Part shown: piece by piece, positions 1 to 64,000 of the stretch
How the letters are laid out: each line of letters opens with the position of its first letter
How positions within the stretch are numbered: the stretch's first letter is position 1
Assembly: GCA_029776065.1 (NCBI GenBank)
Contig: JARVJP010000011.1
Coordinates: 278,961-342,960 of the forward strand
Reading direction: 5' to 3'
DNA from: Nitrososphaeria archaeon
Lineage (GTDB): Archaea; Thermoproteota; Nitrososphaeria; JACIWG01
DNA: 64,000 nucleotides
Notes under the pieces: model-generated
The model's database searches: none
What the model was told of the DNA's origin: nothing
What the model saw: only the letters and a program-made list of their open reading frames with translations
Position numbers and translations under genes: made by a program

Positions 1-398
1 GTTTGGGATTTCTGGTCTCTTGTAATGATGTTTGTTTTGAATGCGATGATGATAATGTTCGGGTATTTGATGGAGCTGATAAACCAAAGATCTGAAAAGA
101 TAATCTGGTCCCCCTTTGTCTTAGGCTGTATCTCAGGTGGTACACCTTGGGTTGTACTTTTTGCATACTTTATTTCAGCCATTAATTCTGCGGGAACCAA
201 CCTCCAACATTTGTCTACCTAATTCTTTTCATCTACTTCTTATTCAACATATTCGCCGTAAACATGCTGCTTCAATATAAAGGGATAGGCCGTTGGAAAG
301 ATTACCTTTATGGCGAGAGAGTATACATCATTCTAAGTTTTGTCGCAAAGACTATTTTAGCTTGGCTTGTGTTTGTGGGAGTATTCTCCCCGTTCTAG
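1..398 (+). pseudogene. Heliorhodopsin, C-terminal part, frameshifted and cut by window edge
   Basis: Heliorhodopsins are seven-helix retinal proteins of the cell membrane with inverted topology. Frame 1 (bases 1 to about 195) encodes LNAMMIMFGYLMEL and WSPFVLGCISGGTPWVVL, matching helices 4-5 of the family. Frame 3 (from about 198 to the TAG at 396-398) encodes PPTFVYLILF, LLQYKGIGRWKDYLYGER and LSFVAKTILAW, matching helices 6-7. The lysine in VAKT corresponds to the retinal Schiff-base lysine. The two parts join if one base is missing near 195-203, so this is either a recent frameshift mutation or an assembly indel. The N-terminal helices lie outside the window. Family assignment is strong; whether the gene is intact cannot be decided here. 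Confidence 0.9.
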
Positions 399-492
399 AA
401 AACGTCTATAAACTAGCTTTACTGAAAATCTTTGAAGACTTGATAGCGTAAGCCCTTACGATCCTGGGTATAGGTTCAACTTTATGTGCAAT

Positions 493-984
493 TTATTTTT
501 TGTTTTTGGCTTTTGACTTCTCTTCCCCTGTCCCCAGTATGTCTATTTCAAAGAGTATCAGATATGGCGCGGAAAGGTAAAGGATTGCGAAGTAAGGGTT
601 TTGAAGGAAAGTTGTAAAGTTGAACAAGTTTTTGACGTCGAAGTCAAAGTATATCTTCACTATCTCTGGGGCAGAGAGTGTTAGGATGGTGAGCGACATT
701 ACAACAAAGAACTGTAAAATAACGCTTTTCTGTCTACCAAGGACAACAGAAGGCATAGCTGATGAAATTACAAAGACCCATGTAAACGCGTAGATAAAGA
801 CTATGGTATCAATCCTTGAAATTAATAAGGCACCAATACTTGGCCAATAGTAGTTAATCTCATTTAAAACGGTGGATAAAGCAGTTTGAGTGAAAACTTG
901 GTAAGTAATCATCAGTGTCCAAGCCCCTGAAAGATATAATGGTGTGACAAACCATGACTTAGCCAAGTAACTCCCCTTGCACAT
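493..984 (-). CDS. Hypothetical four-helix membrane protein
   Basis: I do not recognise this 163-residue protein. It has about four hydrophobic segments (roughly residues 11-33, 48-80, 88-106, 127-147) and a charged lysine-rich tail at the C-terminus, so it is an integral membrane protein with a cytoplasmic tail by the positive-inside rule. It is convergent with the heliorhodopsin fragment, with 94 nt between the stops, and diverges in direction from nothing obvious. A function as a heliorhodopsin partner would be pure speculation. The ORF has no internal break and a plausible ATG start. Confidence 0.55.
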   Translation of the reverse strand: MCKGSYLAKSWFVTPLYLSGAWTLMITYQVFTQTALSTVLNEINYYWPSIGALLISRIDTIVFIYAFTWVFVISSAMPSVVLGRQKSVILQFFVVMSLTILTLSAPEIVKIYFDFDVKNLFNFTTFLQNPYFAILYLSAPYLILFEIDILGTGEEKSKAKNKK

Positions 985-1088
985 ATCTTATTTTATAGGC
1001 CGCTCTAAAAATCTTTTTATCTTTAAGCACTAAAATACACCTTTAAAGGAGAAAATTGGATAAAACACGCTAGGTCTCTTTTCTACCT

Positions 1089-2279
1089 TTAGAGTTTTTC
1101 CTCCCACATCCAATTGAATACTTCTAAAACGTTATTTTCATTTAATTCAATGGGGCTGTTTGGTCTTGGCCAATTACGTATCGAATCTCTCGCCATCGAC
1201 GGAAGAGACTCCTTCAGCACACCTACATCTTTGAGAGACTTCGGTATACCAACCTCGTCAGCGAGCTCCTTTGTTTTCTCTATTGCTTGAGTAGCTGCCT
1301 CCATATCGGAGAGGCCATCAACGTTTAAACCGATCTCCTTTGACATTTGAGCCAACTTAGCAGCTGAAAGAGGAGCATAAAATTTCATAATATATGGCAA
1401 TGTCATTCCGGTTGATACCCCGTGAGGAACCTTATGTATTGCCGCGAAGGTTTGGGATATGGAATGCCCTACAACCACTTTCGCATTACATAAGGGTATA
1501 CCTGCAATGGTTGAAGCATAAGCCATATAGTACCTAGCTTCTATGTCCTTAGGGTCTTGATAAGCTCGCTTCAAATACTTGAAGATAAGCTTGATCGCTA
1601 AATATGCTAGAGCATCTGTGAAGGGTGTTGACTCAGTAGAGAGCAGCGACTCAACCGCATGCGATAATGCGTCCATCCCAGAACCTGCGGTAAGGCTGGG
1701 GGGCATCGTCATCGAGAGCATCGGATCGACAAGGGCAGTATCAGGTATGATATGTGGGCTAACACATGCCTTCTTAGTTGTTCCAATCGTAACTATGGCA
1801 TAAAGTGTAACCTCGCTTCCTGTCCCAGAGGTAGTAGGGATGCAAATAATTGGAGCCCCCCGCCTCTTTATAAGGTATGGTCCGATATACCGTCTTATGT
1901 CGCCTAAGTTAGTTAAGCTAGCTGAAACAATTTTCGCAGTATCCATTACACTACCACCGCCTATGCCTATAACAAGTTCAAAGCCTTTAGATCTAGCGAA
2001 GTCAATAACAGCCTCGATTGTCTCTAATTTTGGCTCTGGCTCAACCTTATTAAATACAGAAGCTTTGTAACCACCGTCTTCTAATTTTTTATAAGCCTTA
2101 TCCACTATGCCCATCTTTGAGATTACATCGTCTGTGATGATTAGAGTCTCAGTCGGATCGATTAAAAGGTTAGCTTCATCACAAAGTCTCTCTAAAGAAT
2201 TTAAGCCGAAAACAATTCTTCTAGGTGCTTTAATTTCTGAAGTTCTAAACAAAAGGGGGTCTATAATACTCTTATCCAA
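1089..2279 (-). CDS. Iron-containing (group III) alcohol dehydrogenase
   Basis: NAD(P)-dependent oxidoreductase that interconverts alcohols and aldehydes or ketones in the cytoplasm. The 396 residues are the usual family length. The nucleotide-binding GGGSVMDTAK motif is at 107-116 and the PTTSGTGSE motif at about 149-156. The metal site is complete: D203 and H207 in DALSH, H272 and H286 in GHSISQ and PHG, with the typical 14-residue spacing of the last two. The start is a TTG. It stands alone on the minus strand, divergent from the ECF operon with about 180 nt between. The substrate cannot be told from sequence; fermentation alcohols or aldehydes from the glycyl-radical enzyme further on are possible but not linked by position. 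Confidence 0.93.
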   Translation of the reverse strand: MDKSIIDPLLFRTSEIKAPRRIVFGLNSLERLCDEANLLIDPTETLIITDDVISKMGIVDKAYKKLEDGGYKASVFNKVEPEPKLETIEAVIDFARSKGFELVIGIGGGSVMDTAKIVSASLTNLGDIRRYIGPYLIKRRGAPIICIPTTSGTGSEVTLYAIVTIGTTKKACVSPHIIPDTALVDPMLSMTMPPSLTAGSGMDALSHAVESLLSTESTPFTDALAYLAIKLIFKYLKRAYQDPKDIEARYYMAYASTIAGIPLCNAKVVVGHSISQTFAAIHKVPHGVSTGMTLPYIMKFYAPLSAAKLAQMSKEIGLNVDGLSDMEAATQAIEKTKELADEVGIPKSLKDVGVLKESLPSMARDSIRNWPRPNSPIELNENNVLEVFNWMWEEKL

Positions 2280-2430
2280 TAGTCAATCACGATTATATTC
2301 TAAAATCTTAATATTTATGCTTATTTCCATCAACGAGCACAAATTGGGATGTTAGCTGTCAACCAATATGAGGTTTACGCTATATTTTTTGCATTATTCA
2401 TGTTAATATTTTAGCATTGGCCTGTTAAAG

Positions 2431-2439
2431 TTTATAAAC
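2431..2439 (+). promoter_or_regulatory. TATA box of the ECF transporter operon
   Basis: TTTATAAAC is centred about 26 nt before the ATG at 2461, so transcription should begin at or next to the start codon. The S-component mRNA is therefore probably leaderless. No Shine-Dalgarno motif is seen before that ATG, which fits. Confidence 0.6.
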
Positions 2440-2460
2440 TCGAATTAAAATATTTGTTAT

Positions 2461-3096
2461 ATGGTGAATCTTAAAGATCAATTTAAGATCGAAAAGATAG
2501 ATTTCCCTAAATTAAGTGAGACGTACAAAATTTCTCTTGTTGCTGTGGGCATTGCTATAAATGTGTCTCTAGTTGCCATTAGAACCGCACTTAATCTCCC
2601 TGTTTTCATCGACCAAGGCGGTATTATGTTGGTTTCCATGATGGCAGGACCTTTATGGGGGATTATAACCGCCATCGTAGGAAGTGTAGTGTTGGGCTTG
2701 ACTGTAAACCCTTCCTCATTGATTCCTCTTCTTTGGGCTACACCAATCACAACTGCACTGGTTTGGGGGTTTGGAACTAAGTATTCTATGACTAAGTCAT
2801 GGCCAAAGTATGCTATACTATTAGTTGTTCTCGCTTTCTCCCTTTCTGTTGTTACATCACCGATTATCGTTTACTTGTTCGGTGGCGTCTCAGGAAGTGG
2901 GGGTGCAGATATACTCTTCACCGTGCTCTATAAATCATGGGGGAACATGTTAACCGCTAGATTCTGGGCCGAATTTCCAACGTCAATATTCGATAAAGTG
3001 ATACTTTCAGTACTTGTATTATCAATTGTGAGAGCTATTCCAAGGTCAGATGTTCAGAAACTAACTCCTTGGTACAAAGAAAAAGCCTCAAAATAG
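2461..3096 (+). CDS. ECF transporter substrate-binding S component
   Basis: Membrane S component of an energy-coupling factor importer; it binds the substrate and toggles in the membrane when docked to the T and ATPase subunits. The 211 residues have a polar N-terminus of about 20 residues, then about six hydrophobic helices, including the typical glycine-rich segment near MMAGPLWGIITAIVGSVVLG. It is the first gene of an operon with an amidohydrolase, two ECF ATPases and the T component, which is the main support for the call. The substrate is not readable from the sequence; the embedded amidohydrolase suggests a nucleobase, nucleoside or pyrimidine-type compound. Confidence 0.85.
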   Translation: MVNLKDQFKIEKIDFPKLSETYKISLVAVGIAINVSLVAIRTALNLPVFIDQGGIMLVSMMAGPLWGIITAIVGSVVLGLTVNPSSLIPLLWATPITTALVWGFGTKYSMTKSWPKYAILLVVLAFSLSVVTSPIIVYLFGGVSGSGGADILFTVLYKSWGNMLTARFWAEFPTSIFDKVILSVLVLSIVRAIPRSDVQKLTPWYKEKASK

Positions 3097-3125
3097 AATT
3101 CCTCGAAACCAAATAGGTGAGCTGA

Positions 3126-4508
3126 ATGAAAGAAAAGGTAGACTTAATACTTAAGAACGGAATAATCATAACATCTGATCAAAAAAACACAGTATACTCG
3201 AATGGTGGGCTTGCAGTTCAAGGATCAAAGATTGTGGCAATAGATAAATCACATGTTATCGAAGAAAGGTATCAAGCTGAAGAAGTGATCGATGCACATG
3301 GGCAGATAGTTATGCCAGGACTGATCGACACGCATGTCCACTCAGGACAACAGTTTCTAAGAGGTAATTTAAGTTACTTAATAAAAAATAAGAACTATCG
3401 AATGAAAGCTCCTGGATGGAAAACTTACCTTATACCTTTCGAATCGTGCCTAAGCGAATCTGATATGAACCTCAGCGCAACTGCGACATACGTTAATATG
3501 ATAAAAGTCGGAACAACCTGCTTTGCGGAGCATGGTGGCCCCTATCCAGATGAAATGGCTAAGGCTATTATGAAGACTGGAATAAGAGGAATAATAGCGA
3601 AGTCTACGTTCGACATGAACGATGAAGGCCTACCAGCGAATGTGAGAAATACCACAAAGTCAGCCATTAGCGAAAATGTCAACCTAGTGAGAAATTGGCA
3701 TAAAAAGGCTGATGGGAGAATTCGCGGTAGTCTCTCATGTAGACAAATTATAATGTGCTCACTTGAGTTGTTCAAGGAATTCGCAAGGTTGGCTGAAGAG
3801 CTTGATGTGATTGTTGAAACCCATTTCGCAGAAGGTGCCTATGAGATAGACTACTGCATTCAACACTATGGGAAAAGGACGACTGAAATTTTAAATGACA
3901 TAGGCTTTTTATCTCCTAGAGTGCTAGCAGCTCATTCAGCACAGCTCTCCAAGAACGAAGTCCAACTTTTTAAGGCGAAGGATGTGAAGGTAGCTCACTG
4001 TCCGAGCGGGAATTTTGCGATGTTCGGCTCTCCAAAGGTACCATATATGATGGAGAACGGTATAGTAATAGGTATAGGCTCTGATGGCGGAGGATGGGGT
4101 AGCCTAGACTTATTCAAGGAGATGAAGATATCAAAGACTTGCCAGCTCTCACATTTTGGAGCCCCCTACTTGGATCAAGCACTGGTTCAAGACGAAGACT
4201 TGGTAAATATGGCGACAATAAATGGCGCGAAGGCGATTCGATGGCAAGATGAAATAGGAAGCTTAGAAGTTGGAAAGAAGGCAGATTTAATCGTGCTCGG
4301 AAGTGATAGTTTACACACTATACCATGTCCTGACCCATACTTTGCAGTTGTAAACCTACTTACTGGTAACGACGTTAAGACCACAATAGTAAATGGGAAG
4401 GTGGTAATGAAGGATAAAGTATTACAGACAGTTGACGAAGAGAAGCTCAAGGATAGCATAAATGAAAGAGTTCCTAAAATAATGGAGAAGTTCTCCAAGT
4501 TCTGGTAG
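3126..4508 (+). CDS. Amidohydrolase, MTA/SAH deaminase-like (cytosine/guanine deaminase superfamily)
   Basis: Metal-dependent TIM-barrel hydrolase of the subtype III amidohydrolases that deaminate nucleobases, nucleosides or triazines. The 460 residues keep the metal set: H70 and H72 in DTHVH, H233 in ETHFAE with E236, H270 in AAHSAQLS and D320 in GSDGGGW. AGGTGA lies 5 nt before the ATG. It sits between the S component and the ATPases of an ECF importer, 29 nt after the former and 13 nt before the latter, which implies that it processes the imported compound. The exact substrate (methylthioadenosine, a base, or a thiamin-type pyrimidine) is undetermined. Confidence 0.88.
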   Translation: MKEKVDLILKNGIIITSDQKNTVYSNGGLAVQGSKIVAIDKSHVIEERYQAEEVIDAHGQIVMPGLIDTHVHSGQQFLRGNLSYLIKNKNYRMKAPGWKTYLIPFESCLSESDMNLSATATYVNMIKVGTTCFAEHGGPYPDEMAKAIMKTGIRGIIAKSTFDMNDEGLPANVRNTTKSAISENVNLVRNWHKKADGRIRGSLSCRQIIMCSLELFKEFARLAEELDVIVETHFAEGAYEIDYCIQHYGKRTTEILNDIGFLSPRVLAAHSAQLSKNEVQLFKAKDVKVAHCPSGNFAMFGSPKVPYMMENGIVIGIGSDGGGWGSLDLFKEMKISKTCQLSHFGAPYLDQALVQDEDLVNMATINGAKAIRWQDEIGSLEVGKKADLIVLGSDSLHTIPCPDPYFAVVNLLTGNDVKTTIVNGKVVMKDKVLQTVDEEKLKDSINERVPKIMEKFSKFW

Positions 4509-4521
4509 AAATAATCTGCGC

Positions 4522-5385
4522 ATGATGCCCTTGGATAAGATAATCAAAATTGAGGATCTTTGGTTTAGATACAGTGGCGCCAAAGACTGGGCTTTAAAAG
4601 GCATAGATCTTTCGATTGGAAAGGGCGAATTTGTAGCGATAATAGGACCAAATGGTGCTGGGAAGACAACGTTGTGTCTAGCGCTAAATGGCATAGTACC
4701 TCACTTTCTAACAGGAGACCTGAAAGGCAAAATTGAAATCTGCGGAATGGACACATCAAAATGTACAGTTCCACAGATAGCGCAGAAGGTTGGTTTAGTC
4801 TTTTCCGATCCTGAATCACAGTTGAGCCAACTTACAGTAGAAGAAGAAGTCATGTTCGGGCCTGCTAATTTAGGGGTTCCAAAGGAGGAGCTCTTCAAAC
4901 GAGCAAAAGATGTTATGGAAACAATGAAACTAAACGGGTTAGAGAAAAGACCACCACATACATTATCAGGGGGGCAAAAGCAGAGACTCGCAATAGCCTC
5001 GGTTCTCGCAATGAAGCCCGAAGTTCTCGTGCTCGACGAACCGACTACCCAACTCGACCCTGTAGGAACATTAGAAGTCTTCCAAGCTGTAAAAGATCTC
5101 AAAGAGCAAGGTATCACAATAGTGATGGTTGAACATAAGATGGACTTGCTTGCTGAGTCAGCAGATAGAACAATACTAATTGATGATGGGGAAGTAATCT
5201 TGGATGGTACTCCAGTAGAGGTTTTTGGTAACTTCGACGTTATAGTAAGTCATGGTGTATGGTTTCCTGAAGTTACCGAAATCTTTTACATATTAAAGCA
5301 GAGAAGCTTATACAAGGGCATCAGTCCTCCTGTGAGATTGCATGACGCTTGCTTAGAGTTCACAGAAAAGTATGGTGATAAATAA
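4522..5385 (+). CDS. ECF transporter ATPase subunit A1
   Basis: Cytoplasmic ABC ATPase that powers the ECF importer. It has all the motifs of an active subunit: Walker A GPNGAGKTT at 42-50, signature LSGGQ at 147-151, Walker B VLVLDE at 167-172 and the switch histidine in EH at 203-204. At 287 residues it is a normal length. Its stop codon overlaps the ATG of the second ATPase (TAATG), indicating translational coupling. Two consecutive ATGs are possible starts. The neighbouring subunit lacks a proper signature motif, so the pair is probably asymmetric. Confidence 0.92.
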   Translation: MMPLDKIIKIEDLWFRYSGAKDWALKGIDLSIGKGEFVAIIGPNGAGKTTLCLALNGIVPHFLTGDLKGKIEICGMDTSKCTVPQIAQKVGLVFSDPESQLSQLTVEEEVMFGPANLGVPKEELFKRAKDVMETMKLNGLEKRPPHTLSGGQKQRLAIASVLAMKPEVLVLDEPTTQLDPVGTLEVFQAVKDLKEQGITIVMVEHKMDLLAESADRTILIDDGEVILDGTPVEVFGNFDVIVSHGVWFPEVTEIFYILKQRSLYKGISPPVRLHDACLEFTEKYGDK

Positions 5386-6233
5386 TGGTAATAGAAACAA
5401 GGAATTTATATCACGTGTATCCGGGTAACGTCCAAGCCCTTCAAGATGTAAACATCAAGATAAATGTAGGGGAATTCACTGCGATAGTTGGGCAAAATGG
5501 CTCAGGAAAAACCACTCTTGCTTTACACCTTAACGGGCTTCTTAAACCGACTAAAGGTGATGTTTTTATCAAAGGAAAGAACACTCGTAATTCTGATGTT
5601 GAGGAGCTTTCTAAGGTAGTTGGGTATGTTTATCAGAACCCTAATCATCAGCTTTTTAACCTGACAGTGAAGCAGGAACTGGCTTTTAGCCTTAAGAGGT
5701 TACTCAGCAAGGAAGAAACAGAAAAAAGGCTTAAAGAAACCGTTGAACTTTTCGGTATTCAAGACATTCTGGACTCTAACCCATTTAGTCTTAGTCTCCC
5801 TGTAAAGAAGATTGTAGCGATGGCTGCTATTCATGCGATGAGACCTGAAATATTTGTTCTTGATGAGCCTACTACAGGGCAGGACTTTGTTGGAATGAAA
5901 CTAATCGAAAAGGCAATACTTAATGTAAGTCGAGAAGGGAAGACGATTATAGTTATAACTCATGATATGGGTTTCGTCGCGAGACATGCAAAGAGGGTTA
6001 TCGTAATGGCAGAAGGTAAGGTTATCGGAGACGATGAGCCAAAGAAGATTTTTGACTTATCTAATAATGGTGCAAAGAGGGTTATCCGAGAAGCTCGAAT
6101 TAACCCGCCCCATACAAGCTTGTTATCTTACGCTCTTAGATTTGACTACAACCTTCAAAACTTTCCAACGGATATCATCACTCCGACACAATTTGCAGAT
6201 GTAGTGAGTTCCAATAAACTTAGAGGGTGGTAG
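5385..6233 (+). CDS. ECF transporter ATPase subunit A2, degenerate signature motif
   Basis: Second ABC ATPase of the ECF importer, 282 residues. Walker A GQNGSGKTT is at 36-44, the Q-loop glutamine is in VYQNP, Walker B IFVLDE at 155-160 and the H-loop at THDMG. Where LSGGQ should stand it reads SLSLPVKK (about 134-141). In an ABC heterodimer the signature of one subunit completes the ATP site of the other, so the site formed by the A1 Walker A and this signature should be weak or non-hydrolytic. Degenerate sites are known in many ABC exporters; I infer the same here. The start overlaps the A1 stop. Confidence 0.9.
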   Translation: MVIETRNLYHVYPGNVQALQDVNIKINVGEFTAIVGQNGSGKTTLALHLNGLLKPTKGDVFIKGKNTRNSDVEELSKVVGYVYQNPNHQLFNLTVKQELAFSLKRLLSKEETEKRLKETVELFGIQDILDSNPFSLSLPVKKIVAMAAIHAMRPEIFVLDEPTTGQDFVGMKLIEKAILNVSREGKTIIVITHDMGFVARHAKRVIVMAEGKVIGDDEPKKIFDLSNNGAKRVIREARINPPHTSLLSYALRFDYNLQNFPTDIITPTQFADVVSSNKLRGW

Positions 6234-6234
6234 T

Positions 6235-7083
6235 ACGTCATCTGGACTTCTTTACAAACCAGGTAATTCTTGGTTGCACTCCTTGGATCCAAGAACAAAG
6301 ATAATTTACATTGTTGTATCGACTACTATTGCTTTCCTTTTTTTTAACGTCGTTATAGCCTTGCTTATTTGTTTAGTGAACTTTGTCCTAGTGGCTTGGT
6401 CTACCGGTGCAAATGTAGTCAAGAATTCGATTATTAAGCTCTTAGCTATCATAATGATCTTAAACATCGTCATACACGGCTTTGCGAATCCTGCTGGCAA
6501 AACCTCTGTTGCAATCTTTGGGTATCTGTTATCCCTACCATTCTTTGAATCAATGAAATGGGAAGGTATATACTTTGGTCTGGTCTTCGGGCTCAGGGTT
6601 CTTGGCCTCGGCTATGGTGCTCTCTTGCTGGTTAGTACAACACACCCAAGGGATCTGATAAATTCTTTAAGAAAGATAGGATTGCCTTTAAAATATGGCT
6701 TAATGCTGACACTCAGTATCCAGTTAATCCCCCAAATGTCTGAGGAAGCCAAGATGATCTTGAACGCTCAGAGGGCAAGAGGCGTGAGAATTAAGAGTAG
6801 TATAGACAAGTTTAAAGCACTGCTTCCTGTGCTAATTCCTTTGACGATCGGCTCACTAGAAAGAATGAACACGATAGCAATGTCCATATCCGCGAGAGGA
6901 TATGGTGCCCCTATTAAACCGACTGAATTGAAGGAAATAAAGATGGGAATCAAAGATTATTTGGTAATATTTATTATATTCATATCTTTGATATTGGCTT
7001 TATATATTCGGTTAACCCATGGAGATCTAAACGTAATAGAAAACGCCGACAGCTTGAGAAACCTATTCTCTCTGCCTTTGTAG
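6235..7083 (+). CDS. ECF transporter transmembrane T component (EcfT/CbiQ family)
   Basis: Membrane scaffold that couples the two ATPases to the S component. It has about five to six hydrophobic helices and the coupling-helix motif ARG twice in the cytoplasmic part (QRARGVRI and SARGYGAP). The track starts at a TTG at 6274 (HSLDPRTK), but family members normally begin with a short segment ending in Y-PG-S-LH-LDPRTK. That segment is present upstream in frame (LLYKPGNSWLHSLDPRTK), yet has no ATG, GTG or TTG. An ACG at 6235 lies 4 nt after the SD-like GAGGGTGG, and an ATA lies at 6214. I place the start at the ACG, tentatively; the rest of the gene is certain. Confidence 0.85.
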   Translation, partial: TSSGLLYKPGNSWLHSLDPRTKIIYIVVSTTIAFLFFNVVIALLICLVNFVLVAWSTGANVVKNSIIKLLAIIMILNIVIHGFANPAGKTSVAIFGYLLSLPFFESMKWEGIYFGLVFGLRVLGLGYGALLLVSTTHPRDLINSLRKIGLPLKYGLMLTLSIQLIPQMSEEAKMILNAQRARGVRIKSSIDKFKALLPVLIPLTIGSLERMNTIAMSISARGYGAPIKPTELKEIKMGIKDYLVIFIIFISLILALYIRLTHGDLNVIENADSLRNLFSLPL

Positions 7084-7161
7084 CATCATCGCGATACTAG
7101 GCAAAATAATCAGTATACTTTTAAAGGACCATAATTATCCACAATAACCATAGAGCTCTCT

Positions 7162-7608
7162 TTGAATCACTGCAGTTATTGTGAAAAAGAGGTCGACCTT
7201 CCATTTAGATGCAATTATTGCGGAAACTACTTTTGTAGCGAACACAGATTACCACCAACCCACAACTGTGTGAATATAGATGTATGGATGCGGAGGCCAC
7301 CTCCAAAGTCGGCAGATCTAATACTAAGTGGAAGACCTGTTAGATCTACTAGAAAAGAACAAGTTTGGGGCGGAAGAGAAGGGTTTTCCAGATTAGATGG
7401 AATTAGTTACAAGGCACGCAGTTTCCTAAGCATGATAAAGAGTAGACCTGAGCTCCTCATCGCCATGCTGATCTTCACACCGCTTACTATTTTCTATGCA
7501 TTTCGTACAATATCATCACCTAACGTTTTGAACATCCTTAATTCGATAATATTAAGTCTAATTACTGCTTCAATTATAGTATATTCCTACAAGAAGGCTC
7601 ATAAATAG
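7162..7608 (+). CDS. AN1-type zinc finger membrane protein
   Basis: The N-terminus is a textbook AN1 zinc finger: C4-x2-C7-x9-C17-x2-C20-x4-C25-x2-H28-x5-H34-x-C36, binding two zinc ions. The middle (about 40-90) is polar and basic, and two hydrophobic segments (about 96-114 and 122-142) anchor the protein in the membrane with a short lysine tail. Archaeal proteins with an AN1 finger plus membrane helices are common but of unknown role; eukaryotic AN1 proteins act in ubiquitin and stress pathways. The start is a TTG. It follows the ECF operon by 78 nt and may be independent of it. Confidence 0.85.
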   Translation: MNHCSYCEKEVDLPFRCNYCGNYFCSEHRLPPTHNCVNIDVWMRRPPPKSADLILSGRPVRSTRKEQVWGGREGFSRLDGISYKARSFLSMIKSRPELLIAMLIFTPLTIFYAFRTISSPNVLNILNSIILSLITASIIVYSYKKAHK

Positions 7609-7723
7609 AATATAGATTACTATGCAAAAATTAACAATCTTCTGGAAAGTGTAGCAAATATTTTGAACATCTAATCATAACTGCTTCGGTCTAAATAGGC
7701 AGAAGACAAAATCAATTTTCTAC

Positions 7724-8393
7724 TTATACCGATAACGCCTTTTTCTCAGAAACTAGTGGCTGGCAGATGGTCTTTAGGAGGCTTTGCGAAATTCTTCCCT
7801 TTTCTACAAGCTGATGGCCAGCCTGCCTAGCTGCTTTAAATATCTTTTCAGCTTTTTCCTTATTCTCCACCATCAAGTTTGCATGAGGTCGGAGTAAAGC
7901 ACCTGCGAACTCTATGTTCAAATCCTTTGCAAATTCATCAACAATCCTGAGCAGAGTTCCGAAGTTGCCCATCTCCCACCAACCACTTGAAGACACCAAT
8001 AATACTTTCTTAATCCTCGCATTAGCACGAAGTCTGGCACGTGTGCGGCCATCTTGCCATTTTAGAATAGGGTCCATTAAGGGGATAAACCTGTTCATGA
8101 AATTTTGCATTTCACCCGGTAAGGGAATGTAAACAGGTGTGGCTAGCACGAGGATATCTGTGTTACGGAGTAAGGGATAAAGGGATTGCATGTCGTCATC
8201 GATGTAGCATTGACCTGGTTCTCTATTCCAACAATAGAATTCTCCTGTGCAAGGTTTGATGTTTAAGCGTTTGACATAGAAAACTTCAACCGACGCTCCC
8301 GCCTCCTTCATGCCTTCGAGAAATGGGGTAAGGATCTTCAGTATTTCCATTCTCCATTTTTGGGCTGCCATTAACAGCCACCACATTAGTCAA
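7724..8393 (-). pseudogene. Flavodoxin-fold NAD(P)H-dependent FMN reductase / iron-sulfur flavoprotein, frameshifted near the N-terminus
   Basis: FMN-binding flavodoxin-fold oxidoreductase of the NADPH-dependent FMN reductase family; it has the TPVYIPLPGEMQNFMNR segment and IKPCTGEFYCW. The tracked ORF begins with MWWLLMAAQKWR, which is not family-like. In another frame the same bases read VVAVNGSPKMENGNT, the conserved phosphate-binding start. A single indel near 8335-8348 joins that to KILTPFLEGMKEAGA. The true start is probably the TTG at 8391-8393, preceded by AGGAGA at 7 nt. Either the gene is freshly broken or the base call is wrong; the rest of the frame is clean. Confidence 0.75.
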
Positions 8394-8760
8394 GTTCAGT
8401 TCTCCTAGTTACAAATTCGGTGTTGCACTATATAACAATTGTCATTTGGTATACCTGCAGTTTGAATGATATTGATAATATGTGCTTATGTGTTTTAACT
8501 ATTTTCAGAGGTAAATCTTAACATCAAAAAAAGGCGGATAAGTATGATAATATTCCAAATGTATCCGACGTAACAGTTGAAGAAGCTTTCGACTACGCCA
8601 AAACCAATTGTGTAAGCCAAACCCCAACAATAAGTGATTCATTCACAAACGATTTGCTCCTATAACCTCAAAAATATCTAAATCATTTTAACTTATACAC
8701 TATTTACTAGAAACAAGCTATGACAATACGATATTGACGATTATAGCTCCGCCTTTTAAA
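8394..8760. other. Intergenic stretch with a short gene remnant
   Basis: This 367-nt stretch contains no complete gene. Its middle holds an open frame of about 47 codons without a start, listed separately. The rest is AT-rich and shows nothing I can name. Confidence 0.5.
8522..8665 (+). pseudogene. C-terminal remnant of an unidentified protein
   Basis: An open frame after a TAA reads KADKYDNIPNVSDVTVEEAF followed by DYAKTNCVSQTPTISDSFTN and stops at 8663-8665. It has no start codon, and the amino-acid pattern looks like real protein rather than chance. It resembles from memory the C-terminal end of archaeal secreted caspase- or C13-like cysteine peptidases, but I hold that weakly. No upstream coding part is visible in any frame, so the rest of the gene has been lost. 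Confidence 0.35.
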
Positions 8761-9183
8761 TCATATGTCCCTTATGTTTTTAACGTGTTTCAAATAGTTC
8801 TTCTTTAATCTCTCAATTAGCTTGTCGTCTGCGGTGTACAAATACGTGTTCTTGATGATGGCTAAAGATATGTATGCTGAATCATAGACCGTTATATCGT
8901 TTTCGAAAGAAGTTGTCACAGTCCTTTTAGCGTATTCTCCCTTAAGAGGGTAAAGGTTAAAAAGAAAAGAGTCTAAGGCTTCAGAGACTCCACATAGTTC
9001 ACTTTCAGAAAAAAGCCTTTTGTGGTACAATGCATTCAAGATCTCATAGGTGATTATGTTTGGGGCGATGACCCTTATTTCTCCCTCAATATATTTGTCC
9101 CTTATCTTTAAAGCTTTGTTGGAATCCTCCTCTTCAACAAACCACTTTACCACCACGCTAGCATCGACTACAACTTCCTGCAT
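8761..9183 (-). CDS. vapC: PIN-domain toxin, VapC family
   Basis: Probable RNase toxin of a type II toxin-antitoxin pair. The 140 residues carry the PIN acidic set: D8 in VVVDASV, the glutamate in ITYEILNAL (about 46), D in TVYDSAYISLA (about 100) and D in YTADDKLI (about 118). It overlaps the end of the antitoxin gene by 26 nt, as is usual for VapBC, which couples translation of the two. Its cellular RNA target is unknown; VapC family members often cut tRNA or rRNA. Confidence 0.9.
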   Translation of the reverse strand: MQEVVVDASVVVKWFVEEEDSNKALKIRDKYIEGEIRVIAPNIITYEILNALYHKRLFSESELCGVSEALDSFLFNLYPLKGEYAKRTVTTSFENDITVYDSAYISLAIIKNTYLYTADDKLIERLKKNYLKHVKNIRDI

Positions 9184-9406
9184 AACGCTCCTCCCTGAAC
9201 TTTCTTATGATGTCCTCAGCCTTCTCTTCACCTCTGCTCCTTTTTCTCAATCTCTCATTTATTAGCACCGCCTTAGCGAGATTCCTACCCCTCTCCTCCT
9301 CTATCTTGTTCTCTATGGCATTCCTAATGAACTCACTCCAGTTGACTTTGACTTCTTTCATCATCTTTCTTAACTTTTCGTCAACCCTTACAGTAATTAT
9401 TGTCAT
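9158..9406 (-). CDS. vapB: VapB-type antitoxin with ribbon-helix-helix N-terminus
   Basis: Antitoxin partner of the downstream PIN toxin. The N-terminus MTIITVRVDEKLRKMMKE followed by WSEFIRNAIENKI is a typical ribbon-helix-helix (CopG-like) DNA-binding domain. The charged C-terminus (about 45-82) should wrap the toxin. It is the first gene of the pair. A perfect palindrome lies 8 nt upstream of its start, between TATA box and ATG, the right place for autorepression. Confidence 0.85.
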   Translation of the reverse strand: MTIITVRVDEKLRKMMKEVKVNWSEFIRNAIENKIEEERGRNLAKAVLINERLRKRSRGEEKAEDIIRKFREERYAGSCSRC

Positions 9407-9413
9407 ACAAGTA

Positions 9414-9432
9414 ATACATATATAATATGTAT
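9414..9432 (-). promoter_or_regulatory. Perfect palindrome, candidate operator of the vapBC pair
   Basis: ATACATAT-ATA-ATATGTAT is a 19-nt perfect inverted repeat with 8-nt arms. It sits between the vapB start (9406) and a TATA-like TTTTATATAC on the minus strand (about 9432-9441). Ribbon-helix-helix antitoxins bind short palindromes and repress their own promoter, so this is a good operator candidate. The AT-richness of the area lowers its statistical weight. Confidence 0.55.
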
Positions 9433-9515
9433 ATAAAATTTTTTACCAATTTGCAGAATCATAACTTAGCTTATAAATGATTAACTTGTTTCCATTTAAT
9501 AATAAGCACATAATT

Positions 9516-9525
9516 TTTATAAAGA
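9516..9525 (+). promoter_or_regulatory. TATA box before the membrane cytochrome gene
   Basis: TTTTATAAAG lies about 35 nt before the TTG at 9555, giving an expected transcript start near 9546 and a very short leader. Confidence 0.45.
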
Positions 9526-9554
9526 CATGATCTTAATTCAAAAGTGACAAAAGC

Positions 9555-10052
9555 TTGAATAAGAACTTGATCTGGATAATTACATGCCTATCCATATTAC
9601 TTTTAACTGCCCTGATAACCTTCAACATAGGCCCAGAAGCTAGACGCCAGCAAAAAGGACCATATCGCATCTTCCCAAAAGACCTCGCTCACTGGCTGGG
9701 TTGGGCAGGCTTTCTAGCACTCGCAGCTTCAGCCTCCTACTCTGCCATGAAGAGAGGATTCCCAAAAAGCGTAAAGACATGGCTTCTTGTTCATTGCATA
9801 ATTGGAACTATATCACTTATTCTTGTATTCTTCCATTTAATAAACAAGGTGCAAGATCCAAGGCCAGGCTACTTTATAAGCTTCTTCACCTTCCTACTGA
9901 TGGCCGTGATAGTCGTTGGTGGAATGCTTGGACGATATGTGAAAGCAAGGCCGATAAGAGACTATTGGCGAACATTACACATACCTTTAACAATAATCTT
10001 CTACTTTACGTTAGCCTTTCACATTCTTGAAAAGATGAACTTACTTTGGTAG
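9555..10052 (+). CDS. Membrane b-type cytochrome, ferric-reductase-like four-to-five helix protein
   Basis: A 165-residue membrane protein with hydrophobic segments at about 5-24, 46-63, 75-96, 106-125 and 142-160. Two histidine pairs are each spaced by 13 residues: H80/H94 and H142/H156, plus H46. Such pairs on two helices are what is needed to hold two stacked b hemes, as in ferric reductase-like transmembrane proteins. It lacks any flavin or NADPH domain. I infer electron transfer across the membrane, with partner unknown. The Rieske protein 1.2 kb away is an obvious but untested candidate. The start is a TTG. Confidence 0.65.
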   Translation: MNKNLIWIITCLSILLLTALITFNIGPEARRQQKGPYRIFPKDLAHWLGWAGFLALAASASYSAMKRGFPKSVKTWLLVHCIIGTISLILVFFHLINKVQDPRPGYFISFFTFLLMAVIVVGGMLGRYVKARPIRDYWRTLHIPLTIIFYFTLAFHILEKMNLLW

Positions 10053-10255
10053 CGGTTTTAGGCCTATTACCGCCTATAAGATTACATTTTGGCCGAAGGA
10101 TCTATTCCTTAACTTAAAAAAAGTTTTGCTGCTATTAAATAGGATAAGCTCTGATAAAAATTATTGACCATTTTGGCAGAAATTATCTATTAAAAACTCT
10201 TGCTTTTTCAACCTTACTATATTCCCCTAATACTCATATCCAGTTGTTTAAAAAA

Positions 10256-10672
10256 TCATCTTTCAATCCTTTTTACTTCCAGTTTATCAAAGTCTCTATC
10301 AAAGGAATAGATCTCGTTAACCCCATTTTTTACCATAGCCGTATACGCTATAGCATCACTCAGTCCAATCTTCTTACTCTTTGCCGTTGTTAATGCTCTC
10401 AAGCAATCTCCTTTGGCAACGCTATGTATTTTGATGTTTTCCGAAAAGAGTAAGAACTCTTCTGCTTCAAAAGCTTCTTCAAGTGTAAGGTTGTTTTCAA
10501 GTAAGTTTGCTATCTCAGCTAATTGCACAATAGTCAAGCTAACATCCTCGCCATCCCTGATCTTTTTCACTATTTCTTTTGCAGAATTCTTTATTTTCAC
10601 TTCTGAATTTTTCAGATCCCTCTTAGGCTTTATGAATGCGTGAACAAATACGCTTGCATCAATGAACCTCAT
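10256..10672 (-). CDS. vapC: PIN-domain toxin, VapC family (second pair)
   Basis: A 138-residue PIN domain: D4 in RFIDASVFVH, the glutamate in VQLAEIANLL (about 53), D in GLSDAIAYTA (about 105) and D in SFDRDFD (about 126). It is probably an endoribonuclease toxin. It overlaps the upstream AbrB-type antitoxin gene by 14 nt. It differs clearly from the toxin at 8761 in sequence and antitoxin type, so the two pairs are not a recent duplication. Confidence 0.9.
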   Translation of the reverse strand: MRFIDASVFVHAFIKPKRDLKNSEVKIKNSAKEIVKKIRDGEDVSLTIVQLAEIANLLENNLTLEEAFEAEEFLLFSENIKIHSVAKGDCLRALTTAKSKKIGLSDAIAYTAMVKNGVNEIYSFDRDFDKLEVKRIER

Positions 10673-10901
10673 AAAGCTCCCTCCGTACAGCTTTCCAATC
10701 AGAAAGGTCTGATTTTATATCAACTTCTATTCTGTCAAAGAACTTGGTAATGTCTACAGGCTTATGAGGTTTAATGATCATTAGATCATCTTCGATCTTA
10801 ATTGTCACCCTTCTTCCAGCATATTTTTTCCTCCATTCCTTTGGTAAAACCAATCTACCCTGCTTATCCACTTTTTTAGAGATTTCCATTTCCTTTTCCA
10901 T
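10659..10901 (-). CDS. vapB: AbrB/SpoVT-type antitoxin
   Basis: Antitoxin of the second PIN toxin. The SpoVT-AbrB swapped-hairpin DNA-binding domain is clear: ISKKVDKQGRLVLPKEWRKK, then RVTIKIEDDLMIIKP. The acidic C-terminus (about 50-80) should bind the toxin. The track places the start at 10916, but a TATA-like CTTAAATTAG on the minus strand (10922-10931) puts the transcript start near 10902. I therefore choose the ATG at 10901 (MEKEMEIS), leaderless. Confidence 0.85.
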   Translation of the reverse strand: MEKEMEISKKVDKQGRLVLPKEWRKKYAGRRVTIKIEDDLMIIKPHKPVDITKFFDRIEVDIKSDLSDWKAVRRELYEVH

Positions 10902-11227
10902 ACCACATCTTGACAAACAAACTAATTTAAGTATTACCTTCCATAAGAGATCAATAAACTCTTAAGTGGGACTGATAAATACTATTTTTACCTTGATGAA
11001 ACCAAATCTGTGAAATTGGTGTTAGATAAATATCGTTGGGCATAATCTCCTTGTATTAGATTTTCTGGATAGAAAATATCGATGTTGTCAACCATTTCCA
11101 TTTTATTACATACTTGAATACAATGGTGGACTGAGCGCAAGAATTTCTTGAATCTAAACATATTAACAATATTTAGAATTGACGGAAAAAGTAAATTTTA
11201 TAATATAAGAAGATTAGATATCAATTT
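10902..11227. other. Divergent intergenic region with two promoters
   Basis: This stretch of about 325 nt holds the minus-strand TATA element of the AbrB antitoxin (10922-10931) and the plus-strand TATA element of the Rieske gene (11196-11207). Between them I see no gene, repeat or RNA-like structure. Confidence 0.5.
11196..11207 (+). promoter_or_regulatory. TATA box of the Rieske protein gene
   Basis: TTTTATAATATA is centred about 26 nt before the GTG at 11228, which predicts a leaderless transcript and supports that start. Confidence 0.5.
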
Positions 11228-11566
11228 GTGATAGAATTGAGTTTCGTGAAAGTCGCTGAAGCATCAGACATCCCAATAGGGAAAATGAAAAGTATCAAAA
11301 TGAAAGACAAGGAAATTTTGATAGCCGACGTAAACGGAAAATATTATGCAATAGGAAACAGGTGCACACATAGAGGCGGAGATCTTTCAAAAGGGATCCT
11401 AGAAAACAACGTAGTCACATGTCCACTACACGGAGCAAAATTTGATGTAACCACAGGGAAAGTTGTTTCAGGGCCAAAGATAGGTCCCATCAATGCAAAA
11501 ACAAAAGATGGAATAATCTACGAAGTAAAAGTCGAAGGAAACGAGATAATGATTAAAGTCAGCTAA
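11228..11566 (+). CDS. Rieske [2Fe-2S] ferredoxin-like protein
   Basis: A small soluble electron carrier with one Rieske cluster. Ligands are C46-x-H48 in NRCTHRGGDLS and C65-x2-H68 in TCPLHGAKFD. At 112 residues it is a stand-alone ferredoxin of the type that serves dioxygenases or nitrite reductase small subunits, with no membrane anchor. No oxygenase is in the window, so its partner is unknown. The GTG start is supported by a TATA box 26 nt upstream. It stands between toxin-antitoxin and restriction-modification genes. Confidence 0.92.
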   Translation: MIELSFVKVAEASDIPIGKMKSIKMKDKEILIADVNGKYYAIGNRCTHRGGDLSKGILENNVVTCPLHGAKFDVTTGKVVSGPKIGPINAKTKDGIIYEVKVEGNEIMIKVS

Positions 11567-11670
11567 TAAGTTAGATACATTAAGCGGGTTTGTGAGCGTC
11601 TTCTCACTTTAACGGTTTAGATTCGATTATTTTTTAGCCAAATCCCAAAAATTATATCTCGAGGTTCATA

Positions 11671-11868
11671 TTAATTAAGGAGCGAGTGCCGTGCTAAGAC
11701 CTTAATCTTCTCTAGATGAATTATGTTCCTTGTCACCAAGGTGTAACCTTTAGCTAGGGCGATCGCGCCAGCTATAACATCTCTTATGCCTATGAACTTG
11801 CCTTCTTCCTGAGCTTGTTTTGTGAACTTGGAAGTAGTGATTATTACATCATGTTCATTCGAACTCAA
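11671..11868 (-). pseudogene. Truncated PIN domain, C-terminal half only
   Basis: The 65-residue frame reads FIGIRDVIAGAIALAKGYTL followed by VTRNIIHLEKI, which matches the C-terminal half of VapC-type PIN domains (the last two acidic positions and the VTRN turn). The N-terminal half with the first catalytic aspartate is missing. Its TTG start overlaps the stop of the restriction enzyme gene (CTTGAG), so it may be translated by chance coupling. I read it as the remnant of a toxin gene cut when the restriction-modification pair arrived. Confidence 0.6.
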
Positions 11869-12770
11869 GGTTTAGTCATCTTTTTGAGTAGATTTTTCAT
11901 GAATTTTGTAGTTTGGCAATAGTTCAAGATTAACTCTACTTTTTCTGAGGCTTCATTAAAGGGATTCCTCATCTCAATCCATCCAGGGCCATCGGTGAAC
12001 CATATAAAGTGAAGACCACATTTATTCAGTTCATTACCTATTGTCATGTAGGATCTTGCTGTTTCCAAAGGCTTGCTACCTGGACCATGGTATATATTTA
12101 CTTCACAAGCTGCGATGTGTCTATCACCGTGATTGATTATGAAGTCAACTCTTTTGTCTAAGCTTATAGTGTTAATAATTTTCTTGATATCTACTTCGGA
12201 TTCATAGGAGTATCTATATCCCTCTAGGTTTACTTCGTTTATTGCTGAATTCAACGCGTGTTCAAGAATTCTTGAGAAAACAGCACCACTTCTATTCTTG
12301 CGTGCATTACTGTCAAGACCAACTTCAATTCCTAATAGATAGGTATAGGTGTCCTTTATTTTGTCGAAGAGAGATAACAACCCTGTTTTTTCGAAGAAGA
12401 GCACTGCATCATCTATCTGTTTTTTGTCCAAACTACGTTGAAAGTTGAATCTTCTATAGATGATTTGTTGCGCTATTTCGGCCACTTCCAATTCTTTTTC
12501 TCTTACCGCTAGCAAAAGGGGAGCGCATTCTAATATTCTAGGGTGTTCAAATAATATATTTCGTAACAAGTCTTTTTTTGATGTTGAACTCTTCTCAAGG
12601 GTCAAAGAGTTCAGTAGACCACATTCAATGATGTACTTCCGAGCATTATCTTCAACCTTCTTCCAGTCGACAAAAAAATCATAGGTATGACCTGTCTTAA
12701 GGAGAGTCATGAAAAAGTCTTCTTTGAATTCTTCTAACGAATTAAAACCAAGTAGATCATATCTTACCAA
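11865..12770 (-). CDS. Type II restriction endonuclease, DpnII-like
   Basis: Double-strand DNA endonuclease. The segment GIEVGLDSNARKNRSG and the catalytic core VDFII then AACEVNIYHGPGSKPLETARSY match the DpnII family, whose PD-(D/E)xK site is an ExN variant. WFTDGPGW near the C-terminus also fits. The track starts at 12842 inside the methyltransferase gene. A better start is the TTG at 12770, 4 nt past the methyltransferase stop and preceded by AAGGTGGTGG. About 301 residues. DpnII family enzymes classically cut GATC, but the target here is not proven. Confidence 0.82.
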   Translation of the reverse strand: MVRYDLLGFNSLEEFKEDFFMTLLKTGHTYDFFVDWKKVEDNARKYIIECGLLNSLTLEKSSTSKKDLLRNILFEHPRILECAPLLLAVREKELEVAEIAQQIIYRRFNFQRSLDKKQIDDAVLFFEKTGLLSLFDKIKDTYTYLLGIEVGLDSNARKNRSGAVFSRILEHALNSAINEVNLEGYRYSYESEVDIKKIINTISLDKRVDFIINHGDRHIAACEVNIYHGPGSKPLETARSYMTIGNELNKCGLHFIWFTDGPGWIEMRNPFNEASEKVELILNYCQTTKFMKNLLKKMTKP

Positions 12771-12774
12771 AACT

Positions 12775-13710
12775 TCACCACCACCTTGAACTAAACTTGA
12801 TATCACTAAACTTTTCGTCTGATAGTGGCTTTCTGAAGACAAAAAGGTGCTCGTGAGCGATCAGATAGAAGTCGTAGGTGCCTCTCCATTTCTCTCTAGT
12901 TGTCTTTGTCTTCCACTGAACTTTGATTATATCTTCTTTCAAGATAAATCCTGATTCTAAAAATACTTGCATCACTCTAAACGCAATTGGTATGTAATGT
13001 CGATGCTGCCTTGTGTCGCCTATTAGTATAGCGCAATACTTGCCCGGTTTTAGAACTCTGTACGATTCAGCAGCAACTTTACCCATCTCAAGTAAATAAT
13101 CATCGAGGGATAAAATTGAGAGATCTCCTTCTACAATGTTGTTTTTTGAATACTTTATTATGTGGGCATAAGGCGGATGGGTCGCGATCAGATCGATGGA
13201 GTTATCACTAATTTCATTAAGATTTCTTGCATCACCAACGTAAGTTTTGATAACAGGTTCTTTATAAGCTTCATCCAATGGACTATACTTAAAGTTAAGT
13301 CGATCTTTAGCAACAATTATTGAGTTTGGGTTAATGTCTACTCCAATTGCATTTCTGCTTAACAATTTGCATTCAACCAAAGTTGTGCCACTGCCGACCA
13401 TTTGGTCTAAGACCCAATCACCTTCTTTGGAATACTTCAAAATGACGTTCCTTGGGACGTAAGGGGACCAGTTTCCTCTGTAGTTACCGATATGAGTGGC
13501 CCAATCGCCTCTGTCAGGAAAGCTCCACACGGTTTGGTTCTCAAGAACGTAATCGGAGGGTGGAGCATAAGTCTTAATATTCCAATTTTTCTTCAACTCT
13601 ATTTTCTCATTCTCGATGATGACGTAATCATTCTTGCTAGCAAAGTTGATGTAATCACGCTCTGTAAACTCTTTCATAGGAGCGTAGTTCATGTCTAATT
13701 CTGTTACCAA
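12775..13710 (-). CDS. Site-specific DNA methyltransferase (N4-cytosine or N6-adenine type)
   Basis: Amino-methyltransferase protecting the host from the downstream nuclease. The order is an SAM-site segment near residue 75 (GNWSPYVPRNVI), motif I VLDQMVGSGTTLVE at about 92-105 with acidic VDIN, then the catalytic motif IV as THPPYAHI near 175. The usual form is D/N/S-PP-Y; histidine in first place is seen in a subset of archaeal amino-methylases. TTATATAATTG about 25 nt upstream makes the TTG at 13710 a leaderless start. The nuclease follows directly, so the two form an operon with methylase first. Confidence 0.88.
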   Translation of the reverse strand: MVTELDMNYAPMKEFTERDYINFASKNDYVIIENEKIELKKNWNIKTYAPPSDYVLENQTVWSFPDRGDWATHIGNYRGNWSPYVPRNVILKYSKEGDWVLDQMVGSGTTLVECKLLSRNAIGVDINPNSIIVAKDRLNFKYSPLDEAYKEPVIKTYVGDARNLNEISDNSIDLIATHPPYAHIIKYSKNNIVEGDLSILSLDDYLLEMGKVAAESYRVLKPGKYCAILIGDTRQHRHYIPIAFRVMQVFLESGFILKEDIIKVQWKTKTTREKWRGTYDFYLIAHEHLFVFRKPLSDEKFSDIKFSSRWW

Positions 13711-13881
13711 CTATAAAACACTCCGCATCAATTATATAATGTTATTGAAGATTTAAACGCAAATAAAGGAGTAACTGACTGTAATCGAAAAAGAAATAAG
13801 AACTGAAGAATTTAGGAAAATAACCCGATCACCAGCCAACGCGTAAAATTAATTATGATATATAATCTATTTTGTGGAAGG

Positions 13882-13981
13882 CGCCCAGACCGGGATTTGA
13901 ACCCGGGTCGCCCGGGTGACAGCCGGGTATTCTAGGAGTGAGAGAGCCCACTCTTACTAGGCCGGGCTATACTATCTGGGC
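13882..13981 (-). tRNA. tRNA-Asp (GUC) with a 25-nt intron in the D arm
   Basis: Read on the minus strand, GCCCAGA pairs with TCTGGGC as a perfect acceptor stem. The anticodon arm CCCGG-CTGTCAC-CCGGG presents GTC. The T arm is CCGGG-TTCAAAT-CCCGG. The discriminator is G73, as expected for tRNA-Asp, and CCA is not encoded. The D arm is interrupted between positions 24 and 25 by AGAGTGGGCTCTCTCACTCC and TAGAA. Splicing restores D-stem pairs 10-13 with 22-25. The splice sites lie in two 3-nt bulges around a CTAG:CTAG helix. A box A-like CTTAAAA lies about 30 nt upstream on the minus strand. Confidence 0.93.
13930..13954 (-). other. Non-canonical archaeal tRNA intron (position 24/25)
   Basis: The 25-nt intron is bounded by a bulge-helix-bulge: 3-nt bulge TAA, central 4-bp helix CTAG:CTAG, 3-nt bulge AAT, with the intron closed by the hairpin GAGTG/CACTC. 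Cutting each bulge after its second base gives exactly the exons needed for a normal D arm. The outer exon-side helix is imperfect. Most archaeal tRNA introns sit at 37/38; D-arm sites are known mainly from lineages with relaxed splicing endonucleases. Confidence 0.85.
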
Positions 13982-14041
13982 GGTCGTGTTGTGTGTGTTG
14001 TTTTGGTGGTTTTAAGTTTTTTGTTTGTTTTTGGGTTTGTG

Positions 14042-14386
14042 ATGTCATGTGTTGCGTTTGTTTCATGTTTTGTGTTTGTAGGGTTGTTTTGCTCTTTGGA
14101 GGATGTTTATAATAATTTACGCGTTCGATGGTTTTTTCTTGGCTGTGAAGTTGGTTTGGTGGTTACAGGGAGGATATTTTATAGTTCTAATTTTCTTTTT
14201 GGTGTCTTTGTTTTTCTTCTGGTTGTATGTGTCTTTATAGGCGTGGGGTTTTTAACTTATAAGTATCCGACTCACTCTGATGTCTTTTTTAGTGGTGTGG
14301 AATTTGGTGTGCTTTTAATGAGCTTTTTCAGATTGGAAAGAAAAGACAGACTTACATATAATTTCTTAAACGTCAAAAAGGAGTAA
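14042..14386 (+). CDS. Hypothetical small membrane protein in strongly G/T-skewed DNA
   Basis: The track gives 131 residues from a GTG at 13991, but that start lies in the likely promoter of the minus-strand tRNA. I prefer the ATG at 14042. The product would have about three hydrophobic helices (segments rich in V, F, L) and a short basic tail. I recognise no family. The first 250 nt use almost only G and T on this strand, unlike every neighbour, which could itself create a long hydrophobic open frame by chance. It may be a real gene of an acquired element beside the tRNA or a composition artefact. Confidence 0.4.
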   Translation: MSCVAFVSCFVFVGLFCSLEDVYNNLRVRWFFLGCEVGLVVTGRIFYSSNFLFGVFVFLLVVCVFIGVGFLTYKYPTHSDVFFSGVEFGVLLMSFFRLERKDRLTYNFLNVKKE

Positions 14387-14627
14387 TAGTGTAAAACTTC
14401 GCATAAACAAACCTATTCCCTACACCTTCTCCAACAATATGATGCCATACGATCACTGTCTGACCTGTTGGCATCAAACTCAAGACATGCGTTTCTACAA
14501 TTGTTATTATACGTCATCGGCTGGGTTTCTGTATTCGCTTTAAACCGAACGCTGGAAGATCAAGTTTGTCTCCTTTGAGCATTCTCCTTAATGTAGACTA
14601 CATAACAATCGAGCTGAATTCTTCTCA

Positions 14628-15377
14628 CTACCCAAGTATCGTGTCTAGAAACATCATAACCGCAAAACCTAAGATAAACCCGAAGGTAGCTTCAAGCTCA
14701 TGCCCCTTTCGATGGCTTTCAGGAATCATCTCGTGACTTACAACGAATGCCATAGCCCCTCCTGCAAACGCTAACCCACTAGGTAGAAGAAAGTGTGCTA
14801 TAGAAACCATCGACACACCAACTAGCCCACCAACAGGTTCAACCAGACCAGTCAAAGCCGCATACCATATCGCCTTCTTCTTACTGAAGCCTTCTCTTAC
14901 CAAGGGAAACGCAACGGCAGAGCCTTCAGGGATGTTCTGTAATCCTATTGCCGTCGCTATAACTAGTCCAGCAGCAATATCACCTCCACCAAAGCTAACC
15001 CCCACCGCTAAACCTTCAGGAAAATTGTGTATAGTGATCGCTAAAATCAGTAGGCTAACCTTGGATAAAGAGGAAGACGGTCCTTCAGACCCCTTGATAA
15101 TATGTGAGTGAGGTATATATCTGTCAAGTAAATAAACAAAGAATCCTCCTACTATAAAGCCTATAACGGATACCTCAACCCCACCTAACTCTATAGCTGG
15201 GACTAGGAGGCTAAAAGCGGTTGCAGCGAGCATAACTCCTGCTGAAAATCCAAGCATTGTATCCAAAACACGATGCGAAATATCCTTCATAAAAAGTACT
15301 GGAATAGCTCCCAGAGTTGTAGCCACACCCGCCGTTAAACTCGCGAAAACACCCAACCATATGCTCTCGAATGCCAT
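14628..15377 (-). CDS. ZIP-family divalent metal transporter
   Basis: Membrane importer of zinc or other divalent metals. Eight hydrophobic helices can be drawn; the metal-binding helices carry the diagnostic TIHNFPEGLAVGVSFG and GLQNIPEGSAVAFP motifs, and VSHEMIPESHR is in the C-terminal part. The track begins at 15401, but TTATAAAC on the minus strand just upstream (about 15405-15412) places the transcript start near 15380. I choose ATG 15377 (MAFES), giving about 249 residues, close to ZupT/GufA members. The gene is alone. Metal specificity cannot be read. Confidence 0.9.
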   Translation of the reverse strand: MAFESIWLGVFASLTAGVATTLGAIPVLFMKDISHRVLDTMLGFSAGVMLAATAFSLLVPAIELGGVEVSVIGFIVGGFFVYLLDRYIPHSHIIKGSEGPSSSLSKVSLLILAITIHNFPEGLAVGVSFGGGDIAAGLVIATAIGLQNIPEGSAVAFPLVREGFSKKKAIWYAALTGLVEPVGGLVGVSMVSIAHFLLPSGLAFAGGAMAFVVSHEMIPESHRKGHELEATFGFILGFAVMMFLDTILG

Positions 15378-15706
15378 ACACCACTTACATTGGATGATCA
15401 AGTTTATAACCGATTGACAGGCTACAGTAGCTCAAGACCCTTCCCCTAAATCTCAGATATGCCTTGCGTGTAACCTTTTGTTCAACTGGTAAAACACTTT
15501 TAGCAAATACCGTAAAGATCCAAAACCTTCTCTTTAACTTTAAAGCTTGCCATTAGGTATGTACCTCGCCTCGAACTCTTTTTGTGCACTTTTCCATAAC
15601 CATATTCATCATGTAAAACCAACTGTTCCAGACACTCACTTTAGAGTGGTCTAATATTCCTACTTCTCTAATGAATATATATGTTAATGTAAGGTATGAT
15701 GTTAGG
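15378..15706. other. Divergent intergenic region
   Basis: About 330 nt between two divergent genes. It holds the minus-strand TATA element of the ZIP gene near 15405-15412 and a plus-strand TATA-like GAATATATAT at 15673-15682 for the next gene. I see no coding frame or structured RNA in the rest. Confidence 0.45.
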
Positions 15707-16513
15707 ATGAATATAAAAAATCATTGGTCATTTGGTGTAGGGAAGGTTTTTGTTATTTTCGTTGCAGTTTTAATTATTGCAGCTGCTTTCTCTGGCTTTA
15801 CATGGTATTATTATAAACCTAGTACCACTACAACTAGCCCTGTACCTTTCTCTATGAATGTAGTGCCAAGGCCTCTCAAGCCGTCGAGTATAGAGGAGTC
15901 ACATAGGGGAATGCTGGGTATAGTTGGGCAGAAGTGTATGTTTTTGGTTTCAATCATAGAGAAGTCTTATGGTAGCTTTGGGCCGATAAATATTTCCGCC
16001 TCAAGTGAGGAAGGAATGGCTGATGTGCAAGTCACCCCCCAACAGGTACATGGTGGACAAGTAGCTGAAGTTATCATTGTCCCAAAGCCGGAAAGTATTG
16101 GCTCAAACTTGACCATTATGATCACAGGGGAACGGAATGGTCTTATTCAAAAAGAGATGGTCTTTGTTCAAGTAATTGATTGGAAGGATTCGATCGGCTC
16201 GACTGCGGAAGAAATACGGGATAAGTTCATCCCCTGGATTACTGTAAATTACCCAGAACTTGGTATTTTGAATGCTACTGAATGGGAGGGCACGATTGTA
16301 AACCCCAGAATCTTAGTTGTTATGCACTATATCTTCTTGTCTGAAGAATGGGAAATGTATGTCACATGGCACGTCATGACTCCTCCTAATGATTGGGCAA
16401 AGATCTACCTCAGACACAGGTTCAATGAGACAAGGCCCTCGTATGCATTCGAAATACCATCAATTGAGGGCGGGACAGAACCCCACCCAATCGAATTACC
16501 AGATTGGATCTGA
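15707..16513 (+). CDS. Membrane-anchored exported protein of unknown function
   Basis: The protein has an N-terminal hydrophobic anchor (VFVIFVAVLIIAAAFSGFTW), a threonine-rich linker (STTTTSP), then about 220 residues outside the membrane with beta-rich character and motifs VTPQQVHGGQVAEV and WEMYVTWHVMTPPNDW. I recognise it only as a type of archaeal hypothetical that ends in EPHPIELPDW. The TATA-like element at 15673-15682 overlaps the first possible start, so I use the ATG at 15707 (268 residues) rather than 15671. No catalytic motif is visible. Confidence 0.6.
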   Translation: MNIKNHWSFGVGKVFVIFVAVLIIAAAFSGFTWYYYKPSTTTTSPVPFSMNVVPRPLKPSSIEESHRGMLGIVGQKCMFLVSIIEKSYGSFGPINISASSEEGMADVQVTPQQVHGGQVAEVIIVPKPESIGSNLTIMITGERNGLIQKEMVFVQVIDWKDSIGSTAEEIRDKFIPWITVNYPELGILNATEWEGTIVNPRILVVMHYIFLSEEWEMYVTWHVMTPPNDWAKIYLRHRFNETRPSYAFEIPSIEGGTEPHPIELPDWI

Positions 16514-16720
16514 GTGTTTTGACATCAAACCTAAGAGAGACGACAGAAAGACACATATGAGGGCCACAAGGACAGATGGTATAAGTCCATAGATTCTATA
16601 AATGTGGTTATTTTGGTATCGCTGGTTAGCACAAAAAGTTTCAGTATAGTAAGGCAGTGGAACAAGAAACTTACGACTGCTGAATGAATATAATGGCCTA
16701 AGGTAATATTGAATTTCTGG

Positions 16721-17044
16721 TTATTTTATCCGTTTCATCGATCTTTGTCTCAATTTAAGTATGGCATATGCTTTGGTGGCGCGATAGACCCATTCTGTCA
16801 GAAGACCTAAGATGAACGGGTATGCAATCAATTGGGCAAGCGTAAACATCATCAAGGGATTACGAGTTACCTCCTCAACTACTCGGATTGCAGTTTGAAG
16901 TGGCCGTTCAAGATACCATTGTAGTTCTGGTGAGCCAGATAGTGAGTTCACGGTATGGAGGAAGGCTGAGATGGCGAAGAGTGATAGGTAGGCTACAGTA
17001 AAGACTAAGACTCTTGTCCAACTTGTTTTATCCTTACTGATCAT
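16721..17044 (-). CDS. Hypothetical two-helix membrane protein
   Basis: A 107-residue protein with two hydrophobic segments (about 10-31 and 63-87) and a very basic C-terminus (KLRQRSMKRIK). I do not recognise it. The minus-strand TATA element CTTAAATAAG at 17066-17075 is about 26 nt before the ATG, so the start is supported and the transcript leaderless. It is convergent with the exported protein gene and divergent from superoxide dismutase. Confidence 0.55.
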   Translation of the reverse strand: MISKDKTSWTRVLVFTVAYLSLFAISAFLHTVNSLSGSPELQWYLERPLQTAIRVVEEVTRNPLMMFTLAQLIAYPFILGLLTEWVYRATKAYAILKLRQRSMKRIK

Positions 17045-17355
17045 TGTTTGTTATTGGCTGATGTTCTTATTTAAGTGATTTGTTTGAATGTTTTCTTGTC
17101 AACCTTTGACTACCGCTAGAATGGACGATTTGCGTTATAATTGTGGTTGAACCTCTGTTTATCCTATGGATGACAAACTCCCACATACTCCGAAATATAC
17201 CGGCGTACTTATATTTGAATAAGGCAGCACACTTATCTCTCCCTCACCTGCATAAAGATAACTATTACAAGGACAAAATTCTACTTACATTACCTTGTTA
17301 TAAACAAAATATATAAAGAAGTGTTTGGTGAAATTAAAATATAGGTGAGATGAAT
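17045..17355. other. Divergent intergenic region before sodA
   Basis: About 310 nt. It holds the minus-strand TATA at 17066-17075 and, for superoxide dismutase, TATA elements TTATAAAC (17298-17305) and ATATATAAAG (17309-17318) followed by the ribosome site GGTGAG at 17344-17349. The middle 200 nt show nothing I can name. Confidence 0.5.
17309..17318 (+). promoter_or_regulatory. TATA box of sodA
   Basis: ATATATAAAG would start transcription near 17338-17342, leaving a short leader that contains GGTGAG. A second TATA-like TTATAAAC lies 10 nt upstream. Confidence 0.5.
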
Positions 17356-17958
17356 ATGAGTAGATACGTTCTGCCAAATCTCCCATACGCCTATGACGCA
17401 CTTAAGCCATATATTTCTGAGGAACAGTTGAAGATACATCTTCAGAAGCATCACCAAGCCTATGTGAATGGTGCTAACGCGATCCTCGAGAAGCTGGAAA
17501 AGGCTAGAAGAGAAGGAACCGATCTAGATATGAGAGCAACTCTGAAAGAATTGTCCTTCAACATAAGTGGGCATTTCTTGCATTCAATGTTCTGGAATAA
17601 CCTTGCCCCCCCTGGAAAGGGTGGTGGAAACCCTTCTGGAAAGATAGCTGAAGTTATAAACAACGAATTTGGGAGCTTTGAAAGGTTCAAGAAGGAGTTC
17701 AACCAAGCCGCAGTTAGCGTTGAAGGCTCAGGGTGGGCTGTTCTAGTCTTTGAGAAAGAGGTTAAGAAACCGATGATCATGCAGGTTGAAAAACATAACA
17801 TGAACGTCTACCCCGGGTGGAAACTGTTGGTTCTAGATGTTTTCGAGCACGCGTACTATATAGACTACAAAAATGAGCGAGCTAGGTTCGTAGAGGCGTT
17901 CTGGAACATCGTAAATTGGGAAGAAGTAAATAATAGACTTGAAGAAGTTCTCCGCTGA
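17356..17958 (+). CDS. sodA: Superoxide dismutase (Fe/Mn family)
   Basis: Cytoplasmic enzyme that converts superoxide to peroxide and oxygen. All family landmarks are present: KHHQAYVNGAN near residue 34-44 with the first metal histidine, GHFLHSMFW near 75 with the second, and DVFEHAYYIDY near 158 with the aspartate and histidine ligands. Two ATGs are 6 nt apart. GGTGAG abuts the first and is 6 nt before the second, so the second (17356, MSRYVLPNLPY) is used. About 200 residues, normal length. Fe versus Mn use is not settled. In this otherwise anaerobic-looking gene set it is an oxygen defence. Confidence 0.95.
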   Translation: MSRYVLPNLPYAYDALKPYISEEQLKIHLQKHHQAYVNGANAILEKLEKARREGTDLDMRATLKELSFNISGHFLHSMFWNNLAPPGKGGGNPSGKIAEVINNEFGSFERFKKEFNQAAVSVEGSGWAVLVFEKEVKKPMIMQVEKHNMNVYPGWKLLVLDVFEHAYYIDYKNERARFVEAFWNIVNWEEVNNRLEEVLR

Positions 17959-18149
17959 ATCACATAACGGTGCTTAAAAGTATAAAGCCAACCTGTAACG
18001 AATTAAGTTGAAGAATTAAGCTAGCACCGGCTACTGATCCTGTAACTTGTAATTTAAACCATGGCTGTATTCTCCCTATAAGATACCGCCCTTTAAGACA
18101 CGTTTACACTTCTATTTCCATTTTGTTGCTGAGCTTCTGTTGTGCAACA

Positions 18150-18158
18150 TTTTTATAC
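18150..18158 (+). promoter_or_regulatory. TATA box of the glycyl radical enzyme gene
   Basis: TTTTTATAC lies inside the tracked ORF, 15-23 nt before the ATG at 18173. It argues against the GTG-like start at 18140 and for a leaderless or nearly leaderless start at 18173, although the spacing is slightly short. Confidence 0.4.
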
Positions 18159-18172
18159 AAACTTCCAAATAT

Positions 18173-20668
18173 ATGTTTAGACTAGATTTGGAGAATACGA
18201 TAGAGGCTATTAGGTTTAGAGGTCGCTCATTGAAGATTCCTCCAAGAATCGATAAAATGCGGCGTTTTATACTCTCTATTAAACCCGAGATATGTGTAGA
18301 GAGAATGCGTTATTATACCGAATCCTTTAAGCAGACTGAGCACTTACCTACTAATATTAGAAGGGCTTTAGCTTTTGACAACTGCTTGAATAAGATGAAA
18401 ATCTATATCTTAGACGATGAATTGATTGTAGGCAACCAAGCAAGTAGGCCTAGAGCAGCCCCAATCTTCCCGGAATTCGACGTTCAATGGCTTGAGAACG
18501 AATTTAGTGGCGTGCCCTTTAAACCGTCAGATAGGCCTGGTGACCGCTTCTACTACCTTCCTGAAACTGAAAAAGAATTCTTCGCTCTCTCAGAGTATTG
18601 GCGTGGTAAAACACATGCAGAAAGATGCGTTGCCACTATGCCAGAACCCGTATTTCAGGCTTGGAAGATGGGTGTAATCGACAACTACTGGGTTATGGTA
18701 GGAGGAGACGGCCACATAATCCCAGATTACCCTAAAATATTAAATAAGGGGTTAGCTGGGATAATTAAAGAAGCAGAGGAGCATCTTGCCCGCTTAGACC
18801 TGACAAACCCTGAGCACCTCGTGCGAGTAAACTTCCTTAAGGCCGTAGTAATCTACCTCAAAGCTGTTATTAAGTTCTCTAAAAGATTCGCTGAACTAGC
18901 AAGGGCTATGGCGGCTAAGGAGAAGGATAAGGGTAGAAGTTGGGAGTTAATGAAGATAGCGGAAGTCTGTGAGCGAGTTCCAGAGAACCCTGCGAGAAGC
19001 TTCTGGGAAGCGATACAATCCATTTACTTCATCCACTTGACCTTGCAGATCGACAATAATGGACATTCGATGTCCTTAGGGCGGTTCGACCAGTACCTTT
19101 ACCCATTCTATGAAAAAAGCATCAAGTCAGGAGAGCTCACACGTGAGCAAGCGTTGGAGTTGCTCGGATGCCTATGGCTCAAACTCTTTTCTATAAACAA
19201 ACTTAGGCCATGGGAGTGCACCCAGTTCTTCAGAGGGTATCCAATGTTCCAGAACCTTACTATAGGCGGCCAGAAGGCTGATGGCTCAGATGCTACAAAC
19301 GAGCTAACCTACCTTGTTCTAGAATGTCAAGCGATTATGAGGCTACCTGCTCCCTCGATTTCAATTAGGGTTCACGACAAGACCCCTGACGAATTAGCTT
19401 ACGCTGCCCTCGATGTTAACATGCTGGGCGGTGGGCAGCCTGCTTGGTTCAGCGACGAAGTCATGATCCCATCGCTGATGAATAGAAGCATCCCATGGGA
19501 GGACGCTTGCGATTATGCTATAGTTGGATGCGTGGAGGCTATCGTTCCTGGAAAGGGCGGGTATAGGCCGAATGGAGCGTGCTTTGTCAACCTTCTTAAA
19601 ATTCTTGAACTGACGTTAAATGGAGGCTTAGACCCTAGAACAGGGTACCGTCTGTGCCCTGATGAAAGAAACCTTGCCAACTTCAGGGACTTCGAAGACC
19701 TTATGGACGCGTTCCGAAAACAGATAAGGTTCTACATCGATCAACATATTATTGCTGATGCGGTTGCAGATATTTCTATGGATGAAGTTGTACCTGACTC
19801 TTATATCTCAGCTCTAGTACAAGACTGTGTCAACAGAGGAAAACCAATAAAGCGCGGGGGCTCTATCTATGATCATGTAGGCGACTTGCTTATTGGTACT
19901 GCGAACACCGTGAATAGCTTAGCTGCGATAAAGAAGATCGTGTTCGATGAGAAGAAGTGTTCTGGTGAACAGCTTCTATATGCGTTAAAGACTAATTGGA
20001 AGCAAACGGAGAAGGAACCGAATGGCGCAGAAGTTCGACGGTGGTGTATCGATTCCCCGAAGTTTGGGAACGACGATGACTACGTTGACTCGATCGCCGC
20101 TGATCTTAGCACCTTCATCTACAATTATATCTCATCCCATAAGACGATGAGGTGGGCGTGGAAAGGTTACGCCGGCACACCCGACCCTATCTATATGCGT
20201 TGGCAACCCTCAACCAGTACTGTATCAGCAAACGTTCCATTTGGGCATTTTATAGGCGCTACACCAGATGGACGAGGAAGTGGTGAAGCGGTCTCAGAGG
20301 GAATATCCCCATTCCATGGAACAGACAAAAACGGCCCAACTGCGGTGATAAAGTCTTGCGCTAAGTTACCAAACATGCTTGCTTCAGGTGGACAGCTTCA
20401 CAACATTAAGTTCAGCCCAGGCATTGTTACAGGTGAGGAGGGAAAACAAAAACTGTGGCAACTCATTAGGGCGTACTTATGTGATTTGAAAGGTATGCAC
20501 ATCCAATTTAACGTTGTTTCCGCAGAGACTTTAAGGGATTGTCAGAAGCAGCCTGAAAAATACCCGAACTTGATGGTGAGGGTCGCGGGTTATAGTGCAT
20601 TATTCGCTGAACTGGACTCTGAGATTCAAGAAGATATAATATTAAGAACAGAGCATGCGTTGATTTAA
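18173..20668 (+). CDS. Glycyl radical enzyme (pyruvate formate-lyase-like, dehydratase/lyase clade)
   Basis: Oxygen-sensitive radical enzyme. The C-terminal glycyl motif VRVAGYSALF is intact and followed by the usual RTEHAL ending. The thiyl cysteine is in YAIVGCVEAIVPGK near residue 455. The GCVE form, with a glutamate after the cysteine, occurs in the glycerol/propanediol dehydratase, hydroxyproline dehydratase, choline lyase and isethionate lyase clades, and not in true pyruvate formate-lyase. So I expect C-O, C-N or C-S bond elimination on a small polyol, amine or sulfonate, substrate unknown. About 831 residues from ATG 18173. Its activase is convergent, 20 nt from its stop. Confidence 0.93.
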   Translation: MFRLDLENTIEAIRFRGRSLKIPPRIDKMRRFILSIKPEICVERMRYYTESFKQTEHLPTNIRRALAFDNCLNKMKIYILDDELIVGNQASRPRAAPIFPEFDVQWLENEFSGVPFKPSDRPGDRFYYLPETEKEFFALSEYWRGKTHAERCVATMPEPVFQAWKMGVIDNYWVMVGGDGHIIPDYPKILNKGLAGIIKEAEEHLARLDLTNPEHLVRVNFLKAVVIYLKAVIKFSKRFAELARAMAAKEKDKGRSWELMKIAEVCERVPENPARSFWEAIQSIYFIHLTLQIDNNGHSMSLGRFDQYLYPFYEKSIKSGELTREQALELLGCLWLKLFSINKLRPWECTQFFRGYPMFQNLTIGGQKADGSDATNELTYLVLECQAIMRLPAPSISIRVHDKTPDELAYAALDVNMLGGGQPAWFSDEVMIPSLMNRSIPWEDACDYAIVGCVEAIVPGKGGYRPNGACFVNLLKILELTLNGGLDPRTGYRLCPDERNLANFRDFEDLMDAFRKQIRFYIDQHIIADAVADISMDEVVPDSYISALVQDCVNRGKPIKRGGSIYDHVGDLLIGTANTVNSLAAIKKIVFDEKKCSGEQLLYALKTNWKQTEKEPNGAEVRRWCIDSPKFGNDDDYVDSIAADLSTFIYNYISSHKTMRWAWKGYAGTPDPIYMRWQPSTSTVSANVPFGHFIGATPDGRGSGEAVSEGISPFHGTDKNGPTAVIKSCAKLPNMLASGGQLHNIKFSPGIVTGEEGKQKLWQLIRAYLCDLKGMHIQFNVVSAETLRDCQKQPEKYPNLMVRVAGYSALFAELDSEIQEDIILRTEHALI

Positions 20669-20688
20669 AGGACTGGCTGAGGATCTGG

Positions 20689-21603
20689 TTATCTTCCTCC
20701 ATGAATAGAAACGTCTAACCCATAGCCTAAAGCAAGTGCATCCCTCAACTTTGAGACGTGCTCTTTTGTTGGTGGTTCAAGGTCTTCCAAAGAATACTTC
20801 CTCTGAAGTAGCTTGTATTTGCCAACACCTAATCTGTGATAGGGTAGAAGGTCAACGTACCTCACCCCTAATTCCTTCACAAACTCCGCTAACGCTCTTA
20901 CGTTGTCTTCGTCATCGTTGAAGCCCGTGATCAGAGGAACTCTTATAACGACCTTAACACCCTTAGTAACAACCTTTTTAGCGTTTGCCAAGATCAACCT
21001 ATTAGATACACCGGTGAACCTAACATGCTTTTCTTCGTTCATGTGTTTGATGTCGTAAAGTACTAGATCTGTGTAGTCTAGCAACTTCTCTAGGACTTCC
21101 CATTGAGTGTAACCACATGTCTCGATGCAGGTGTGTATATATCTCGTTTTACATCCCCTTAACACTTCAGCTGCGAATTCTGGTTGAGCAGTCGGTTCAC
21201 CCCCAGAAAGAGTGATACCACCACCAGACCTGCGGTAGAAGACGAAATCCTTCTCCACTTCGTAAACCACTTCTTTAGACGACATAAGCCTCCCTGAGAC
21301 TCTCCTCGCCCCAGAAGGGCAGACTTCAACACATTTGAAACAGTTTCTGCATAGCACTCTATCAACAGTGACCTTTCCATACTCAGAGATAGAGGTCGCA
21401 CCAGTGGGGCACACCGTCAAACATCTAAAGCATTTGACACATCTGTTCTCGAAGAAGAGAAGTACAGGGTGTTTTGATTGCCCTTCTGGGTTTTGGCACC
21501 AAAGACAAGCTAGTGGGCAACCTTGCAGGAACACGAGTGTCCTTATACCAGGGCCATCATGTATTGCGCATCTCTCTATATTGAAAACTACTCCAGATAA
21601 CAA
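20689..21603 (-). CDS. Glycyl-radical enzyme activase (radical SAM, with two extra [4Fe-4S] clusters)
   Basis: Installs the glycyl radical on the neighbouring enzyme using S-adenosylmethionine. The radical SAM cluster motif is C29-x3-C33-x2-C36 (GCPLACLWC). A ferredoxin-like insert supplies C55/C58/C61/C65 and C85/C88/C91/C95, as in activases of the dehydratase clade and unlike the short pyruvate formate-lyase activase. GGITLSGGEPTAQ is the SAM-binding GGE segment. 304 residues, TTG start with a TATA-like TTTATATT about 27 nt upstream. The genes face each other and end 20 nt apart, so they are not in one operon but are clearly paired. Confidence 0.95.
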   Translation of the reverse strand: MLSGVVFNIERCAIHDGPGIRTLVFLQGCPLACLWCQNPEGQSKHPVLLFFENRCVKCFRCLTVCPTGATSISEYGKVTVDRVLCRNCFKCVEVCPSGARRVSGRLMSSKEVVYEVEKDFVFYRRSGGGITLSGGEPTAQPEFAAEVLRGCKTRYIHTCIETCGYTQWEVLEKLLDYTDLVLYDIKHMNEEKHVRFTGVSNRLILANAKKVVTKGVKVVIRVPLITGFNDDEDNVRALAEFVKELGVRYVDLLPYHRLGVGKYKLLQRKYSLEDLEPPTKEHVSKLRDALALGYGLDVSIHGGR

Positions 21604-21760
21604 TAAATCAACGTTACTTTATTTTGAATATAAATCTTATAAAATGATGCGAAGCGTTATAGCCATCTAAAGACAGGAATATACGTCAACTCCTTGGAGG
21701 TAAGATTAATAATATAGGGCCGTCTGACCACCCTCATAGAAGCTGGATGGAGATGTCTCG

Positions 21761-22822
21761 ATGGAAAAAGAGATAATTGACCTCAGAAGCGATACCGTTA
21801 CTCTTCCAACAGAAGAAATGTTAGAAGCGATAAAGCATGCGAAACTTGGTGATGATGTCTTTGGCGAGGACCCCACAGTCAACGAATTAGAATCACTTGC
21901 TGCGCAGAAGATGGGTAAGGACGCAGCACTTCTAGTAACAAGTGGTACTCAAGCAAACCTAGTGTCCTTGGTAAGTAATACTAAACGGGGGGATGGCGTG
22001 ATATTAGAAGCTGAATCACATGTCTTTTACTATGAAGTTGGGGGGTTGTCGGCTATCGGAGGACTTGTACCTATAACCATTAAAGGTAATATGGGTGTCC
22101 TAGACCCTAAAGACATCGAAGCCGCGATAAGGCCGAAGGACATCCATTTTCCAGAAACAACTGTAGTAGCTATTGAAAACACACATAATAGGGCAGGTGG
22201 TACGATAACAACACCCGACCAGATACGAGCTATTAGCGAAGTGGCTAAAGCGCGTGGCCTAAAGCTGTACATGGATGGTGCTAGGATCTTTAACGCAGCC
22301 GTAGCATTGAAGACCGATGTTAAGAACTTCACAAAACACGTTGATAACATGATGTTCTGTCTGTCAAAGGGTCTTAGTTGCCCTGTAGGCTCTATCGTTG
22401 TTGGAGATCACCAATTCGTGGAAAGGGCTAGGCGGGTACGGAAGATGCTTGGAGGAGGAATGAGGCAGGCTGGAATAATAGCTGCTCCAGGAATCATAGC
22501 ACTCGAGAAGATGGTAGATAGGTTAGAGGAAGACCATAGGAACGCAAGGCTCCTCGCTGAAGGTTTGGCTAAAGTAAATGGGATCAAGGTTGATATGAGA
22601 ATTGTGCAGACAAACATCGTAAAGTTCGATGTTAGCGACCTAGGGGTTACATCTGGCACCTTCGTGTTCATGCTATCAAAAAGAGGTGTTCTCTCCCTCC
22701 CATTCAGCGAAAGGGATATCAGAATGGTGACGCATAGAGGCATCGAAAAAGAACATATTGAGAAGGCTCTGGCCGTAATTGAGGATATAGCCTATGATGT
22801 TCGCAGTAAGAAAGTAAATTAA
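21761..22822 (+). CDS. Threonine aldolase (low-specificity, PLP-dependent)
   Basis: Cleaves L-threonine or L-allo-threonine to glycine and acetaldehyde. Fold-type I beta-eliminating lyase family: N-terminal DLRSDTVTLPTEEM, H87 for ring stacking, MDGARIFNAA at 171-180, and the PLP lysine K203 in FCLSKGLSCPVG. 353 residues, normal length. It follows a divergent promoter region shared with the activase and precedes the MoeA pair by 38 nt. Acetaldehyde made here could feed the Fe-alcohol dehydrogenase, but that link is inference only. Confidence 0.93.
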   Translation: MEKEIIDLRSDTVTLPTEEMLEAIKHAKLGDDVFGEDPTVNELESLAAQKMGKDAALLVTSGTQANLVSLVSNTKRGDGVILEAESHVFYYEVGGLSAIGGLVPITIKGNMGVLDPKDIEAAIRPKDIHFPETTVVAIENTHNRAGGTITTPDQIRAISEVAKARGLKLYMDGARIFNAAVALKTDVKNFTKHVDNMMFCLSKGLSCPVGSIVVGDHQFVERARRVRKMLGGGMRQAGIIAAPGIIALEKMVDRLEEDHRNARLLAEGLAKVNGIKVDMRIVQTNIVKFDVSDLGVTSGTFVFMLSKRGVLSLPFSERDIRMVTHRGIEKEHIEKALAVIEDIAYDVRSKKVN

Positions 22823-22860
22823 AAGGGGACAAGACTAAATGGTATGGGGTTAAGGAGGTT

Positions 22861-24135
22861 TTGAAAAAGGAGGAAATGTATTCGAGGATAAAGCAGTTTA
22901 AAACCCTCAAGGGTGTAGACGAGTCCCTAGATCTTATGTATAACTCGTTGGAGAGTGTTCGTTTGGGCACTCAAGTAGTTCCAACTGTTGCATCATTAAA
23001 TGACTTCTGCGCTAGTGACGTATTCTCTAACTTCGATGTTCCCTGCTTTGATAGGAGTGCTGTGGATGGGTATGCTGTTATATCTAGCGATGTAGTGAGC
23101 AGTTCTGTTACGAACCCCACTAGACTAGATATTATTCAAGAAGTCTTCGCTAACAGTCGCCCTAACGAGTTAAAACCGAACTCATATGGCGAAGCATCCG
23201 TGGTGTACACGGGTGCGCCAATCCCGCCTGGTGCTGACGCAGTTGTTATGGTAGAGGATACTAAAGTTGAAGGATCCGAAGTAATGGTGTACAGACCTGT
23301 CTCTCCACAACAGAACGTGTCAAAAAAAGGAGAGGATTTCAGAGTAGGAGACATAGTTCTTAAAAAACGAACTTTGATCAAGCCTTGGCATATCGCGGCT
23401 TTGCTGTCTACGGGTAATAAGAACGTATGTGTCTACAAGAAATTGAGGATCGGCGTCCTATCTACGGGGAGTGAATTAAAAGAATATTCCTCTGATTCAG
23501 ACAACCTAATAGTCGATACCACGAGACCTCTGATTCTTTCATTGATCAAAGAGAACTTCTGTGAAGCCGTCGACCTCGGCATCGTATCCGATGATCTAGG
23601 CAAGATAGCGTTTTCTATAAAAGAAGCCTTAAGAGAAGTTGATATGGTGATAACAACTGGGGGAACGAGTGTAGGCTCGTCAGACTTTGTGAAAGAAGCT
23701 ATTCTCTCGCTAGAAAATAGTTCGGTTATCTTTCACGGTGTGCGGATGAGGCCAGGTCGTCCTACTGGTTTAGCGCTAGTCAAAGGAAAACCCGTTTTTA
23801 TGTTGTCTGGTTACCCAGTAGCCGCCTTCACCGGCTTCGAGGTCTTTGTAAAGAGAGCCTTAGATCACATTAGGGGTGCAACCTCGTCTCCTCCTCCGAC
23901 CATGCCTGCCATTTTAAGTAGACGCCTCGCTAAACCAGTTGGGGTAAAGGCATTCGTTAGAGTAAAAGTTTCTAAAGGAGCTGATGGAGTTTTTATCGCC
24001 GAGCCTCTAAGGTTGACTGGTTCAGGGTTGTTATCTACTTTGACGAATGGGGATGGACTTGTTGTAGTAGATGAAGACCTAGAAGGCTACGATGAAGGGG
24101 ATAAAGTCAACGTCCTACTTCTCAAACCTGTTTAG
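22861..24135 (+). CDS. moeA: Molybdopterin molybdenumtransferase MoeA
   Basis: Inserts molybdenum or tungsten into adenylylated molybdopterin. The 424 residues have the MoeA order: domain with FDRSAVDGYAV, YTGAPIPPGADAVVMVEDT, the MPT-binding TTGGTSVGSSDF segment, RMRPGRPTGLA and the SGYPVAAFTGF loop, then the C-terminal barrel. AAGGAGG lies just before the TTG start; an ATG 15 nt later is an alternative. It is 10 nt upstream of a second MoeA with an extra domain. Archaea often hold two MoeA paralogues, thought to separate Mo and W use. Confidence 0.94.
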   Translation: MKKEEMYSRIKQFKTLKGVDESLDLMYNSLESVRLGTQVVPTVASLNDFCASDVFSNFDVPCFDRSAVDGYAVISSDVVSSSVTNPTRLDIIQEVFANSRPNELKPNSYGEASVVYTGAPIPPGADAVVMVEDTKVEGSEVMVYRPVSPQQNVSKKGEDFRVGDIVLKKRTLIKPWHIAALLSTGNKNVCVYKKLRIGVLSTGSELKEYSSDSDNLIVDTTRPLILSLIKENFCEAVDLGIVSDDLGKIAFSIKEALREVDMVITTGGTSVGSSDFVKEAILSLENSSVIFHGVRMRPGRPTGLALVKGKPVFMLSGYPVAAFTGFEVFVKRALDHIRGATSSPPPTMPAILSRRLAKPVGVKAFVRVKVSKGADGVFIAEPLRLTGSGLLSTLTNGDGLVVVDEDLEGYDEGDKVNVLLLKPV

Positions 24136-24145
24136 GTGAATTAAA

Positions 24146-26116
24146 GTGGCGAAGATCTTCCATTCGCTCGTATCTGTTGAAGAAGCCCTCGAACTCGTTA
24201 GTGATGCTGCCTATTTAGATTCGTCTGCAAGGGAGGAAGTTGATGTTATGAATTGTGTTGGAAGAGTCCTTTACGAAGACCTTCTATCCCCTATAGATTC
24301 TCCTCCATTTGATAGGTCTGAAGTCGATGGCTATGCGATATCAGCTAGTGATGTCTTTGGAGCAGAAGAAGATCACCCCGTTACTTTAAGACTCGTCGGT
24401 TTCTCCGAAGTAGGGCGTCTCCCACAGCTCGAACTACGTAGTGGGGAGTGCGTTAGAATCGCGACTGGAGCGCCTATTCCAAAGGGTGCAGATGCTGTTG
24501 TAATGGTGGAATATACCAAAGAATCAGAAGGGCGAGTCGAAGTTTATCGCCCAGTAGTTTATGGGGAGAACATTGCACAAGCCGGCTCGGATTATGTTAT
24601 AGGAGACATTTTCCTAAGGAGAGGGACGAGGATCACCTCGAGAGAAGTGGCTTCACTTTCCGCGTTAGGTTTCAAGAAGGTACCTGTTTTTAGGGAGCTA
24701 AAGGTGGGCCTCTTCTCTTCAGGAGTTGAAGTAATGCCTCCAGGCTCCCAGCTAACAGTAGGGAAAATATACGACGCAAACGGCCCAGCTATAACTGCTA
24801 TGATAAAAGAAGCGGGGTGTGTACCATCCTACTTAGGCATTTTGCCAGATTCGTATGAAGCGATGTACATAGCTGTTCATAAAGCGCTACAAGAATACGA
24901 CCTAGTCATTACATCTGGAAGTACTTCAGCTGGTCTAGGAGATATGATGTATAAAGTCTTCGATTCACTAGGTAAACCCGGCATACTTGTTCACGGTCTC
25001 AAGGTTAAACCTGGTAAGCCTACTATAGTTGCTGTTGTTGGCAAAAAGGTCTTGTTCGGTCTTCCAGGCTTCCCCGTTTCTGCTATGATGATCTTCATGG
25101 TGCTGGTAAAGCCTATTCTAGCGAAGATGTCTGGTATCGACTTCCAAGTCGGGAGGGTGGTGACCGCAAAGGTTCCGTTTAGAATACCTATAGGTAAAGG
25201 TAGAAGGACTTTAATTCCTGTAAGTGTCGTCACCGACAATACTTCATACATCGCTTACCCTACTCCTGGAAGTTCAGGTTCTGTTTCAGTTTTAAACTAC
25301 AGCGACGGTTTTGTTGATGTTCCAGAAAACGTTGAATTCATAGATGAAGATGAACATGTTACTGTTAACCTTTTCTCAGACCAACTGGTCATACCTGAAC
25401 TCACAATTATAGGTAGCCACTGCCCAGCTGTTGAGCTAATTTTTAACCTCTTTCAAAGTAGGTGTGTAACAAAGGTTATCAACGTTGGCTCCCTCGCAGG
25501 ATGGAATGCGATCAAAAGAAAAGAAGCTGATATAGCAGGAACACACCTACTAGACGAAAAAACATTAAAGTATAACACACCTTTCATTGAACAATTTGGG
25601 CTTAAAGGAAAGGCTGTTGTGGTTAAAGGCTATATAAGAAAGCAAGGCATTATAACAAAACCTAACAACCCCAAGAACATACACACTATCATAGACTTCC
25701 TAAAAGAAGATGTCCGCATCGTAAATAGGAATAAGGGCTCAGGGACAAGAACCTTTATCGACTATAACCTTAAAATCCTCTCAGAGAGTCTGAAAGTTGA
25801 TCTATCTTCTTTATGTAAAAAGATTAAAGGCTACAACTATGAAGCTAAGACCCACTCCGCTGTCGCCCTAGCTATCACCCAAGAGAGAGCTGACGCAGGT
25901 ATAGGACTTGAGTTTTACGCTAGAAAATACAATTTAAACTTCATACCTCTTGTGGATGAAGAATACGACTTCGTTGTACTCAAAGATCGTTTGAGCAAAC
26001 CCAAAGTGTCTGAATTCCTGAATGTGTTAGGGTCAAAGGACTTCGCCAAAGCCCTTCCGTCAAAGTTAGATGGATACTCTACTACAGAAAGTTCTGGTAA
26101 AATAATAGAATGGTAG
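24146..26116 (+). CDS. MoeA fused to a periplasmic-binding-protein-like domain
   Basis: The first 410 residues are a full MoeA: FDRSEVDGYAI, ATGAPIPKGADAVVMVEYT, TSGSTSAGLGD, KVKPGKPTI and GLPGFPVSA. From about 423 a second domain follows (ELTIIGSHCPAVELIF, then IVNRNKGSGTRTFIDY near 527), which is the PBP-like domain seen in this archaeal architecture and related to molybdate/tungstate sensors. It probably binds the oxyanion and couples sensing or delivery to insertion. AGGTGA is 5 nt before the GTG. It runs directly after the first moeA, so the two are one operon. Confidence 0.92.
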   Translation: MAKIFHSLVSVEEALELVSDAAYLDSSAREEVDVMNCVGRVLYEDLLSPIDSPPFDRSEVDGYAISASDVFGAEEDHPVTLRLVGFSEVGRLPQLELRSGECVRIATGAPIPKGADAVVMVEYTKESEGRVEVYRPVVYGENIAQAGSDYVIGDIFLRRGTRITSREVASLSALGFKKVPVFRELKVGLFSSGVEVMPPGSQLTVGKIYDANGPAITAMIKEAGCVPSYLGILPDSYEAMYIAVHKALQEYDLVITSGSTSAGLGDMMYKVFDSLGKPGILVHGLKVKPGKPTIVAVVGKKVLFGLPGFPVSAMMIFMVLVKPILAKMSGIDFQVGRVVTAKVPFRIPIGKGRRTLIPVSVVTDNTSYIAYPTPGSSGSVSVLNYSDGFVDVPENVEFIDEDEHVTVNLFSDQLVIPELTIIGSHCPAVELIFNLFQSRCVTKVINVGSLAGWNAIKRKEADIAGTHLLDEKTLKYNTPFIEQFGLKGKAVVVKGYIRKQGIITKPNNPKNIHTIIDFLKEDVRIVNRNKGSGTRTFIDYNLKILSESLKVDLSSLCKKIKGYNYEAKTHSAVALAITQERADAGIGLEFYARKYNLNFIPLVDEEYDFVVLKDRLSKPKVSEFLNVLGSKDFAKALPSKLDGYSTTESSGKIIEW

Positions 26117-26128
26117 ACGAGCTGAAAT

Positions 26129-26914
26129 TTAACGTTTCCCTAAAGCATAGAATACGCCGACAAAGAAGCCTGCCACTATCATTGATATCTTTAACTCAAG
26201 TCCTAAGAATGGGTTTTCTGGCAGCGCTATGATCAAAAAGCTTGTTGCGTCGTATGCTCCATGGATAAGGGCTGGGATTATTAGGTTTCCCCCTGACTTA
26301 TAATACGCCCCACACATACCTAAACTAAATAGGGTGATTTGAGAGAACTGTATAATAGAAGCTATTCCAAAGACAAAAAGATAGTATAAATGAATGATTG
26401 AAAATATAAGTGATGATGCTAAGGCAGAGTAAATCCAATGCTTTCCCTTCAATATGTCTGCTAACCCTCCAAAGACGAACCCCCTAAACAAGAACTCTTC
26501 GAATGGGCCAACCACTATAAAAGAAAACCAGACCATGGCCATCGCAAGGTCTGGTGTGATGTCTAGAAGGGGGTTGGGCTTTGTTATCATATCCATTATT
26601 TCTGGATTAAATGCGAATAGGACTGCTAGAAGAAAGAATGCAAGCGCTAGCCCTGCCACGCTAAAGATCCCGAAATATCCGAGGCCAAACCTCAACGCGG
26701 TTTTAAGGTTTTTGAAAGAATTTGAAAGTATCCTTTTCCCATCGAGCAAATAAATAATGAATGAAGGTAAAACGTATACTACCAAGGTCCCATAGATTAA
26801 TCCCCTCATATTGAATAGGTATTGGGAATAGATTCCTAAGAGAATCAAAATGACTCCTGCTGCGTACTTCAAGAACGATCGATGCGTTGTTCCAATAGGT
26901 TCGAGTTTTTCCAT
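26129..26914 (-). CDS. CPBP-family intramembrane metalloprotease
   Basis: Membrane protein of the CAAX protease/bacteriocin-processing family. The catalytic set is present: E139-E140 and R144 in PFEEFLFRG, H175 in FSIIHLYY and H218 in LIHGAYDA. About seven to eight hydrophobic helices over 261 residues. The stop is 12 nt from the convergent MoeA fusion gene. Archaeal members have no known substrate; Rce1-type processing of prenylated proteins is the best-studied role. Confidence 0.88.
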   Translation of the reverse strand: MEKLEPIGTTHRSFLKYAAGVILILLGIYSQYLFNMRGLIYGTLVVYVLPSFIIYLLDGKRILSNSFKNLKTALRFGLGYFGIFSVAGLALAFFLLAVLFAFNPEIMDMITKPNPLLDITPDLAMAMVWFSFIVVGPFEEFLFRGFVFGGLADILKGKHWIYSALASSLIFSIIHLYYLFVFGIASIIQFSQITLFSLGMCGAYYKSGGNLIIPALIHGAYDATSFLIIALPENPFLGLELKISMIVAGFFVGVFYALGKR

Positions 26915-27115
26915 TGTATTCTAGGAATTATCCGCTTTAACCTATTAAAAGGTTTTAAAAGATAGTACAATATTATCCTATTAAGTTGTTCTATTAACCT
27001 ACCATCTTTTTTTGGAAACTAGTCTAGAATTATTTTATAAAAGGTTAGGTCGTTCTTGATCATCTTCATGTGGAGAAGTTGTTTGGAAGAAGTTCCCAGT
27101 TTCCTATATGTGTTT

Positions 27116-28201
27116 CTAGATTGATTCTATTGAATAGAATCTGTTTCTAGACGTAGCTTGTGTGTTAAATCTTCCCTTTATGGGTATCGCGTTGCCGCAA
27201 AAGCTGCATTTATTGTCTTCGTTTAAATGCCATTCAGAAATTTCGAAGCCATACCTCTTTATAATCATTTTTCCACATCTAGAGCAATATGTGTTTTCAT
27301 ATGGGTGGCCTGGAACGTTCCCCAAATATACGTATTTTAATCCCACGTCCTTTGCTGCTTTATAGTGCCTCTCTAATGTGTTGATCGGCGTTGAAGGTAG
27401 GTTTACCATTTTATAGTCTGGATGGAAGCGAAGGAAATGGATCGGAGTTTCGTCGCCGAGGTTTTCAAGTACCCATCGGCAAAGCTTTCTAGCAGCTTCT
27501 AAGCTATCTCCAACTTTAGGTACGACTAAGTCTGTAACTTCGATATGAAGTCCTCCTCTCTTTAAAGTGACTAGACTTTGGTATATGGGTTCTGGGCTTG
27601 GTACATATGCATATCTTTGTAAGAACCTTTCCTCCCCATTTCCTTTAAAGTCTACAGTTATTGCGTCTAGGAACTCTAGCATCATTTTAGTAGCTTCGGG
27701 GGTTGAATACCCATTGCTTACGAAAACGTTGTAGAGCCCGTTTTTCCTAGCTAAAACTCCTATGTCATGTGCGTACTCTATAAAGATCGTTGGTTCATTG
27801 TAAGTGTATGCTATACCATTTGCTCCGTACCTTAAAGCTGACTCGACTATCCTTTCCGGAGGGGCTTCGCTGCCGCTAACATACCTTCTTTGGCTAATAT
27901 CAGAGTTTTGGCAGTATTCACATGCCCAGTCACAGCCTACGGTTCCTATACTAAACGCTTTGGACCCGGGCATAAAGTGTGAGAAGGGCTTCTTCTCTAT
28001 AGGGTCCATATGTACTGCGATCACCTTCCCATAGACTAATAGGAATAGCTTTCCATCTATACTCTTCCTGACACCACAGAACCCTATCTGCCCGTTTGAT
28101 AGTTTACAATAGCGGGGGCAAGCTACGCACTTTACTCTTTTACCATCTAACTTGGTGTAGAGAACTGCCTCCTTCAAGGTGTTCACGCTATTATCGTGCA
28201 T
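27116..28201 (-). CDS. amrS: AmmeMemoRadiSam system radical SAM enzyme AmrS
   Basis: Radical SAM protein formerly called PflX or pyruvate formate-lyase activase-like. An N-terminal cysteine set (C25, C28, C32, C42 in VACPRYCKLSNGQIGFCG) precedes the SAM cluster C90-x3-C94-x2-C97 in GTVGCDWACEYCQN. The C-terminus has two CxxC pairs (YCSRCG and KCSFCG) for a zinc or rubredoxin-like knuckle. 361 residues. In other genomes it goes with AMMECR1 and Memo homologues, neither of which is in this window. It should not be mistaken for the activase of the glycyl radical enzyme. Confidence 0.9.
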   Translation of the reverse strand: MHDNSVNTLKEAVLYTKLDGKRVKCVACPRYCKLSNGQIGFCGVRKSIDGKLFLLVYGKVIAVHMDPIEKKPFSHFMPGSKAFSIGTVGCDWACEYCQNSDISQRRYVSGSEAPPERIVESALRYGANGIAYTYNEPTIFIEYAHDIGVLARKNGLYNVFVSNGYSTPEATKMMLEFLDAITVDFKGNGEERFLQRYAYVPSPEPIYQSLVTLKRGGLHIEVTDLVVPKVGDSLEAARKLCRWVLENLGDETPIHFLRFHPDYKMVNLPSTPINTLERHYKAAKDVGLKYVYLGNVPGHPYENTYCSRCGKMIIKRYGFEISEWHLNEDNKCSFCGNAIPIKGRFNTQATSRNRFYSIESI

Positions 28202-28335
28202 CGCCTTATTTATTCTCTTCTACTCTTTGCGCATTATTTATCTGATCTACGATGATATAATAGAAGTCATAACCAGGTTTCTTTAGGGCTGTGATTCTCA
28301 ATAGGTATGACCCTTCGTTTACATCAATAAGCAGG

Positions 28336-29742
28336 TTACGTTCTTATTTTTTTGAAGACTTCTAGGATGTTATCATGCAGTATCATTGAAGCGATCTTCT
28401 TCGCTCTCTCTTCGTTAAACCTCCCCTCTTGAACCTTCTGCTCCAATACCTTGATGATATTTTTTCTAGCGATTCTAGAATGCCCATAAATTCCTTCGAC
28501 GAATTTGTAGTCTCCTCCAAATCCGAATATTTTGTTTGCTGGTACAGTGTCTAAGAGGTCACTTAATACTTCTCTAGCGGAGAAGGGTGAAATTACGTGG
28601 AGCCAGCATAGGTCGACATAAACGTTAGGCAGGTTCTTGCAGAGTGTCGCTATCTCCTTTGTATAAGGGTATGCGCTATGAAATACGTCGAACTTTACCT
28701 CAGGATATTCCATGAAAAGATTTGCTAGTAGAACTGGGTTTGAGTTGCTTGGATTGTTTAAGTTTCCCTCTTGTATTCCTGTGTGAACTTGTACAGGTAA
28801 GGAGTACTTGCTTGCTAGTTGGATCATTTTGTGGACCATATAGTCTTGAAGGGGCTTTCCTTCCTCAATTGAAATTTCATCTGAGACTGTTACTCTGACG
28901 CCATCGGGTCTAGTGTACCTATGGAATGTTTCTTTGGATCCTAAGATCTTGTTTAAGACTTTCTCTGCTTCGCTGGATGTGACATTGTCGAAGTAGATGC
29001 TTCGTTTATAAGCTAACGCAATCTTGAATCCTACGATCTGGCCTAAAATACTTTCGACTCTACCTTCAATCGCTCTTTCTAAGTCTCTTAGTGAATGAAT
29101 TGGTGTTTGTGTTAGCATGCTAAGCCTTCTAACATCCTCTCTGCTCCTCAAGATGATGAAGTCCTCAAGTCGGACGACGGGTGCGAAGAAACTTCTGTCA
29201 ACTTCTATGTTATCGTTTATAGGGTCAAGTATCGCGATCTCGATCTTAGCCTTATCCTTCAATACCCATTTGTATAAACCAATCTTGTTGGTTTCATCCA
29301 TTTTCTCCTTAAGCCTCTTTATGGTCTTTTCGTTTATGTCATCTACTCCGTAGAGGTCATTTGCAGCGATCCTTAGCACATCAAAGTATCCGGTGTTACT
29401 GGCCTTCTCCCAAAAAGGCTCAAGAATAGTCCACCTTTCCTCTATGGGTATGGTTGAGTTCATTATGGTTGCGTAGTCTTCAACCTTTAAACCTGCTGAA
29501 ATAAGGTCGGAGGAAGTGTATTGTAGTAAAAACGTTTGGAGTGGATCTGCTTCCATAGTAACCCTCCCATTCTCTTGGACTAGGTGTTCATGTGTGTCAA
29601 CTATCCAAATATTTTCTACAAACTGTGCTAATGTCTCCATAATATTCAAGATGTAACCATCGGTAATAAAAGTGTTGTTAAAGAATCCTATATCAAGATT
29701 TACCATATTTTTTATTATTGTTTCTTCATTCTTTTCCTTCAC
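28336..29742 (-). CDS. Amidohydrolase-family metal-dependent hydrolase (amidohydro_2-like)
   Basis: A 468-residue TIM-barrel hydrolase. Metal ligands are likely in WIVDTHEHL near residue 48-52, PVQVHTGIQEG near 320, DVFHSAYP near 357 and GFGGDYKF near 405. It fits the amidohydrolase/uronate isomerase-like superfamily; the reaction is unknown. Its GTG start overlaps the TGA of the thioredoxin reductase gene (GTGA), so the two are translationally coupled and the start is firm. The pairing with a flavin reductase may be operonic convenience rather than function. Confidence 0.82.
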   Translation of the reverse strand: MKEKNEETIIKNMVNLDIGFFNNTFITDGYILNIMETLAQFVENIWIVDTHEHLVQENGRVTMEADPLQTFLLQYTSSDLISAGLKVEDYATIMNSTIPIEERWTILEPFWEKASNTGYFDVLRIAANDLYGVDDINEKTIKRLKEKMDETNKIGLYKWVLKDKAKIEIAILDPINDNIEVDRSFFAPVVRLEDFIILRSREDVRRLSMLTQTPIHSLRDLERAIEGRVESILGQIVGFKIALAYKRSIYFDNVTSSEAEKVLNKILGSKETFHRYTRPDGVRVTVSDEISIEEGKPLQDYMVHKMIQLASKYSLPVQVHTGIQEGNLNNPSNSNPVLLANLFMEYPEVKFDVFHSAYPYTKEIATLCKNLPNVYVDLCWLHVISPFSAREVLSDLLDTVPANKIFGFGGDYKFVEGIYGHSRIARKNIIKVLEQKVQEGRFNEERAKKIASMILHDNILEVFKKIRT

Positions 29743-30695
29743 TTATGCCAGTCTATTGCGACTGCACTTTTCCCAGCCAGCCTTTGAATATATTCGTAGG
29801 CTGAAAGCGCGGCTTTTGCCCCCTCCGATGCTGAGATCACGAATTGCTTGTAGGGGGTGTTTGTGACATCTCCAGCGGCGAAGACCCCTGAAGTAGAGGT
29901 TTCGTTTCGGTTGTTAATGACAACCTGTTTTCTCTCATCTAGATCTACGAGGTCTTTAAATGGTTCAACTTTTATGGCGTAACCCATTTCAACGAATAAC
30001 CCGTCGGTTGGCATGTTGTATTCTATATTTGGAGATGTTTCTAGAGTGATAGATTTGACTTTAAACGTTCCCAATATTCCCTTAACCTTAGTTTCGTATA
30101 AGACCTTTATTTTCTGAGATTTTAATATGGCTTCTACTAGTTCCCTTTCTCCACTAAGCTCTTTTCTCCTAGTTATCAAGACCACTTCAGCTGCGTATTT
30201 TGATAAAAGTATTGCTGCATCATATGCGTAAGCTCCATCACCAACAACGACTACCCTCTTGTTTTTGTATAATGGTGCATCGCATGTTGCACAGTACGAC
30301 AGCCCATTGCCTCTGAATTTGTCTTCTCCTACTACTCCCAAGTCTTGTGGGATCTTTCCTGATGCGATTATTACGGCCTTGGACAAGTATTCACTGTTTA
30401 CTACTTTAATTCGAAATAAGCCTTCGTGTTCTTTCTCTACCTTTTTAACTTCATCTATTATTAGCTCTGCTCCAAACTTTTGTGACTGTTCATATGCTTT
30501 TTGCACTAATTCTACACCACTCGCCTTATCTACAGCTGGGTAGTTTTCAATTTCCTTAGCTATCAGTGCTTGCCCCCCTATATCCTTAGATATTATCAGA
30601 GTTCTCAGCCCTCTTCTTGCTGCGTAAATACCTGCGGTAAGTCCTGCAATTCCCGCTCCAATGATTATAACGTCATAACTGTCTGGTTTTTCCAT
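29739..30695 (-). CDS. trxB: Thioredoxin reductase (TrxB family)
   Basis: FAD- and NAD(P)H-dependent reductase of thioredoxin-like proteins. The FAD-binding GAGIAGLTAGIYAARRG is at the N-terminus, the redox pair is C135-ATC-C138 in SYCATCDAP, the second nucleotide motif is VVVGDGAYAYDAA near 150, and GVFAAGDVTN closes the FAD site. 318 residues, normal length. It has GDGAYA where GxGxxA/G with a serine is common. The thioredoxin-like protein at 38758 is a possible partner. Upstream of the coupled amidohydrolase. Confidence 0.92.
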   Translation of the reverse strand: MEKPDSYDVIIIGAGIAGLTAGIYAARRGLRTLIISKDIGGQALIAKEIENYPAVDKASGVELVQKAYEQSQKFGAELIIDEVKKVEKEHEGLFRIKVVNSEYLSKAVIIASGKIPQDLGVVGEDKFRGNGLSYCATCDAPLYKNKRVVVVGDGAYAYDAAILLSKYAAEVVLITRRKELSGERELVEAILKSQKIKVLYETKVKGILGTFKVKSITLETSPNIEYNMPTDGLFVEMGYAIKVEPFKDLVDLDERKQVVINNRNETSTSGVFAAGDVTNTPYKQFVISASEGAKAALSAYEYIQRLAGKSAVAIDWHK

Positions 30696-30732
30696 ATCGC
30701 ATTAAAATATCTTGAGTTTATAAAAACTTATT

Positions 30733-31836
30733 TCAAAAAATGCCAATCCTTCTTAATGCCCTAATTTGCTCGTCTTTTTCCATCTTGGCATTCTCAATCG
30801 CTGTTTTTAACACCGTTATAGACCTGTCGTAGGTCTCTCTATCTACGGGGAAAGGTACTCCATCCTTCCCCCCAACAGCGAAACTATACTTAACAGGGTC
30901 TTTCCAGTCGACCTCGGTTCCGTAAATTAGGTTAGAGATCAATGTCAGTGCTCTAATCATCTTTGGGCCCACGTTTTCAGTCATCAACACTTCTTCGAAG
31001 TCTCTAGGCTGTGTTTCATATAATCGTCTAGCAATTTTCCAATCGATGTTCCTTGGCATGCAAAGGTGTTTCAGATTAAATTTTTTAAAGCCAGGTTCAA
31101 CCCAGTCCAATAAGGTAACATTCGATCTATCAAGTATTTCTTGCCACATTTTAGCAACCTTCCTTGGGTTCTCCCTTGCTATATCCACTATAGTTTCTTG
31201 TGTTTCTAAACTAATTTTAGAGGTCAAGTTTAAAACATACTTCTCAACCTTATCTGATACAATAGCGGAATGTGGTTCCACAACAAAGTTTTCCACTTTC
31301 CCATGGTACCAATGATATCTCCTCGCATATCTGTTATCTGGGTTCAGTCCCTGTTGTATAATTGTCCATCTTCCTTGTTCGTCTACGAATAAGGCATGAT
31401 GGTAAAGTTGATAGCCTGACTGTATCGCGGATGTGTCTACCTTGGCCACTATCTTGCTTGTGTACTGTAAATGCTCTACCTTATCGGTTGAAAGGGGAAA
31501 CTTTTCTGCTACCTTCTCTATTTCTGAGAGGGTTTCCTTGGACGCTTTCCCTTTTCCTCCACATACCGCTATCCCAAGTTCTTCTGCGTTTAAAGCCTCC
31601 TTTAACGCTCCAGTCAGCGTGGTCGTAGTTCCAGAACTGTGCCAATCGAACCCTACAACACAACTGAGTGATTGGAAAAAGTATGGGTCTGCTAATCGCC
31701 TTAAGAACTCGTTTCTACCGAACTCTAATATTATCGCTTCAGATATTGCTTTAGATAGCTTGACCATTCTTGGAAACAACCAATGTGGGCATCGCCCATA
31801 GTGTAGGGGGAGGTCGGCAATGCCTGATCTGCTCAT
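30733..31836 (-). CDS. DUF763 domain protein
   Basis: A conserved prokaryotic protein of unknown function, common in archaea and thermophiles. Recognisable by SGIADLPLHYGRCPHWLF at the start, VGFDWHSSGTTTT near 60 and EPHSAIVSD in the middle. 367 residues, usual length. No catalytic assignment is established that I can name. It precedes TrxB on the same strand with 37 nt between, so it is probably in the same transcript. Confidence 0.85.
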   Translation of the reverse strand: MSRSGIADLPLHYGRCPHWLFPRMVKLSKAISEAIILEFGRNEFLRRLADPYFFQSLSCVVGFDWHSSGTTTTLTGALKEALNAEELGIAVCGGKGKASKETLSEIEKVAEKFPLSTDKVEHLQYTSKIVAKVDTSAIQSGYQLYHHALFVDEQGRWTIIQQGLNPDNRYARRYHWYHGKVENFVVEPHSAIVSDKVEKYVLNLTSKISLETQETIVDIARENPRKVAKMWQEILDRSNVTLLDWVEPGFKKFNLKHLCMPRNIDWKIARRLYETQPRDFEEVLMTENVGPKMIRALTLISNLIYGTEVDWKDPVKYSFAVGGKDGVPFPVDRETYDRSITVLKTAIENAKMEKDEQIRALRRIGIF

Positions 31837-32057
31837 CTTTAATCAATGTCTTTAAGATCTTCTCTGTTTAAATATATTTGGTTCAAGTTTGATGGTTGAT
31901 TCACCTACTTTGATCTTCTGTCAAGCTGTCTGTTGACGTTTGAGGTTCGTTGGTTTCTACTATGTCATTATAGTCTTAGAAGGCGTGAGATAGGTTTTTT
32001 TGGTTTTTGAATAAAACGTTCATAAAGATTTTTATGTTTTAAGTGGTTGCTCTGTAT

Positions 32058-33248
32058 ATGCTCTCCGAACTCGAATCTTCGGTTATAGGAAAGTTTCCAT
32101 CAGATGCCGTTATATCTCTGGCTCAAAAGATGGTTCAGATAGATAGCCAAAACCCACCAGGAAATGAAAAGTGTTTAGCAGATTATATGGCGAATCTTCT
32201 AAAAGGCTTTGGTTTAGAGGTCATGGAATATGACTTTAAGCCAAATCGCCCTAATGTTGTAGCATTATACAAGGGGCGTGTTTCTAATAGAACCCTAATC
32301 TTCAATGGCCATCTTGACACCGTCCCATTTGGCGATCTCTCTAAGTGGAGTGTCCATCCTTTGGAGGGTGTTATAAGAAATGGGCGGTTGTATGGAAGAG
32401 GTTCTGCCGACATGAAGAGTTCGATAGCCGCGTTCACATGGGCTGTGAAGCATTTAATCGACCAAGGGGTGGATGTTAACGGTAACGTGTTGATCACTTT
32501 AACATCTGATGAGGAAGATTCTTGTGTTGGAGCTGACGACATACTGAAAAGAGGGTATTCAGGGACTGCATGTATCGTTGGAGAACCTTCACACTTACAA
32601 GTTATTATAGCCCATAAGGGGTTCGCTAGATTTAAGTTAACGACCTTTGGAAAGTTAGCGCATGCGAGTGCCCCAGATGAAGGTAAGAATGCTATATACA
32701 AGATGGCTAAAGCAATTATCAAGCTCGAGCAATTGGGGGAAGAGTATAAAAATTTGAAGGGTCACCCTTTGCTTGGTCATCCAACCTTATCTGTTGGAGT
32801 CATTAAAGGGGGTTCTAAGGATAACGTTGTACCTGACGTTTGTGAGATAACAGTTGACCGGAGGCTTTTGCCTGGAGAAAGTCCTGAAGGTGTTGATAAG
32901 GAATTAAGGTGTGAACTTGACAAAATGGTCTTAGAGGATCCTGCCTTTGAGTACTCTCTCTCACTCTATAATTCGTTACCTGCGTCAGAAACAGATATGT
33001 CAAATCCTATAGTCGGGTTAGCGAAGGAAGCAATTAAGGACTTATTTGGTCGCGAACCTGTGGTTGAGGGTATGCCTGCTACAACAGAAATGTTCCATTT
33101 CGTTAAATCTGGTATTCCAACCATCGTTCTAGGGTGCGGTGACATAAAGGTAGCACATACAGCTGATGAGAGTATCCTATTAGAAGAGATTGTGTATCTC
33201 ACCAAAATCTATATGTTGATAATATTAAGGTATCTTAAGCCACTTTAA
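32058..33248 (+). CDS. M20-family metallopeptidase/deacylase (ArgE/DapE-like)
   Basis: Two-zinc hydrolase of N-acyl amino acids or dipeptides. Ligand motifs: FNGHLDTVPFG, GRGSADMKSSIAA, SDEEDSC with the catalytic glutamate pair, and KVAHTADES near the C-terminus. A dimerisation insert lies in the middle. The track starts at GTG 32043, but a TATA-like TTTTTATG at 32026-32033 predicts a transcript start near 32055, so I prefer ATG 32058 (MLSELESS), about 396 residues. The exact substrate is open: acetylornithine, succinyl-diaminopimelate and peptide substrates all occur in this family. Confidence 0.88.
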   Translation: MLSELESSVIGKFPSDAVISLAQKMVQIDSQNPPGNEKCLADYMANLLKGFGLEVMEYDFKPNRPNVVALYKGRVSNRTLIFNGHLDTVPFGDLSKWSVHPLEGVIRNGRLYGRGSADMKSSIAAFTWAVKHLIDQGVDVNGNVLITLTSDEEDSCVGADDILKRGYSGTACIVGEPSHLQVIIAHKGFARFKLTTFGKLAHASAPDEGKNAIYKMAKAIIKLEQLGEEYKNLKGHPLLGHPTLSVGVIKGGSKDNVVPDVCEITVDRRLLPGESPEGVDKELRCELDKMVLEDPAFEYSLSLYNSLPASETDMSNPIVGLAKEAIKDLFGREPVVEGMPATTEMFHFVKSGIPTIVLGCGDIKVAHTADESILLEEIVYLTKIYMLIILRYLKPL

Positions 33249-33249
33249 A

Positions 33250-33810
33250 TTACTGGCTAAAAGCTATTTGTAAGATTCCAAGTATTATAAACACAAATGG
33301 GGTGATTCTCCTTATCTTCTTCAAAGGCACTCTATCGAGTAGTCTGTTTCCCACGATTACGGTCACGGCCGTTAACCCAACCAAGGCTATAAGTGCCCCA
33401 GAGATCACAGCTAATGGATTTGAATAGATAGCGGATAATAGTGCCACCATTATCTGTGTTTTATCACCCATCTCGGTTGTTGATATCAAGATGAAAGACG
33501 ATATAAATGGTGTCCTGTTGTTGTTTGTTAGGCAGTATTCTTCATCCTTTTTTATAAAATAGTATGCCCCAAAGGCTATGAAGATAAACCCTCCTACTAT
33601 CTTGATCCACGACAATGGTATGAATTCTAGGAGGAGTGATCCAGCAATCACCGCTAACGCGTCGACTAAAAGGAATCCAAATGCAGCTCCTAAAACCACT
33701 GAATACGTCTTTCTGTACCTTAGTGAAAGCGTAAGTGCACAGATCTGCGTCTTGTCTCCGAATTCCGCTAGGAGCACTAGACCAAGCGTTGAAAGAAAGG
33801 GTGTTATCAA
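33250..33810 (-). CDS. TMEM165/GDT1-family cation transporter (UPF0016)
   Basis: Six-helix membrane protein made of two repeats, each with the family signature: EFGDKTQICAL near residue 15 and TEMGDKTQIMVAL near 113. The acidic and polar residues in these motifs carry Mn2+ or Ca2+ in characterised members. 186 residues, normal. It is convergent with the M20 gene, 1 nt from its stop. Manganese export or calcium handling is the likely role. Confidence 0.9.
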   Translation of the reverse strand: MITPFLSTLGLVLLAEFGDKTQICALTLSLRYRKTYSVVLGAAFGFLLVDALAVIAGSLLLEFIPLSWIKIVGGFIFIAFGAYYFIKKDEEYCLTNNNRTPFISSFILISTTEMGDKTQIMVALLSAIYSNPLAVISGALIALVGLTAVTVIVGNRLLDRVPLKKIRRITPFVFIILGILQIAFSQ

Positions 33811-33878
33811 ACCTTCAAGTCGAAGAGGGCTGTTTTGGAAAGCGTTAAAAAGTTTTCCATTACAACATATGACGTTGT

Positions 33879-34319
33879 ATGAATTTAGAAAACGATTTAA
33901 TCACTGCCCGTTCAAGGCTTTTGAAGAACAACCTGTCCTTTGTAATTGTAAAACATGGTAAGATCGTCTTCGAAACCAAGAGCAAAGGGATACGAATGCT
34001 TCTAGAAGCGATTTCAACTTATCAAAAAGAGGTTGAGGGTGCGTCCATTGCCGATAAGGTCGTAGGTAAGGCCGCTATGTTCCTTATAATAAGGGCGAGG
34101 ATAAAATCTGTTTATGCGAAGGTTATCAGTACTGCTGCCTTAGAACTTGCTTCATCTAACGATGTATCTGTTTTGTATGATAGGATGGTTAAATGTATCT
34201 TGAATAAGGCAAGGAGCGATACCTGCCCGTTTGAGAAGATGGTAGAGAATGTATCTTCCACTGAACAAGCGTTTCAGATCCTTAGGGACGTTGTTTATGG
34301 AAAGACTGTGGTAAGTTAG
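33879..34319 (+). CDS. DUF1893 domain protein
   Basis: A 146-residue protein with the DUF1893 pattern: LLKNNLSFVIVKHGKIVFET, then GRAAA-like GKAAMFLIIRARIKSVYA, and cysteine-containing C-terminal part. The fold resembles a cytidine deaminase-like domain in some descriptions, but no function is established. Its last 38 nt overlap the 3-prime end of the convergent FAD protein gene, which is unusual in this window. Confidence 0.75.
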   Translation: MNLENDLITARSRLLKNNLSFVIVKHGKIVFETKSKGIRMLLEAISTYQKEVEGASIADKVVGKAAMFLIIRARIKSVYAKVISTAALELASSNDVSVLYDRMVKCILNKARSDTCPFEKMVENVSSTEQAFQILRDVVYGKTVVS

Positions 34320-35667
34320 CTCTTTCAATTCTGCGCAATATTTCCCTTGACACGATCAATCCTGAAGCCGAGGATTGAACTAGCCCTCTTGTTATACCTG
34401 CTCCATCACCTATTGTGAACAAGTTATTGACCTCTGTTTCTAGGTTCCTTGTAAGCTTGGGTCTTGAAGAGTAGAACTTAACTTCTATCCCATAGATCAA
34501 TGTGTGATTCGAGTAGATACCAGGTGCGATTCTATCTAGTGCCTTTAACATCTCCTTTATGTCCGTCAAGTATCTACCTGGGAGAACGAAACTAAGATCT
34601 CCGGGCTGAGCTGTTTTGAGTGTGGGCTTAGTTATACTACGTGATATTCTCTCATGGGTTGATCTCCTTCCTATTTCGAGGTCTCCTAGCCTTTGTATCA
34701 TGACACCATTTACAAGTAGGTTAGCAAGTTTTGCTATGTACATGCCATATGCGATCGGGTCCTTGAATGGTTGAGTGAACTGTGTGCTGACAAGTATTGC
34801 GAAGTTGGTGTTCTCAGACCCTTTCTCAAGGTAGCTATGGCCGTTCACTGTCACCAAGTCGTTTATTTTTTCTTCGACCACATATCCGTGAGGGTTGACG
34901 CAGAACGTTCTAACTTTGTCGTCAAAGGACTTACTATAATACACAAGTTTTGGTTCATAAAGTACAGAGGTAAGAGGCTCTAAAACCTCAGCTGGTACTT
35001 CAACTCTTACACCGAGGTCCACGGGGTTGACACTGGAATTTAACCCTAATCTCTCTGCCTCCTTCCTTAGCCAGTTTGCTCCACTCCTTCCAGGCGCTAA
35101 TACTACAAAGTCAGCAGGGATGGTCCTCCCATCAATTGTTCGAACACCTTTAACGACTCTGTTTTCAACTTCGACTTTTTCTATTTCTGTCTCCATTAAT
35201 ATGTCGACCTTCCTCTCAAGGTCTCTCCTTATGTTCTGTAAAATGATTGGACATTGATCACTTCCTAAATGTCTCACTTTACTTGGAATAAGTCGGAAGT
35301 CTGCTTTTGCGGCTTCTCTAGCTATCTTAGCAATGCTGTCCTCTTGTGTACCGTACACTTTCTCTGTTGCCCCGTACTCTAAGAACGTCTTGTCAACAGC
35401 GTTCATGATATCGATTAACGCTGGTTCATCTATATAGTCGGCAAGCCATCCCCCAGTTTCTGTTGAGAACGTTAACTTCCCATCACTAAACGCCCCTGCT
35501 CCACCCCAACCATTGTATACTCCATTTATTCCCTTAAGCCTTTTATCGATGTCCTTGCCTTTATCAACTATTACCACATCAATCTCTTTATACTTTGACA
35601 ATTCAAGCGCCGTGAATATACCTGCAGGTCCGGCGCCTACAATGACAACGCTCTTTTTGTTCGCCAC
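34282..35667 (-). CDS. FAD-dependent dehydrogenase (COG2509-type)
   Basis: A 461-residue flavoprotein with N-terminal VVIVGAGPAGIFTALELSKY for FAD, GWGGAGAFSDGKL downstream, PGRSGANWLRKEAERL in the middle and NLFTIGDGAGITRGLVQSSA at the C-terminal FAD contact. This matches the uncharacterised FAD-dependent dehydrogenases related to archaeal geranylgeranyl reductase-like oxidoreductases. The substrate is unknown. It ends in a 38-nt tail-to-tail overlap with DUF1893. No partner reductase is adjacent. Confidence 0.85.
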   Translation of the reverse strand: MANKKSVVIVGAGPAGIFTALELSKYKEIDVVIVDKGKDIDKRLKGINGVYNGWGGAGAFSDGKLTFSTETGGWLADYIDEPALIDIMNAVDKTFLEYGATEKVYGTQEDSIAKIAREAAKADFRLIPSKVRHLGSDQCPIILQNIRRDLERKVDILMETEIEKVEVENRVVKGVRTIDGRTIPADFVVLAPGRSGANWLRKEAERLGLNSSVNPVDLGVRVEVPAEVLEPLTSVLYEPKLVYYSKSFDDKVRTFCVNPHGYVVEEKINDLVTVNGHSYLEKGSENTNFAILVSTQFTQPFKDPIAYGMYIAKLANLLVNGVMIQRLGDLEIGRRSTHERISRSITKPTLKTAQPGDLSFVLPGRYLTDIKEMLKALDRIAPGIYSNHTLIYGIEVKFYSSRPKLTRNLETEVNNLFTIGDGAGITRGLVQSSASGLIVSREILRRIERANLPQSFHKQRP

Positions 35668-35770
35668 CTACTATACCCCAGAGTCAGACTGTCATCTATA
35701 TTAAAAATGTTTAGGATGGGCAATTATTACAAGTCATAATATTTATTAGCATAAAAAAATTAGGACACTC

Positions 35771-36952
35771 ATGGACGATCTAATCTACGAATTAAATGTT
35801 CTAAAGAAGATTGTTGCTGTCAATACTGACTCTTTGACAAAGATCGGGTACTCAGAGTGTGCTGAAATTATAGCAGAAGAAGCGGATAAAATTGGATTAG
35901 AAGTTGAAATCTATGACTCTAAAACTAAATCCTCTGACAACTTACCTAGGCCAAATGTGGTTGCCACTTTAAACGTTGGTGCGCCAAAGACGATTCTGGC
36001 TGCAGTTCACTATGATATTGTTCCACCTGGAAACGGGTGGTCACATGACCCTTTTACCCTAACCGTTGTAGGGGAAAAAGCATATGGTAGAGGTGCCGCT
36101 GACGATAAGGGTGCGATTGCTGCGTTGTTTGGGGCTGCAAAGAAGGTTGGGAAAGAAGCTAAAACGAACTTTAAAATTTTGATCACACCAGATGAAGAGG
36201 TAGGTGGAGAGTTAGGGCTAGGTTATCTTATTAACGACATCGGAATAAAGGGGGACGAAGCTTTGATAGTAGATGCTGGTAACGAGTTTTTATCAATTGG
36301 AGCAAGCGGTATAGTCACTGGTACAATAGTTGTCAAAGGCGTCCAAGGGCACGCAGGTTACCCGCATAAAGCTTTGAACGCTTTGCAAGGTATAGGGCAT
36401 CTAATTGTTGAACTTGATAAGTTCAAAGAGTTTAGGGAAAAGAAACTATCCAAACTTGACGCCCCTCCGGAATCAATTAAAGATAAAATTTGGGGTAGAT
36501 TCTCTGTTACGATGTTAAAGTCTGGTATCAAGAGTAATATAATACCAGGTGTAGCTGAGCTTACTTTTGATATGCGTCTAATACCTGAAGAAGACGTCAC
36601 AGTAGCTGAAAACGAACTCAGGGAGTTCCTTTCAAAGGTTGACTTAATTGGTAAAGGGTACAAAATCGATTTGAAAGTTGCCCAAAGAGGAGGTAACTAC
36701 TACACCGACCCAAGGTTGCCATTTGTGCACAACTTCAAAGAATGCGTTGAGAAGGTTGTAGGAAGATCTATGCCACTGGCCGCAGAGCTAGGGGGTAATG
36801 ATGGGCGATACACAAGCTCCAAGGGGATACCTACTATCTCATATGGTCCGATTGCTGAAGACACGAATTTTCACGGCGTCAACGAGTTCATATGGTTAAA
36901 AGATATTAGGGTTGTTCGTGACGCGATCGTTGAATACCTTAAGGTAGGTTAA
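35771..36952 (+). CDS. M20-family metallopeptidase/deacylase, second copy
   Basis: A 393-residue two-zinc hydrolase. Motifs: AAVHYDIVPPGNGW (first zinc histidine and aspartate), GRGAADDKGAIAALFG, TPDEEVGGELG with the catalytic glutamates, and LGGNDGRYTSSKGIP toward the C-terminus. It differs widely from the M20 gene at 32058, so this is not a tandem duplication. Family roles include ArgE, DapE, carboxypeptidase and lysine deacylases; the substrate is not decided by sequence. TATA-like ATATTTATTAG precedes the ATG. Confidence 0.87.
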   Translation: MDDLIYELNVLKKIVAVNTDSLTKIGYSECAEIIAEEADKIGLEVEIYDSKTKSSDNLPRPNVVATLNVGAPKTILAAVHYDIVPPGNGWSHDPFTLTVVGEKAYGRGAADDKGAIAALFGAAKKVGKEAKTNFKILITPDEEVGGELGLGYLINDIGIKGDEALIVDAGNEFLSIGASGIVTGTIVVKGVQGHAGYPHKALNALQGIGHLIVELDKFKEFREKKLSKLDAPPESIKDKIWGRFSVTMLKSGIKSNIIPGVAELTFDMRLIPEEDVTVAENELREFLSKVDLIGKGYKIDLKVAQRGGNYYTDPRLPFVHNFKECVEKVVGRSMPLAAELGGNDGRYTSSKGIPTISYGPIAEDTNFHGVNEFIWLKDIRVVRDAIVEYLKVG

Positions 36953-37053
36953 AATATTTGCTTTAGTTTAATGGGCATCTGGATCCTGTCGTAGGTATAC
37001 AACTCTACGTTGGCATAGAAAAACTCATTTTTATTTTAGAGTTTGTTTGTAGC

Positions 37054-37500
37054 TTATACCTTTGGACATAGCCTTTTGTATTCCATCATAATACATCTGT
37101 TCATTACTATGTCTATGCCACATTCTCTTGCTATTTTGGCTGCTTCAAGGTTTGATATGCCTATCTGCATCCAAAGATAATTTGGCTTACCATACTTCCT
37201 TTTCAACTCACATGCTTGTCTGGCAATTTCTGGTAGCTCCTCACCGGGTCTGAAGACATTAATTATGTCGATGTCTTTTAAATTGTATTCGGGTACGGCT
37301 AGGAGTGAAGGGTACGTGACCCAATCAGATACTTCTTCGGCGTTAGGATTGATTGATATGATTCGATATCCTTTCTCTGACAAGTACTTAGCAACTATAT
37401 AGCTGTCTTTCTCAGGGCTTCTGGAAAGGCCGACAACAGCTACCACCTTACTTTCAACTAATACTTTTTCTAATTCCTTATCCTTGTTTAATATCGCCAA
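37054..37500 (-). CDS. CoA-binding protein (YccU-like)
   Basis: A 148-residue Rossmann-fold CoA-binding domain: VVAVVGLSRSPEKDSYIVAKYL at 17-38, IISINPNAEEV near 50, NVFRPGEELPEIA near 80 and LWMQIGI near 110, ending with MNRCIMMEYKRL. It is the stand-alone form of the domain found at the N-terminus of acyl-CoA synthetases. Its partner is unknown. TTG start. It is divergent from hypE. Confidence 0.88.
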   Translation of the reverse strand: MAILNKDKELEKVLVESKVVAVVGLSRSPEKDSYIVAKYLSEKGYRIISINPNAEEVSDWVTYPSLLAVPEYNLKDIDIINVFRPGEELPEIARQACELKRKYGKPNYLWMQIGISNLEAAKIARECGIDIVMNRCIMMEYKRLCPKV

Positions 37501-37669
37501 CGCAACCCTATAATTTACAACTCCTTAAATTTATTATTGTTCCTCTCTTTGATCTGATTTCATGATGGATTACTTTTATTTTTGGTATAAGATTTTCAAA
37601 GGGCTATTGGACTAACTGATAAACACTTAACATAAACATTATTAAATTGATTCTATCTGCTCCAAATCT

Positions 37670-38719
37670 ATGGAAGAACGCGTGAGTATGCTTCATGGAG
37701 CCGGAGGTGCTGTAACTCAGGCTCTGATAAGGGAATTGATAGTATCGCGCTTCCACAACGATAGGTTCGAGGTTCCCTTGGAAGCTTTAGATGATGCATC
37801 GGTTATAAATGATATAGTTTTCAAGACAGATTCACATGCTGTCTACCCACTATTCTTTCCAGGTGGTGATATTGGCCGACTATCTGTCTGTGGCACGGTA
37901 AATGACATATTGATGATTGGTGGTTCGCCATTAGCCTTATCACTAGGATTAATAATGGAGGAAGGTCTTGAAATTTCAATTCTTAAGCGAGTTCTCGACA
38001 GTATGAAGCATGCATGTGACGAAGCTAAAGTGAAGGTGGTTACAGGAGACACCAAGGTCGTTGAAAAGGGTGGGCTAAAGCAGATGGTAACAAACACATC
38101 GGGGATAGGGTATAGAAACCATTTTCTTGATCAAAACCTTGAGGTAGTTAAAAGTTATAGAAGTTTAAAGTCAAGATGGCTTTTAGACTCAAACCTTCTA
38201 CCTGGGGACAAAATAATTGTATCCGGCTTTATAGGCGACCATGGGATAGCAGTAATGAGTGCTAGACAGCAGTACGGGTTATCATCTAACATAAGATCTG
38301 ATATGCAGCCTCTCAATCACTTGGTAAACTCAGCTTTAAGAGAGGGCGGTGTCGTAGCTATGAAGGATCCGACAAGAGGGGGACTAAGTAACACCCTTTA
38401 TGAATGGTGTGAAAAGAGCATGGTTGGGATAGAGGTTGATGAATCGAAGATCCCTATAAGGGAAGGAGTTAAATCCGCTTGTGAAATACTTGGGATCAAC
38501 CCCTTAGAAATAGGCAACGAAGGGAAGGCAGTATTAGCAGTTATACCTCAAAAGGCTGAGTCAGTATTGGATACGCTTAGAAAGACAAAGGAAGGTGCTA
38601 ATGCAGAAATCATCGGGGAAGTGTTGAGTCGATCTGACAAAGTAGTGATGAAAACAGCCATCGGTGGAAGGAGAATTCTGCAAAAACCTAGAGGAGACCC
38701 GATTCCTAGGATATGTTAG
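37670..38719 (+). CDS. hypE: Hydrogenase maturation protein HypE
   Basis: Dehydrates the carbamoyl group carried on its C-terminal cysteine to a cyanide ligand for the [NiFe] centre. The 349 residues begin with MLHGAGG and have the PurM-like ATP-binding fold (GGDIGRLSVCGTVND, VTGDTKVV, KDPTRGGLSNTLYE). The C-terminus PIPRIC ends in the functional cysteine, so the protein is complete. It is followed by a small thioredoxin and faces hypD, hypC and hypF on the other strand. Confidence 0.96.
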   Translation: MEERVSMLHGAGGAVTQALIRELIVSRFHNDRFEVPLEALDDASVINDIVFKTDSHAVYPLFFPGGDIGRLSVCGTVNDILMIGGSPLALSLGLIMEEGLEISILKRVLDSMKHACDEAKVKVVTGDTKVVEKGGLKQMVTNTSGIGYRNHFLDQNLEVVKSYRSLKSRWLLDSNLLPGDKIIVSGFIGDHGIAVMSARQQYGLSSNIRSDMQPLNHLVNSALREGGVVAMKDPTRGGLSNTLYEWCEKSMVGIEVDESKIPIREGVKSACEILGINPLEIGNEGKAVLAVIPQKAESVLDTLRKTKEGANAEIIGEVLSRSDKVVMKTAIGGRRILQKPRGDPIPRIC

Positions 38720-38757
38720 TGTACAATGATTTAATGTTACGGAGGTGTTCGCGCTAA

Positions 38758-39087
38758 GTGTTCGACTTCATAAAGTCTACCTTCGATGGAGGCAATTTAA
38801 GAGAGGAGGGGATGGTTATCGTCGTATTCTATACTACATATTGTCCTTTTTGTGTCAAATTTGAAGTGATTTTGAAAGAGCATTTACCAAAAATAGGGTA
38901 TAACATCTTGAAGGCAGACATCACCGATGACGATAACCCCTTATGGGATAAATATTCCATAAAAGCGGTTCCAACTTTAATCGCCTTCAAAAATGGCAAA
39001 ACCGTCGCAAGGAAGGATTCCTCACTAGGAGTAGGTCTTAACGAGGAAGATCTAAGAAGTTTTTTATTCTCGATAGTTGATCATTAA
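38758..39087 (+). CDS. Thioredoxin-like protein with CPFC active site
   Basis: A 109-residue thioredoxin fold: VIVVFYTTYCPFCVKFE with the redox pair CPFC near 30, cis-proline segment KAVPTLIAFKNG. CPFC differs from the thioredoxin CGPC and suggests a different redox potential, closer to glutaredoxin-like forms. GGAGGTG lies about 10 nt before the GTG start. It is 38 nt downstream of hypE and its stop is 1 nt from the convergent hypD stop. It may reduce thiols in Hyp proteins or serve TrxB; both are inference. Confidence 0.88.
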   Translation: MFDFIKSTFDGGNLREEGMVIVVFYTTYCPFCVKFEVILKEHLPKIGYNILKADITDDDNPLWDKYSIKAVPTLIAFKNGKTVARKDSSLGVGLNEEDLRSFLFSIVDH

Positions 39088-39088
39088 A

Positions 39089-40171
39089 CTAGTATTCGAT
39101 GCTGAATTCAGCTTGAATCCTACAAGCCCCCTCCGTTGATACCATACATGCTCCTACAGGGTTCTCTAAGGTGCATACCTTGTTAAACAAAGGACATTCG
39201 TTTGGGTTAATGACACCCCTAAGCACCTCTCCACATCTACAGCTACTTTCCAACGGAGACATTTGATAATTTGCATCTACAAGTATATCCTCGAATTGTT
39301 TAGAAGCATCATGTGAAGAATATTTCTCTTTAATTCCCATTAAAGACGCTGGGACATCTGGGATTCCCCTCCAATCACCATCCCTATTAAGGAATACCTC
39401 TTCCATAACCTTTTTAGCTCTAAGGTTCCCATCCTCTGAAACCACCCTGCTGTATTCGTTCTCAACAATCGGTTCCCCTCTAAGGTTTTGAAGGACGAGG
39501 TTGTAAACCGAGATCGTCATGTCTAGTGGTTCAAAACCAGAAATGACCTGCGGAATCTTAAATTTCCTCCTTATCTCATCATATGGTTTCGTGCCTATTA
39601 TGACACTCACATGTCCTGGTTCAATCAATCCTTGTAGCTTTGTTTCTCCCATTGTCAGAAGTTTTACCATAGCAGGTACAAAACGTCTATGGCAACTAAA
39701 CACATAGAAGTTTTCAGGTAAGTCTTCGCTCATTAGCGTTATAGCTGTATTAGGCGCTGTTGTCTCAAATCCGATTGCCATGAAAATTACGTCTCTCTTT
39801 ACCACTTTAGCGATATTAAGAGCTTCCTCTATACTGTAAACTACTCTTATGTCGCAGCCTTCTTCCTTTAGTTGCATAAGGGATTTTTTATTAACAGGGA
39901 CCTTTATGCAGTCCCCATAGACAGCTACAGTCTTCCCGTTTTCTGCAAGCGCCATAACTTTAACAAACTCATCAGCTGTTGTGACACAGACAGGGCAACC
40001 TGGTCCTGACTTTACAGTGATACCTGCATTAATATATAGGCTGTCAAGACCATATCTAACAAGTGTCTCCTGGTGTGTGCCACAGGCATGCATAAATTGA
40101 AATCGTTTTTTGTAGTTCGCAACCTTCTCTATTATTCCTCTAATAAGCCGGGCGTCTCGAAGGTCCTCCAT
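39089..40171 (-). CDS. hypD: Hydrogenase maturation protein HypD
   Basis: Fe-S scaffold on which Fe(CN)2CO is assembled together with HypC. Motifs: HACGTHQETL at 28-37 with the key cysteine, GPGCPVCVTT at 57-66, and the C-terminal cysteine-rich cluster region (CRCGEVLRG, CPLFNKVCTLENPVGAC). 360 residues, normal. AAGGAGAGG is just upstream of the ATG, inside the end of hypC. Order hypF-hypC-hypD on the minus strand. Confidence 0.96.
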   Translation of the reverse strand: MEDLRDARLIRGIIEKVANYKKRFQFMHACGTHQETLVRYGLDSLYINAGITVKSGPGCPVCVTTADEFVKVMALAENGKTVAVYGDCIKVPVNKKSLMQLKEEGCDIRVVYSIEEALNIAKVVKRDVIFMAIGFETTAPNTAITLMSEDLPENFYVFSCHRRFVPAMVKLLTMGETKLQGLIEPGHVSVIIGTKPYDEIRRKFKIPQVISGFEPLDMTISVYNLVLQNLRGEPIVENEYSRVVSEDGNLRAKKVMEEVFLNRDGDWRGIPDVPASLMGIKEKYSSHDASKQFEDILVDANYQMSPLESSCRCGEVLRGVINPNECPLFNKVCTLENPVGACMVSTEGACRIQAEFSIEY

Positions 40172-40185
40172 TAAGTAACCTCTCC

Positions 40186-40398
40186 TTAGCGTGAAAATAT
40201 CTCGTTTGCGAGCTTGATAGTCTTCTTCGCCTCCCTCTTATTAACTTTGGAGATGGCAAAGCCGGCATGAACGATAACATAATCTCCAACTCTAGCATCA
40301 ACCAAGGATAGGTTCGCCTCTCTAAATACGCCTCCAAAGTCAACCTTACCTCGATCGCCGTTTTTTTCAATAACTTTCCCAGGGATAGCTAAACACAT
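40186..40398 (-). CDS. hypC: Hydrogenase maturation chaperone HypC
   Basis: Small chaperone that carries the iron ligand complex from HypD to the hydrogenase large subunit. The family begins with MCLAIPGKV, and the cysteine at position 2 is essential and exposed after methionine removal. The track ORF starts six codons too early (40416); the ATG at 40398 gives the proper N-terminus. About 70 residues, with the OB-like VDFGGVFREANLSLVDARVGDYVIVHAGFA segment typical of the family. 14 nt upstream of hypD. Confidence 0.94.
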   Translation of the reverse strand: MCLAIPGKVIEKNGDRGKVDFGGVFREANLSLVDARVGDYVIVHAGFAISKVNKREAKKTIKLANEIFSR

Positions 40399-40572
40399 AG
40401 CACTGCGATTTTCCACATTTAGCCGTTATATATAAATTTCCTATTAGATCGTTTAATTACTTGTTTTCTCATTAAGCTATAAAGCAGTTTTTATTAGGTA
40501 TCCTAAGTGTTCCTTAATTCTTTAAATAAACCACAAACTGATTCAAAGAACTTGTCTTTAATTTACCTACAT

Positions 40573-42837
40573 CTACTTCATAATCCATTTGCCTACAACA
40601 TACGCCTGACCGAGTGAAATGCACCCATCACCTGGAGGAGCATACTTGTGCTTATGCAGTTTCAATTCGTTAGATTCAATCATGTCCTTTACGACTCTTG
40701 AAATGTGCTCATTATAGAAGACGCCTCCTGAAATCGATATATCCTTTACTCCATGCTCTCTAGCTTTAATTGCTGCCAACTCACTTATTCCTCTAGCCAA
40801 GTATTCCTCCCCAGCGTAGGCGAGTTCTGCTGGCGATACCTTCCCAAGTTGGAGGAAGATCTCCTCAATAAGCCTTGTAGTTTTCACTGTGTTCTTCTCG
40901 ATGACTGGGTCTACCTTAAATGTTCCTTTAGCATTTAAAGCAAAGCTTTCCAACTTCATAGCGGGCTCTCCCTCGTACGTCCTTATGTCACATACATCTA
41001 GGAGTGTTGATATTGCGTCCAGGATTCTGCCTGTGCTCGATGTTAGTATGTAGTCCCTGCTCTTTAGCTTCTTAGAGAGGATCTTAATCTCTTCTGCTCC
41101 GTATGGGAATTTTGACAAGTTCGCTGATGCCCACCTGTTATCGTACCCTAATTTGGAGAGTATCGCTAAGACCATTCTTGCGGGATATTTTGCTGCAAGA
41201 TCTCCTCCGAGATAGGGTTGCTCCTCCAAATGTCCAACCCTAATCATCTTATCCCTATCACAAAGCAGGATCTCGCCTCCCCACGCGTTTTTGTCTGACC
41301 CATATCCGTATCCATCTAATGCTATCCCTATTGATTGTTCTAGTTCGTTTTCTGCCATTATTGAAGCAATGTGGGCGTGATGGTGTTGTATTGGAAAGTT
41401 AGGAATACCCTTTTCTTTTGACAATTCTTGGGCATAAACTGTTGTATTAAATGTTGGGTGGAGATCGTGAGCTATCGCTATTGGCTTAGATGCTGAAAGT
41501 CTAAGTATTCTTGTTAGAGCGTACTTATAGCTATCTAATGTTTCAAGGTTCTCTACGTCACCTATATACTGCGTAAGATATGCTCTATTTGATGAGATAA
41601 CACAGCCGGCCACGTTTTGCTCAGCCCCTAAACCTATAGTGTCCTTTACACCTTCCAAGTTAAGCGGTTCAGGCGTGTATCCTCTTGAACGTCTAATGAA
41701 GTAGAATCCATCACCCACTTTACGAATGACTGAATCATCACATCTGTGTAGGATCCTCCTGTTATGTATTAGAAAGAAGTCAACTATGTTGGAAAACTTC
41801 TTAATTGCTTCTTTTTCCTCAGCAACTATCGGCTCAGAAGGCAGGTTCCCACTTGTCATGATGTACACATCTGTTTTTGACCTGCTAAAGAGTAGAAGAT
41901 GTACCCCAGAATATGGTAGCATAACGCCTATGTTATGAAGCCCAGGGCTCACCATTTTTGAAAGCCTGCTCTCTTTTTTGAGTTTAAGAAGGACAATTGG
42001 CTTTGCTGCTGAAGAAAGTAATCTCTCCTCCTCCTCTTTAACTTCAGCGAACTCTTTTACCGTATTTAAATCCTTTGCCATGACTGCGAAGGGTTTCTGT
42101 TCACGGTGTTTCCATTTCCTTAATTGCGCAATTGAATCATCTAGGTAAGCAGAAAGAGCTATATGAAACCCCCCAATCCCTTTTATCGCCACTATTTTTC
42201 CAAGGTCAATAAGATTTGCAGCATTAATAATGGGGTCGCCTGTGACGGGAATGCCATCTTTATTATAGAGTTTCAAAAAGGGACCGCACACCTTACACGC
42301 TATGGTCTCAGCGTGAAATCTTCTATCCATGGGGTTTTCATATTCATGCGCACAATTCTTACACATTGAGAAGTCTCTCATCGTGGTGTTCCTTTTATCA
42401 TATGGATGTCTCTCTATAATAGTGTATCTCGGTCCACAATTTGTGCAGGTGATAAAGTGGTATCCAAATCTCCTATTTCTAGGGTCGAAGAGTTCGCGAG
42501 CACAATCCTCACAGATTCCAAGATCTGGTGGAATTAAGGACGCACTTTCCCTCTCTTTATGTTCACTTTTCAAAATAACGAACTTCGAGTAACCCTTCTC
42601 TTCATTGAAGTCTTGTTTTTTAAAGGTATCGATGCGAGAAAACTTTGGTTTTTCAAAGTATAGGTCTTTTACAAACTTGTCGATATTCTCCCTCTCCCCT
42701 TCTACCTCGATCTCAACTGTGCCGTCGCCCATATTTTTAGCGTAGCCAGTTAGACTATTCTTAAGAGCTGTTCGGTAAACGAAAGGTCTGAATCCTACGC
42801 CTTGAACTATCCCAGAAACTGAAATTCTGCTCCTCAT
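40573..42837 (-). CDS. hypF: Carbamoyltransferase HypF
   Basis: Makes the thiocarboxamide precursor of cyanide on HypE from carbamoyl phosphate and ATP. Domains in order: acylphosphatase (VQGVGFRPFVYR, about 10-95), two zinc fingers (CEDCARELFD to CTNCGP, and CKNCAHEY to CKVCGP, about 110-190), YrdC-like (about 205-380) and the Kae1-like carbamoyltransferase with HHAHIASIMAEN. The track start at 42855 is a TTG; GAGGGTG lies 6 nt before the ATG at 42837, which I use (754 residues). carAB nearby supply carbamoyl phosphate. Confidence 0.95.
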   Translation of the reverse strand: MRSRISVSGIVQGVGFRPFVYRTALKNSLTGYAKNMGDGTVEIEVEGERENIDKFVKDLYFEKPKFSRIDTFKKQDFNEEKGYSKFVILKSEHKERESASLIPPDLGICEDCARELFDPRNRRFGYHFITCTNCGPRYTIIERHPYDKRNTTMRDFSMCKNCAHEYENPMDRRFHAETIACKVCGPFLKLYNKDGIPVTGDPIINAANLIDLGKIVAIKGIGGFHIALSAYLDDSIAQLRKWKHREQKPFAVMAKDLNTVKEFAEVKEEEERLLSSAAKPIVLLKLKKESRLSKMVSPGLHNIGVMLPYSGVHLLLFSRSKTDVYIMTSGNLPSEPIVAEEKEAIKKFSNIVDFFLIHNRRILHRCDDSVIRKVGDGFYFIRRSRGYTPEPLNLEGVKDTIGLGAEQNVAGCVISSNRAYLTQYIGDVENLETLDSYKYALTRILRLSASKPIAIAHDLHPTFNTTVYAQELSKEKGIPNFPIQHHHAHIASIMAENELEQSIGIALDGYGYGSDKNAWGGEILLCDRDKMIRVGHLEEQPYLGGDLAAKYPARMVLAILSKLGYDNRWASANLSKFPYGAEEIKILSKKLKSRDYILTSSTGRILDAISTLLDVCDIRTYEGEPAMKLESFALNAKGTFKVDPVIEKNTVKTTRLIEEIFLQLGKVSPAELAYAGEEYLARGISELAAIKAREHGVKDISISGGVFYNEHISRVVKDMIESNELKLHKHKYAPPGDGCISLGQAYVVGKWIMK

Positions 42838-43112
42838 GCCGTACACCCTCTTCAATAACCCTATTTTTAACTTATGCCCTTATATTAAACTGTATTAAGA
42901 CCCTCCATTCTTTTTTAACAAGTTTAATATAGAAAATCTAAAAACATTTTCACAAAATAGTTGTAATGTTAGAGAAAAACGACAAGAGTAACTACCGTTT
43001 CAAAAAGAATATAAGTGATATAAAACAGCTTTAGGGTTATTTAACCTAACCTGTCAAATATACATTAATACATCTGCTATTTAATGGAATAACAGGCAAG
43101 TTTAATGGTGAT

Positions 43113-43481
43113 CTAATTTATTTCTAACCTTTTTAGATCTTTTCTGTTATAGAAAACCCATTTCCCCTTTTTTCTACGCTTTATAAGGCCTGCATTTTCT
43201 AGGATTTTTAGGTGGTGAGAAGTTGTTGGTTGGGTCAGATCGAGTGCGATCATGATTTCGCAAACGCACATCTCTCTCACCTTTAAAAGTTTTAGAATTC
43301 TCAATCTAGTTGTGTCAGCTAATGCCTTAAAGATTTTCTCCTTTTTCTCTTCAACTTTCCCAATTCTCGCAACTTTGTTTGCAAGTTGTTTTAGTTCCAT
43401 AGCATATTTTGATGGATCACCTTTGCAAAGCCCAGAAGTTAATAGTCGTGTGAGTCTCATGTCAACAGTTTCTTTCGGCAT
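43113..43481 (-). CDS. ArsR/SmtB-family metal-responsive repressor with CVC motif
   Basis: Winged-helix DNA-binding regulator of 122 residues. The HTH runs from LADTTRLRILKLL to LTQPTTSHHLKILENAGLI, and the wing is KKGKWVFYNRKD. C72-V-C74 in REMCVCEI is the alpha-3 metal or metalloid site of ArsR-type sensors. It has its own TATA-like ATTTAAATAAGC about 27 nt upstream, so it may be transcribed alone. It lies between the hyp genes and a ferredoxin/HdrA-like/DGC group, which it could control. What it senses (As, Zn, Ni, Fe-S state) is not decided. Confidence 0.9.
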   Translation of the reverse strand: MPKETVDMRLTRLLTSGLCKGDPSKYAMELKQLANKVARIGKVEEKKEKIFKALADTTRLRILKLLKVREMCVCEIMIALDLTQPTTSHHLKILENAGLIKRRKKGKWVFYNRKDLKRLEIN

Positions 43482-43533
43482 TTTAGATGTTAAAAAATAA
43501 GAAGTTGCTTATTTAAATATTTACATTCGAATT

Positions 43534-43800
43534 TTATCTTGAATATTTCTGTCTTAGTTCCCTTAAGATCTTCCTAAGCTCTTCTGTTGATGGGAAGTTT
43601 ATTGCATTACTTGGGCACATTTTAGCACAAGATTGGCATCCGACGGCGCATTCGTATGGGTTCTTGACTATTGGGCGAGGTTCATTTCCTTCAACGCCAT
43701 ATACGTTATGTGGGCACATCTTCACACAAGTCAGACATCGAATGCATTTCTCATAGTTTATTGATGGGAACCAAGGTATTTCTTCACGTGGAATTTCCAT
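43534..43800 (-). CDS. Ferredoxin with two [4Fe-4S] clusters
   Basis: An 88-residue soluble electron carrier. Cluster 1 ligands: C19, C22, C25 and C29 in CIRCLTCVKMCP. Cluster 2: C51, C55, C58 and C62 in CAVGCQSCAKMCP, with one extra residue between the first two cysteines. The typical cross-ligation proline follows each set. It lies 33 nt downstream of the HdrA-like protein gene and upstream of the ArsR regulator, so the three probably act together in low-potential electron transfer. Confidence 0.93.
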   Translation of the reverse strand: MEIPREEIPWFPSINYEKCIRCLTCVKMCPHNVYGVEGNEPRPIVKNPYECAVGCQSCAKMCPSNAINFPSTEELRKILRELRQKYSR

Positions 43801-43833
43801 AATCTCACCAGATTTCGCACTCTCTTAGACCTT

Positions 43834-44226
43834 CTAAGCACTTGCTTTACTTAGTACTTTATTAACAGTTTCTTCTACCTTCTTCATAGCTTCTTCTGTT
43901 CCCATGTTCCTCAAATCCAGTGAAACTAATTGCTTCTCGATGTCTAAACCTTTTGATGCAAAAATTTCCTTGAACATCTTATTCTGCATCTTAGGATCGC
44001 ACGCACCAACAACATATACTATGTCTTTTCTGTTTTCTTTTAGATAGTCTTTCCAAAATCTATCGCCATCGTCAACACATAATTGTGGATGTACTATCGC
44101 GTATTCAACGTCTAATTCGCGTCTGACGAAATTTATAAGTTTCCAAAGGTCGAGTTTTGTAAAACCTGGGCATTCTCCTGTACAGATACACATTATAAAT
44201 CGTGGTTTCTCAACCATATGCATCAC
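43834..44226 (-). CDS. HdrA N-terminal-domain-like iron-sulfur protein
   Basis: A 130-residue stand-alone protein resembling the N-terminal domain of heterodisulfide reductase subunit A: cysteines C13, C15 and C19 in MCICTGECPG, C50 in HPQLCVDDG, and VYVVGACDPKMQNKMFKE with C76, parallel to the HdrA segment that ends in AACSP. The FAD part of HdrA is missing. Four or five cysteines are enough for one [4Fe-4S] cluster. With the ferredoxin downstream it could form a small electron-transfer unit. The start may be the first or the fourth methionine. Confidence 0.7.
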   Translation of the reverse strand: MMHMVEKPRFIMCICTGECPGFTKLDLWKLINFVRRELDVEYAIVHPQLCVDDGDRFWKDYLKENRKDIVYVVGACDPKMQNKMFKEIFASKGLDIEKQLVSLDLRNMGTEEAMKKVEETVNKVLSKASA

Positions 44227-44408
44227 TTTAACTTTTAGCCAATCATATTAACGTATTTAAATATATCGAATTATAGTGACTAACGCATGTTTTTTATTAA
44301 AAATAAGCATATTCTTTGGTAAGTAGAAGTTTGATTTGGCATGCTCTCTTGATAAGGTGGAAAGAATATCTTGAAGGGGTTGAGCTCTTCTGACCTAAGT
44401 CATAACGG

Positions 44409-44708
44409 TTAGAGTTGGGCTTCTTTAATTATTATTTCTGATATCTTCTTAATATCCCCATTGTAAATGTCAAGTGTTGGAACCTTTTGCAGATACTTTG
44501 AAATTATTATTTCATAGTTTATTTTCTTTCTAGCTTTTTCTGCAATTTCCATGTGCCTTAATGACCCTGCTGCAACTGCTGTTGTACAACACATACGTCC
44601 TTTATCCATGTTCGTAAGTAGAACACCGGTCGCTTGTTCAACCTGTCCAACATTGGCTGCGCCATCACAAACCCAAATAACATTTTCATGTTCAGCAGAC
44701 TTTAACAA
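44409..44708 (-). CDS. DGC-domain putative zinc-binding protein
   Basis: A 99-residue protein with the DGC pattern: VCDGAANVGQVEQATGVLL from residue 13 and GRMCCTTAVAAGS near 38-50, whose paired cysteines and C14 probably bind metal. Family function is unknown; the name comes from the conserved Asp-Gly-Cys-type positions. The start is a TTG directly after an in-frame stop. It is the most upstream gene of the minus-strand series DGC, HdrA-like, ferredoxin, ArsR, then hypFCD, with 182 nt before the next gene. Confidence 0.78.
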   Translation of the reverse strand: MLKSAEHENVIWVCDGAANVGQVEQATGVLLTNMDKGRMCCTTAVAAGSLRHMEIAEKARKKINYEIIISKYLQKVPTLDIYNGDIKKISEIIIKEAQL

Positions 44709-44877
44709 TCTTCAAGTATTTTAAGCTCTTTCTTTTCCTCTTTTGCTTAATTGTCACCTTCTTTAAATTATAGTTATAAGCTGGTATTTGAATTTTGTCC
44801 AAACCTAACTTTTCTCCCGGAAAGTGATGATATTGCCAGTTTATTCTTTTAGCTCTGACTGTTATTTTTAGTAGAAA

Positions 44878-44888
44878 GATTTAAAAAG
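44878..44888 (+). promoter_or_regulatory. TATA box of the carAB operon
   Basis: GATTTAAAAAG would start transcription near 44908, 14 nt before the proposed ATA start, leaving GGGAGAGGG in the leader as ribosome site. Confidence 0.45.
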
Positions 44889-44921
44889 TGCAGAGGTCTT
44901 AGCGGGAGAGGGTTTACGGCC

Positions 44922-46031
44922 ATAGTAAAAAAGGCTTGGATTGTTCTTGAGGATGGTTCTGTTCACGAAGGCAGGTCTTTTGGTTACCAAAAAAACGTTA
45001 TTGGTGAAGTAGTTTTCACAACTGGAATGGTTGGCTATACCAAGTCACTCACAGACCCATCTTACAGAGGGCAGATACTTATGTTCACTTATCCTTTGAT
45101 AGGTAATTATGGTGTTGCCAGCTACCGTAATATAGACAAGTTTGGGATTCCAAGGTATTTTGAATCTGATTCGATTAAAGCTCAGGGGGTGATTGTCCAC
45201 GAATACTGTCAAACACCATCCCACTGGGCTTCGGTTCAGAGCATTCATGAATGGTTGTACCAAGAGCAAGTTCCAGGTGTCTACGATGTTGACACTAGGG
45301 GTCTAACGCAGAAGATAAGAGTCAAGGGTGTTATGATGGGTGCAATAGTTGTAGGCGAAAAACCTGATAAGGGGTTTGAACTGCTCAGCAAGTCAAAGAA
45401 ATATGGTGAAATCAACTTCGTTGAAGAAGTAAGCATAAAGGCTCCTAAAGTATATGGTGTAAATGGTAAAACTATCGTGTTGGTTGATTATGGTGTAAAA
45501 AACAACATCATAAGAAGTCTTCTCGTCAGAGGATTCAAGGTTATCCGGGTGCCGTATAGTTACACCACAGATGAAATTTTAAGTTTTAAGCCTGATGGTG
45601 TCGTTTTAAGCAATGGCCCTGGGGACCCTAAGCAGATGTCTGATTCCGTGAAAGAAATCAAACGTCTGATCGAATCTTATGAAAGACCAATTTTAGGTGT
45701 CTGCCTTGGCAATCAGATTCTTGGTTTAGCTTTGGGTGGTAATACATACAAATTGAAGTTTGGACATAGAGGACAGAATAAGCCAGTTCGAGATTTAGAG
45801 AATAATAAGTGTTACATCGTTAGTGAAAACCATGGCTACGCTGTTGACGGCGCGTCTTTAGAGAATACCGATTACAAGGTTTGGTTAAAGAACATCGACG
45901 ATGGTACTATTGAAGGGTTGAAGCATAAGAATCTTCCCATTTTCAGTACACAATTCCATCCTGAAGCGTCCCCAGGCCCTTACGACACAACATTTGTCTT
46001 TGACATGTTTGCAAAAATGGTGAATTGTTAA
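44922..46031 (+). CDS. carA: Carbamoyl-phosphate synthase small (glutaminase) subunit
   Basis: Releases ammonia from glutamine for carbamoyl phosphate. The glutamine amidotransferase core has GVCLGNQILGLALGG with the nucleophile cysteine and TQFHPEASPGP with histidine and glutamate. The track starts at ATG 45027, inside the conserved N-terminal domain. Upstream in frame the sequence KKAWIVLEDGSVHEGRSFGY and NVIGEVVFTTGM is clearly CarA, but there is no ATG, GTG or TTG before a stop. GGGAGAGGG lies 9 nt before an ATA at 44922, which I take as the start. Its TAA is followed directly by the carB ATG. Confidence 0.9.
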   Translation: MVKKAWIVLEDGSVHEGRSFGYQKNVIGEVVFTTGMVGYTKSLTDPSYRGQILMFTYPLIGNYGVASYRNIDKFGIPRYFESDSIKAQGVIVHEYCQTPSHWASVQSIHEWLYQEQVPGVYDVDTRGLTQKIRVKGVMMGAIVVGEKPDKGFELLSKSKKYGEINFVEEVSIKAPKVYGVNGKTIVLVDYGVKNNIIRSLLVRGFKVIRVPYSYTTDEILSFKPDGVVLSNGPGDPKQMSDSVKEIKRLIESYERPILGVCLGNQILGLALGGNTYKLKFGHRGQNKPVRDLENNKCYIVSENHGYAVDGASLENTDYKVWLKNIDDGTIEGLKHKNLPIFSTQFHPEASPGPYDTTFVFDMFAKMVNC

Positions 46032-49000
46032 ATGCCAAAGTTCGAATCTGTAAAGAAGGTGTTAGTGATCGGATCAGGTCCAATACAGATATCAATGGCT
46101 GGCGAATTCGATTACTCTGGGACACAAGCTTTAAAGGCTCTTAAAGAAGAAAGAATTGGAACTATTCTCATCAACTCTAACATTGCCACCATTCAAACAG
46201 ATGAAAAGTTAGCCGACAGAGTATACCTTCTACCAACTACACCAGAATACGTCGAAAAGGTGATAGAAAAAGAGAGACCAGACGGTGTTCTTTTAGGGTT
46301 TGGCGGTCAGACCGCACTGAACTGCGGTTTTGAACTTTATCGAAAAGGTGTGTTCCAAAAGCATGGTGTTCGTGTTCTTGGCACAAGTGTGGAGAGTATA
46401 AACATTACGTCAGATAGACAGCTCTTTAGGAAGACTATGGAAGAAGTTTCTCTTCCTGTTCTAGCGAGTGAAGCGGTTACAAATGTGAAGGATGCTCTGA
46501 GGATAGCTGAACGCATTGGTTACCCTGTGATCGTCAGAGTTGCGTATAATCTTGGAGGGAGAGGAGGTGGTGTAGCCTACAACCAACTAGAATTAGATGA
46601 AATTGTGAGTAAGGGTTTGGCTAATAGTTACATTGGTCAAGTATTGATAGAGGAATATATAGGAAAATATAAGCAGATAGAATACGAAGTTGTAAGAGAC
46701 TACGATGACAACGCCATAACGGTCTGCAATATGGAAAACGTCCTAGGCATGCGGGTGCACACAGGGGACAACTTTGTAGTCTCACCATCTCAGACTCTAA
46801 CAAACGACGAATATCACATGTTAAGAGATGCTTCGATCAAGGCGACTAGAGCGAGTAAGATTGTAGGTGAATGCAACGTACAATTAGCTCTTGACCCTAA
46901 GTCAAATAACTACTTCGTCATTGAAATTAACCCGAGGCTCTCACGATCTTCAGCACTCGCTTCTAAGGCTACAGGGTACCCGCTAGCCTATATAGCGGCA
47001 AAGCTAGCGATTGGTTACACTCTTCCTGAAATCATGAACAAGGTTACAAATGTTACCAGTTCTTTCTTTGAACCCGCCCTAGATTATGTTGTCATAAAGG
47101 TTCCCAGATGGGATTTATCGAAGTTCGGATTTGTTGATAGAAGGCTGAGAACCCAGATGAAGTCTGTCGGAGAGGTGATGGCTATCGGCAGAACGTTTGA
47201 AGAAGCGATTCAAAAGGCGATGAGGATGTTAGACGTCGGATTTGACGGCTTGACCACAGAATTAGAAGGCGAATCCTTGGATGAAGTAGAAAACGCGTTG
47301 GTGATGCCAACCGACTCTATACTACTTAATATTGTGAAGGCGCTTAAACTAGGCATTAGTGTAGAGAGAATTTGCAAACTGACTTGGATAGATAGATGGT
47401 TTGTTGAAAAGATAAAGAACATTGTTGACATGGAAAAAGAACTCTCTAAAGTCAAAGAACTAAGAGAAGAATGTTGTGAGGTAATTAGACGAGCTAAGAA
47501 GATCGGTTTCTCAGATAGCCAAATATCTAAAGTTACAAATATAAAGGAAGAAGAGATTCGAGCTTTCAGAAAAAGGTTTGGCATCATCCCTGTTGTTAAG
47601 CAGGTAGATACTCTCGCAGCAGAATGGCCTGCTAAGACGAACTACCTCTACCTCACTTATGGAGGGGATAAAGACGACGTGAGCTTTGCTAACGATAAGA
47701 AGAAAGTAGTTGTTTTAGGGGCGGGCACATATAGGATAGGTAGTAGTGTTGAATTCGATTGGTCAACCATGAACCTTGTGTGGGCACTTAAAAGACACAA
47801 CATAAATGAAACCATCGTTGTGAACTGTAACCCAGAGACAGTTTCAACAGACTACGACATGAGCGACAAACTATACTTTGAAGAAATAACTTTCGAGCGT
47901 GTTCTCGACATATACGATAAGGAGAAGCCTTTAGGTGTCGTGACATGTGTCGGCGGGCAGACTGCGAATAACCTTGCACCAAAGCTAGCAAAGGTCAATG
48001 TTAGAATCCTAGGGACAAAGGGGGAAGATGTTGATAGAGCTGAAGATAGAGTCAAGTTCAGTTCACTACTAGACAAACTGGACATACCACAGCCTCCTTG
48101 GGCCAAGTTCACTTCTATAGAAGAAGCAAAAAGGTTTGCTGAAAGCCTAGGCTATCCTGTTATGGTTAGACCGTCCTATGTCTTAGGTGGGTCTGTCATG
48201 AAGGTGGCTTGGAACCACTGGCAGCTTGAAGACTTTTTGAAAAGAGCTGCAAAGGTCACAAAAGATTATCCTGTAACAGTTAGCAAGTTTATAAGTGGTG
48301 CGATGGAGGTCGAGGTAGACGGTGTGTGTGATGGCGAACACACGTTTATCGGCGCTATAATAGAACACCTTGAACCTGCAGGAATACACTCAGGTGACGC
48401 TACAATGACTATTCCAACACAGAGGCTTTCAAAGAAACACGTTGAGGAGATAAAAGATTATACAAGGCGAATAGCACGGGAGTTGAAAATAGTTGGGCCA
48501 TTTAATATACAATATCTTGTGAAGGGGCTTGAGGTTAGTGTGATAGAATGTAATCTGAGGGCTAGTAGGTCGATGCCATTTGTATCAAAAGTTAAAGGGG
48601 TCAATTTGATGGATGAAGCAGCGAAAGCACTTTTGGGAATTGGAATAGAAGATACCGATGAAAAAGACGTTCCACACGTTGGTGTTAAGACTCCACAGTT
48701 TTCGTTTATGCAGGTTGATGGTGCAGACCCCATATTAGGAGTTGAGATGAAATCCACAGGTGAAGCCGCATGCATAGGTGAAAGCTTTTACGAAGCGTTA
48801 CTGCTAGCTTACTCTGCCGTAGGGTTAAAGATTCTTAAACCAAATCACGGTGGAAACATCTTTGTAAGCGTAAGTACTGATTCGAGAAGAGATGAAGTTG
48901 AGCCTTTAATAAGACAACTACTGTGGCTTGGATTTAATATATACTGTACACCTGGAACAGCTACGTACTTCAAGAATAAGGGATTAAATGTTAAAGTTCT

Positions 49001-49292
49001 TCATAAGGTAAGTGAGAAGAAAGAGCCAAATGTGTTAAGTTATATCCTGAACAGAAAGATAGACATGATAATAAACATCCCTGAAACAGAAAGGTTAGAC
49101 ACCTTCCAAAGTGTTTTAGACGACGAATATGCTATAAGAAGGAAGGCTGTAGAGATGGGGATACCAGTGGTGACTGTTCCAAGAGTGCTTGAAGAAGTCA
49201 TCCAAGGAATAAGGAGGGTAAAAAGTTTTAACATAAAATCCTTGCAAGAATACCATCAAGTAGGGTTCAATATTTTTTTAAAAAAAAGTTAA
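46032..49292 (+). CDS. carB: Carbamoyl-phosphate synthase large subunit
   Basis: Makes carbamoyl phosphate from bicarbonate, ammonia and two ATP. The 1086 residues are full length: first ATP-grasp half (about 1-400, with LVIGSGPIQISMAGEFDYSG), oligomerisation domain (about 400-550), second ATP-grasp half (about 555-935, with VLGAGTYRIGSSVEFDWS, where bacterial enzymes have a GPNRIGQGIEFDY-type segment), and a C-terminal MGS-like regulatory domain from about 940. The product serves pyrimidine and arginine synthesis and also HypF, whose gene is 3 kb away. No gap after carA. Confidence 0.97.
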   Translation: MPKFESVKKVLVIGSGPIQISMAGEFDYSGTQALKALKEERIGTILINSNIATIQTDEKLADRVYLLPTTPEYVEKVIEKERPDGVLLGFGGQTALNCGFELYRKGVFQKHGVRVLGTSVESINITSDRQLFRKTMEEVSLPVLASEAVTNVKDALRIAERIGYPVIVRVAYNLGGRGGGVAYNQLELDEIVSKGLANSYIGQVLIEEYIGKYKQIEYEVVRDYDDNAITVCNMENVLGMRVHTGDNFVVSPSQTLTNDEYHMLRDASIKATRASKIVGECNVQLALDPKSNNYFVIEINPRLSRSSALASKATGYPLAYIAAKLAIGYTLPEIMNKVTNVTSSFFEPALDYVVIKVPRWDLSKFGFVDRRLRTQMKSVGEVMAIGRTFEEAIQKAMRMLDVGFDGLTTELEGESLDEVENALVMPTDSILLNIVKALKLGISVERICKLTWIDRWFVEKIKNIVDMEKELSKVKELREECCEVIRRAKKIGFSDSQISKVTNIKEEEIRAFRKRFGIIPVVKQVDTLAAEWPAKTNYLYLTYGGDKDDVSFANDKKKVVVLGAGTYRIGSSVEFDWSTMNLVWALKRHNINETIVVNCNPETVSTDYDMSDKLYFEEITFERVLDIYDKEKPLGVVTCVGGQTANNLAPKLAKVNVRILGTKGEDVDRAEDRVKFSSLLDKLDIPQPPWAKFTSIEEAKRFAESLGYPVMVRPSYVLGGSVMKVAWNHWQLEDFLKRAAKVTKDYPVTVSKFISGAMEVEVDGVCDGEHTFIGAIIEHLEPAGIHSGDATMTIPTQRLSKKHVEEIKDYTRRIARELKIVGPFNIQYLVKGLEVSVIECNLRASRSMPFVSKVKGVNLMDEAAKALLGIGIEDTDEKDVPHVGVKTPQFSFMQVDGADPILGVEMKSTGEAACIGESFYEALLLAYSAVGLKILKPNHGGNIFVSVSTDSRRDEVEPLIRQLLWLGFNIYCTPGTATYFKNKGLNVKVLHKVSEKKEPNVLSYILNRKIDMIINIPETERLDTFQSVLDDEYAIRRKAVEMGIPVVTVPRVLEEVIQGIRRVKSFNIKSLQEYHQVGFNIFLKKS

Positions 49293-49300
49293 GAAAAGAT

Positions 49301-49311
49301 TTAAATAAACA
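49301..49311 (+). promoter_or_regulatory. TATA box of the exported protein gene
   Basis: TTTAAATAAAC is centred about 25 nt before the ATG at 49330, predicting a leaderless transcript separate from carB. Confidence 0.5.
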
Positions 49312-49329
49312 TTCACTTTAGAACATGGT

Positions 49330-50097
49330 ATGAAAATATTCGGACCCAACTTCAAATATGTGTTACTAATCTTCTTATTATCCTTAACAACTATGATCCC
49401 TGTAACTTACGGTGCCACTGAGACACTGACCGGACCGAACACATTCTTTGACACATATTATTCTGTGCCATTCTTTCTACTTGAATCCCCAGATGGATTT
49501 AACGGGAGAACGATCCTCTATGAGGAATGGGCGTTTGCAATAAGAGATGTTGACACGCCGACTGGAAAGGCTGGATTAAAAGACTTCGAACTCTTCGCAG
49601 TAAGTTATTTTGTTTATGGTTACGACCAAGAAGAAGGATACTTCGCAGAAACCATAGTCTTTGGGACCCTAGAATATGTAGAAGATGGGGAAGGATATAG
49701 TTATTGGATTCCAAATGAAGAATACAAAGTATCAGGAGGAGGGTCATTTACAGTTAGGCCTGTAGTTGGTCCTGACTACAATGATTGGGAGAGGGTTGTT
49801 TTCAAGCTTACTGGCACAGACAGCTATGGTTCGAAGGTTTTGATAAGTGGAACGTATACTTGTGCAAGTGGTCCACCAGTATACTATATTAATCTGATGA
49901 TAAAGTTGACAGGCCAAGTTTTCGAAGCCGACTGGGAAAATGACCAATGGGTTCCAACTGGGAGGGTAGAAACGCATACCCTCAAACTTAATGGCTATCC
50001 ATCTGATTACTACTATCTCTCACCTTGGTATGTGTGGGCTTACGCATATCCTGATCAGCTAATGTGGTTCCCAGGATACTGGCCTATTTATGACTAA
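49330..50097 (+). CDS. Exported protein of unknown function
   Basis: A 255-residue protein with a clear Sec signal peptide: KYVLLIFLLSLTTMIPVTYGA, with cleavage likely after YGA. The mature part is rich in tyrosine, tryptophan and acidic residues, beta-like, without cysteine motifs or a C-terminal anchor. I recognise no family. A TATA box 25 nt upstream supports the start. Its aromatic-rich ending (YYYLSPWYVWAYAYPDQLMW) is striking. A secreted binding or surface protein is a fair guess but no more. Confidence 0.65.
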   Translation: MKIFGPNFKYVLLIFLLSLTTMIPVTYGATETLTGPNTFFDTYYSVPFFLLESPDGFNGRTILYEEWAFAIRDVDTPTGKAGLKDFELFAVSYFVYGYDQEEGYFAETIVFGTLEYVEDGEGYSYWIPNEEYKVSGGGSFTVRPVVGPDYNDWERVVFKLTGTDSYGSKVLISGTYTCASGPPVYYINLMIKLTGQVFEADWENDQWVPTGRVETHTLKLNGYPSDYYYLSPWYVWAYAYPDQLMWFPGYWPIYD

Positions 50098-50355
50098 ACC
50101 CCTCTATTTTTTTATTTTACATTTAGAAATTAAATTATATGAGTAAAATAAATAATGCATGTTAAATCTCATATTTTAAGCAAGAGTTTAAGTTACTGAT
50201 TTAAACAAATTAAGTGAGCTCAAGGTTTGACTCTAAAAGGTCTGTTTTTAAGTCTAATAGTTACTTTGTAGAAGCACCTTAAAAGACGAGTTTGGAAGGG
50301 GTTGTCGTCAAAAACTTAAGTTCTTACTTTAAATATCAAGGGAGTGAAAGGTTGC

Positions 50356-51813
50356 ATGGTTATCAAACTATTCAACACAATGGGTAGACGTAAGGTGGTC
50401 TTTAGACCATTAAAGGATAAAAAAGTTGGTTTATACTGTTGTGGTCCAACTGTGTACGATTATCCTCATATTGGGAACATGAAGACATATGTGAACGAAG
50501 ACGTTCTCAGAAGGGTTTTAGAGTTAAATGGTTACAAGGTTACTCATGTTATGAATGTTACCGACGTCGGCCACTTGACAAGCCAGGCTGATACAGGAGA
50601 GGATAAAGTTGAGATGGCTGCGAGGATAAAGAGAACGAACGCGTACGAGATTGCGCGTTTTTTCGCAGAGGCCTTCTTTAAAGACTGTGACCTCCTTAAC
50701 ATTTTAAGGCCCACTATTATAGTTAAGGCTACAGATCACATAAGTGACATGATAGAGTTCATAAAGAAGTTAGAAGAAAAAGGGTATACTTATAGAATTG
50801 AAGGCGATGGAATATACTTTGATACTTCAAAGTTTAAAGCATATGGTAAGCTAACTGGGATGAATTTTAAGAAGTTAAATAAGTACCTTAAAGCTGGTGC
50901 GCGAGTTGATGTGGTACCTGGTAAAAAGAGCATCACAGACTTTGCTCTCTGGAAGTTCTCTCCAAAGGACGTCAAAAGACAGATGGAATGGGATTCACCT
51001 TGGGGTGTGGGCTTCCCTGGATGGCATATTGAATGCAGTGTCATGAGCATGAAATATCTAGGGGATACCTTCGACATACATTGTGGTGGAGTAGACCATA
51101 TTCCCATACATCATAGTAACGAGATCGCACAAAGTGAAGCAGTAACAGGTAAAAGGTTTGTGAAATACTGGGTACATTGTGAGCATGTGCTTGTTGAAGG
51201 AAAGAAGATGTCTAAGTCGCTCGGAAACTATTACACGTTAAAGGATGTCTTGGATAGAGGGTACACTTGGAGGGAGGTGAGATACTTGTTTATTTCAGCT
51301 CATTATAGGAGACAGCTGAACTTCACCTTCGAGGGGTTAAATGCTGCGAAGGCATCGGTTAAAAGAATCATCGACTTCCTAAAGAAACTTAAGCAGGTAG
51401 AAAAAGGTGCAGGCACCAAAAAGTTCAACTCATTATTGGCTAAAACTAAGAAGGAGTTTCTCTACGCAGTAAACGATGATCTTAATTTGCCAAAGGCTTT
51501 AGCGATAGTATTCAAATTCATTGCGTATGTTAACAAGATGATAGAGTTGAGGCAGTTAACCGGTGGGGATGCCGAAAAGGCCATAAAGTTAATACTTTGG
51601 TTCGATAACGTTCTTGGATTAAAGTTAAACGATTACCTTGTCGAAGAAGTTCTTCCTGATGAGGTAAGAGCGCTTATTGATTCAAGGGAAAGGGCTAGGC
51701 AAGCAAAAGACTTTGAGCTAGCTGATCGAATAAGAGAAACCATAAGAGAAAAATACGGCATAATACTTGAGGACACAAAGGACGGGACTCGATGGAGAAG
51801 AATCAGCAGATAA
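50356..51813 (+). CDS. cysS: Cysteinyl-tRNA synthetase
   Basis: Class I aminoacyl-tRNA synthetase that charges tRNA-Cys. The HIGH motif is in CCGPTVYDYPHIGN, the zinc-binding cysteine and histidines are in GWHIECSVMS and HCGGVDHIPIHHSNE, and the KMSKS loop is GKKMSKSLGN. About 485 residues. The track begins at a GTG (50344) that lies inside the ribosome site GGAGTGA; the ATG at 50356, 8 nt after it, is the better start. A TATA-like CTTTAAATA lies about 25 nt before that leader. Confidence 0.96.
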   Translation: MVIKLFNTMGRRKVVFRPLKDKKVGLYCCGPTVYDYPHIGNMKTYVNEDVLRRVLELNGYKVTHVMNVTDVGHLTSQADTGEDKVEMAARIKRTNAYEIARFFAEAFFKDCDLLNILRPTIIVKATDHISDMIEFIKKLEEKGYTYRIEGDGIYFDTSKFKAYGKLTGMNFKKLNKYLKAGARVDVVPGKKSITDFALWKFSPKDVKRQMEWDSPWGVGFPGWHIECSVMSMKYLGDTFDIHCGGVDHIPIHHSNEIAQSEAVTGKRFVKYWVHCEHVLVEGKKMSKSLGNYYTLKDVLDRGYTWREVRYLFISAHYRRQLNFTFEGLNAAKASVKRIIDFLKKLKQVEKGAGTKKFNSLLAKTKKEFLYAVNDDLNLPKALAIVFKFIAYVNKMIELRQLTGGDAEKAIKLILWFDNVLGLKLNDYLVEEVLPDEVRALIDSRERARQAKDFELADRIRETIREKYGIILEDTKDGTRWRRISR

Positions 51814-51956
51814 AGAATCTTCCCCATTTCTTGAATAGAAATCACTTTAGAATTAAATCTTCGACCTATCTTAAGGTAAAGCTTAGAAACATTCAACCCA
51901 TATCAAGAAGACTCTGTAACCCTCCTTTTATCAGAGTTTTTAAATTAAAAAGGAAA

Positions 51957-51966
51957 GATATAAATA
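51957..51966 (+). promoter_or_regulatory. TATA box (with purine-rich BRE) of the structured RNA gene
   Basis: GATATAAATA, preceded by AAAAAGGAAA as a B-recognition element, is centred 25 nt before 51987. That is precisely where the first helix of the structured RNA begins, which supports an independent, well-transcribed RNA gene. Confidence 0.6.
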
Positions 51967-51985
51967 GTAAGCTAACAAAATAGTT

Positions 51986-52216
51986 TTGCCGTTCGGTCAG
52001 GAAAAGGATGGGTTCGCTGATAGAAGATGGCATCAGGGTAGGACTTGGTGCCTGGCGCCAGCCAGTGAACGGCTAAACGAGTAGAATAGAGTTGGGGGGA
52101 ACCTCAAACCTTCCGAATCGTTTGGTCGTGGGCAAACCTAGAAGATGGTGAGAAGGTGAAAGCTAAGTAACCGTCTTCAAAGGAAAGCCACATCCGTCCT
52201 GAAAACTGAACGGAAG
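51986..52216 (+). ncRNA. Independent structured RNA of about 230 nt, family not recognised
   Basis: No ORF covers this stretch and both neighbours end or run away from it. The ends pair: CCGTTC (51989-51994) with GAACGG (52208-52213), TCAGGA (51997-52002) with TCCTGA (52197-52202), GGATG-GG (52006-52012) with CC-A-CATCC (52188-52195). Inside are hairpins CTGAT/ATCAG (52017-52036), AAACGA/TCGTTT (52075-52123) and GAAGATGGT/ACCGTCTTC (52141-52178, nine pairs with one G-U). A strong TATA box sits 25 nt upstream of the first helix. I looked for RNase P, SRP, 5S and cobalamin motifs and found none convincing. A divergent RNase P RNA is the best alternative, by topology only. Confidence 0.72.
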
Positions 52217-52492
52217 TTACCACCTATTATTCCTATTAATGATTAAACTGCTGTAACTGGAGCATTACCATAATCCTTAACAACATAGTTTCAACTTATC
52301 AGACCGGCTTCCCCTTTTTGTCATAATCTATTGCTTAAAGTTGTTTGTATTAAACCTTAGAATATTTTAGTTTGTGGCTAATATCTTTATTAGTGAATTA
52401 GTGTAATATTAAACTAGATCAGAACCTTTATAATGGCTGTGAAGGAGAGTTGCGCATCTGATGTAGTAGTGAGCTTGTTCTCCTTCTTATTA
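52217..52492. other. Intergenic region after the structured RNA
   Basis: About 275 nt of AT-rich DNA. It has an inverted repeat GAAGGAGA (from about 52440) with TCTCCTTC (to about 52487), directly past the stop of the minus-strand GTPase gene, which could end that transcript. A TATA-like TTTATAAT at about 52425 on the plus strand has no gene after it. Confidence 0.35.
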
Positions 52493-53710
52493 TCACTTTT
52501 TCTTCGTACTTGCTGATACGAGTGAGATAACGTCTCTATCTCTGAGCTTGTAAGTGATAGGTAGTCTAATTCCATCTCGACAATCGATTCCATAGAGTAA
52601 TCCTTTTGCGAGAGCAGAGTGAACCTCTTTAGCTAGGTCTGCTATTGTCGAACCATAAGGCATTAAATGCACATCAGGGAGGACGTTTCCATCTTTATCC
52701 GATAGAGTCTTTTGGTCATATACAGGATATACTGTACTCATCTTTAGCAGTTTAAAGACCGCTACATTAAGTGCAAATTGGACACCTGTGTGGAAGTATT
52801 GGCTAAGAATGACCTTTCTGATAAAGTTTAAAGCCCATTTTTGTTTATCTGTTAGTTTGCTGGGTTCTATTGTTTTAAACCTCTCTTCCCCAGGTATGTA
52901 CTTTATGTAGCCTTTCTGTTCCGCTCTCCTTAGTGTCAACTCCGCCTCAGCACTTGAGGGTATAACAATCATGTCTGAATACTCCTCACATATTCTCCCA
53001 AAATTTCCTTCTGCATGTGGGAGGTCCATCTTATTCGCAACAATGATCGTTGGTTTGGAAACATCTCGAAGTGTCCAAGCGAAATCCTTTGTATCCTTTT
53101 CATTCCAGTTCAAATAGTCCTTTCTTATTAACCCTGTCTCTTCAAGTGCTTGGAGGACGTGCTCTTTTTTAACACCTATACCTTGCATGAAACCCTCAAC
53201 TGAGGTTGCGAGGTCAACGTCCCGTTTCAGATCTCTTTCTATCCTATCTTGGTTAGTGAGAATTAATTTAAGATACCACATGACAAGTTCTTCCTCAATA
53301 TCTCCTATATCTGCTACTGGGTCTCCTGTCCCTGGTTCAGCTATTCTACCCTCCGCATCAACCGAACCAGATGCGTCAACGATATGAATTAGTGCATCGG
53401 ATTGCGCGGCGACCGAAAGAAACAGGTTCCCAAGGCCCTTTCCCATCCATGCTCCTTTTATTAAACCTGGTAAGTCGACTAGTTCGATTGGTATGAATCT
53501 CCAGCCGTCTTCACATCTCGAATTTTTTGGGTTGTCTTTGACACCGAATTCTTTGTGCACACATAGAGTTACGACGTGAGCGACACCAAAGTTCGGTGCT
53601 TTTGTGGTGAAAGGGTATGTCGATACCTCTGCGCTTTGTAAGGTTGCGGAATTGAAGAACGTCGTCTTACCTGTGTTTGTCTTCCCAATTAACCCAATTT
53701 TTACTGGCAT
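52493..53710 (-). CDS. Archaeal YchF-type (Obg-family) GTPase with TGS domain
   Basis: TRAFAC-class P-loop NTPase of the Obg/YchF group; family members bind ribosomes and ATP or GTP. G1 is GKTNTGKTT at 9-17, G3 VDLPGLIKGA with the glycine-rich GKGLGN after it, and G4 is NKMD, the guanine-type form. A C-terminal TGS domain (GSTIADLAKEVHSALAKG) is the likely RNA contact. 405 residues. It stands alone on the minus strand, convergent with the structured RNA. Confidence 0.9.
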   Translation of the reverse strand: MPVKIGLIGKTNTGKTTFFNSATLQSAEVSTYPFTTKAPNFGVAHVVTLCVHKEFGVKDNPKNSRCEDGWRFIPIELVDLPGLIKGAWMGKGLGNLFLSVAAQSDALIHIVDASGSVDAEGRIAEPGTGDPVADIGDIEEELVMWYLKLILTNQDRIERDLKRDVDLATSVEGFMQGIGVKKEHVLQALEETGLIRKDYLNWNEKDTKDFAWTLRDVSKPTIIVANKMDLPHAEGNFGRICEEYSDMIVIPSSAEAELTLRRAEQKGYIKYIPGEERFKTIEPSKLTDKQKWALNFIRKVILSQYFHTGVQFALNVAVFKLLKMSTVYPVYDQKTLSDKDGNVLPDVHLMPYGSTIADLAKEVHSALAKGLLYGIDCRDGIRLPITYKLRDRDVISLVSASTKKK

Positions 53711-53904
53711 TTTGCATCTTAAGATGTTGCTGTACTCCTATTTTATCCTTTTTAGTAGTTAAGCTTTTTAATTTTTTATGAAAGGTTTTAAGAATTTGTT
53801 AAGCGCTTGTTTTATTTAATCACAATCACCGTTTAGAAAATGATTCATGCTAAATTTAATTAGTTCCAATCTATAACAGTTTGTGTTTAGAGCGATGGTG
53901 AGGT

Positions 53905-54897
53905 TTGACCGGTCGAGTCTCCGTATCAATGAACGATGCAATACTTGTTGGCTATAGAGATAAAACTTATGCTTTAGACCCGCGCTCACCGGTTGATGCA
54001 CACTACATCTTTATGTCGCACGCGCATATCGATCATTTATATGGAGGAGTAACCAAAAACTTAATCGCTTCAGAGGAAACCGTTAAACTAGCGAGAGCGA
54101 GAGGGTTTGATCTACCAGACCCTATTCAGAATCAAGAAGTCGAACTTCTTAACTCAGGACATATTGTGGGTTCAAAATCGTTCTTAATTCCTGATGAAGT
54201 CTTTTATACAGGTGACATGGCTCTCCGTCCTAGAGCGTTTCTTAAAGCACCAAAGCTTCCGAAGGCGAAGGCTCTCATAATTGAGGCCACATATGGCCAT
54301 AGACGATACTCCTTTCCTTCACCAGCTTCTGTTGTGGCTGAAGCTAATAAGGCCATATCAGAAATGTTCTCAAGGGGTATCCCTGTGATCCTCTGCGGGT
54401 ATGCTCTAGGTAAGGCTCAAGTATTATCGTATCTTTTTTCTACATGGTCTCCGATCTTCGTTCATGAATCTGTTGGTAAGATGAATGAAGTGTGTTGTAG
54501 TTTAGGTGTGCCACTAGATTCGCACAAAAGCTATTCAAAAGCTAAGGACGAAGGTCTCTTGAAGAAGAGGCCTTGGATACTTATAGCTCCTTCCTCGTTA
54601 TTAAGGAGTGGGTTAATCTCCTCATTGAGAAAAAAGTATGGTGCTGTAACATTTTCTTTCTCTGGATGGGCTGTTGACAAATGGTTTAACGGCATGAGCC
54701 ATATAGATTATCCTTTCCCTCTTAGTGATCATTGCGACTATAACGATTTAGTTAAAGTTGTGAAGAGAGTTGATCCGGAGAAGGTCTACACCGTCCACGG
54801 CTATGCTAAAGAATTCAGCCAAGCGTTAAGGCGCTTAGGCTACGATGCTCATTCTCTTTCGAGTCATCAATCTAATTTAGTAGACTTTAGTGAATAG
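53905..54897 (+). CDS. Metallo-beta-lactamase-fold nuclease (beta-CASP-like exonuclease)
   Basis: Predicted two-metal nuclease. The signature HAHIDHLYGG is at 39-48, followed by NSGHIVGSKSFL and YTGDMALRPRAF; LSDHCDYND and VYTVHGYA near the C-terminus supply the last ligands as in beta-CASP nucleases. 330 residues from a TTG; an ATG eight codons later is also possible. It overlaps the Lhr-type helicase gene, and a phosphoesterase follows. The bacterial ligase-associated repair cluster has the same three parts (exonuclease, Lhr, phosphoesterase), so a DNA repair role is likely. Confidence 0.85.
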   Translation: MTGRVSVSMNDAILVGYRDKTYALDPRSPVDAHYIFMSHAHIDHLYGGVTKNLIASEETVKLARARGFDLPDPIQNQEVELLNSGHIVGSKSFLIPDEVFYTGDMALRPRAFLKAPKLPKAKALIIEATYGHRRYSFPSPASVVAEANKAISEMFSRGIPVILCGYALGKAQVLSYLFSTWSPIFVHESVGKMNEVCCSLGVPLDSHKSYSKAKDEGLLKKRPWILIAPSSLLRSGLISSLRKKYGAVTFSFSGWAVDKWFNGMSHIDYPFPLSDHCDYNDLVKVVKRVDPEKVYTVHGYAKEFSQALRRLGYDAHSLSSHQSNLVDFSE

Positions 54898-57547
54898 TAT
54901 GGTGGTCTCTTACTCACAAGAGAGGTACGAGCTAGAGCAAATCATACCGATGCTCGAACCTGAGCTTGGAAGATGGCTTGGTAGGTTCAAATCTCTTACT
55001 CCTCCACAAAAGTATTCAATCGTCTCTATAATGCAAGGGAAAAGTACATTGATCGCTGCGCCTACAGGCTCTGGGAAGACCCTTGCAGTCTTTTTAAGTA
55101 TTATTAATACTTTGCTGAAGATGGGTAAAGAAGGTAAGCTAGAGGACAAGGTTTACTGCATCTATATTTCCCCGCTTAAAGCACTCGACTATGACATTGA
55201 AAAGAACCTTAACCAACCACTCGAAGCCATATATCGTTATGCTGAAAAGGAGAACAGTTACATTCCGCAAATAAGGGTTGGTGTCAGGACTGGGGATACA
55301 TCACAAGCCGAGCGAGTCAAGATGCTCAAGAAACCCCCTCACATCCTCGTTACCACCCCTGAAAGTGTTGCAATTCTTTTAGTGGCACCAAAGTTCAGGG
55401 AGAATCTAAAATCTGTCAAATGGGTAATAGTTGATGAAATTCACGAAATCTGTAATAATAAACGTGGTGTGCACCTTTCCCTTAGTCTAGAACGTTTGCA
55501 GGCCCTAGCTTTAGACAAAATTGTGCGAATAGGTCTATCTGCCACGATCCACCCCATAGAGGAGGTTGCCAGGTACTTAGTTGGTTATAATAAAGACGGT
55601 ACAGAAAGAGATTGTACTGTAGTGGATACAAGATTTGTCAAACCAATAGAGCTGAAAGTTCTTTGTCCAGTTAAAGATCTAGTCCACACAAATGCATCGA
55701 AAGCTTCGTATAAAATGTACAAGTTAATCACAGATCTGATAAGCTTACATAAAACTACGCTAATATTCACTAACACCAGATCAGGGACAGAACGCGTCGT
55801 ATACCAGCTTTCGAAGCTGAAGGTAGTAGATGGTGACGAATTAGCTGCGCACCACGGTTCTTTATCAAAAGAACTGAGAAGGGATATCGAAGATCGGTTG
55901 AAGCATGGGTTGATGCGTGCTGTTGTAACTAGTACTTCATTAGAGCTTGGTATTGATGTTGGAAGTATAGAGGGTGTCGTCCAAATAGGCTCTCCCAAAT
56001 CAGTATCTAAGTGCCTTCAGAGGGTTGGTAGGTCGGGTCATTCTCTGAAAAAGGTCTCAAAAGGGTACCTTATACCGTTGGAAAGAGATGACTTGATGGA
56101 GGACGCGGTAATAGTAAGCGAAGCTAAGAAGGGTTCCCTTGATAGGGTTCATATCCCTAAGAACTGCTTAGACGTGCTTTCGCAGCATGTAGTCGGTATG
56201 GCAATAGAACGGAGATGGGGTGAGGAAGCTGCGTACGAACTGGTGAAGAGTAGCTACAATTATAGAGATCTCCCTTATTCTGTCTTTAAAAGCGTTCTTA
56301 AGTACTTAAGTGGAGGGTATGAGCAGCTTGAGGGACATCGCGTATATGGAAAGATATGGTATGACGATGTAGAAAAGGTCTTTGGAAGAAGAGGTATACT
56401 TATTAGAGTAATCTACTCAACCAACATAGGCACTATCCCAGAAAACGTCCACGTCAAGGTTCTAACTCTTAACAATAGGTGGGTTGGTATGATTGAAGAG
56501 GAATTTTTGGAACGACTTAGGCCCGGTGACGTGTTCCTGTTAGGAGGTAAGCCATATGAATTCAAGTACTCTAAGGGGCTAACTGCTTACGTGACTCCTG
56601 CAGAGGGGGAGAAGCCGACCGTTCCAACATGGTTTAGTGAAATGCTACCTTTAAGCTTTGACACAGCTGAATCAATAGGGCGATTCAGGGAAAAAGTCTT
56701 TTCCATGCTTGATTTAAAAGTGCCAAAGAAGCAAATTTTAGAAACAATATCAAAAGAAACATCTTCAGATTCCTATGCGAGTGAATCAATATACTCGTAC
56801 TTTAAAACACAAATCGACTTCTTAAATTACCTAAGAGTCAAGGAAAGGCATTCAGATAAAGTTATCATGGTAGAGAACTATGTAGGTGAAAGAAGGGAGC
56901 AAAACTTCATCTTCCACACAGTCTTCGGGAGGAGAGTCAACGAAGCTCTCTCGAGGATATATGCTTATGTGATAACCAAATATGCTAAGAGAAATGTCTC
57001 GGTCACGATTACAGATTCTGGTTTCATACTTACCATCCCAAGGCACATTCCTTTGGACATAAGAAAGATAGTAAACATTGTTTCAAAGGAAAACGCTCGA
57101 CACTTGCTGATAGAAGCTATAAAGAATACTGAACTCCTAAGACGAAGATTTAGGCATTGCGCAAGTAGAGCCCTTATGGTTTTGAGGAACTACAAAGGCC
57201 ACGAGATAACAGTCAATAGGCAACAGAGCAATGCACAGCTTTTGATGCAGATAGTTGAAGAATTCGAAGACTTCCCTGTGCTCCAAGAAGCATACCGTGA
57301 GATAATCGAGGACCTAATGGATGTTGAGAACGCATTAAGAATAATAGACGATGTCGAGCTTGGAAGGAGAAGGTTCATCTTTTTACCCCAATGCGACTTG
57401 CCTTCTCCATTCTCACATGACATGTTACTCTCAGGGTATAGTGATATGGTTTTAATGGAGGACAAAAAAGCTCTACTTAAGGCTTTATATGATGAAGTTG
57501 TCTCGAGGGTAAAAGAACAACAAAAGAAGAACCTGGCCAAAGAATAA
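54890..57547 (+). CDS. Lhr-family superfamily 2 ATP-dependent helicase
   Basis: DNA-unwinding or translocating ATPase. Walker A is APTGSGKT at 57-64, Walker B VDEIHEI near 183, motif III GLSATIHP, motif IV TLIFTNTRSGTERV and motif VI QRVGRSGHS. After the two RecA domains come the winged helix and the Lhr-specific beta domain, giving 885 residues, the Lhr-core length. The GTG start overlaps the end of the nuclease gene by 8 nt; an ATG 9 nt later is an alternative. Related archaeal helicases (Hel112/Lhr) act at replication or repair intermediates. Confidence 0.93.
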   Translation: MNSMVVSYSQERYELEQIIPMLEPELGRWLGRFKSLTPPQKYSIVSIMQGKSTLIAAPTGSGKTLAVFLSIINTLLKMGKEGKLEDKVYCIYISPLKALDYDIEKNLNQPLEAIYRYAEKENSYIPQIRVGVRTGDTSQAERVKMLKKPPHILVTTPESVAILLVAPKFRENLKSVKWVIVDEIHEICNNKRGVHLSLSLERLQALALDKIVRIGLSATIHPIEEVARYLVGYNKDGTERDCTVVDTRFVKPIELKVLCPVKDLVHTNASKASYKMYKLITDLISLHKTTLIFTNTRSGTERVVYQLSKLKVVDGDELAAHHGSLSKELRRDIEDRLKHGLMRAVVTSTSLELGIDVGSIEGVVQIGSPKSVSKCLQRVGRSGHSLKKVSKGYLIPLERDDLMEDAVIVSEAKKGSLDRVHIPKNCLDVLSQHVVGMAIERRWGEEAAYELVKSSYNYRDLPYSVFKSVLKYLSGGYEQLEGHRVYGKIWYDDVEKVFGRRGILIRVIYSTNIGTIPENVHVKVLTLNNRWVGMIEEEFLERLRPGDVFLLGGKPYEFKYSKGLTAYVTPAEGEKPTVPTWFSEMLPLSFDTAESIGRFREKVFSMLDLKVPKKQILETISKETSSDSYASESIYSYFKTQIDFLNYLRVKERHSDKVIMVENYVGERREQNFIFHTVFGRRVNEALSRIYAYVITKYAKRNVSVTITDSGFILTIPRHIPLDIRKIVNIVSKENARHLLIEAIKNTELLRRRFRHCASRALMVLRNYKGHEITVNRQQSNAQLLMQIVEEFEDFPVLQEAYREIIEDLMDVENALRIIDDVELGRRRFIFLPQCDLPSPFSHDMLLSGYSDMVLMEDKKALLKALYDEVVSRVKEQQKKNLAKE

Positions 57548-57586
57548 ATAACTCTTGAGAAACTATGCTCATCAAGTCTAGGTCAG

Positions 57587-58324
57587 ATGATAAGTTTAAC
57601 TAAGCGGATTAAGATCGTTGACCCATGGCCAGCCTTGCTTCTAGACGACTCTACCATGGTGGTTGCAGACTTACATTTTGGGATTGAGGATGAACTGGAA
57701 TCGTTGGGGATTCATATCCCTACATCGGTTGCCCATAGGATAATGAATACGATCTTAACTCCTTTAAAGAAGTTAGGCCTAAATAAACTAATAGTTCTCG
57801 GTGATATAAAACATGAATTTGGCTACCCGTCACCAAGTGAATGGCTGTCAACTAAAGCTTTCATCAAAACGCTGAAGGAACTCAAAGTCGATCTTAAAGT
57901 TGTTCAAGGCAATCATGATAACTATATAATTGCTGTTCTTAAGGAGTTTAATATTGAACTTCATAAAAAGGCAATGCATTTTGGGAGCGCCACTTTAACA
58001 CATGGGCATCTTCCCCTTGAAGAAATCGAATTAATAAGTGAATACGTGATCTTGGGCCACGAACACCCATCGATCGTAATTACAGATAGCGTTGGTTTTA
58101 AACATAGATTCAAATGTTTTCTTCATGGTCGTGTTGGAGGGCAAACCTTAATCGTCTTGCCATCTATCTCACCTATTGCCTATGGAACAGATGTCAATAC
58201 CAATCCAAGTTCGATGTTTCTATCACCCTTCCTAAAAGATAAGGATGTTCTAAACATGATACCTTACGCTGTTGAACCAGGCAAAGGACTACAGAAATTT
58301 CCAAAGTTGAAAAATGTTTGTTGA
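57587..58324 (+). CDS. Metallophosphoesterase, PdeM-like (Lhr-associated)
   Basis: Two-metal phosphoesterase of 245 residues. Motifs: VVADLHFGIEDEL, VLGDIKHEFG, VQGNHDNYI, LTHGHLPLEE and LGHEHPSI. The ADLHxG opening and the length match the phosphoesterase that accompanies Lhr and the exonuclease in ligase-associated repair clusters. It follows the helicase by 39 nt. An endonuclease or phosphodiesterase on damaged DNA ends is the likely activity, by analogy. ATG start with a weak ribosome site TAGGTCA. Confidence 0.87.
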   Translation: MISLTKRIKIVDPWPALLLDDSTMVVADLHFGIEDELESLGIHIPTSVAHRIMNTILTPLKKLGLNKLIVLGDIKHEFGYPSPSEWLSTKAFIKTLKELKVDLKVVQGNHDNYIIAVLKEFNIELHKKAMHFGSATLTHGHLPLEEIELISEYVILGHEHPSIVITDSVGFKHRFKCFLHGRVGGQTLIVLPSISPIAYGTDVNTNPSSMFLSPFLKDKDVLNMIPYAVEPGKGLQKFPKLKNVC

Positions 58325-58360
58325 ATACACTTAAAAACGGTATTCGTATAGGTTAAATTC

Positions 58361-59284
58361 GTGAAAGCAACTATCTGGAACGAACATGAGAAGAAGCTTG
58401 TTGTATCCTCATTAGTGCAGTTCCTCTACTATAAGAAGGTCCTATCCTACCAAGAATCTTCCACCCTTTTAAAGAAGATACGTAACAACAAGGCTGAGAA
58501 GATGCTAGACTCGATCTATGAAAACAAGAGTTTTAAAAAGGAAGCCCTGATCAATAGGAGATATAGAAAGTATTGGTTGATTGATACTGCTTGGAGGATG
58601 AAGATGCGAAGAGAAGTTGTTTTCTTAATGGAGCTCGCCTGCTTTGTAGCAGCTTTCTTTGCCTCTAAGTTAGGTGAACGTTCGGATATTGGTTTGATAT
58701 ACATAAACACCAATATGTCCGATACCTTAAGCATTTTAACCTCAATTTACTCGGATGTCAACTGCTTTAATGTAGACCACAATTTTGACGCCACTATCCC
58801 AGCGAACATGCTCGTCCCTGTAATATTGGGTTTCGAAACCAATTTAGAAATCATGCGCAAAAATGAGGTGCCCTACTTTGCTGTAAATCTCCTCCATAAG
58901 GTAAGTGAAGTGAAGAGGAAGATGTCTATGGTTTATTCTAACTATGTTAAGGTCGTTAAAGGGAAGAACTCTGCTAAGTACTTCTCATACAGTTATGAGA
59001 AATCAATTATAAGACGTTTTCTTGACAACGCAGACCAGTTCTCCCTTGAAGAATGGCGTAAGATCTGTCTAAACAGTCTAAACTCTTTACTGAAAGACTT
59101 CGAGAAAGCCTTCGGTGAGCTTAGGCTGAACGGCGATATTCTGAATCAAAATCTACCTTCCACTCTATCATCGTCTATCTCTTGGTTTCTGGGGCGGAAG
59201 GGTCTTGAAGAGACAGTTGAAGTAATCGCAAGGGTCCCTATCACACAAGAAGACTTTGATGGTAGTCCTCAAATGTACGGATAG
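58361..59284 (+). CDS. Hypothetical protein following the nuclease-helicase-phosphoesterase cluster
   Basis: A 307-residue protein that I do not recognise. It is soluble, basic at the N-terminus (RRYRKYW near 67, KMRREVVFLMELACF near 80), with a central segment SDIGLIYINTNMSDTLSIL that looks like a strand-turn-helix, and a helical C-terminal half. There are no catalytic motifs that I can name. It is 36 nt after the phosphoesterase on the same strand but has a TATA-like CTTAAAAACG before its GTG, so it may also be transcribed alone. By position it is a candidate fourth member of the repair cluster. Confidence 0.65.
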   Translation: MKATIWNEHEKKLVVSSLVQFLYYKKVLSYQESSTLLKKIRNNKAEKMLDSIYENKSFKKEALINRRYRKYWLIDTAWRMKMRREVVFLMELACFVAAFFASKLGERSDIGLIYINTNMSDTLSILTSIYSDVNCFNVDHNFDATIPANMLVPVILGFETNLEIMRKNEVPYFAVNLLHKVSEVKRKMSMVYSNYVKVVKGKNSAKYFSYSYEKSIIRRFLDNADQFSLEEWRKICLNSLNSLLKDFEKAFGELRLNGDILNQNLPSTLSSSISWFLGRKGLEETVEVIARVPITQEDFDGSPQMYG

Positions 59285-59288
59285 GCCA

Positions 59289-62200
59289 CTAGATAACGAT
59301 CTTTATCATTAATCTTTTGCCATCAATTTCTTCCTCTTTCCAGTCCTCATCACATCTCTCAACTGTTTCGATGTTTTCTGTTCTAACTAAGAACTTTAAC
59401 TCTTCAACCTTCTCCCGCACAGTCTCAATGATTTCGTTATCGTCACTCCATAGGATTACCGATTTGACTACATACGTTGGGTTTAAGCCGATTTCCTTCC
59501 TGTATGCTTGAATTCTTCTTGCTACATCTCTAATTGTGCCCTCCTTGATCAAGTCACTCTCCCTAGATACTTTCATAAGAACTTTGATACCATCGCTTTC
59601 TAGTAGGTCATAACCTTCCTTAGGTTCTATTATGAACTGGAAATCCTCTTCATGTAATATGAGTTTAATGCCTTCTATTTCTAATTCAACTTTCTTCTTC
59701 GCAATGAGCTCCTCAGCTAAGGTGTCTCGATCGGTTCTCTCGAGGAAGGTAAAAAGCTTTGGTAGATCCTTCCTCAGCCTTTTGCCCAGCTTCTCCACAT
59801 TTGGTTTAAGGTTATATTTTGTGGGTGCAGAAGCCAGATCCGTAGCTATTGTAAGTTGTTTCGTATTTATCAAGTCTTTTAACACTCTGATTTCTTGCTC
59901 TGTAAAGTCTTCAGTCGTTGGGATGATAAAGACCGTTTCTCTCACAGGCCATCTTCTTTTGAGTTTAGCCTTCATCCTCAGCGCATTTGCGGTGGATATC
60001 ATTCTATCGACTAAAGTGAACTTCCTTTCAACTAAGTCGTTGAGAAGTTTTTCGTCTACCTCTGGGAAGCTCTCAAAAAGGATCGAATCCTTTCTATCTG
60101 TAAAACATTCTAGATACAAGCAATCCGTAATAAATGGGCAAATAGGGTGTAAAAGAATATCTGCCTTTTTAAGACAGTAGGAAAGAACACTGTATATTGT
60201 AAGTCTCCTATCCAATGTGCTAGGATCATCTGACCAAAGTTCTCTTCTGATCGCGGGGACGTACTTTTGGCTAATCTCTTCTATTATGAACTTCTCCAGT
60301 GTTTTGGCTGCCTCATTGAACTCTGACTTACTATAGGATTTGATCGTTTCCTCCGTTATTCTCTGACTTCTTGAAAGTATCCATTCGTCTAAGAAGTTTA
60401 GTTTTCCCTCTTTTTGAGCCCATATTAGGTTGTGCTTTTTATCGTTAAAGCCGTCTAGAACGCTGTTTTGTTGAAGGTAGACGTGCAGATGATAAAGGGT
60501 GTTTAGAACCTGGAAAGGTCTCTCAAGTATTTCATTAGGTTTGAAGACCAGCGTAGCTATCGGTGAAACCTTCCATGCGAAGTAGAATCTTATCGCGTCA
60601 ACAGGGTATTGTGATAGGGTCTCATTTCCATCGATTATGTTCCCTAAGCTTTTAGACATCTTCGCCTCATCCGGGCCTAAGATGTGTCCTTGAAAGAGGA
60701 ACGCTTTGTAACACGATTTAGGTGCTTTGTTAAAGATCACGCTTAGGATTAAAAGGCTGTATGCCCAACCTCGTGTTTGATCAATACCTTCGGTCAGAAA
60801 TTCTACAGGCACGTATCTTCGGTATTCTTCATCTGTGAACGCTGCATATTGTGATGCACCTGAATTATGCCATGTGTCCAGTACAAAACTTTCCCTGAAG
60901 GCTTTTCCACCGCATTTTTTACATTTTATTGTTATTCTGTCAACCCATGGTCTATGTAGCTCGAAGTTAGGTCCATCCGGGAGCTCTAGAGCGTTTTGTA
61001 CGATTTCCTTTCTACTGAAGAGCGCGTTTTTTTCACCACATTGGCTGCAGGTCCATATCGGTAATGGTGTACCCCAGACTCTTTCCCTTGAAATGCACCA
61101 AGGCTTCATCTCGCGGATTATGTTCAAGAACCTGTTTTTTGGCGCCTCAAAAAAATACTCTACACCCTCCGCGGCCTTTAGTGCTTTATCACCTACCTTA
61201 TCAACCCAATAGAAATATTCTCTTCTAGCGAGCCATACTAGTCGATGATGTGATCTCCAACAGGTTGGGTATTCGTGTATAATCTTAGAAGCTTTAATGA
61301 CAAGACCCTTCTTTCGAAGGTCTTCGATGACTATGAAGTCCGTATCTCTTGCGAATATTCCAGCGTACTTCCCTGCCTCTTGGGTGAAGTGCACAGAATC
61401 ATCGAAAGGGTTGAAGATCGGCAACCCCTCTCTCTGTGCTATATTAAAGTCTATTTCTCCATTTGCTGGTGCCATATGGACGAGACCAGAGCCTGTGCTT
61501 ATGTCAACTGACTGGTCAAGGACCATAACATGTGTTTTGAACTTTTCATCGTATTCTTTCTGCTTAGGTACCTCTTCAGCTAGAGGGTAGTAGTATCTTT
61601 TTCCTTTAAGGTCTACCCCGAGCACGTTACCCTTAACTTTGTAATCTGCTATCCCAAGTTCATTCATCAAATCTGCGACTCTATTAGACGCGATAACCCA
61701 CTCTTCGTTTCCTACCTCTACTATAGAGTAGCTTGCATCTGGGTTAGCCCCCACCATGACATCGGTGATAAGTGTAAATGGCATTGTAGTCCAAAGGACT
61801 ATGTACCTGTTCTCATGGTCTCTGAGTTTGGCTTTATAGTAAAGCGAAGGATCCTCTAACAACTCATATTCTGAACTTACCTCACTATGGCTTAAAGCTG
61901 TTTGGCAGTGCGGGCAATAGCCCACTACTCTATAGCTTTCTCCTAACAACCTCTCCTCCCATGCTGCCTTCAAGATCTGCCACTCCCTCTCAATGTATTC
62001 ATCTCGGTAAGTCCAATAATCCTTCTCATGGTCCATCATTAGGCCAAGTAACCTATCTGAAGATATCCAAGAAGCGTAGTAGGTCTTTATCATCTCCTTC
62101 GCTTTTTCTACCAGCTTTTCCATGCCGATCTTGATTAGCTCTTGTTTTTCCCCAGTTATCCCCAGTTCTTTAGCTGCTTGGAGTTCAACTGGAAGTCCTT

Positions 62201-62453
62201 GAGTATCCCATCCCCCTCTGAAAATCACCTTTTTCCCAGAAAGCGTCGCGTAACGGAACCAGAGGTCTTTATAAAATCTTCCTCTAACATGGCCTATATG
62301 TGGTTCACCATTCAATGTAGGAGGTCCTTCGACGTAGCCTACAACTTCCTTCTGATCCTCCCTCTCCTCTACTCTTCTTCTGATGTTGTTCTTATCCCAG
62401 TAGACTCTGACTTTTTCCTCTAGTTCTTTTGGTTTATAGCTAGGCTCTAACAT
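59289..62453 (-). CDS. ileS: Isoleucyl-tRNA synthetase
   Basis: Class I synthetase that charges tRNA-Ile. HIGH motif in GEPHIGHVRG at 49-58, GWDTQGLPVE typical of IleS, the editing CP1 domain in the middle with TTMPFTLITD (where TW-TTPWT is common), KMSKSLGN near 600, and a C-terminal anticodon domain with long extension. 1054 residues, normal for archaeal and eukaryal-type IleS. Zinc-type CPHC and CSQCGE pairs are present. The gene is convergent with the unknown 307-residue gene, 4 nt between stops. Confidence 0.96.
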   Translation of the reverse strand: MLEPSYKPKELEEKVRVYWDKNNIRRRVEEREDQKEVVGYVEGPPTLNGEPHIGHVRGRFYKDLWFRYATLSGKKVIFRGGWDTQGLPVELQAAKELGITGEKQELIKIGMEKLVEKAKEMIKTYYASWISSDRLLGLMMDHEKDYWTYRDEYIEREWQILKAAWEERLLGESYRVVGYCPHCQTALSHSEVSSEYELLEDPSLYYKAKLRDHENRYIVLWTTMPFTLITDVMVGANPDASYSIVEVGNEEWVIASNRVADLMNELGIADYKVKGNVLGVDLKGKRYYYPLAEEVPKQKEYDEKFKTHVMVLDQSVDISTGSGLVHMAPANGEIDFNIAQREGLPIFNPFDDSVHFTQEAGKYAGIFARDTDFIVIEDLRKKGLVIKASKIIHEYPTCWRSHHRLVWLARREYFYWVDKVGDKALKAAEGVEYFFEAPKNRFLNIIREMKPWCISRERVWGTPLPIWTCSQCGEKNALFSRKEIVQNALELPDGPNFELHRPWVDRITIKCKKCGGKAFRESFVLDTWHNSGASQYAAFTDEEYRRYVPVEFLTEGIDQTRGWAYSLLILSVIFNKAPKSCYKAFLFQGHILGPDEAKMSKSLGNIIDGNETLSQYPVDAIRFYFAWKVSPIATLVFKPNEILERPFQVLNTLYHLHVYLQQNSVLDGFNDKKHNLIWAQKEGKLNFLDEWILSRSQRITEETIKSYSKSEFNEAAKTLEKFIIEEISQKYVPAIRRELWSDDPSTLDRRLTIYSVLSYCLKKADILLHPICPFITDCLYLECFTDRKDSILFESFPEVDEKLLNDLVERKFTLVDRMISTANALRMKAKLKRRWPVRETVFIIPTTEDFTEQEIRVLKDLINTKQLTIATDLASAPTKYNLKPNVEKLGKRLRKDLPKLFTFLERTDRDTLAEELIAKKKVELEIEGIKLILHEEDFQFIIEPKEGYDLLESDGIKVLMKVSRESDLIKEGTIRDVARRIQAYRKEIGLNPTYVVKSVILWSDDNEIIETVREKVEELKFLVRTENIETVERCDEDWKEEEIDGKRLMIKIVI

Positions 62454-62581
62454 ATTGACTACCTATTCCTATATGGTCCCACGCGTCAATTGTTAAAGTT
62501 AACGCGTTATTGAATTTTTAGTTTTTGCAACTTTTAGAGGAGTTTTTAGCAAAGTAAATAAAAGGTTTTCGCAGAGACTAT

Positions 62582-63274
62582 ATGAATGGGTTGGAACTAA
62601 CTTTCATTGCGGATATCCACAGTAACTTGGAAGCTCTTGAGGCGGTACTTGAAAAAGTTAAGGGGGGGCAAACTTACTGCTTAGGTGATCTAGTCGGATA
62701 CGGTGCTAACCCAAACGAGGTAATTGATATAGTACGTTCTAAAGGGATAAAATGCATCCTTGGAAATCACGATTACGCAGTATGCACTGGTGATACATCG
62801 TATTTCAATCCAAGAGCAGTGAACGCCATCATGTGGACTAGAAAGATTGTCACAAAGGAGAACTCTGAGTTCTTATCATCCCTCCCTAGGACATTGCGTC
62901 TAAAAAGGGAAAACAGGAAGATATTACTGGCGCATGCAACCCCAGAAAACCCTATCTTCGGCGACTACATCCACCCAGAGACTGATCCGTTCAAATTTCT
63001 GTCTTATGCTACAGAATACGAAGAAGATATAATGGGGCTTGGTCACCTGCATGTCCCTTACTCATATCATAAGCTTGACAAGGTTATCTTCAACCCTGGG
63101 AGCGTTGGCCAACCTAGAGATGGAAACCCTCTGGCACGTTATTGTACAGTAAATTTGGATTCTTTGAAAGTGAAGTTCTTTGAGCTTGATTACGATCGAG
63201 AACTTTCTGCCCGAAAGATTGTTCAAGCCGGTCTCCCAACAATCTTCGCAACTAGACTGTTCAAAGGAATCTGA
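62582..63274 (+). CDS. Metallophosphoesterase (YfcE/diadenosine tetraphosphatase-like)
   Basis: A 230-residue calcineurin-like phosphoesterase with a full motif set: IADIHSNLEALEAV, LGDLVGYGANPNEV, GNHDYAV, LAHATP, GLGHLHVPY and FNPGSVGQPRDG. This order is usual in soluble phosphodiesterases and phosphatases of the YfcE and PP2A-like groups. It is not close to the PdeM-like protein upstream. Substrate unknown. TATA-like AAATAAAAGG is about 27 nt before the ATG, so the message is probably leaderless. Confidence 0.88.
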   Translation: MNGLELTFIADIHSNLEALEAVLEKVKGGQTYCLGDLVGYGANPNEVIDIVRSKGIKCILGNHDYAVCTGDTSYFNPRAVNAIMWTRKIVTKENSEFLSSLPRTLRLKRENRKILLAHATPENPIFGDYIHPETDPFKFLSYATEYEEDIMGLGHLHVPYSYHKLDKVIFNPGSVGQPRDGNPLARYCTVNLDSLKVKFFELDYDRELSARKIVQAGLPTIFATRLFKGI

Positions 63275-63317
63275 TGGTCTATTGTTAAGTAAAGTTTATT
63301 ACAGATTTTCTGAGTGA

Positions 63318-64000
63318 ATGTGGATTATGCCTATAGGTGTTTTAGGTCTTGGAAATCTGGGCGGTTCAATTGTCAAGGGATTGATTAAATCAGGCTACCC
63401 TCCTGATCAAATCTTCGTATACGATCAAGATGAACGTAAGCATAAGGAGTTCACTAGTATGGGTGTTCACCCTTCTGTCTCAAGTGGGGCCTTATTATTC
63501 TTAACAGAAGTGATCTTTATGTGCGTTAAACCCTCGGATTTTGAGAAAGCTGCTAGAAATTTTAGCTTCGTAGAAGACAGTAAGGCCTTAGTCTCATTTG
63601 TAGGAGGTGTAAAACTAGAGAGTTTGGCCACTAAGATACATGGTAAGAACGTCTTTAGAGCCATGCCAAACATATCAAGTGAAGTATGTGAATCAGTTAT
63701 CGCTTTAGCTTCCCCTAAGACTGCTGATGCAAATGTAAAGAAGAAGGTTGTTGAACTGCTTTCTAAGATAGGTGATGTGTACGAAGTTGAAGATAGCCAG
63801 ATAGATGCCTTCACGTCTTTATCTGGTAGTGGGGTGGCCTTCGCTGCTGAAATGATTAAAGCGTTCTATGAAGCGGGTGTGCTCTTAGGGTTAAGCCACG
63901 ATAATGCGAAGAAGGTTGCAGTAAAGGTCTTCCTAGGTACTTCAAAACTTCTCTCTCAATATGATTTCGAAGAGATAAGTAAAAGGGTGGCTACACCTGG
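63318..64000 (+). CDS. proC: Pyrroline-5-carboxylate reductase, 3-prime end outside the window
   Basis: Last step of proline synthesis, reducing pyrroline-5-carboxylate with NAD(P)H. The N-terminal Rossmann motif is GVLGLGNLGGSIVKGL, followed by IFVYDQD, MCVKPSDF, FRAMPNISSEV and SLSGSGVAFAAEMIKAF, the conserved SGSG segment near the active site. The frame is open to the end of the window, so it is absent from the ORF track; about 227 residues are seen of an expected 270. Two starts are possible, ATG 63318 or ATG 63327; GAGTGA favours the second. Confidence 0.93.
   Translation, partial: MWIMPIGVLGLGNLGGSIVKGLIKSGYPPDQIFVYDQDERKHKEFTSMGVHPSVSSGALLFLTEVIFMCVKPSDFEKAARNFSFVEDSKALVSFVGGVKLESLATKIHGKNVFRAMPNISSEVCESVIALASPKTADANVKKKVVELLSKIGDVYEVEDSQIDAFTSLSGSGVAFAAEMIKAFYEAGVLLGLSHDNAKKVAVKVFLGTSKLLSQYDFEEISKRVATP

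Follow-up and report, generated by a model that had tools for sequence, protein, structure and literature searches.

The ~225-nt structured RNA encoded in the window (the whole 64,000-nt stretch analysed, G000:C10:278961-342960 of a 1.74 Mb archaeal genome) is, on comparison with its homologues, a member of a hitherto unclassified RNA family of Thermoproteota archaea, without known kin. We suggest, with about even confidence, that it acts in trans as the RNA subunit of a ribonucleoprotein with cl0, the ~220-aa protein whose gene is its most recurrent neighbour (16 loci, seven of ten families, several orientations).

A covariance model (R1) that was built from this one RNA and the fold predicted for it matched 34 of 400 Nitrososphaeria genomes, with a single, nearly always full-length match in each and scores of up to 164 bits; since R1 predates knowledge of any relative, these matches support the fold independently. 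A second model (R2; 25 sequences, structure corrected by comparison) matched 64 of the 400 genomes, and a third (R3; 39 sequences) gave a full-length match of 123.8 bits in a genome of another class; the E-values of these models are rough (short calibration), the scores given here being far from the threshold. The RNA occurs in ten or more families of one archaeal class, and outside that class in four or more, usually as a single copy (two or three copies in G111, G218 and G264). Searches by DNA similarity (60 relatives, phages and plasmids) returned no match except the RNA itself, so that sequence alone misses the family, which the structure model detects. Since filtering in the genome scans was strict and no more than five candidates were scored in each genome, absence of the RNA from a genome is a soft result; the RNA of locus L285 escaped the phylum-wide scan and was recovered by local search only. 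A second group of homologues (L234-L246; family f3, genus g24) scores more weakly, at 21-47 bits, and keeps the outer architecture (terminal stem and P5 loop) with the nearly invariant core degraded.

No Rfam 15 family matched at the RNA at the gathering score, either in the window or in the homologues. At E up to 10, positions 51600-52500 yielded one minus-strand chance match only, and the homologous loci yielded only SRP and tRNA genes outside the RNA, plus chance sub-threshold matches. The sequence-only reading, made from the letters of the window, had described an unassigned structured RNA and proposed an Rfam search for a housekeeping RNA as a check; the missing match, together with strong covariation, bears this description out.

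The RNA region has a minimum free energy of -96.8 kcal/mol, as against -66.7 +/- 4.2 for shuffled sequences, none of 200 of which equals it, and the strong fold is confined to the plus strand (the minus strand gives a z of -2.0 only). It coincides with a GC island (0.54-0.55 vs 0.28-0.41 in the flanks). The overall architecture is a closed terminal stem with three arms (P4-P5, P7-P9 and P10-P12) around a nearly invariant A-rich core (Table 1), the two halves of which, GGGCAAACC and GGAAAGCCACAU, pair as GGC-AAA-CC with GG-AAA-GCC. In the 25-sequence alignment 95.2% of the cells are paired, and both sides have changed in 52 of 64 pairs; with 39 sequences the values are 93.2% and 56 of 64. For the 39 sequences the covariation score is 0.732; shuffling the 3' letters lowers it to 0.253 +/- 0.009, and sliding the partner to 0.081-0.120. 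Fitting the alignments to the model biases them towards the structure, but the margin over the controls is very large. The proposed RNA family is defined by a shared structure with compensatory changes, and in the aligned sequences these are found far above the shuffled and slid controls. Conservation and covariation in relatives had been named beforehand as the test of the element, and both were found.

Table 1. Features of the RNA gene and its fold, and cl0 of the same genome (plain numbers are positions in the window)
Feature	Position	Strand	Evidence or remark
BRE (GGAAAGA)	51952-51958	+	Sequence
TATA box (TATAAATA)	51959-51966	+	Sequence; position of TATA-like box conserved in homologues
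Structured RNA, ~225 nt	51989..52213	+	First to last base of terminal helix; z -7.13, full-length homologues, covariation
P1, 9 bp	51989-51997 with 52205-52213	+	9/9 pairs changed on both sides; 97.7% of cells paired (39-sequence alignment A7)
P2, 4 bp	51998-52001 with 52198-52201	+	93.6% of cells paired; 3/4 pairs covary
A-rich 3-nt bulge	52202-52204	+	Separates P2 from P1
P3, 5 bp	52009-52013 with 52192-52196	+	Comparative register 79% paired vs 60% in single-sequence register; 15 vs 4 doubly changed cells
P4/P5 arm	52014..52068	+	P4 52014-52019 with 52063-52068, 96.6% of cells paired; P5 hairpin 52029-52038 with 52043-52052, 95.6%; 14/16 P4/P5 pairs covary on both sides
P7-P9 arm	52070..52128	+	P7 52070-52078 with 52120-52128, 94.5% of cells paired; P8 52088-52089 with 52110-52111; P9 52093-52097 with 52102-52106, 97.8%; apical loop often GNRA
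Core 5' half GGGCAAACC	52130..52138	+	Nearly invariant in 25 sequences
P10	GGC 52131-52133 with 52187-52189; CC 52137-52138 with 52182-52183	+	Within core
P11/P12 arm	52141..52178	+	P11 52141-52149 with 52170-52178, 9/9 pairs covary, 89.8% of cells paired; P12 52155-52156 with 52163-52164
Core 3' half GGAAAGCCACAU	52182..52193	+	Nearly invariant in 25 sequences; also in other-class homologue G416
cl0 of the window's genome	G000 C10:34697-35332		~296 kb from the RNA

The comparison also revises details of the fold. Three stacked terminal helices (6, 6 and 7 bp) had been read from the single sequence; the terminal stem is real, but P1 and P2 differ in length from that reading and the third helix lies in another register. 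The proposed pseudoknot between 52043-52048 and 52163-52168 has to be given up: only 49% of the cells can form it, and its 5' side is already taken up by the 3' strand of P5, a helix formed in 96% of the cells, with 103 cells doubly changed. The 10-mer TAGAAGATGG is present in two copies within the RNA, at 52021-52030 (before P5) and 52139-52148 (at P11), and is not conserved in homologues.

The RNA appears to have its own promoter, as had been proposed. The BRE/TATA pair sits ~30 nt 5' of the first paired base, with the end of TATAAATA 22 nt before the terminal helix, and the transcript is predicted to start a few nucleotides 5' of 51989. In 22 of 40 homologues (14 families; 1.2 expected) a TATA-like hexamer lies 40-18 nt before P1, in 20 of these at -33 to -30, and TTTT is found at the RNA 3' end in half of the homologues. 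Four homologues of family f3 (L178, L229, L231 and L233) are without a TATA-like box upstream of the RNA; GGATTGTC, a different promoter element, is common to three of the box-less f3 homologues at about the same place (L178 too). No substantial ORF overlaps the RNA, in line with the sequence-only reading, but short, probably spurious ORFs touch it, at its ends only. Since the position of the TATA-like box is conserved and the gene neighbours vary, we infer that the RNA is transcribed from a gene of its own and acts in trans.

In the window the RNA lies between cysS (50344-51813, plus strand) and a convergent GTPase gene (52493-53710, minus strand). Alignment of this spacer among related genomes had been suggested, and proved empty, because in same-family genomes neither cysS nor the RNA stands beside the GTPase gene; nor was the RNA found in any of 63 named GTPase loci. 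The RNA follows carA-carB directly in f16 and with two genes between in the window, which suggests a native, inherited gene. Pyrimidine genes occur near the RNA in varied arrangements (L138-L144, L143, L146, L148 and the window), as phosphoribosyltransferase-cl0-pyrE-pyrD in f11 and as carA-carB in f16 and the window. Identity to the best same-family cysS is a mere 39% for the window cysS, which lies between carB and the RNA, as compared with 83-84% for the GTPase next door; a horizontal replacement of cysS is possible. The gene at 49330-50097 encodes a 255-aa protein that has no match in Pfam and apparently begins with a signal sequence.

The linkage to cl0 is the main ground for proposing a partnership. 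cl0 adjoins the RNA in ten families other than the window's; it lies tail-to-tail with the RNA in f13, f19 and f3, upstream on the same strand in f9 and f12, and divergently in f10; in f11 it is again co-directional with the RNA but downstream, a phosphoribosyltransferase gene lying between. In a prospective test, the surroundings of cl0 (6-8 kb) from 20 genomes of other classes were scanned with R3. With default filters L285 (family f32) was significant, and with filters off 13 of these loci gave exactly four strong full-length matches (E 2.3e-12 for L285, 7.5e-12 for L302, 1.1e-9 for L297 and 1.1e-7 for L296), the next-best match being a 24-nt fragment of 13.7 bits. All four RNAs stand tail-to-tail with cl0, at a distance of 5-34 nt except in L302, where the RNA overlaps the cl0 3' end. 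Genomes of 1-3 Mb usually hold one copy of the RNA, so that its occurrence next to cl0 in 4 of 13 loci is far beyond chance; the linkage is old and reaches beyond the class.

Co-occurrence points the same way. cl0 is present in 58 of the 64 RNA-bearing class genomes and in 156 of the 336 without detected RNA (Fisher 7e-12, a value that ignores shared ancestry), and four same-family genomes are without both. cl0 is nevertheless much commoner than the detected RNA, with 214 of 400 class genomes and 105 of 229 phylum genomes (46%), and because of this last frequency its presence in G416 lends weak support. cl0 was not found in six of the RNA-bearing genomes, two of which are more than 90% complete, and at six further Nitrososphaeria cl0 loci searched with filters off no RNA was seen beside cl0. 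Where cl0 occurs with no detected RNA, either the RNA has diverged or cl0 can do without it.

These exceptions bear on the main alternative, to which we give a substantial though distinctly smaller chance: the RNA may be a stand-alone housekeeping or regulatory RNA working with other proteins, and its proximity to cl0 an inherited tail-to-tail gene order of no functional meaning. Such an order, found in f13, f19, f32, f40 and f52, could be ancestral, cl0 is widespread without a detectable RNA, and the RNA is sited away from cl0 in f1, f16, most f3 and f10 genomes and the genome of the window. An inherited order accounts less readily for the same-strand arrangements of f9, f12 and f11, in which proximity is kept in other orientations, and for the same-family genomes that miss the RNA and cl0 together. 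It is improbable, in our view, that the RNA instead regulates the cl0 gene, by convergent or antisense transcription, and is not a partner of the cl0 protein; a tail-to-tail gap of a few nucleotides and the overlap in L302 would suit such a role, whereas an invariant core with three covarying arms goes far beyond what antisense action needs, and in many families the RNA is co-directional with cl0 or distant from it.

cl0 has no match in Pfam, NCBIfam, PADLOC or among PDB sequences. Its AlphaFold2 model (pLDDT 92.5, pTM 0.88) has the order alpha-beta-beta-beta-alpha-beta of PD-(D/E)XK nucleases, and the best Foldseek matches, weak as they are (E ~1e-3 and above), are mostly to that superfamily (nearest folds 3dnx, 2okf of XisH type, SfsA, EndoMS and XPF). 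With its invariant residues E60, D87, E100 and E102, cl0 shares the D and E-x-E motif and is predicted from the model to adopt a PD-(D/E)XK nuclease-like fold; it differs from these nucleases in having E-x-E for E-x-K, the motif Lys being replaced by Glu, and in having no solved relative at the sequence level. This replacement, and a pI that is near-neutral or acidic in most members, count against the ribonucleoprotein reading.

Under the ribonucleoprotein reading, the RNA would fold around its nearly invariant core, the folded RNA would bind or position cl0, and the complex would act on nucleic acid, perhaps in genome maintenance. The last hint comes from the neighbours of cl0 outside the class (by Pfam, PCNA, XPG/FEN1, a Hef-type ERCC4 helicase, uracil-DNA glycosylase and a GIY-YIG nuclease); that these repair genes vary between genomes counts against it. 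More tentatively still, and on balance somewhat doubtfully, the RNA and cl0 may form an ancient nucleic-acid-processing ribonucleoprotein of the Thermoproteota, core in the manner of RNase P or SRP and, in several lineages, either lost or too diverged to be recognised.

Other structured elements lie close to cl0. Upstream of it in f34 and f29 are strongly structured intergenic elements (L288:4328-4658, L289:3091-3321 and L293:3787-4017; z -7.6 to -10.4), those of L288 and L289 sharing loops like AAAUGGCUGAA and internal loops GAnAAAGAC; the three may represent a further type of RNA linked to cl0. Very stable long hairpins are found by cl0 at L291:4098-4328, L286:3585-3815 and L294:4610-4811 (z -8.8 to -13.4), those of L291 and L294 being stable on both strands. 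In those of these six loci that were scanned, R3 left the cl0-adjacent structured elements unmatched.

It is rare for a large structured RNA to be conserved with an invariant core, and several found earlier turned out to be the heart of essential ribonucleoproteins or ribozymes. The present family is missing from Rfam 15 despite its spread within and beyond its class, and its recurrent pairing with one uncharacterised nuclease-like protein provides a concrete candidate partner; if the partnership is true, the RNA would be the RNA half of an RNA-protein machine of an unfamiliar kind. The open-access papers searched yielded no account of an RNA of this kind.

Finally, considering known systems, the RNA resembles archaeal RNase P RNA (RF00373) in size class, closed terminal stem, multi-arm fold and single-copy gene, the likeness in topology having been noted in the sequence-only reading. 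It departs from it in giving no family match (none to RF00373 up to E 10 in 51600-52500), and the same genome has its own RNase P RNA gene (G000:C3:224867-225147, 187 bits), so that the resemblance does not carry over into identity. Archaeal SRP RNA (RF01857) is likewise of this size class and encoded by a stable single-copy gene; there is no RF01857 match at the RNA, the SRP RNA gene of the genome lies at G000:C3:267793-268102 (114 bits), and in two f13 loci both RNAs are present as distinct nearby genes. As to H/ACA and C/D guide RNAs, no Rfam snoRNA family matched at the RNA, and boxes and K-turns, sought by eye only, are not conserved. A riboswitch or cis-leader is rejected, as had been foreseen, since the RNA does not regularly precede, in the same direction, genes of any one class and adjoins different genes in different orientations (it precedes the phosphoribosyltransferase gene only in f11, follows carB in f16 and elsewhere converges with cl0 or the GTPase gene). 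It is therefore very improbable that the RNA is a known archaeal RNA in divergent form (RNase P, SRP, guide RNA) or serves as a riboswitch or cis-acting leader, even though its size and terminal stem recall RNase P, a phosphoribosyltransferase gene follows it at short distance in f11 and pyrimidine genes (carAB, pyrE and pyrD) recur near it. A further parallel is offered by OLE, GOLLD and ROOL, which are bacterial RNAs with Rfam entries. The RNA described here differs from these in being archaeal and smaller, in its linkage to a PD-(D/E)XK-like gene and in matching none of their models. Like these bacterial orphan large structured RNAs (cf. PMC12286853), it is a large covarying RNA with function unassigned, first recognised by comparison.
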